From a virus: DNA of 22,790 nucleotides. A model generated the notes under the pieces. It was not told the origin of the DNA and made no database searches. It saw nothing but the letters and a program-made list of their open reading frames with translations. Shown one piece after another: positions 1 through 22,790 of this stretch (its first letter is position 1; the number at the start of each line of letters is the position of its first letter). The position numbers were made by a program, and so were the translations under genes. The stretch spans positions 1 through 22,790 of the IMG/VR virus record IMGVR_UViG_3300015372_000030. One strand, given 5' to 3'.

Positions 1-120
1 AGCGGCTTTAGCGAGGCCTTGCCGCATTTTGCCGGCCGACTCATCGACTTTCTTTAGGCCGGCCGCAGCCATAGCAGTATCGGCAATTACCTTAACTCTA
101 AGGATTGCTTCACTTGCCAC
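1..120 (-). CDS. Tape measure protein, 5' end (partial)
   Basis: This is the amino-terminal 40 codons of the tail tape measure protein, starting at GTG (120-118) and running off the window at base 1. An AGAAAGG ribosome site at 136-130 lies 9 bases upstream and fixes the start. The peptide begins VASEAILRVKVIADTAMAAA, a typical siphophage tape measure opening. It overlaps the end of the upstream chaperone frame by 11 bases. The last codon ends exactly at base 1, and the reading frame at 22790 begins with a full codon, so the two halves are in frame. Relatives usually have some 35-50 residues between these two sequences, so a short segment is probably missing at the join. The gap length is an inference from family knowledge. 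Confidence 0.85.
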   Translation of the reverse strand, partial: MASEAILRVKVIADTAMAAAGLKKVDESAGKMRQGLAKAA

Positions 121-301
121 GGCGCCGCGCCTTTCTCATCTTTGCGGCTTGGTCATTCAATAGTGTTATCGCGGTAGATAGGGTTTCGTCGGTTTCGGCC
201 CACCAATCTGCCGGCGCCGTGCCGGTTGCTAACGCTATTTCGATGATTAGCCGGGCTCGAGACCCGGCTGGATAGGGAGTCCTAATTCGGTTACGTCTTC
301 C
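110..301 (-). CDS. Tail assembly chaperone, second (T) frame reached by frameshift
   Basis: This frame lies -1 relative to the upstream chaperone gene and is open from 301 to the TGA at 112-110. Its last 40 or so residues, from IEIALATGTAPADWW onward to a basic MRKARRRGK tail, look like the C-terminal extension of siphophage tail assembly chaperones. These are made as a G-T fusion and load the tape measure protein during tail assembly. There is no ATG, GTG or TTG in this frame before a late ATG near the end, so the product almost certainly needs ribosomal frameshifting from the gene ending at 247. The shift must happen between 301, where the -1 frame opens after a TGA, and the stop at 249-247. 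It ends inside the tape measure start, as is usual for this gene pair. Confidence 0.75.
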   Translation of the reverse strand, partial: GRRNRIRTPYPAGSRARLIIEIALATGTAPADWWAETDETLSTAITLLNDQAAKMRKARRRGK

Positions 302-564
302 TCATCGACTGCGGCAACGTCTAAAACCTCCGCCTCCCACTTTTCGAAAGTGTAGGCCGGGTCAATTGCGCCCGTCCGGCGTGCCGCAGACCACGATAGG
401 AAAGTGAGCCACAAGAATGCGGCCTCATCGAATTTCGGCCACCTATGCTTTACCCGTGTCCTATCCCATAGCACTAGGTCACGGTTATCGGTTTGAATCT
501 CGAGCGGTTCGTGGCCTTCCCGGATTACCTTGACGCGCGGGCTGGTTAGTTTCACGTCACCCAT
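247..564 (-). CDS. Tail assembly chaperone (G-like)
   Basis: This 105-residue protein lies between a head-tail protein and the tape measure gene, the fixed place of tail assembly chaperones in siphophages. Residues 25-60 contain an aromatic-rich block (VLWDRTRVKHRWPKFDEAAF, then LWLTFLSWSAARRTG), and the C-terminal third is acidic; both fit the family. ATG at 564 follows an AGAGGA ribosome site, and the upstream stop is 2 bases before the start. Identification rests on position, size and composition plus the convincing -1 frame extension downstream. The protein should act transiently in tail assembly and not be part of the virion. Confidence 0.75.
   Translation of the reverse strand: MGDVKLTSPRVKVIREGHEPLEIQTDNRDLVLWDRTRVKHRWPKFDEAAFLWLTFLSWSAARRTGAIDPAYTFEKWEAEVLDVAAVDEEDVTELGLPIQPGLEPG
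249..277 (-). promoter_or_regulatory. Candidate frameshift site with stem-loop
   Basis: On the minus strand a 7-bp GC stem (AGCCGGG, loop TCTCGAG, CCCGGCT) occupies 269-249 and overlaps the G stop codon. Four bases upstream is CTC CCT (279-274), where a Pro-tRNA on CCT could slip back to CCC and enter the T frame. No classical X XXY YYZ heptamer is present between 301 and 247. The slip site is inferred; the stem and the open frame are visible. Confidence 0.4.
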
Positions 565-566
565 AT

Positions 567-932
567 CTAGATTCCTCTCACTGTGCTAAGCGCCTTATTC
601 GCGGAATCGGTAAACACTCGCATAATCAGCGGTTCCGCGTTAGCCAGCGCCGGCCTCAGAAACGGCTGGGCCGGGATATTGTTTCCGCCTCCGTATTCGG
701 TTACTGCGGCATACGGGAGAGCGGAGGTCACTTCCACTGTCGGGCCGCTCACAGCGGCTCTGAGGCTTCCGGCTAGCCGGCCGGTACGGACGGGCGCCCC
801 GGAGCGTCCGCGCGTCTCTAACAGCCGTCCGGAGTCCTGTAGCGCGTCCGTAGGTTCCCGGATGCGCTCGAGAGCGCCGGCAAGGGTGATGCGGAGGCGT
901 GCGAGGCCTTCCACCTCCACCCTTTCCGGCAT
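567..932 (-). CDS. HK97 gp10-like head-tail/neck protein
   Basis: This 121-residue protein resembles the HK97 gp10 family of head-tail joining or tail completion proteins. Supporting features are the RSGAPVRTGRLAGSLRAAV segment (about residues 43-61), followed by a short beta region with ALPYAAVTEYGG and the PAQPFLRPAL motif near residues 88-97, all typical of the family. The ATG at 932 overlaps the stop of the major tail gene (TAATG), so the two are translationally coupled. Unusually, it follows the major tail protein gene, whereas in many phages it precedes it. It acts in virion assembly at the capsid-tail junction. Confidence 0.8.
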   Translation of the reverse strand: MPERVEVEGLARLRITLAGALERIREPTDALQDSGRLLETRGRSGAPVRTGRLAGSLRAAVSGPTVEVTSALPYAAVTEYGGGNNIPAQPFLRPALANAEPLIMRVFTDSANKALSTVRGI

Positions 933-1441
933 TACGCGGCCGGCGCTTCCGCAGTCTTGCTAGCCGTCCGGTTTCCGTTTCCGGAGGTGGCTTCCGCCTC
1001 TGTTCCGGTTACGCCTCCGTAGGTATAGGTAGGCGCTCCGACTAGCGCAAATTCGAAATCGCTTGTCATGGTTTCGCCGGTAGTGTCACCACCGAAATCG
1101 AGCGGATCGATAATCAATTCACCGGCCGCTACGGTGCCGGCATCGTCGGAAGGCGTATACGAATAAGACTGCTTAGTGCCCGGTGACGCCTGGGAGAGCG
1201 CAAAGAAACCCGTGGATTCGGCAATATCCGTGTCCATATTGCCGCCTAGAGTGTAGGTATACTTCACGGCTCCGGGCCTTACCGTGCCGCAGAGTTTCGT
1301 GGTGTCGTCCGCCTGTTCCTTATCGGCAGAGATAACCGCGTTATTCACCAGGCATGAAACATCGATTTCTGTCCCGGTGGCTCCGATCTTTAGGACGCCC
1401 GGACCCAGCAGGAAAGGTTCACCGGCCATTGTTACTGTCAT
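932..1441 (-). CDS. Major tail protein
   Basis: The 169-residue product is rich in beta-strand-forming, Thr- and Gly-rich sequence and has the expected size and position of a siphophage tail tube subunit. The opening (FLLGPGVLKIGATG, then DVSCLVNNAVIS) and the later segments KYTYTLGGNMDTD and TMTSDFEFALVGAPTY are typical of tail tube proteins, which carry paired beta sheets that stack into a hexameric ring. The C-terminus is a low-complexity Ala/Thr/Glu tail. ATG at 1441 follows AAGGAAT. The DVSCLV turn recurs as DISCLL at the start of the minor tail protein at 20439, consistent with the related tube folds of such proteins. Confidence 0.8.
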   Translation of the reverse strand: MTVTMAGEPFLLGPGVLKIGATGTEIDVSCLVNNAVISADKEQADDTTKLCGTVRPGAVKYTYTLGGNMDTDIAESTGFFALSQASPGTKQSYSYTPSDDAGTVAAGELIIDPLDFGGDTTGETMTSDFEFALVGAPTYTYGGVTGTEAEATSGNGNRTASKTAEAPAA

Positions 1442-1452
1442 GCGTCTATTCC

Positions 1453-1848
1453 TTATCTGTAGGTGAACCGGAGCCGGAGGCCCGGCATGGTTTGCCTATC
1501 TTGAAACGGGATTAGTACGGGCTCCGCGAAAGTGACCACGCCGATTCCGGTTAGCGCTTGCGCGACGGTATCCACGAAAGCGTCACCCTGGTCTACCGTG
1601 TCCGCGATATATGCGGCCGGCAGGGTGACTAGGATTTCATAGGTTCTAACCGCTGTTTCGCAGAGCCGGCCGTTATAAGTGTTTTGCACCCAATTAGGCC
1701 AAGCCGCGCCGGCAACCGGACTATCCGGGTTCACCGGATATGCCGTGATGCCTTCCACTGACTGTAAGGCGCTAACAATCGCGGAGCGGGCGGAGCCGGC
1801 GCGGCCGGCCGGCGCGGACAGCGAAACCGCGCCGTTTCTTAGACTCAT
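1453..1848 (-). CDS. Head-tail connector/tail terminator-like protein
   Basis: This 131-residue gene lies between a head-tail adaptor and the major tail protein, where siphophages encode the head closure or tail terminator protein. The start chosen is ATG at 1848-1846, which overlaps the upstream TGA (ATGA). A longer open frame to 2046 lies entirely over the preceding gene and is Arg-rich shadow sequence. The body shows an alternating helix/strand pattern: an N-terminal helix (RSAIVSALQSVEGITAYPVN), a central YEILVTLPAAYIADT strand region, and a C-terminal RLRFTYR ending. This fits tail terminator proteins, which cap the tube and join it to the head. The assignment is by position and pattern and not a specific motif. 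Confidence 0.65.
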   Translation of the reverse strand: MSLRNGAVSLSAPAGRAGSARSAIVSALQSVEGITAYPVNPDSPVAGAAWPNWVQNTYNGRLCETAVRTYEILVTLPAAYIADTVDQGDAFVDTVAQALTGIGVVTFAEPVLIPFQDRQTMPGLRLRFTYR

Positions 1849-2156
1849 GCCAGCACTACCTTTCGATAGGCCCTTTCGTGTTCCTCCACAAGCGAATCTA
1901 GGAAAGGTAGCCGGGCAGGCCCGTATTCGGAGGCGTCTAAACCGACCATCCCTAGCGGCAGATTCCGTGCGGCCACTTCCCTTTGCACGCGCCGCAATAG
2001 CGCTTGGTCTAGGGCCGGCGCCGGGTCTGTTTCCGGGATATCGCATCTAGCCGCCTGGTCTGCGGCGCACGCCTCGAGCATCCGGCCTAAATCCTCATCG
2101 GATAAGGCTGTTGCCGGTATCGCTAGATAGGCGCGCGCCGTAGCCAGGTCGATCAC
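1845..2156 (-). CDS. Head-tail adaptor (gp6-like connector)
   Basis: A 103-residue, mostly helical protein directly after the capsid gene. It opens with IDLATARAYLAIPATALSDE and has further helices ending LVEEHERAYRKVVLA, matching the shape of the HK97 gp6/SPP1 gp15-like connector family that forms a ring under the portal. The start is GTG at 2156-2154, sharing one base with the capsid stop (TAGTG). The gene downstream starts within its stop codon. Alternative roles in the neck cannot be excluded, but position after the capsid makes the connector call likely. Confidence 0.7.
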   Translation of the reverse strand: MIDLATARAYLAIPATALSDEDLGRMLEACAADQAARCDIPETDPAPALDQALLRRVQREVAARNLPLGMVGLDASEYGPARLPFLDSLVEEHERAYRKVVLA

Positions 2157-3367
2157 TATTCGCCGGCCTCTTGAACGGCGCTTACGCCGGTAATCTTCGA
2201 GAAATGGGTAGGCGCCACGTTAAGGAAGGCGGCATATCCCGCGAATCCGACCAATTGCCCTAGAACGTCCGGTTCCTGCACTTGCATTAGACCATCTACG
2301 TCTTCGTACCATTCCAGAACACGGGAAGGCCCGACCACCATTGTCCCGGCCGGGAAATGCGCATCGACAACTAGCCGCAAACCCAGCGGGTTTCCGCCCG
2401 GACTCGTGACCGAAAGGGTAGGGAATGACGGATTACCGTTAGCGCTATTCGTCATTCCGCCCATAGCCGCCCACTGATCCGGGCTAACCCAGATAGTGTC
2501 CGGCAGCAATTCACCGTTGGTTACGGAAGCGGCCGCCGCGTCATAGAGGCCGCCGATAAGTGAGGCGCCGGTGGTGCCGCCCGGCACGGAATCTGCGGCC
2601 GCCACGGAGGCAAGGAATTGGGTGCACGCATCGGCACACGTTCGAACCGCGTAAACGAATGCGAAATCGTCAAACACTAGTTGCAGAATTCCGGGACTAG
2701 TCCACTTAATATCCTGCCGGGAAATATTCAAATGCCCGGCATAGGTGGCGGCAGTCACCGGCAACAGGCCTACGGTCATCTTCTGGCTAGCAGTCAAATC
2801 CTTTTCGGCCGCTTGCTTTTGAATGTCCACGTGCTGTTGCACCAATGGCCGATCAAACTTTCCGGCCGGCAGAGCCTTCCGGGTAATCGAATTGATAAAC
2901 GGCCGGGTGGAGTCGATATTGTTAACTAGCGGGCCGACAATCGGCCGGGGCACGATACCCGGATTATCGGCTAGTTTCTGGTGAGCCGTGGCGCGGCTAA
3001 GCGCTTCGATAGCCTCCGGGTCGCGCATCGTCTGTGCCCGATGCACCGTAATTGCATAATCAGCGATGGTCGGGAATTCCCGCGCGATATCGTATTCCGG
3101 CTCCGCTTCCTTGCCGGTTGTCTTCACAGCCGGCGCGGCCGGCACAGTCGCCCGGAGTTGCGCCACCTTGCCTGCCTGCGTCTCGAGGCCGCTGTAATGT
3201 TCAATAGCGGTCTGCAAATCGTCAAGCCGGGCCTTATCGCGGTTAACCTGCTTTTCCTCCGCTTCGGAAACGTCTCTGTTTTCCTCTGCGGCGCGGTTAA
3301 TGAGGGAGTCGATACCCTCGCGCAACTCATCGAATTCCCGGTTAAGCCTGTCAAGATATGCACCCAT
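2156..3367 (-). CDS. Major capsid protein (HK97 fold)
   Basis: The 403-residue product begins with a charged coiled-coil region (residues about 5-70, with many Glu, Arg and Lys), which fits the delta/scaffolding domain of HK97-type capsids. The rest fits the capsid fold: an N-arm region around EYDIAREFPTIADY, a central part with SITRKALPAGKFDRP, and a C-terminal part with WVSPDQWAAMG, then DAHFPAGTMVVGPSRVLEWY. A prohead protease is encoded two genes upstream, which fits removal of the delta domain during maturation. ATG at 3367 follows GGAAGGG. It is separated from the methyltransferase gene by 127 bases holding a short direct-repeat array. Confidence 0.85.
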   Translation of the reverse strand: MGAYLDRLNREFDELREGIDSLINRAAEENRDVSEAEEKQVNRDKARLDDLQTAIEHYSGLETQAGKVAQLRATVPAAPAVKTTGKEAEPEYDIAREFPTIADYAITVHRAQTMRDPEAIEALSRATAHQKLADNPGIVPRPIVGPLVNNIDSTRPFINSITRKALPAGKFDRPLVQQHVDIQKQAAEKDLTASQKMTVGLLPVTAATYAGHLNISRQDIKWTSPGILQLVFDDFAFVYAVRTCADACTQFLASVAAADSVPGGTTGASLIGGLYDAAAASVTNGELLPDTIWVSPDQWAAMGGMTNSANGNPSFPTLSVTSPGGNPLGLRLVVDAHFPAGTMVVGPSRVLEWYEDVDGLMQVQEPDVLGQLVGFAGYAAFLNVAPTHFSKITGVSAVQEAGE

Positions 3368-3408
3368 AACGGGTCACCCTTCCGAATAAGTAACGGTCTA
3401 TTCATTCG

Positions 3409-3481
3409 GGCCGGGTGGCGGCTCATGAGGCCGGGTGGCGGCTTCCGTGACAGGGTGGCGGCTCGAGGCCGGGTGGCTGTT
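3409..3481 (-). repeat. Four direct repeats before the capsid gene
   Basis: On the plus strand GGCCGGGTGGCGGCT occurs at 3409-3423 and 3429-3443, with variant copies at 3449-3463 (starts GACA) and 3467-3481 (ends TGTT). The spacing is 20, 20 and 18 bases. In the transcribed direction the units read AGCCGCCACCCGGCC. They lie between the methyltransferase stop and the capsid ribosome site, in the widest gap of the head operon. The palindrome CTCATGAG joins copies 1 and 2 (3422-3429). Function is unknown; a leader element tuning capsid expression is one possibility. Confidence 0.8.
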
Positions 3482-3494
3482 CTAATTCGGCACG

Positions 3495-4016
3495 TTATAC
3501 CCGGCCGGCCGGCCCGTAAAGGGTTGCGCCATATGGGTCTGCGGCAGAGAGCCTTTCGGCCGGCTCTGTGCCGACGCCTCGAAAGGCCACGAAACAGTGT
3601 TGCCGGAAACGGACGCGGCCTCCGTTATTGCGCGGGCCGGGAACCGCCCGGTGGAATTCCACGGAGATAAAAGACACGGCATCCGACGCCTCGAGCACTC
3701 GAGGGAACCAGAGAGTTTCCGACAGACATAAACCCATAATGACGGCTGTAGGGTGCCGCCGATACCGCTCCGCCCAATAAGTGAACTCCGACCACGGAGG
3801 GTTGCAAAACACTAAACCGAACCACGGCAGGAATAGCCCATCGTCGGCCGGCGTATAAAACTCTTCGGCCGGCACGTGCCACGGACCCTCGAAAGGTGAA
3901 GCCGGGTCAAGATCGAACTCGAGGCCCATCGCATCGAATATCCACTTAGGTGTGTAGATATCGTCAGACGTTTTCGCGTAGGCGTCGCCCGGCAAATCGA
4001 AAAGGGTATTTAACAC
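3495..4016 (-). CDS. DNA N-6-adenine methyltransferase (phage Dam family)
   Basis: The 173-residue protein matches phage DNA N-6-adenine methyltransferases. The opening YTPKWIFDAMGLEFDLDPAS (residues 21-40) contains the SAM-binding DLDPA element. CNPPW (71-75) is the catalytic (D/N/S)PP(Y/W) motif. LSETLWFPRVLEASDAVSFI lies in the core fold. It should transfer a methyl group from S-adenosylmethionine to adenine in phage or host DNA, probably to evade restriction; the target sequence cannot be read from the protein. The start is GTG at 4016-4014, inside the end of the protease gene. Its place between the protease and capsid genes, in the late head operon, is unusual. Confidence 0.85.
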   Translation of the reverse strand: MLNTLFDLPGDAYAKTSDDIYTPKWIFDAMGLEFDLDPASPFEGPWHVPAEEFYTPADDGLFLPWFGLVFCNPPWSEFTYWAERYRRHPTAVIMGLCLSETLWFPRVLEASDAVSFISVEFHRAVPGPRNNGGRVRFRQHCFVAFRGVGTEPAERLSAADPYGATLYGPAGRV

Positions 4017-4588
4017 CTTGCCGGCAGACTCTCGAGGTAGGCCCGCAACGCATCCCGTCTAGGCGTAGGGCTAGGCGCTACCGTGAGGCTGTGGTCACGC
4101 GCGACTAGGACGCCGGCTCCGGCGTACTGCGGCGCCGCTGTAGCCGCAACGTGGGAGAGGCCGCAGGCCTCACGGTAGACAACCCTTTCACCTAGCGCCG
4201 TCATAATTGACGTGGATCGATAGACGCGGGTGGAAACAGACCATCCGGTCAATTCTCCGGCGCGCGCCTTTTCCGCGTCCGGGTGGCTCCGGTCAAGCCG
4301 GAACGATGCGAACAGGCCGGCGTCCGTTTCCCGCAAACCGATACAGCGCCCGATATATCGGTCTCCCTCATCGCCGAAATGACCCACCATTAGGTTTACC
4401 CAGCGGCCGCCTTTCTGACAGTCGCGGGAATAGGCGCCGGCGCTGAAAGCCTCGAGGTAGGTTGTCGCGCCTCCGTCGTCGGATACCGGGTTAGGCACCC
4501 CGTAGGGCACGGCTAGCCCATCGACTGTCCAGCCGTCTCCGGACGGCTCGAGCGGAGCGGTAGCCCGGTTAATCAGCAATTCACTCAT
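4010..4588 (-). CDS. Prohead maturation protease (HK97 U35 type)
   Basis: This 192-residue protein fits the HK97 prohead protease family, which cleaves the capsid delta domain inside the prohead. The segment VDGLAVPYGVPNPV near residues 22-35 and EAFSAGAY near 46-53 are characteristic of the family opening. The likely catalytic His is in LMVGHFG (His70) and the Ser in GELTGWSVST (Ser117). The later REACGLSHVAATAAP segment corresponds to the conserved region with a third, acidic catalytic residue. The ATG at 4588 is one base after the portal stop. About 40 residues after residue 150 form a likely disordered tail. Confidence 0.85.
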   Translation of the reverse strand: MSELLINRATAPLEPSGDGWTVDGLAVPYGVPNPVSDDGGATTYLEAFSAGAYSRDCQKGGRWVNLMVGHFGDEGDRYIGRCIGLRETDAGLFASFRLDRSHPDAEKARAGELTGWSVSTRVYRSTSIMTALGERVVYREACGLSHVAATAAPQYAGAGVLVARDHSLTVAPSPTPRRDALRAYLESLPARC

Positions 4589-4589
4589 T

Positions 4590-5810
4590 TTAGGTAACCT
4601 CGATGGGAGTCAATTCCGGGACGCCGGCAGGCGTCTCATTAGGCACGGTGGAGGCCTCGAGCGGCGCCCGGCCGATAACCGCGCGCGCCTCATCGACAGT
4701 GAGGAAGCCGGCCGCGATAGATGCCGACAGAACCTCCGTAGTGGTTTTCTGATCCGCGCGCATCCGGCCGGCGTAATCCCACGCCACCCGCGTGCCTCGA
4801 GGCATAAGCCACTTTGTAAAGGCCTCAGATATCGGCTCCGAATAACGCATGACACTATCCCGCACGAATTCGATATCCGCGGTTTCAATATTCTGGTACG
4901 TCATAGACGGGCCGGCTAACCCTAGTTTGTAATTCGGGATTCCTAGGATCATCGCTACAGCGGCCGCATTCCACTGCCGGCTTTCGACTAGTTGCGCCTG
5001 CTCCGCGTTAGACACAATCGGAGTTAAGACATACCCGGTGGGCATAACCACCGGCTCACGGGTACTCGTGAGCGCACGCCACTTGTCTTTCAATTCCTGG
5101 GCCTGCTTATCGGTCAAAACCGTTGGCGACTGTAGGACGGCAGGCGGCAGAGTGCCTCCGGCAAAATATTGGCCGGCGTGATTCTCTGCCGCTACCGCTC
5201 CGCCCAACCACTCCCCGTATTGCGATAGGACGCCTCTGCCGAATACCTCACCGGAGCGGTTACCGGCAGAGACGTGCAACAGCGAACTAGCGTCTAACAA
5301 TTCTCCGTTAACCGTGAAAGACCAGAGGTTAGTTTCCGGATCGACAATCACCCATACATCATCGGCCGGCAAAGGCACCAGCCAGCCGGGCCTCAGCGTA
5401 CGGAAATCGATATCGCCGAATAGCGCAAAGTGATTCCCGTAAAGGATTAAATCCTCCGCGGCCGCATATTTATAATTCCACGGAGGCACGGTCGGATCAG
5501 GGTCCGTCAAGACGGCCGGCTGGTCTGCAAGCCGGACGTTCACGCCTAGCGCCTCATCCCAGCGCTGTGCGCGCCACGTGGTCTCCGCGATAGTCGATCC
5601 GAGCAACGCGACACCCCGCCCGAACGCGGGAAGGCCCATAGCAGACGCCTCAGAGGCCCACAGAGGCTCGAGCGGGTACGGGTCGCCCGTCAGGTAAGCC
5701 CACTCCCTGCTAGGGCCTCTAATCGCCGCTTGTGCGCTTGTGACGCCCGGTAGCCGGCGCCGCGCCGCCCGTTGCCGCCTATCCCTGTCAAGCCGGGTCA
5801 CTGTGCCCAT
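4590..5810 (-). CDS. Portal protein (HK97/SPP1-like)
   Basis: The product is a phage portal protein, forming the dodecameric ring at the capsid vertex through which DNA is packaged. Supporting segments are GRGVALLGSTIAETTWRAQRW early on, then LILYGNHFALFGDID, the AENHAGQYFAGGTLPPAVLQ region near the middle, and the stem/crown part AAVAMILGIPNYKLGL with TYQNIETADIEFVRDSVMRY. I place the start at ATG 5810-5808, giving 406 residues: it follows AGGGAA and lies 11 bases past the TerL stop. An in-frame ATG at 5882 would add 24 Arg-rich residues and overlap TerL by 61 bases, which is less likely. Confidence 0.9.
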   Translation of the reverse strand: MGTVTRLDRDRRQRAARRRLPGVTSAQAAIRGPSREWAYLTGDPYPLEPLWASEASAMGLPAFGRGVALLGSTIAETTWRAQRWDEALGVNVRLADQPAVLTDPDPTVPPWNYKYAAAEDLILYGNHFALFGDIDFRTLRPGWLVPLPADDVWVIVDPETNLWSFTVNGELLDASSLLHVSAGNRSGEVFGRGVLSQYGEWLGGAVAAENHAGQYFAGGTLPPAVLQSPTVLTDKQAQELKDKWRALTSTREPVVMPTGYVLTPIVSNAEQAQLVESRQWNAAAVAMILGIPNYKLGLAGPSMTYQNIETADIEFVRDSVMRYSEPISEAFTKWLMPRGTRVAWDYAGRMRADQKTTTEVLSASIAAGFLTVDEARAVIGRAPLEASTVPNETPAGVPELTPIEVT

Positions 5811-5821
5811 ATCGCGGTTCC

Positions 5822-7825
5822 CTAATAGACGTAAAAATCTAGCGGCTTTTCGGCCGGAATAGCCGTATCGGTTACCGCCCATGCGGCGGCATGCAAGAAA
5901 TCTGCCCGAATACCCTTATGCGCCTGCGTCAAAGCGCCGGAAGCGGTAGGCGCCAACATCACGGTTGCCGCCTGCCGGTTAAGCGCCTCATCGCCCGAAT
6001 GGGCAAGCCGGCCCGCTCGAGCAAGCGAACGCAACAGCGAAAACGCCTGCCCGGTTATCTCCGTGGAAACCCGCGACACTTCCGCACGCGGACACCACTC
6101 CGACGCCTCACGGGTCGAAAGACTCCGCCCGACCAACAGCCGGCAATTCGGCCGCGTGCCGATAGTGAAAGACGCCCACGAGAAAGCATCTTGCACAGAA
6201 TCGAAAGCGCCACCCCACACTAAAACCCGGCCGTCCGGCAATTGACAGGCAGCGGCGCCGGCCGCTCTCAGGCCAAGATAATCCGCAACAGCGACCGTTA
6301 ACGGAATACCCTCCGCAGGCGCCGCGTAAAGGTCGGTTAAGTGTGCCCACGCGTCTGAGTCAATTAAAGGTTCCACAGCCGTGTTATCGGTAATCTGCCG
6401 CAAACGCCATATGTTGAGGTATTGCGATTTGAAACCCTCCACCGGGTCGTCTTCGTCCGGATCATCCGAACGACCCAAAGCTTGCCGGGATTTCTTTTCA
6501 ATAAGCCGTTGCCGGCCCGGAGTCCAATGAGGCGACGCGAGACGCCACCCATCGATATCGTCAATATCGGAATCACGCGGCGCCGACCACTCGAGCAACA
6601 GGGACGACGCCTCCGGGTTCCCGAAATCGCGCATCATGCCGGCCCGTCTCACCGGCACCAGCGGAGAGCAATACCGATGCGCCGTGGAAAAGAAAATCAA
6701 TTGCCCGAATTCCTGCTCCGTCAAAGTCGGTTCAATACCGTCTTCCACAATGCGCGGTTCACAACCCCACGCCTCATCGACTAACGCCAGAGTCGATGCA
6801 TAACCATAAACCGCAGACTTAGCCCTAATCAGCCAACGGTCGCCGGCCTCCGACATAATTTCCTCATGCCCATTCTGTTCCCGCGTCTTCCACCCGAAAT
6901 CCCTAGCCCAAATACGGGCCGGCCGTTGAATCTCCCGACAAATCGCAAGATCCTTCGCCGTATGCAAAACCAATTGCTCGAGGCCGCCGAAACAAGCCCT
7001 ACCCTCCGGGCTAATCCGCCACAACGCCAATTCCCTAAGCGCAACAGACTTACCGACCTGCCTCGCAGTCGATAAAAGCGCATCCACCCAGACAAGATGC
7101 CCGTCGTTATCGAACTCGAGCAAACGCATAAGGGCAAGCCGTTGCCACCACCGGAACTCAATACCCCGCGAGGCCGCAAACCGAAACACCTTAGGCCCGT
7201 GAGAACCAACAGCGGCCGAATGAGGCGGAGACATAAGACGCGGCCACGTCGCATTAGCCGGAACAGCCCGCAAATCGTCAAGCCACGGCGCGATATCCCA
7301 AACCGGGTTATCGAAATCGGGCGTAATAGGCTCCGGGATATCGATAATCGGACTATCGCTATCGAAAGGCTGTTCGATTCCGGCTGATTCTGGTGTAGGA
7401 CGGATGACTAAGTCGCGGAGCGCCGGCACGACCGAATGTTGGGTAAAAAACTCAACTTTATTTTCTTTCGGCTCGATATCGTTATCCGAATTTCTCGAGC
7501 GCAATTCTTTTTGTAATTGCTGCCTTCCGTATTCGGTTATTGCGGCGCCTAGTTCGGCTCCGGCTTTCTCATTGCAACTAGCGTGGGCCGGCCGCACAAT
7601 ATCGTCTTCGCCTGTTGCTAATGAGTGAGGGATACCCACGTGGTCTAATTGCCAACGGTCATAGGGGTTGATAGGTAGGCCGCAACGCGGACAGTCAACG
7701 GGTAGGCGAGACTGCCAGCGTTTGCGTAGGGCTTGCCATTGTCCGGAGGTTAGGCGGATTCCACCGGCGTGTGTCTTTGCACGGGTGGTCTGGTGAGGCT
7801 TGCGTCTGCGTGCGATGCGCCTCAT
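5822..7825 (-). CDS. HNH endonuclease fused to terminase large subunit
   Basis: This 667-residue protein joins two normally separate packaging functions. Residues about 40-90 form an HNH nuclease domain: CPRC at 45-48, the catalytic LDHV (Asp61-His62), and RPAHASCNEKAG with His81, Cys84 and Asn85. A polar, low-complexity linker (about 105-190) follows. The terminase large subunit then begins near WPRLMSPPHS. It has a Walker A of the terminase type, ARQVGKS (254-260), and a Walker B LALVDE (346-351); the C-terminal RNase-H-like nuclease domain begins near VAVADYLG. It should translocate DNA into the prohead and cut concatemers. Phages of this type normally encode HNH as a separate gene beside terminase. 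No small subunit gene was recognised. ATG at 7825 abuts the origin region. Confidence 0.85.
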   Translation of the reverse strand: MRRIARRRKPHQTTRAKTHAGGIRLTSGQWQALRKRWQSRLPVDCPRCGLPINPYDRWQLDHVGIPHSLATGEDDIVRPAHASCNEKAGAELGAAITEYGRQQLQKELRSRNSDNDIEPKENKVEFFTQHSVVPALRDLVIRPTPESAGIEQPFDSDSPIIDIPEPITPDFDNPVWDIAPWLDDLRAVPANATWPRLMSPPHSAAVGSHGPKVFRFAASRGIEFRWWQRLALMRLLEFDNDGHLVWVDALLSTARQVGKSVALRELALWRISPEGRACFGGLEQLVLHTAKDLAICREIQRPARIWARDFGWKTREQNGHEEIMSEAGDRWLIRAKSAVYGYASTLALVDEAWGCEPRIVEDGIEPTLTEQEFGQLIFFSTAHRYCSPLVPVRRAGMMRDFGNPEASSLLLEWSAPRDSDIDDIDGWRLASPHWTPGRQRLIEKKSRQALGRSDDPDEDDPVEGFKSQYLNIWRLRQITDNTAVEPLIDSDAWAHLTDLYAAPAEGIPLTVAVADYLGLRAAGAAACQLPDGRVLVWGGAFDSVQDAFSWASFTIGTRPNCRLLVGRSLSTREASEWCPRAEVSRVSTEITGQAFSLLRSLARAGRLAHSGDEALNRQAATVMLAPTASGALTQAHKGIRADFLHAAAWAVTDTAIPAEKPLDFYVY

Positions 7826-7845
7826 CCTCTGCCTATCTGTGTCGG

Positions 7846-7854
7846 TTGTCCACA
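7846..7854 (+). promoter_or_regulatory. DnaA box TTGTCCACA
   Basis: Exact match to the DnaA box form preferred in high-GC actinobacteria such as Streptomyces (TTGTCCACA). It lies about 20 bases upstream of the terL start, at the left edge of the putative origin. Confidence 0.65.
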
Positions 7855-7876
7855 GTCTCGAGCGCCGGCCTAGCCG

Positions 7877-7892
7877 TAACAGGTAACCGTTA
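7877..7892. promoter_or_regulatory. Operator-like palindrome, copy 2
   Basis: TAACAGGTAACCGTTA matches 13 of 16 positions of the perfect palindrome TAACAGGAACCTGTTA at 12674-12689. It lies upstream of terL inside the origin region, so one regulator could bind both the early control region and this site. No binding protein is proven. Confidence 0.45.
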
Positions 7893-7940
7893 CTGCCGGT
7901 AAGTGGGTAGTGGTTATGTCTGTGGTTCTATGTAAGTAGG

Positions 7941-8026
7941 CCTGACACTGTTGTCAGGCTAATTTACCGTGTTTGTCAGGCTAACCCTGACACCACTGTC
8001 AGGTAGAGCCTGACACTGTTGTCAGG
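7941..8026. repeat. Iteron-like array of CCTGACA dyads
   Basis: Three perfect dyads CCTGACA-N4-TGTCAGG lie at 7941-7958, 7986-8003 and 8009-8026. The spacers are CTGT, CCAC and CTGT. A half copy TGTCAGG lies at 7974-7980, where the right arm of a fourth dyad would fall if spacing were even. Dyad centres are then 22, 23 and 23 bases apart, about two helical turns, so bound proteins would sit on the same face of the DNA. The first and third extend to 8-bp arms (GCCTGACA/TGTCAGGC). This looks like initiator binding sites; hairpins in an RNA leader are an alternative. Confidence 0.8.
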
Positions 8027-8048
8027 CTATGCACAGATAGGCCGCCTG

Positions 8049-8069
8049 TTATCCACAGCCTGTGGATAG
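8049..8069. promoter_or_regulatory. Paired inverted DnaA boxes
   Basis: TTATCCACA at 8049-8057 is a perfect DnaA box. Three bases later TGTGGATAG (8061-8069) is a second box on the other strand with one mismatch. Together they form a TATCCACA-GCC-TGTGGATA palindrome at the right edge of the origin region, 14 bases from the stop of the winged-helix gene. Confidence 0.65.
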
Positions 8070-8083
8070 ATAACGTCACACCT

Positions 8084-8413
8084 TTAGCCGAACACGTCAG
8101 GCACCGTAATTAGGTAGGCCTGCCGCCTGCCGGCGCCTGCCTTGCCTAGCGTTTCGATATAGCCGGCGTCTGTTAATTCGGCTATGACACGGGCCACGGC
8201 CCGCTCTGCGGCCGGCGTATAGACGGGATAACCTAGGGCACGGGCCAACATATCCCACCCGCCATAGTAGATATTTGCCTCGATATCGCCTTTAGGTTCG
8301 TCGCGTGAGATAGCGGCCATTGTGAGTAGGCCTATCGTGCCTTTGTCTGTTGCCGTCTTTAAGGCGCCTAGGGTTGCTAGGTTTACGATTCGCGTACACA
8401 GCCGGCCGCCCAC
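8084..8413 (-). CDS. Winged-helix DNA-binding protein, putative replication initiator
   Basis: This 109-residue protein has a winged-helix pattern: a helix around TDKGTIGLLTMAAISRD, a second helical unit WDMLARALGYPVYTPAAERA, a recognition-helix-like AVARVIAELTDAGYIETLGK, and a beta wing RRQAYLITVPDV. Similar small winged-helix proteins in actinobacterial phages and plasmids are linked to replication initiation. It lies next to the origin-like dyads and is the last early gene before them, so it is the best candidate for the dyad-binding protein. The start used is GTG at 8413, 2 bases after the upstream stop, with only a weak ribosome site. Because it also immediately precedes terL, a small-terminase role is a less likely alternative. 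Confidence 0.6.
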   Translation of the reverse strand: MGGRLCTRIVNLATLGALKTATDKGTIGLLTMAAISRDEPKGDIEANIYYGGWDMLARALGYPVYTPAAERAVARVIAELTDAGYIETLGKAGAGRRQAYLITVPDVFG

Positions 8414-8415
8414 TA

Positions 8416-8688
8416 TTACGGGTCTTTTCGTTCATAGTGGGTTGCCCTTTCTACCTCGAGCGAGCGGACTAACTCACAGCGCCGGCAGAGCGCTCCGGGC
8501 GTATCCCAGGACGTGATGGTGCCGCACCTAGGGCAACGGTTCCCGTTGCGTGTACGGGCCGCGTGAGGCGTCCTGGTGACGTTTCCGTGGGCTGTGAGGC
8601 ACGGTTCACCGGGTACGGCGCCGCATACGGGACACGGGTACGTCTCGAATATTGTCCGCCATATCGATTTGTCGTTAGGGCCGGGCAT
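8416..8688 (-). CDS. Small zinc-finger protein
   Basis: A 90-residue protein with two Cys-rich units. The first is CPVCGAVPGEPC followed by LTAHGNVTRTPHAARTR, a zinc knuckle with His ligands that is widespread in actinobacteria and their phages. The second is CPRCGTITSW followed by CRRCEL, a four-Cys ribbon. It probably binds nucleic acid or protein, but no specific function is known to me. It is in the early operon, overlaps the resolvase-like gene by 14 bases, and ends 2 bases before the winged-helix gene's start. Confidence 0.7.
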   Translation of the reverse strand: MPGPNDKSIWRTIFETYPCPVCGAVPGEPCLTAHGNVTRTPHAARTRNGNRCPRCGTITSWDTPGALCRRCELVRSLEVERATHYERKDP

Positions 8689-9019
8689 GAGGCGGAACCT
8701 TGATTTCGTCGTCTAAGACTTTTTCGGGCGTTTCCTTGACCCGGTAGAGGGTTACCCAGCCGCGTTTCTCACGGGTTGCTAATAGCGGCCGGGCGCCTCC
8801 CTGTAGGGCCTGTTCCCGTATTGCTTGCCGCTCGAGGGGTGGAATATTGCCGGTGGTTTTACAGGCGATGAGTAACGGCTTTTTGTCCCAGCGGAGCGCT
8901 ATTAGGTCTGCGGCGCCGTATGAGCCGGCCGCACGGATCACTACCCAGCCTAGGTCTATTAACGCGGCTTTTGTTTGCCGCTCGAGGTAGTCGCCTCTGT
9001 CTTTAGCCCGGTTCGGCAT
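8675..9019 (-). CDS. Holliday junction resolvase-like nuclease (Hjc type)
   Basis: The 114-residue product resembles small PD-(D/E)xK Holliday junction resolvases. It has an early conserved Glu in GDYLERQTKAAL (Glu13), then VVIRAAGSYGAADLIAL (27-42, with Asp38), and the core strand LLIACKTTG (50-57) with Lys54. The family would cut four-way DNA junctions made during replication or recombination, in keeping with the RecT-like and RecB-like proteins of the same operon. The position normally holding Glu or Gln, two before the Lys, is Ala52 here, which could weaken catalysis or be compensated elsewhere. The ATG at 9019 lies 17 bases inside the preceding gene. Confidence 0.7.
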   Translation of the reverse strand: MPNRAKDRGDYLERQTKAALIDLGWVVIRAAGSYGAADLIALRWDKKPLLIACKTTGNIPPLERQAIREQALQGGARPLLATREKRGWVTLYRVKETPEKVLDDEIKVPPHARP

Positions 9020-9197
9020 CGACTAGGCCCGGATATACGTAAAGTGGTCTAATCGATTCGGGCGCCGGCTCCGGGTTGTGTCTGTCTTCCGGGCGGTATC
9101 CGCCTAGGTTGTGCATCCACGTTTCGTCGTTTTCGAGCCGGCTGATTCCTTCCCGGCAGATAGCGCATTTCGCTACCTGGATTCGAGGCGCTTTCAC
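9003..9197 (-). CDS. Small hypothetical protein with CxxC
   Basis: A 64-residue protein starting at GTG (9197-9195), overlapping the upstream stop as GTGA. It has one CAIC motif at residues 11-14 and two later His residues (WMHNLGGYRPEDRHNPEPAP) that could complete a metal site. The C-terminus is Pro-rich. I do not recognise a family. Coding status is supported by the exact fit between two neighbours and by the overlap pattern found throughout this operon. Confidence 0.6.
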   Translation of the reverse strand: MKAPRIQVAKCAICREGISRLENDETWMHNLGGYRPEDRHNPEPAPESIRPLYVYPGLVDAEPG

Positions 9198-9730
9198 TTT
9201 GCCTTTTCCTCCGCTAGCGCGCCCACTGCGGCTACATAACGGGCCTTTGCCCGGCTGTGGATGGGCCGGGCCTTTTTGCCCGTGTTTTTGCCGGTTCCCT
9301 TATGCCGCTTGCCTCCGTTGGTGTCCGCGTATCGATCCGGATATGAGGCGCGCCTAGGTGAGCCTTTCGGGTCACGCGGCACAGAGAGGCGGAGCGGGCC
9401 GGGCGTTGCGGACGCGGTTACGTCGTGGGCCGCGATTTCGCGGCCGGCTTCTTTGTTCAATTCATAGCGGACGGCATGAGCCGGCCGGCCGGCATCGTCG
9501 AGCGCATCGACAATATAGACGCGCGTTTTAATGGTGGAGACTAGGTAAACAGGGTGCGGGAAAACGTGCCGGTTTCTCTGCGCCCGAATACAGCGGGAAT
9601 TCATGCATTCCAGGTCGTTTCCGGGAATTGCTTTGAGTATGTCGCCTAGGCCGCGTTCCACGATAACCGCGTCTGTTGCATCATCGTAGGGCACTAGCCA
9701 TTCTCCGATTCGTACCCGCCTGCTAACCAT
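9194..9730 (-). CDS. Conserved-looking early protein, unknown function
   Basis: This 178-residue protein follows the RecT-like gene with an 8-base overlap. The N-terminal two thirds look like a folded domain with GEWLVPYDDATDAVIVERG, NDLECMNSRCIRAQRN, FPHPVYLVSTIKTRVYIVD and HAVRYELNKEAG. The two Cys of ECMNSRC could bind metal. The last 60 or so residues are basic and low in complexity (GGKRHKGTGKNTGKKARP), suggesting nucleic-acid contact. Similar proteins seem familiar from actinobacteriophage early operons, but I know of no assigned function. Its place between recombination genes suggests a role in DNA metabolism. Confidence 0.7.
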   Translation of the reverse strand: MVSRRVRIGEWLVPYDDATDAVIVERGLGDILKAIPGNDLECMNSRCIRAQRNRHVFPHPVYLVSTIKTRVYIVDALDDAGRPAHAVRYELNKEAGREIAAHDVTASATPGPLRLSVPRDPKGSPRRASYPDRYADTNGGKRHKGTGKNTGKKARPIHSRAKARYVAAVGALAEEKAK

Positions 9731-10991
9731 TGTTTTCCTCCGTTTCTTCCTCCGGTTCCGTACGTGCGCTGGTGATAATGAACGCCGGCTGTGGCTTTGT
9801 TAGGTCGATATCGAAAGCGAGAGCGCCGGACTCGAATTGGCCTAGTACGTCTAGGGCCTGTAGGCCTTCCGCGCGGGTGAGTGTTTTCGAGGTATCGACG
9901 GGCCGGCCCAGAATTGCGGCTAGTAGCGCGTGTCTTTCTTCGGGGGTGGCTACGGTGCCTAGTTCGCGGGTAAGGGAGGCCTGTAGGGCACGCATGGGTG
10001 CGGCGCCTAGTAAGGCCGGCCCTACTCCGGAACCGTCCGGTGGGGGAGGCGGTTCCGGAGCGGGCCTCTCCGGCTCCGGCGTAGGCATCGGAGGCGGAGG
10101 CTCGAGTGGTAGCGGTCTGTCTTCTGTGTCTACGCGCGTCGGAGGCGTCTTCCTAGGCCTTCCGGGCCGGCGCTTGACCGGAGGCGCCACTGGCGGTTCG
10201 GGAGGCGCTGTGACGGCTTCCTCTACTGCCTGCCGGGCCTCTGCGGCGCGTTGCCCGGCTAGGGCTTCCGCTTCCTCATCGGTTAACCATCGGGCCGGTA
10301 TCTCTCGAGCCGTGCGCTCTGCGTCTGCGGCCTCTGCCTCTGTCATAGCCGGTAGCGGCACGTCTTCGGCCGGCTGTGCCGGCGCCTTCCGCTTCCGCTG
10401 TAGCGCGGGCCGGCGTGCCTGTTCCGGTTCCGGTTCGGGCGCACCCCAGCCGGCGTCTGCTTCCGTATCGTCTTCGGCTACGTAACCTAATCCCTTGATT
10501 ACGTCCGGGAATAAGGCGCGGGCTAAATCTCCGGTTGCACGGGCTACCAGCATGGCGCGCGGATATGTCTGCCAATTGCGTCGGCTTAGTAGGCCGGCGC
10601 TCCGCGCCATGTCTAGTGTCCACTCCACCGGGTAACGCTCTGATTCGGGCCGGCCGCGCCGTAGCCCGGATACGCGGCACCTAGTGCCGGTGGCTTCGTG
10701 GATAGTGACTGTGTGCCCGGCCCGGTAGATCAGGGCACGCATGAGTTCGCTCGAGGGAGACGGGCGCCCATCGACAATATGCATTCCCTGTAGGGCTTGC
10801 ATAGGCGTAACGCCTATTTCCATCCCGTACATAATCAGAGCGGTTACCGCTTCGGGCCGGCCTCTAATCGCGGCCGGTACGAATTCGGTATCCGATACGG
10901 CTTGACTCATGCGGCCGGCAAAAAGTAGGGCTTCACCCCAGGCGGGAATGTCTAGGGCCGGCGCGTTATCGACTAGGGCTAACTCTGTCAC
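9723..10991 (-). CDS. RecT-family single-strand annealing protein
   Basis: The first 170 or so residues match phage RecT-type recombinases: FVPAAIRGRPEAVTALIMYG and MEIGVTPMQALQGMHIVDGR (about residues 37-76), then SSELMRALIYRAGHTVTI, VEWTLDMARSAGL and NWQTYPRAMLVARATGDLAR, ending GLGYVAEDD. Such proteins anneal complementary single strands in recombination and replication. A long Pro/Glu-rich disordered linker (about 185-320) follows, then a compact C-terminal segment with LQASLTRELGTVATPEERHALL. GTG at 10991-10989 overlaps the upstream stop as GTGA. With the RecB-like nuclease of the same operon it would form an exonuclease plus annealing protein pair, as RecE/RecT do. Confidence 0.85.
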   Translation of the reverse strand: MTELALVDNAPALDIPAWGEALLFAGRMSQAVSDTEFVPAAIRGRPEAVTALIMYGMEIGVTPMQALQGMHIVDGRPSPSSELMRALIYRAGHTVTIHEATGTRCRVSGLRRGRPESERYPVEWTLDMARSAGLLSRRNWQTYPRAMLVARATGDLARALFPDVIKGLGYVAEDDTEADAGWGAPEPEPEQARRPALQRKRKAPAQPAEDVPLPAMTEAEAADAERTAREIPARWLTDEEAEALAGQRAAEARQAVEEAVTAPPEPPVAPPVKRRPGRPRKTPPTRVDTEDRPLPLEPPPPMPTPEPERPAPEPPPPPDGSGVGPALLGAAPMRALQASLTRELGTVATPEERHALLAAILGRPVDTSKTLTRAEGLQALDVLGQFESGALAFDIDLTKPQPAFIITSARTEPEEETEENNG

Positions 10992-11152
10992 GGCTCGAGC
11001 GTTTCTCTGCGGTCTAGCAATACTGCGGCCGCGAGTGCCAGGGATAGTGTCCGTTCGGCATCTTCCCGGTTGCCGCCTTCCCGGAGGATTCGCACGGCGC
11101 GCCGGATGCCCACGTCTAGGATATATTCGGCGGACGGCAGTAGCGTGGTCAC
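10988..11152 (-). CDS. Small helical early protein (GTG start)
   Basis: A 54-residue open frame fills the gap between two early genes exactly. It starts at GTG 11152-11150, overlapping the upstream stop (GTGA), and its TGA at 10990-10988 overlaps the next gene's GTG. The peptide begins VTTLLPSAEYILDVGIRRAV and contains a likely amphipathic helix, EDAERTLSLALAAAVLLDRR. No family is recognised. The coupling at both ends is the main reason to call it real. Confidence 0.65.
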   Translation of the reverse strand: MTTLLPSAEYILDVGIRRAVRILREGGNREDAERTLSLALAAAVLLDRRETLEP

Positions 11153-11469
11153 CGGATATCCCTAGGGTCGAAAGGCTGTGCCGATACGGCTACGGGCTCC
11201 GGCTCCGGCTGTGCGTTTTCCGCTTCCTGCGAGGCCTCCACTAGCGCCTCATGACAGGTGAAGAATTCTCGAGGCGCCTCCGGGCTATCGCCGGCCGGGC
11301 CTGCCGCGTCCGCGTGACAGATACAAACCGCATATCCGCCCGTGGTGGTGAGGCGCCGCTGATTCTTTTTCGCGTATTTCTTAGCCCGCATTTCGGAGCC
11401 GTGCCGCCTGCTGTGTCCGCAGTCTGTGACCGTGCAATTCGGCCACGTGTAAACCTTTGCCATCCTCAT
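11149..11469 (-). CDS. Hypothetical early protein with Cys/His cluster
   Basis: This 106-residue protein starts at ATG 11469, overlapping the nuclease stop as ATGA; a second in-frame ATG lies two codons in. The N-terminal half has CTVTDCGHSRRHG (residues 12-24) and YAVCICH (about 46-52), a set of Cys and His residues that could bind zinc, between basic segments (KKYAKKNQRR). The C-terminal half is acidic and Pro-rich. I do not recognise it. It lies between the RecB-like nuclease and the RecT-like gene. Confidence 0.65.
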   Translation of the reverse strand: MRMAKVYTWPNCTVTDCGHSRRHGSEMRAKKYAKKNQRRLTTTGGYAVCICHADAAGPAGDSPEAPREFFTCHEALVEASQEAENAQPEPEPVAVSAQPFDPRDIR

Positions 11470-12260
11470 GCAACCCTTTCCGGTGGAATCGGTAGCGCCG
11501 CTCCGATTGTGTTTTCTCTGCTAAGCCTTAGCCACTTTGCTATTTCGAGTGCGTGCTGGAAGATGCGCCACATTTCGTCGTCGATGCGGCACGGGATTAG
11601 TTGCCACTTATCGGGCCGCACCCATAGGGCCGCGCCTCGAGCGATAGGCGGCATTAACATATCCCGGTCACCTATTTGAATATGGGTGGCGTGCGCGTAG
11701 CCGGTGAGTTGTAAAGCGGTTTCGATCCAGACTCCCGACTGCCCGGTTTTATAGTCGATTATCCAGCGTTCCCGGTCTTTCATTTCGCACACTAGGTCAA
11801 AGGTGCCGGCGTACCTTAATTCTTCGTGGAAGACGGGCGCCTCTACTAGCGCGCTATCCGGGCTCACGTTCCACGCATCCATAAACCGTGCGGTCTGTTC
11901 ACCCATCCGGATAACATCATCCGAATAAACCTCACCCGTTAAAGGGTCTGCCGTGTCCACCGGCTCTCCGAAAATGAGCCTTTCCGCTATGGAATGCACT
12001 TGCTTCCCGGCTAACGCGGAGGCGTCGCGTTCCCGGTTTGCGGCGCCGGCGCATTCCCGCACCCATGCGGCCTCACCTAGTACGGGTACGGCTTCCGTGT
12101 TTGCTAGCGCCCAATTAGCGGCCGCTTTCGCGGCCCATCCAAGTAGGCCGTCTTTTCCGCCTACCGCGTTTTTCACTGTCGAGACGGATAGCACCCTTTC
12201 TCCGTCTAGGCTGTAGGTGTGCCAGCGGCCTCCGGTATCGACTACTAGCCGGCTACTCAT
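11466..12260 (-). CDS. Cas4/RecB-like PD-(D/E)xK exonuclease
   Basis: The 264-residue product has the full motif set of RecB/Cas4-type nucleases: GKQVHS (His89), LVEAPVF (Glu140), AGTFDLVCEM (Asp155), IIDYKTGQ (Asp169 and Lys171), and ALQLTGYAHA (Gln184 and Tyr188). These residues bind metal and cut DNA, usually as an end-dependent exonuclease. I see no four-Cys iron-sulphur cluster as in true Cas4; Cys70 is isolated. With the RecT-like gene downstream it would give a recombination pair for phage DNA repair or circularisation. ATG at 12260 overlaps the previous stop as ATGA. Confidence 0.85.
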   Translation of the reverse strand: MSSRLVVDTGGRWHTYSLDGERVLSVSTVKNAVGGKDGLLGWAAKAAANWALANTEAVPVLGEAAWVRECAGAANRERDASALAGKQVHSIAERLIFGEPVDTADPLTGEVYSDDVIRMGEQTARFMDAWNVSPDSALVEAPVFHEELRYAGTFDLVCEMKDRERWIIDYKTGQSGVWIETALQLTGYAHATHIQIGDRDMLMPPIARGAALWVRPDKWQLIPCRIDDEMWRIFQHALEIAKWLRLSRENTIGAALPIPPERVA

Positions 12261-12559
12261 CTGACTCCGCCTTCCGCCTCATCTGGGTCCGCCACGATTC
12301 CTAGCGGCCGCTTAGGCGCGAGGGTTTCCGGGTTAGGGATATCCGGGTTTACCGTATGCATTTCTACGATCCGGGCTAGGTGCTCGTCTGATAGGAAATA
12401 TCTGCCGCCTACCCGCAAATGCGGCCATAGGTTGCGCCGGCATTTTTCACGGAGCGTCATACGGCCTACATGCAATTTAGGCGCGGACTCATCGACGGAG
12501 TAATAACGCACGTTTTCCGGCTTTCCGTCCGGCGCGATAGACGGAAAGTAAACAGGCAT
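12257..12559 (-). CDS. Excisionase-like HTH protein, first early gene
   Basis: The 100-residue protein has a central segment, VGRMTLREKCRRNLWPHLRV then GGRYFLSDEHLARIVEMHT (about residues 31-69), with the layout of MerR/excisionase-type winged helices: a helix, a turn with Pro, a strand with VGGRYFLS, and a helix. It is the first gene of the leftward early operon, behind a GGAAGGAA ribosome site 7 bases from ATG 12559. It could be a regulator of the divergent control region or a recombination directionality factor for the serine integrase. The sequence alone does not separate these roles. The C-terminus is Pro-rich and probably disordered. Confidence 0.65.
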   Translation of the reverse strand: MPVYFPSIAPDGKPENVRYYSVDESAPKLHVGRMTLREKCRRNLWPHLRVGGRYFLSDEHLARIVEMHTVNPDIPNPETLAPKRPLGIVADPDEAEGGVR

Positions 12560-12618
12560 AGCGGTATTCCTTCCCGGAGTAGATAGCGGCGCCCGTGTTT
12601 GCGGCGCCTCCGCCTCTC

Positions 12619-12647
12619 ATGAGACACCTTGCCAATAGCCAGGTCAA
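12619..12647 (-). promoter_or_regulatory. Putative early leftward promoter
   Basis: On the minus strand TTGACC (12647-12642, 5 of 6 to the -35 consensus) is followed after 17 bases by TCTCAT (12624-12619, 4 of 6 to the -10). Transcription would start near 12612, about 50 bases before the first early ATG. The -10 lies in the perfect palindrome TCTCATGAGA (12615-12624). Confidence 0.5.
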
Positions 12648-12673
12648 GGCCTACGGGCGCGGTTACCGGGACG

Positions 12674-12689
12674 TAACAGGAACCTGTTA
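12674..12689. promoter_or_regulatory. Operator-like palindrome, copy 1
   Basis: TAACAGG-AA-CCTGTTA is a perfect 7-bp-arm palindrome in the 264-base gap between the divergent early operon and the rightward genes. It lies about 27 bases upstream of the leftward -35 and could overlap a weak rightward promoter (TTACCG at 12663, TGTTAT at 12685). It is a strong candidate repressor or activator site. A 13/16 match lies at 7877-7892. Apart from this site and the putative promoter, the gap 12560-12823 shows no gene. Confidence 0.6.
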
Positions 12690-12823
12690 TCTGCCGGAGG
12701 CTTCCGGGCACAGCTGGGTCACACGAGCCTCACCACGCCGGCCCGATTCCTAGCGCTCGAGGCCGCTCCGCGTTACCGTGAGACTCGAAACGCAGCAACT
12801 CCGCTACGTAAGGAAGGAACAGC

Positions 12824-13162
12824 ATGGCTAAGACGCGAGAGGCGCCGGAGAGCCTTGACGCCTTTATTTCGGGCCTCACAGACAGAACACTTGCCTGCCG
12901 GGAACTAGGTCACACGTGGCGCCCGAACACAGTGACCTGGGAGGCAGACTCCGGCACCTATCACCGGACGATGCGCTGTCCCGGTTGCCGAACCGTGCGG
13001 GTACAGGTTCTAACGCGGACGGGCCACGTGGTGTCTAACGGCTACCGCTACCCGGACGGCTACCTAGCGGCCGGGCTAGGCGCCGGCAACTCTAGAGACG
13101 CCTTCCGGGCGGAAGCCGTGCAACGCTTCCTTGAGACTCACTCCGGGCATGAGGCGGCATGA
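12824..13162 (+). CDS. Rightward zinc-binding protein, unknown function
   Basis: This 112-residue protein starts at ATG 12824 behind AGGAAGG and is the first of two rightward genes. It has a Cys/His set LACRELGHTW (about residues 24-33) and MRCPGCRTVRVQ (about 50-61), giving a likely zinc site, then GYRYPDGYLAAGLGAGNSRD. Small proteins with this CxxxGHxW...CxxC layout are common in actinobacterial phages and mobile elements, with no assigned role that I know. Its position, divergent from the early operon across an operator-like palindrome and facing the integrase, suggests a regulatory or lysogeny function. That is inference from context. Confidence 0.8.
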   Translation: MAKTREAPESLDAFISGLTDRTLACRELGHTWRPNTVTWEADSGTYHRTMRCPGCRTVRVQVLTRTGHVVSNGYRYPDGYLAAGLGAGNSRDAFRAEAVQRFLETHSGHEAA

Positions 13163-13734
13163 TGGCGCAGACGATTGTGACGATTTGTGACGCCTGCCTT
13201 GCGGACGGTACAGAGCGGCAGGCGGAGCCCTACAGATTCGCGTTTGCCCAACCTGGGCTGGGGTTCCGGCGCATCCTGACTGATCTTTGCGCGGAGCATG
13301 CCGGCCCGATTCTGACTGTGTGGGAGACGGTTCTAGAGGTAGGCCGGCCGGATCAGGATGGGCACGCGCCGGCTAAGGAAGCGCCTGCCGGAGAGCCCGT
13401 GTTGTGCCCTATCTGCGGCAAGGCGCTCAAGTCACGCGGCTCTCTGTCTGCGCATACGCGAGGCCAACACAACACGCCTCTAGGTGAGTTGTCCGGCAGG
13501 CGCGACGCGCCTAAGGGAGAGCGTCTGTCCTGTCCTGTCTGCGGTCAGGAATTCGACTACGCGCAAGGCTTAGGCCGGCACGTCTCTGCGCTTCACTCCG
13601 TCTCGCTTGCGGAGGCGCGGGCTCGAGCCTCTGAGGCGTCCGCGCGTGCCTCTGCGGCCTCCCGTCCGGCAGAGTCCGGCAAGGCCCGGAGACGGGCGCG
13701 TGGCGCCTCTGAGACGGCTTCGGAGTCGGAGTGA
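13159..13734 (+). CDS. Rightward zinc-finger DNA-binding protein (Lsr2-like N-terminus?)
   Basis: This 191-residue protein overlaps the previous gene by 4 bases (ATGA). Its N-terminus (IVTICDACLADG, then YRFAFAQPGLGFRRILTDLC and AEHAG) resembles small actinobacterial domains in which a Cys-containing unit accompanies an Lsr2-like fold. Two C2H2-type fingers follow: CPICGKALKSRGSLSAHTRG then QH (about residues 83-104), and CPVCGQEFDYAQGLGRHVSA then LH (about 123-144). The last 45 residues are a low-complexity Ala/Arg/Ser/Glu tail. It is probably a DNA-binding regulator and the nearest thing to a repressor candidate here. Its 3' end overlaps a possible minus-strand gene. Confidence 0.8.
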   Translation: MMAQTIVTICDACLADGTERQAEPYRFAFAQPGLGFRRILTDLCAEHAGPILTVWETVLEVGRPDQDGHAPAKEAPAGEPVLCPICGKALKSRGSLSAHTRGQHNTPLGELSGRRDAPKGERLSCPVCGQEFDYAQGLGRHVSALHSVSLAEARARASEASARASAASRPAESGKARRRARGASETASESE

Positions 13735-13940
13735 CGCCGGCCGGGTCTGAGAATCGCGCGGAGCCTTCTCACCCGTGCCGGCGTCAACTCCGGGGCATCC
13801 GCCGCGAGGCGTGCCGCCCAGGCCTCCGTGCGCTCCGCCTCTGTCACGTCTCGCACAGTGAGCGGGCCGGCGTCCGGATGGCAAACGGCGCCGGCACGCC
13901 CACCGGCTCCGGATGCCGCCCGGCGTGGCGCGCGCCGCAC
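13593..13940 (-). CDS. Possible small mobile-element protein overlapping a convergent gene
   Basis: This minus-strand frame contains TEAERTEAWAARLAADAPEL then TPARVRRLRAILRPG (about residues 32-66). That pattern, with Ala-Pro-x-Leu-Thr then an Arg-rich helix ending LLRP-like, is familiar from short proteins near integrases of actinobacterial phages and elements. In those relatives the protein stops at about this point. Here the frame continues for some 45 residues into the 3' end of the rightward zinc-finger gene. The start is uncertain: GTG at 13940 has no good ribosome site, and GTG codons within the next 30 codons are alternatives. The terminator at 14037-14074 separates it from the integrase. 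It is real only if the helix pattern is not chance. Confidence 0.4.
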   Translation of the reverse strand: MRRAPRRAASGAGGRAGAVCHPDAGPLTVRDVTEAERTEAWAARLAADAPELTPARVRRLRAILRPGRRHSDSEAVSEAPRARLRALPDSAGREAAEARADASEARARASASETE

Positions 13941-14036
13941 GGCTATGCCGGCGCCTACAGCATAGGGAATTCTGTCTGCCGGTGACCGATACCGGCATCC
14001 CCGTGCCTTATTGGTATCTCACTAAGCGGACAGATA

Positions 14037-14074
14037 GAAAGGCCCGGACGGCTTGGAAACCGTCCGGGCCTTTC
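14037..14074. terminator. Bidirectional terminator between integrase and rightward genes
   Basis: A perfect 15-bp stem (GAAAGGCCCGGACGG, loop CTTGGAAA, CCGTCCGGGCCTTTC) lies 11 bases after the integrase stop. It is flanked by a further AGATAG/CTATCT match at 14032-14037 and 14077-14082. It has short T runs on both sides and so can end both the leftward integrase transcript and the rightward transcript from 12824-13734. The rest of 13735-14036 holds the doubtful minus-strand frame and a loose GATACC/GGTATC dyad (13988-14018). Confidence 0.9.
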
Positions 14075-14085
14075 GCCTATCTCCC

Positions 14086-15594
14086 CTAGCGCCAGATGAT
14101 AACTAGGTCTCTCGCCGGGTCAAACTCTGCCGGCTTGCCTCCGCGCCGGCCTACTCCCTTGACGAATACCCACGCGAGGTGGTCGATAACCGCGCGGCGC
14201 CTGTCGATATCGGCACTAGCCCACGCGGCCTCCGCCTCCGGGCCTGTCATGCCGGCTAGCACCCTTTCCGGCCGGCGCGCGTCGGTAGCGGCTAGGGCTA
14301 GTTGTGCGCGTAACGCGGCCTCCCGTCCGGCTAGCGCCTCCGTCATATCCTTGCGCTCTGTGTCCGTGATTTCGTCTGCGGCCCACTGTGCCGCTATCGT
14401 CCGGCGCTTCACCGGGATAGCCGCTAACAGCGCTTCCGCCTCGCGTGCGCGGTCTGCGGCCTCCGTATCGACAAACACGCCGGAAGCGTCGATCCGTGAG
14501 AGCCGGTGAATCATGAGCCGGCCCACGGCTGTGTCGATAGGCTCGAGCGCCCGGTGGATATGCCGGCCCGTCTCGCAGGCGTAGGCCACCGGCAGGGTGT
14601 CTTTCTTCGGGCCGCTAGGTAGCCGGCCGCGTAGGACGCCTCCACAGTGTAGGCACATGGCGAGTCCGGCTAACTCATATTTGCGCGCGTTAGTGTACGG
14701 CTTAGCCGCGCGCGCCTTTTTCGCTTCACCTAGTTTCGCCTTGATAGCCTCATGTTCCGCGACTGAGATAATCGGAGGCCACTCGCCTATGCCGATAACC
14801 TCACCCTGGTGGATTCGCAAACCGGCAAGATGCGGGCCGGCTAGGAAGCGGCCCATATTCGGGCCGGACCACGTTCCGCCTTGCGGAGTTTTCACGCCGG
14901 TATCGCGGAGCCAGCGGGCTAGGCTGTAAAGGCTCTGCCCGGTGAGGTAGCGGTCTACCAACTCACGCACAATCGCGGCTTCCTTTTTGTCGATACGCAA
15001 GCGACCTTTCTTTAGTTTCGCTTTGTACCCGAACCGCTTGCGGCCGCCGTGGGGTTGCCCGGCGCGTGCGGCATCTTCCTTTGCGGATAGTTGCCTCATC
15101 GACATTTTCGCCACTTCGTATTCCGCGTTATTGCCGGCGTCTTTCGCGTGTTTCACGTCTTCCGGGTTCCACGGGTCGATGGTGGTCCGGGTAGCGGTTT
15201 GAATGATGATAACGCCACCCTGCCGGCACGCTTTAATAAAAGTGTTTACGTCTTCCGACTGCCGGAGCGTACGGTCTAGCAGGAAGATATAGGCGTGGGT
15301 GAATTCGCCGGAGGCCACGGCCTCGAGAAAGGCAGGCCAATTCGTGCGCGGCTTCCGCGCGAACTCCGACGCTGATTCGTCTTCGTCCGTGAAAGCCGTA
15401 ACCGGGCCGTGCCCGTTTTCCTCCGATAGCCGGTTAGCGTCCCTTTCCTGCCGCTTGACGCCACGGGTAACCGCGTAGCCGGCACGCTCTCCCTTAGAGA
15501 TAGTTAGCCGGGAGACGCGGAAGTATCCGATAGCGCGGGAAGCCCGCTCCGGTGAATTCCGGAGCGGGCTAACAGCGGCTTGCGCGAGGCTCAT
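14086..15594 (-). CDS. int: Large serine integrase
   Basis: The 502-residue product is a large serine recombinase that would insert the phage into the host chromosome between attP and attB. The resolvase-type catalytic domain starts with AIGYFRVSRLT, with nucleophile Ser28, and continues through KRQERDANRL and YIFLLDRTLRQSEDV, which carries catalytic Arg residues. The recombinase domain follows with GGRKRFGYKAKLKKG, then EAAIVRELVDRYLTGQSLYS and GGTWSGPNMGRFLAGPHLAG. A zinc ribbon follows, with CLHCGGVL and a later Cys in YACETGRH. A helical, coiled-coil-prone C-terminal part completes it. Length is normal. ATG at 15594 overlaps the preceding stop (ATGA). Excision would need a directionality factor, perhaps among the early genes. 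Confidence 0.95.
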   Translation of the reverse strand: MSLAQAAVSPLRNSPERASRAIGYFRVSRLTISKGERAGYAVTRGVKRQERDANRLSEENGHGPVTAFTDEDESASEFARKPRTNWPAFLEAVASGEFTHAYIFLLDRTLRQSEDVNTFIKACRQGGVIIIQTATRTTIDPWNPEDVKHAKDAGNNAEYEVAKMSMRQLSAKEDAARAGQPHGGRKRFGYKAKLKKGRLRIDKKEAAIVRELVDRYLTGQSLYSLARWLRDTGVKTPQGGTWSGPNMGRFLAGPHLAGLRIHQGEVIGIGEWPPIISVAEHEAIKAKLGEAKKARAAKPYTNARKYELAGLAMCLHCGGVLRGRLPSGPKKDTLPVAYACETGRHIHRALEPIDTAVGRLMIHRLSRIDASGVFVDTEAADRAREAEALLAAIPVKRRTIAAQWAADEITDTERKDMTEALAGREAALRAQLALAATDARRPERVLAGMTGPEAEAAWASADIDRRRAVIDHLAWVFVKGVGRRGGKPAEFDPARDLVIIWR

Positions 15595-15842
15595 CGGGCC
15601 TCATCCCACGCGAGGATTTCGCCGAATTCCTCCGCGCCGGAGTGGTCTTCGTGGTTGCCGTCGTGCCCTAGGGCAAGGGTGCAAGCGGCCGGCACAGGTC
15701 CGGCGTACCGGATGCCGCAGAGGCGGACGCCGGTAGGGGAGGCGTAGCGGCCGGCCGGCTCCGGCTCCGGCTCCGGCCGGCAAGTGTGCCCGTGGGTGAC
15801 GCTGTAGAGGATTCCGCAGGTAGGGCAAAGGTTCGCGTGCAA
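15591..15842 (-). CDS. Small zinc-binding protein upstream of integrase
   Basis: An 83-residue protein starting at TTG 15842-15840 behind AAAGG, and coupled to the integrase by a 4-base overlap. It has an N-terminal CPTCGILYSVTHGHTC knuckle (residues 6-21), a PEPEPEP linker encoded by a GGCTCC hexanucleotide repeat, and a second Cys/His unit, LCGIRYAGP then AACTLALGHDGNHEDHSG. The latter is a frequent actinobacterial zinc motif. It might influence integrase expression or activity; I know of no assigned function. Confidence 0.65.
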   Translation of the reverse strand: MHANLCPTCGILYSVTHGHTCRPEPEPEPAGRYASPTGVRLCGIRYAGPVPAACTLALGHDGNHEDHSGAEEFGEILAWDEAR

Positions 15843-15860
15843 GGTCTAGCCTTTCGGTAA

Positions 15861-15889
15861 GCGTGGCGCCGGCCTCTCCGGCGCTACGC
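15861..15889. terminator. Terminator-like hairpin after the late operon
   Basis: GCGTGGCGCCGG-CCTCT-CCGGCGCTACGC forms a 12-bp stem with one G-T pair. It lies downstream of the last leftward late gene (ending 15970) and upstream of the small gene before integrase. It lacks a clear T run, so termination is inferred from stem strength and position. Confidence 0.45.
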
Positions 15890-15910
15890 GCCTACCCTAG
15901 CAGGCCCACG

Positions 15911-15954
15911 GCCCTAGACGTATGTTCCGCCTCATCCGACTACATGCCTAGGGC
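15911..15954. other. attP: Candidate attP site (imperfect 44-bp dyad)
   Basis: The outer arms GCCCTAG (15911-15917) and CTAGGGC (15948-15954) match perfectly. Several inner positions also pair, giving 13 of 22 symmetric positions around a centre between T15932 and C15933. Serine integrases use attP sites of about 40-50 bp with just such imperfect dyads, usually beside the integrase gene. This one lies in the non-coding gap before the integrase operon. The rival dyad at 13988-14018 is weaker. Only a junction sequence would prove it. Confidence 0.4.
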
Positions 15955-15969
15955 TGTTGCCTCCGTCAC

Positions 15970-16080
15970 TCACAGAGCGGCACTCACGAGCGTAACGACG
16001 ACGACGACACCCACCAGGGCAAGCCCGGCAAGCGCCGCGAGGAACAGAACCGCGACAATCCACCCTCCGGGCTCATCCAT
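15970..16080 (-). CDS. Tiny single-membrane-segment protein (possible holin component)
   Basis: A 36-residue frame begins MDEPGGWIVAV and is almost all membrane segment (WIVAVLFLAALAGLALVG then VVVVVTLVSAAL). The short charged start would face the cytoplasm. It ends the late leftward operon, behind another membrane protein and the endolysin gene, so a role with the holin is plausible. There is no clear ribosome site before ATG 16080, and it is separated from the upstream gene by 34 bases, so coding is less certain than for its neighbours. Confidence 0.45.
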   Translation of the reverse strand: MDEPGGWIVAVLFLAALAGLALVGVVVVVTLVSAAL

Positions 16081-16114
16081 AGCCGGCACGCTACGCCGGA
16101 GCCTGCCCGGCCGG

Positions 16115-16261
16115 CTACTCCCTCCGGCCGCGCCTCCCGTTGCGGTCGCGCCTCATGTAAACCTCTATTCGGTAGCCGCGCAACAGAGCGATAATCAGCA
16201 CGAGAGACACGGGCGCGAGAATGAAAGCAAGCGCTATTACCACGCTCCGCGTGTCATTCAT
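16115..16261 (-). CDS. Small membrane protein, likely holin
   Basis: A 48-residue protein with a short N-terminus (MNDTRS), one strong membrane segment (VVIALAFILAPVSLVLIIAL, about residues 7-26), and a highly basic tail ending RRDRNGRRGRRE. One-segment holins with a basic cytoplasmic C-terminus are known, and the gene lies in the lysis block downstream of the endolysin. The ATG at 16261 overlaps the preceding gene by 8 bases. It should open or depolarise the membrane to release the endolysin. It could instead be an accessory membrane protein. Confidence 0.6.
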   Translation of the reverse strand: MNDTRSVVIALAFILAPVSLVLIIALLRGYRIEVYMRRDRNGRRGRRE

Positions 16262-16418
16262 ACGGGTTAGGGCCTTGCCACGGCCGGCCGGCTAACTCCG
16301 TACGAATCGACTCCGCTACGGCTTCCGCCTCCGGATCATTCTCGAGCGGAGCAAGGTTCACTAGATACCGCTCGAGAATCACGCGGCTTGAATCTAGGGG
16401 TGGAGGGTTAAGGGTCAT
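16254..16418 (-). CDS. Small acidic protein in the lysis block
   Basis: A 54-residue frame from ATG 16418, 11 bases inside the end of the nuclease-family gene, to TGA 16254. It begins MTLNPPPLDSSRVILERYLV and has a helix-prone stretch, LENDPEAEAVAESIRTELAG. I recognise no family. Tight overlaps at both ends and ordinary codon use support coding. No membrane segment is present. Confidence 0.55.
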   Translation of the reverse strand: MTLNPPPLDSSRVILERYLVNLAPLENDPEAEAVAESIRTELAGRPWQGPNPYE

Positions 16419-17139
16419 AGCAGACCAGCGTAAAGGTGAAAGCGTGCCCGTGGTCGGAACAGAGTTGCACGTCTCCGGCCGAATCGAAATAGCGCGCGTC
16501 TTTCCCTTGCTTCACTTCGTTACCCCGGTGGCAGGCTAGATCGATCTTCTCGCCGGAGTGATAGCCGTCTATCCGGTTGCACAGTGTTTTAGGGCCGGGT
16601 CCGTCTTCGTCGTGCCTCCGGTTCGCATCCCATAGGATCACCCGCGCCTGATCCTTAGCCTGCGCCTTTTCCTTATCGGTTTTGTCGTCCCAATCTTCCC
16701 GGCACCACGGAGCCATCCGCGCCTCGAGTTTGTCGATACCCTCTAATTGCGCGTTATGCGTGTTATCGGTTCCCTTAGGCGGCTGGTGTGCAACCCACAC
16801 CTTTAGCCGGCCGGCGCGAAACTCGAGGATAGACCTAGGCCAATGTTGCCCGGTAGCGCCCGGATTCGTCTTAGTCCACGTTTCCTCACAGTCAAACCAT
16901 TTGATATCGGAAACCTCGAGGTTCTGTTTCACGTACGCGGCTAGGTTCGCACGGCCCGGTTTAGACGTATTCCGGATGAGTCGATAATCAGGGTCGTCCG
17001 GCAGGCTGTAGCCGTTAGCCTCACAGACCGCGAGGATAGCCGGCCGCGCCTCTAACAGCGCTTCAACCTCACGGCTCATTTCGTCATTAGGCCGGTTGTT
17101 ATCGAGGTTATAGAACGTTAGAGGATATTCGCGGGCCAT
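16408..17139 (-). CDS. Endonuclease/exonuclease/phosphatase family enzyme
   Basis: The 243-residue protein carries the ordered motifs of the DNase I-like EEP superfamily: FYNLDNN (Asn11), LAVCEANGY (Glu40), VWVAHQPP (His118), ILWDANRR (Asp171 and Asn173), KIDLACHRG (Asp200) and CSDHGHAF (Ser228, Asp229, His230). All main metal-binding and catalytic positions seem intact, so it is probably an active phosphoesterase. DNA, RNA or another phosphodiester could be the substrate. There is no signal peptide, so it acts in the cytoplasm or after lysis. It starts one base after the endolysin stop and overlaps the small gene downstream. Its presence in a lysis block is notable. Confidence 0.85.
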   Translation of the reverse strand: MAREYPLTFYNLDNNRPNDEMSREVEALLEARPAILAVCEANGYSLPDDPDYRLIRNTSKPGRANLAAYVKQNLEVSDIKWFDCEETWTKTNPGATGQHWPRSILEFRAGRLKVWVAHQPPKGTDNTHNAQLEGIDKLEARMAPWCREDWDDKTDKEKAQAKDQARVILWDANRRHDEDGPGPKTLCNRIDGYHSGEKIDLACHRGNEVKQGKDARYFDSAGDVQLCSDHGHAFTFTLVCYDP

Positions 17140-17140
17140 G

Positions 17141-17722
17141 TCAGATTGTCAGATTCGCTACCCGTTGCCACGTCTCCCGGATTACTTGCCGGGTAGACTT
17201 TTTCTCATCCTTGCCATTCGGCTTGGTAACGGTCGTTTCCTCCGACCAAACCTTATCGACCAGGGGTGGGTTATTCGCGGCGATTTCTTCGGCAACAATA
17301 TCCCGGAGTTTCTGCCAATCCTCACTAGTCATTTCCTCATCGCCTAAAGGTAGATCGATTCCATTTAGATCCTCTGTCCACCCTAGATAGGTTTGACCCC
17401 AATTGCGGACGGGCCAGTTAGTGTCCGTTTCCGACACTTGCCCGGAGGATTGACAATCCGTAGACCGGATATCGTCCGGGCCTTCCGCGTTGCAAACAAT
17501 ATGGCCGTACTTACCGCCCGAATAAAAGACGGGCGCTCCGATAGGCGGGTTACGGTCTCCGGGATGCCTTTTGATAGCGCCGTGCCATGCGTCAATAGCG
17601 CTTGCATATAATCCGCCGATTTGCCACGCCTCCGCCCGGACATACTTAAGGCAATAGCCCGGAGGGTAGGTCCGGACCTGGCGCGCATTATCTAGGGCCT
17701 GCCGGCCGCTATCGGCCGTCAC
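17141..17722 (-). CDS. Endolysin (CHAP/NlpC-P60-like)
   Basis: The 193-residue product has a cysteine peptidase/amidase-type domain: GYCLKYVRAEAW with the likely catalytic Cys24, then IDAWHGAIKRHPGDRNPPIG, PVFYSGGKYGHIVC with His74, and NWGQTYLGWTEDLNG closing the domain near residue 125. This layout matches lysin domains of actinobacteriophages that cut peptidoglycan peptides or amide bonds. The last 65 residues (LGDEEMTSEDWQKLRDIVAEE onward) look like a helical tail that may bind the wall or mediate oligomerisation. No signal peptide is seen, so export would depend on a holin. ATG at 17722 overlaps the previous stop (ATGA). Confidence 0.8.
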   Translation of the reverse strand: MTADSGRQALDNARQVRTYPPGYCLKYVRAEAWQIGGLYASAIDAWHGAIKRHPGDRNPPIGAPVFYSGGKYGHIVCNAEGPDDIRSTDCQSSGQVSETDTNWPVRNWGQTYLGWTEDLNGIDLPLGDEEMTSEDWQKLRDIVAEEIAANNPPLVDKVWSEETTVTKPNGKDEKKSTRQVIRETWQRVANLTI

Positions 17723-17910
17723 TGTTGCGCCGCCTTTAGCCGCAACAGCGCGCGGCCTAGCGCATCGATAGCCCGTTTTCTGTCCCCTAGGGTGCGCTCC
17801 GGATCATTCAAGATTTCGCGGAGCCGGATAGCGGCTTGCACCACTAGCCGGAAATCGGGTGGGTCCGGATCCTGGGTTTCCGGCCTAGGTGTCTCTGTCG
17901 GTTTCGTCAT
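17719..17910 (-). CDS. Small helical protein before the endolysin
   Basis: A 63-residue protein with a Pro- and acid-rich start (TKPTETPRPETQDPDPPDFR) and a long amphipathic helix (LVVQAAIRLREILNDPER, then DRKRAIDALGRALLRLKAAQ). I recognise no family. It lies between the last tail gene and the endolysin. Its ATG is 26 bases inside the previous small gene and its stop overlaps the endolysin start. It may belong to the lysis or tail block. Confidence 0.6.
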   Translation of the reverse strand: MTKPTETPRPETQDPDPPDFRLVVQAAIRLREILNDPERTLGDRKRAIDALGRALLRLKAAQQ

Positions 17911-18052
17911 CCTTATTAGCCTCCGGCATTTCTTGTGTGTCCGGCCCGTCTAGGTCTGATTCGGTAGCGGCCGGCGCCTCCGCTTCCGCTTCCACGTGGG
18001 CCTGTTCCTGTTCCCTGTCTTCCTCACGGGGGTCTACGGGCGTCTCTGACAT
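17885..18052 (-). CDS. Small acidic protein after the tail genes
   Basis: A 55-residue, very acidic frame (starts MSETPVDPREEDREQEQ, ends KDDETDRDT) from ATG 18052 to TAG 17885. A strong ribosome site, GGGAGGAAAAGAA, lies directly before the ATG and is the best evidence that it is translated. It should be largely disordered. Function is unknown. It overlaps the next gene by 26 bases in another frame. Confidence 0.6.
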   Translation of the reverse strand: MSETPVDPREEDREQEQAHVEAEAEAPAATESDLDGPDTQEMPEANKDDETDRDT

Positions 18053-18075
18053 TTCTTTTCCTCCCTTTACATTCC

Positions 18076-18597
18076 CTAGGTGGTTACCACGGGACCGATA
18101 TCTTCAATTGAAAGCATCGCTGGGTCGAGCGGGGCGCCGTTGAACGTGACTTGCCCGGTACCCGCTGCGCGCAACCCGACGACCGAATATGTGTGCGAGC
18201 CGGCCGCAGGCGAGATTTCCGTGACTAGGTGAATATTCAGCCCGAGGCCCGCTGTCACGGGCGGCAGCACGATTCCGCACGCCGCTACTTGTGTCCCATC
18301 CTGCCGTACGACAATCACGGGGATATCGCTGGGCACAGTGGATGAGGCCGAACAGCGGGCGAGAATACGGATACGGCGCCCACTGCCTAGTGTGACGGTT
18401 CTCTGTAGGGTGCCTAAATCGACACCACCGCCTGTCGATTGTCCTAGTTGAACTGTGTTTTCGATAAAAGCCAACACACCCCACGGCACGCGCGCGTCAA
18501 CACGTTCGGCTAACGCTTGCATAGCGTTATCACCATCGGCCACCCGGTCTGTTCCTACCGGATAGGGCATCTTTAGGTTCGCGGTAGTGCTACCCAT
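18076..18597 (-). CDS. Minor tail protein
   Basis: The 173-residue product starts TTANLKMPYPVGTDRVADGD then NAMQALAERVDARVPWGVLA, an opening often seen in short minor tail or fibre-associated proteins of actinobacteriophages. The rest is beta-rich (VDLGTLQRTVTLGSGRRIRI, IPVIVVRQDGTQVAACGIVL, AGSHTYSVVGLRAAGTGQVT), fitting a receptor-side or tip domain with trimer-like beta structure. It follows the collagen-like gene; ATG at 18597 is behind AGGAA. It is probably part of the host-binding tail end. Confidence 0.7.
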   Translation of the reverse strand: MGSTTANLKMPYPVGTDRVADGDNAMQALAERVDARVPWGVLAFIENTVQLGQSTGGGVDLGTLQRTVTLGSGRRIRILARCSASSTVPSDIPVIVVRQDGTQVAACGIVLPPVTAGLGLNIHLVTEISPAAGSHTYSVVGLRAAGTGQVTFNGAPLDPAMLSIEDIGPVVTT

Positions 18598-18607
18598 AAC
18601 AGTGTTC

Positions 18608-19147
18608 CTATCCCCATACTGTCGTGTTTGTAAACAGGGTGCCTATAGGCGTAGCCGGCCATGCGCCTGCCGCTTTAGGCCCGTACATTTTCCCGGTAGC
18701 GGTATCTAGGTATATCGATCCGTCTAGGCCTACGCCGGCCGTAGGCGCGCCGGAGCCGGAGAGGAAAGTGGAGGCGCCGGACGGGCCGGTGGCGCCTTGC
18801 GGGCCGGCCGGGCCTTGCGGCCCGATATTGCCTTGCGGGCCTTGCGCTCCGGTATTGCCGGTGGTGCCTTGCGGGCCTTGCGCGCCCGTGTCTCCCTTAT
18901 CGCCTTTCGGGCCTTGCGAACCTATGGCGCCGGGTACGCCTTGCGGGCCTTGCGGGCCGGCTGTGCCGGGCGTACCGGCCGCGCCCGTGTCTCCCTTAGG
19001 GCCTTGCGCTCCGGGCGCTCCGGTAGGCCCTTGCGCGCCTGTAGCGCCTTGCGCTCCGGTAGGGCCTGCCGGCCCGGTTGCGCCCGGAGGCCCGGTGGCG
19101 CCTGTAGGGCCTTGCTTTTCGGCCGGCCTAGGGAGTGAGAGCGGCAT
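18608..19147 (-). CDS. Collagen-like tail fibre protein
   Basis: After a 12-residue start, this protein has 38 uninterrupted Gly-x-y triplets (about residues 13-126), such as GPQGPQGVP and [10 protein letters not shown], which should form a collagen-like triple helix. The C-terminal domain ([20 protein letters not shown], then KMYGPK and [11 protein letters not shown]) matches a common short phage fibre tip. The preferred start is ATG 19147-19145, coupled to the upstream stop (TAATG), giving 179 residues; an earlier in-frame ATG at 19168 would add seven. It is likely a trimeric tail fibre for host binding. Repeat number could vary between relatives. Confidence 0.85.
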
Positions 19148-20439
19148 TAGGTAAGCGCCTCGTCCCACTTAGTTGCGCCCATCTCATCCCACCGGGTTGT
19201 CGCCGGCGTATCGTTCCACCGGCCTAGGGATACGGGAGGCCCGAAACAATAGGCACCATCCCACGTGCCGGGCGCGCTATCCCACGTCATAGCCGGGTCA
19301 ATATCGTCCCATCGCGGAGGCGGATTAGTCCGGCAATAGTCGCTAACCGTTAACTCGATTTCGTGAACACCCCATGCGAGACGTTCCGTATATCCCTCTA
19401 CCCAGGCGAGAACAGAGGTAGGCGTCTGTCCGGTAGCCGGCAGGCCCGTAACCCGTAACAGCCCGTGCAACTCGAGGCCTAGAATCGCGCCGGTTTCCGT
19501 TTCCGTGAGGCCGGCAATATCTACGGGTAACGCTTGCAGCATCCATACCGGGTAACTATTCTGACCCAGGATCATATAGACGGTTTCTTCGGCATCCGCG
19601 AGCGTTGCTAATTCCGTGGTAACCGAATATTCATAGCGCCCGAACCGGGCTACGCTCTCCGGCGCCTCCGCGTAAAGGCGCGGCGCCTCCGTGGATTCGC
19701 CTTCCGGTGGGTCTACCGGCCGCACCCCGTAGCCTAGGGAAATCTGATTCACTAGCCCGGAGATATTGCGCAACCACGATGGGGTCACCAAGATATCGCA
19801 AGCGTCTAATTCAAGGGTGACCGGAGTATTCCGCCTATGCTCCGAATCTGCGTAACGGATTTCGCCGGCACGGGTTTCCCACACTAGGCCTCCGGCGCTG
19901 TTAGCCGTGTCTTGCGCTACCTCGAGCGCCGCCCGCGTGTCGATATCTCTGGGGATAATCTCGACTGTTCCCGGATCACTATGGGCCGGGTCAAGGGTGA
20001 CGCCGGCTAACTCGAAAACACGAGCCACGCGGGCTCCGTCTAATTCTTGAGGAAAAGGCACGTCACCCACCACGCGCCGGGCGTAATCCGCGAGAGTAGA
20101 AACAGCGACAATCTGTCCGATACCGGCGTCCGGCGTATCCGGGCCGGCATCGTCCCAGCCGATAGTTAGGTCTGTGACGCGGCCGGTAAAACGCCGGTAA
20201 GCCGTGCCGGCTAGGTGAGTGTCGATAATCACCCACGCTCCGATATCGACAATCGGCGGCAGAGGCGCGCCCGGACCCACGGTTACCTCGAGCGTCGCGG
20301 AAGCGGCCTCCGGCTGGTTAGCCGTGTCCGTGCGCCCGTACCGGATCGAAACTCCGTCTAACAGGCATGAGATATCCACAGGGGTGCCGGTAGGCGTCTC
20401 CCTATCCTCATAGACGTTAACGGTATGCGTCCCGATCAT
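19147..20439 (-). CDS. Minor tail protein (tail tip/baseplate)
   Basis: The 430-residue product follows the tape measure and is the only large protein at the tail tip. Its opening, [20 protein letters not shown] then [16 protein letters not shown], resembles phage distal tail or baseplate proteins, with a tube-like fold. The middle contains [34 protein letters not shown] and [16 protein letters not shown]. The last 60 residues hold a Trp/Asp-rich repeat ([20 protein letters not shown] and later [21 protein letters not shown]). The repeated W-D-x-x units may be a binding element. Relatives usually have two or three proteins here, so this tail tip is unusually small. ATG overlaps the tape measure stop. 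Confidence 0.75.
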
Positions 20440-22790
20440 CCGGTTAGACCCATGCGTCTGTCGTGCCCGGCAAGGATGCGCCTAATCTGTCGTGCCGTAG
20501 CCTCCGGATCGATAGCGCCGTTAACCACGACTGTCGGGCCGGTAACCGTCCGGCCGGCGCCTAGCGCGCGCGGGTTAGCCACGGCCGGCGCTACGGTGCT
20601 GCCCGTGAGAGCCGGCACTAGGGAAAGGGTGTCGGAGCCGTTGCCGCCTCCGCCTCCGCCTCCGGCACCCTTGACAGCCTTCCTAATAGCCTTTTTGAGT
20701 GCCTTAGCGAGATTAGTGGCTAGCGTTTCCGCCCAGCCGTCTAGGGTTTCCTGCTTTATTTCGAGCCCATCCACAATTCCCTGTTGTGCTACTTGCATAG
20801 CGTCATAGAGGCTAGTTGCCGTATTCGTGCCTAGCGCCGCTGAGGCGGCATCCAGTGACGCCTGTAGCGCGTTAGCCTCCGCGATAGCGGCCGGGCCTCC
20901 GGCCGCGAGGCCTTCCGCGATAGCGGCGCCGCCTTCCACGCCGGCATTAGCCAGGTCGCGTACGGCTTGCGGAGATAGGCCGGCCGCCGCGAGGGTTTCG
21001 ATTAGGTGCTGGAAATTCTGTGTCGCCTCTACCCGTGACCGCATATCCGCCAGGATTCCCTCTGCCGTGGTCTGTTCCTTATCCGACAGATTAGAGATAG
21101 CGCCGAAAGCAAGCGCCGCGTTAGTAATGCCGTCCGCGTACGCCTTCCGCTCGTCTTGAATAGCCACTAGTTTTTCGCGCGCGTCCGCTAGGTCTTTATA
21201 AACCTTTTGACGTTTCCTAGCGTTCGCCTCGAGCGCCGCTGTTTCGTCGGATGCCGCCTTGATTACAGACTGGCTAGCCTGCCGGGCCTTTTTGTCTGAC
21301 TTGAATTTCTTTTCCATTGTCGCGGACACGGTTTCCGCTACCGCTTCGGATATCGCCTTGACGCCGGCTAGCCCGTCTTCCATGCCTTTCTTGAGGCCAC
21401 CCATAACGTCTTTGCCGATATCGACCATCACCCGCGAGGGAGAGTGAGACTTAAAGGCACCCTTGAAAGCGTCCGTCACCTTATTCGCTAGTTCGTGGGC
21501 CTTATTCAACAGGGAACCGGCCATAGAGGAAATGCCGTTAAGCAGGCCACGGATAATATCCGCTCCGATACTAAACAGCCATGTGCCGGCGCCGGCTAGC
21601 ATGCCTTGAATCTTCGTGCCTAGCGTCCTAAAGGTTTCCCACACTTGACCTATTTTTGACTTGACCCCATTTAGTACCTCTCCGGCTTTACTCTCGAGCC
21701 CGGAGATAATGCCTTTGACGGTTTCTACCGCGTTGCGCCACTTTGTCTCGAGGAAGCCGGTTACCTCCGTGACCGCGTTACGGATAGCGGTGACGGCATC
21801 GTCCCACTTATTCTCGACACCTTTAATAATCGTCTTGACGGCATCGACAGCATTACGCCACTTAGTCTCGAGCCAGTTAGTAACCGTCGTTACAGCCGTT
21901 TTCACGGCGCCGGTAACCGTGTCCCATCCGGTTTGCACGCCTTTAATTGCACCCTTGACGGCATCCACGGCGCTCTGCCAGGCGGTTACTAGGAACCGGG
22001 CTACCGCTCCGATAACCGTTTTAATCAGGGTGAAAGACGCATCCACGAAATTGCGGAACCATGAAACCTTTTTGTAAGCGACAACTAGCGCAACACCTAT
22101 GGCGACAATCGCTAGGGCTACTAGGGCAATAGGCGCGGACAGCAGAGCGGTTACCGCTAGCGCCGCGTTCATTACCACGATAGCGGCAGCAATTCCGCCG
22201 ATAACTCCGATAAGGATAGACGTAACCGTCTGATTCTTTTCCATCCACGCAAAGAGTTTGCCTAGGGCCTCGACCACGACGGTTATAGCCGGCAACAGCG
22301 CCGTACCTAGCGCCGCTTGCATATCTTCCATTTTCGCGGAGGTACGTTGCGCCTGCCCGGCCGCAGTATCGGATTCGCGTGCGAAAGCGCCGTGCGCGTC
22401 TGCGCTCTGTTCCGTGACTAGGGCTAGTAGCGCCGCTGTTTTCGCTTGCTTAGCCTGCGTTCCCTCGAGTTTGTCGGTTCCGTCTGCCGCCATGCGGGCC
22501 GCAATATCCGCCTGTTTGATTGAAATGCCGTACTTTTCGATGGGGTCGGTTTCACCACGGAGAGCGGAGCCTAGGGCCTCGACCGCTTGCGCCGCTGTGC
22601 CGCCGAATTGTGCGGATAGATCAGCGCCGGTCTTAATCAGGCCTTTAGTCTTATCCGCTACCTTGCCTAACGGCACGCCCATATTCTTGAGTTGCGCGCC
22701 TAGGACGGTAGCCATTTCCTCATATTGCGATGAGGCTAGGCCTACGGAATCAGCGGAGGTTTTAGCCCACTTATGCACACTGTCGGCACT
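20436..22790 (-). CDS. Tape measure protein, main part (5' end cut by window)
   Basis: This 784-codon stretch is the rest of the gene beginning at 120-1. It opens with SADSVHKWAKTSADSVGL, then YEEMATVLGAQLKNMGVPLG and DPIEKYGISIKQADIAARM, all typical of siphophage tape measure proteins. It has hydrophobic segments (ILIGVIGGIAAAIVVMNAAL, then a further stretch to VALVVAYKK), a 40-residue repeat region, and the FKSHSPSRVMVDIG element found in many such proteins. The C-terminal third is helical with a Gly-rich stretch (GAGGGGGGGNGS). It sets tail length and probably crosses the host membrane. It ends in an ATGA overlap with the minor tail gene. Confidence 0.9.
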   Translation of the reverse strand, partial: SADSVHKWAKTSADSVGLASSQYEEMATVLGAQLKNMGVPLGKVADKTKGLIKTGADLSAQFGGTAAQAVEALGSALRGETDPIEKYGISIKQADIAARMAADGTDKLEGTQAKQAKTAALLALVTEQSADAHGAFARESDTAAGQAQRTSAKMEDMQAALGTALLPAITVVVEALGKLFAWMEKNQTVTSILIGVIGGIAAAIVVMNAALAVTALLSAPIALVALAIVAIGVALVVAYKKVSWFRNFVDASFTLIKTVIGAVARFLVTAWQSAVDAVKGAIKGVQTGWDTVTGAVKTAVTTVTNWLETKWRNAVDAVKTIIKGVENKWDDAVTAIRNAVTEVTGFLETKWRNAVETVKGIISGLESKAGEVLNGVKSKIGQVWETFRTLGTKIQGMLAGAGTWLFSIGADIIRGLLNGISSMAGSLLNKAHELANKVTDAFKGAFKSHSPSRVMVDIGKDVMGGLKKGMEDGLAGVKAISEAVAETVSATMEKKFKSDKKARQASQSVIKAASDETAALEANARKRQKVYKDLADAREKLVAIQDERKAYADGITNAALAFGAISNLSDKEQTTAEGILADMRSRVEATQNFQHLIETLAAAGLSPQAVRDLANAGVEGGAAIAEGLAAGGPAAIAEANALQASLDAASAALGTNTATSLYDAMQVAQQGIVDGLEIKQETLDGWAETLATNLAKALKKAIRKAVKGAGGGGGGGNGSDTLSLVPALTGSTVAPAVANPRALGAGRTVTGPTVVVNGAIDPEATARQIRRILAGHDRRMGLTG
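21680..21980 (-). repeat. Two and a half 40-residue repeats in the tape measure gene
   Basis: Units start at Trp codons at 21980, 21860 and 21740, exactly 120 bases apart. They begin WQSAVDAVKGAIKGV, WRNAVDAVKTIIKGV and WRNAVETVKGIISGL. The first two units end NWLETK and GFLETK. Such repeats can change tail length in 40-residue steps. Confidence 0.85.

Follow-up and report, generated by a model that had tools for sequence, protein, structure and literature searches.

In bacteriophage HK97, the HNH protein gp74 stimulates the cleavage of cos (PMC9410871); it is a separate protein, and the terminase large subunit (TerL) of this phage keeps its own catalytic residues D302, D388 and D471 (PMC9410871). 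An HNH gene is also found at the genome end of four isolated phages whose TerL is 22-26% identical to the TerL described here, i.e. BFK20 and phi674 of Corynebacterium, TaylorSipht of Arthrobacter and Ghobes of Gordonia. Judged from the deposited ends, HNH is the last gene before the right end in BFK20, TaylorSipht and Ghobes, and an unannotated HNH ORF lies shortly before the right end of phi674, in the last 260 nt of locus L121 (phi674 39500-43193). The terminase genes of all four phages lie at the left end, with a C-run close inside it, and the end of BFK20 is annotated as a 13-nt 3' protruding cos. In each of them the HNH gene has its own stop before the genome end and TerL has its own start; the two are not covalently fused, and no reading frame spans the ends. 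A gene for the small terminase subunit (TerS) is annotated or likely in three of them, BFK20, phi674 and TaylorSipht.

The window analysed here, i.e. the whole stretch of DNA of 22,790 bp, is a complete IMG/VR virus record, in which HNH and TerL are encoded by a single open reading frame (5822-7825, minus strand, 667 aa, from ATG to TAG). In contrast to HK97, the two are thus fused, the nuclease residues of TerL are eroded, and cos is predicted to lie inside the gene. The original prediction, which left the strand unstated, had described one unbroken frame of 667 codons, and the ORF check bore this out: the uninterrupted frame runs from 7825 to 5822, while the plus-strand frame over the same positions contains many stops. 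A missed stop or frameshift between the domains is ruled out, as relatives at 44-57% identity carry the intact fusion and keep its frame; it is further countered by the contig ends described below, which when joined give an ORF of exactly the expected length. PHROG profiles for both TerL (phrog_9, residues 190-513, E 1.7e-17) and HNH (phrog_338, residues 20-123, E 1e-4) match the same 667-aa chain. The AlphaFold2 model of the fusion, computed with 42 relatives, has a mean pLDDT of 84 and shows two ordered parts around a disordered stretch at residues 116-159 (pLDDT <50), which falls in the inter-domain linker (residues 109-170; 7316-7501, minus strand). The best solved-structure match of the full model in Foldseek is the HK97 TerL (E 3.7e-20).

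The HNH nuclease domain (residues 20-108; 7502-7768, minus strand) carries Cys45, Cys48, Asp61-His62, His81 and Cys84-Asn85, at the positions originally assigned to them. Its motif of CxxC, DH, H and CN, in a beta-beta-alpha-metal fold, is near-invariant among the domain-bearing members of the family, with His62 and Cys45 each present in 25 of 26. The Pfam HNH model scored the fusion at 15.8 bits, under its cut-off of 21.4. When the domain was modelled alone, the closest solved fold was a weak match (probability 0.85-0.95, E 0.08-0.24) to 4H9D, the HNH nicking endonuclease of Geobacter metallireducens, which is a stand-alone enzyme, whereas the HNH domain here is fused to TerL.

The TerL part shares its fold and motor motifs with the HK97 TerL (6Z6D; profile E 7.4e-17). 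As had been claimed, it contains a terminase ATPase with Walker A (ARQVGKS, residues 254-260; 7046-7066, minus strand) and Walker B (residues 346-351; 6773-6790, minus strand) ending in Asp350-Glu351; Arg255, Gly258 and Lys259 of the former and both acidic residues of the latter are invariant in the 42 relatives. The two motifs are those of an ASCE ATPase. On the other hand, the claim of a complete nuclease part was wrong. The RNase H-like domain (residues 505-655; 5861-6313, minus strand) is present, but alignment to HK97 places Ala514, Gly566 and Asp642 at D302, D388 and D471, i.e. of the three catalytic Asp residues only the last is kept, and we therefore refer to the protein as a TerL motor with an eroded nuclease. 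Across the 42 members the three positions are mostly Glu, Gly and Asp; the second is Gly in 40 of them, and the third is His in six. Asp515, beside the first position, is nearly invariant, and together with Asp642 is retained in most members of the group of relatives to which the window belongs (group 1). From these substitutions the RNase H site of TerL is probably impaired, while the near-invariance of Asp515 leaves room for some activity that may persist. The first idea, that loss of the second Asp is tied to the fusion, was rejected, since the unfused TerL proteins of BFK20, phi674 and TaylorSipht lack it too; the erosion may thus predate the fusion, in phages with HNH already beside cos.

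IMG/VR was searched first with the protein sequence and afterwards with an alignment built on it; of the 213 relatives obtained, we kept 80. The HNH-TerL fusion is present in about 25 distinct contigs of IMG/VR, as well as in a prophage of Nocardioides sp. J54, where genes for portal, protease, capsid and tape measure come after it. Among contigs that cover the N-terminus, a domain of the CxxC...H...CN type nearly always stands in frame before TerL. One exception is L086, whose TerL starts independently beyond the cos-like site; in the other (L095 9483-9953, a Nocardioides alcanivorans prophage) the HNH frame crosses this site and overlaps with TerL, which is read in a different frame. The latter could reflect a frameshift, a sequencing error or an intermediate. 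In genome contigs, a search with the single protein gave no match and a profile search gave two prophage relatives, those of J54 (fused) and N. alcanivorans; a class-wide genome search found no further fused prophage at high score, and among isolated phages no such fusion was found. A scan anchored on HNH recovered the known members and three further contigs, one of which (L133) ends shortly after HNH. The other two (L134 2206-2457 and L135 2501-2794) carry the same HNH type, which ends in Trp-stop and is followed by an unfused and unrelated TerL (PRQSGKT), suggesting that an HNH next to cos is not confined to this TerL family. In the viral model library (UniProt/BFVD), two proteins of uncultured Caudovirales phages, A0A6J5RK67 and A0A6J5QUV0 (586 and 602 aa), gave full-length structural matches at 18-22% identity over the whole fusion model. 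They are named by domain only ("HNHc domain containing"), and no description of them was found in the literature searched. The part of the original prediction that the fusion is real stands, and its conservation can be added, but the fusion is not unique: the search proposed there for the same domain order found it in IMG/VR, in the J54 prophage and in UniProt, so the order is not new to sequence databases.

The original prediction overlooked what matters most here, namely that the gene itself appears to contain the cut site. In group 1, 24 contigs begin in the linker between HNH and TerL, 12-71 codons before the conserved TerL block, and a cos-like element lies at a similar distance from this block in the continuous relatives. 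The prediction was made that, with genuine DNA termini, each such contig should carry the missing half of the gene at its opposite end. An HNH half was indeed found there in five of the 24 (G002, G010, G013, G018 and G021), which are long enough to reach it, the rest being mostly short fragments. A further contig, G001, also has HNH at its far end, and its TerL end stops further inside the gene. Three longer contigs that end at the site (G006, G008 and G024) have no HNH half of this type at the far end, perhaps because they stop short.

The HNH frame at the right ends is open up to the end of the contig. The two ends share a 14-nt terminal repeat in G002, 9 nt in G018 and G021 (CCCGTGCCG and CCCGTGTCT, respectively) and 5 nt in G013, and the ends of all four join in frame; the right side of G010 stops before the site. 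When G002 is joined over its repeat, the product has 719 aa, which is the length of the continuous relative L004; there are no indels between the two, and where they differ in the HNH and TerL parts the changes are mostly synonymous. The same virus was also found both cut and continuous: L037 matches part of L025 at 100% identity along its full length, and the pairs L021/L017 and L076/L079 are identical at 99.8% and 99.4%; L037 and L021 begin in the linker. Furthermore, L040 and L041, which come from different samples, have the same end point and are 100% identical except for 6-7 purine-rich terminal bases, and between L023 and L024, too, the first bases differ. Such short tails are typical of libraries in which bases are added to free 3' ends, and would mark real DNA ends. 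Taken at the level of sequence, these observations suggest that the contig ends correspond to the cohesive ends of the virion DNA, and that a cos site inside the fused gene is well supported in the relatives and predicted for the window.

The cut is bracketed by a motif consisting of a T-run, about 26-38 nt, the cut, about 10-25 nt and a C-run. As a plain regular expression, the motif occurs in 17 of the 52 loci with upstream DNA (expected, 0.003 each per 520 nt), and many of the loci without it begin at a contig end and therefore cannot carry both runs; L005 lacks the T-run. In the window the motif lies in the linker at 7398-7450, all on the minus strand: a T-run TTTTTT (7445-7450), which codes for Phe-Phe around residue 126, as the left landmark, and a degenerate C-run ATCCGTCC (7398-7405) to the right of the predicted cut. 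Between them is the predicted 9-nt cohesive end GCTCCGCGA (7413-7421). The record is continuous across this position, and an exact-DNA search found no contig of the same species; the cut site in the window virus is thus transferred from the relatives, and its exact position should be read as probable. HK97 TerS binds 15-29 bp from the cut (PMC11331095), which is where the C-run lies here, though this may be a parallel only. Other relatives form a second group and have different HNH types; there the motif and the contig ends immediately precede the start codon of the fusion gene, which places cos outside the frame.

Next downstream of the fusion gene is the portal protein gene (4590-5810, minus strand; the listed ORF opens at 5882, and the likely start is the ATG at 5810), followed by protease-like and capsid genes. 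A Dam-like DNA methyltransferase gene (3495-4016) lies between the protease-like and major capsid genes, which is an unusual place for it. Both ends of the record fall in or beside the tape-measure gene (1-564 and 20436-22790), and from this gene order the record looks like a circle opened in the tape-measure gene and assembled across the predicted cos, which suggests that it is close to the whole genome of about 23 kb. Upstream of the fusion, three to four palindromic sites GCCTGACACTGTTGTCAGGC form an array (7940-8029) and are probable operators; at the corresponding position in G001 and G010 there are arrays of palindromes that are unrelated to these (L103 527-606 and L107 1059-1104). No TerS model matched among the window ORFs tested. 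A winged-helix-like ORF just upstream (8084-8413) was considered as a general TerS partner, but this was unsupported, as it has a homologue only in L017, L018 and G001. A few genes further upstream, an Hjc-like Holliday junction resolvase (8675-9019; Pfam 30.2 bits) is retained in relatives. The window also encodes a serine integrase (14086-15594), which makes the phage probably temperate, and both the prophage relatives in Nocardioides and the TerL matches from actinophages point to a probably actinobacterial host.

We consider it likely, at roughly three chances in four, that the gene encodes a packaging enzyme in one polypeptide, made up of HNH, linker and TerL motor, in a temperate cos-type siphophage whose cos lies in the linker-coding DNA. 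In the virion, the linear genome would then begin with the TerL half on the left and finish with the HNH half on the right. After injection, annealing and sealing of the cohesive ends would make the frame whole again, and the gene would likewise be intact in the prophage and in the concatemer. Late in infection, HNH-TerL would be made and would bind the cos element between the T-run and the C-run, HNH would make a staggered cut, and the TerL part would translocate the DNA, so that every cut would split the gene encoding the enzyme. As the triad is eroded while the HNH active site is kept, HNH is favoured as the cutter of cos. In the proposal of a compact one-protein packaging nuclease in which HNH may cut the ends, the fusion is therefore confirmed, and the role of HNH has been strengthened by the eroded triad, the intact HNH and the presence of HNH at the cos of the isolates. 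A stronger version, in which cos is a coding sequence of the terminase gene and HNH replaces a dead TerL nuclease in a self-limiting terminase tied to end joining, is given somewhat less than an even chance; in this version all virions would contain the gene in two pieces, circularisation alone would rebuild it, and every packaging cut by HNH would destroy it.

Several other explanations were weighed against this reading. The linker ends might be assembly breaks in a gene that is simply fused, with cos elsewhere; all of them come from metagenome assemblies, and short homopolymers occur in the region. We regard this as improbable, because the two gene halves lie at opposite ends of the same contigs with terminal repeats of 9-14 nt, contigs of independent origin end at one identical base but differ in their tails, and the deposited ends of the isolates are flanked by HNH and terminase genes, with a similar C-run inside the left end. 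It is less probable still that HNH is a selfish homing-type endonuclease settled in terL with no packaging role. HNH is a common fold of homing nucleases and terminase genes are known homes of inteins, both of which would fit such an origin; mycobacteriophage inteins are reportedly the subject of one paper. This explanation is opposed by the HNH at the same place beside cos in both fused and unfused phages, by its conserved active site across very divergent members, and by the fact that no separate uninterrupted allele was seen, except HNH as its own gene beside cos.

The remaining alternatives concern how the protein would work. Both nucleases might cut, TerL RNase H nicking one strand and the fused HNH the other to give a staggered end, an option that has been proposed for HK97, where the 3' overhang would come from one TerL and one gp74 cut (PMC11331095). 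The retention of Asp515 and Asp642 in most group 1 members agrees with it, but with Gly at the second position nearly throughout, Ala at the first in the window and His at the third in some members, we consider it rather unlikely, if still the most plausible of these alternatives. Somewhat more doubtful is the possibility that the parts work separately, either because a protease cleaves the fusion or because an internal start gives additional TerL on its own. In favour of this, the linker is long, with predicted disorder, and an internal GTG, TTG or ATG follows cos in some relatives; almost none of these has a ribosome-binding site, however, and between cos and the TerL block there is no in-frame ATG, GTG or TTG in the window and about half of the relatives. 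It thus seems that translation of TerL begins at the HNH start, for which the DNA has to be joined, and the fusion presumably acts uncleaved.

If the cut falls inside it, the gene would be whole only when the genome ends are joined. No description of such a cos-spanning gene was found in the literature searched, where the sole phrase match for a gene that crosses genome ends came from work on cluster C1 mycobacteriophages, whose ends are circularly permuted (PMC7441234). From its sequence, the arrangement can be regarded as a variant of HNH-assisted cos packaging, of which the fusion itself is already in UniProt. The question of why many cos phages depend on an HNH protein next to TerL, and of which nuclease makes which nick, also raised by HK97, becomes testable here with a single protein and two mutants, since both nucleases are in one chain, with the TerL site eroded and that of HNH intact. 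In practice, the annotation of linear genomes would halve such genes and miss them. If true, a packaging site within the packaging gene would be an unusual device of gene control, and the terminase gene would not be a unit in the infecting molecule, being cut by its own product.
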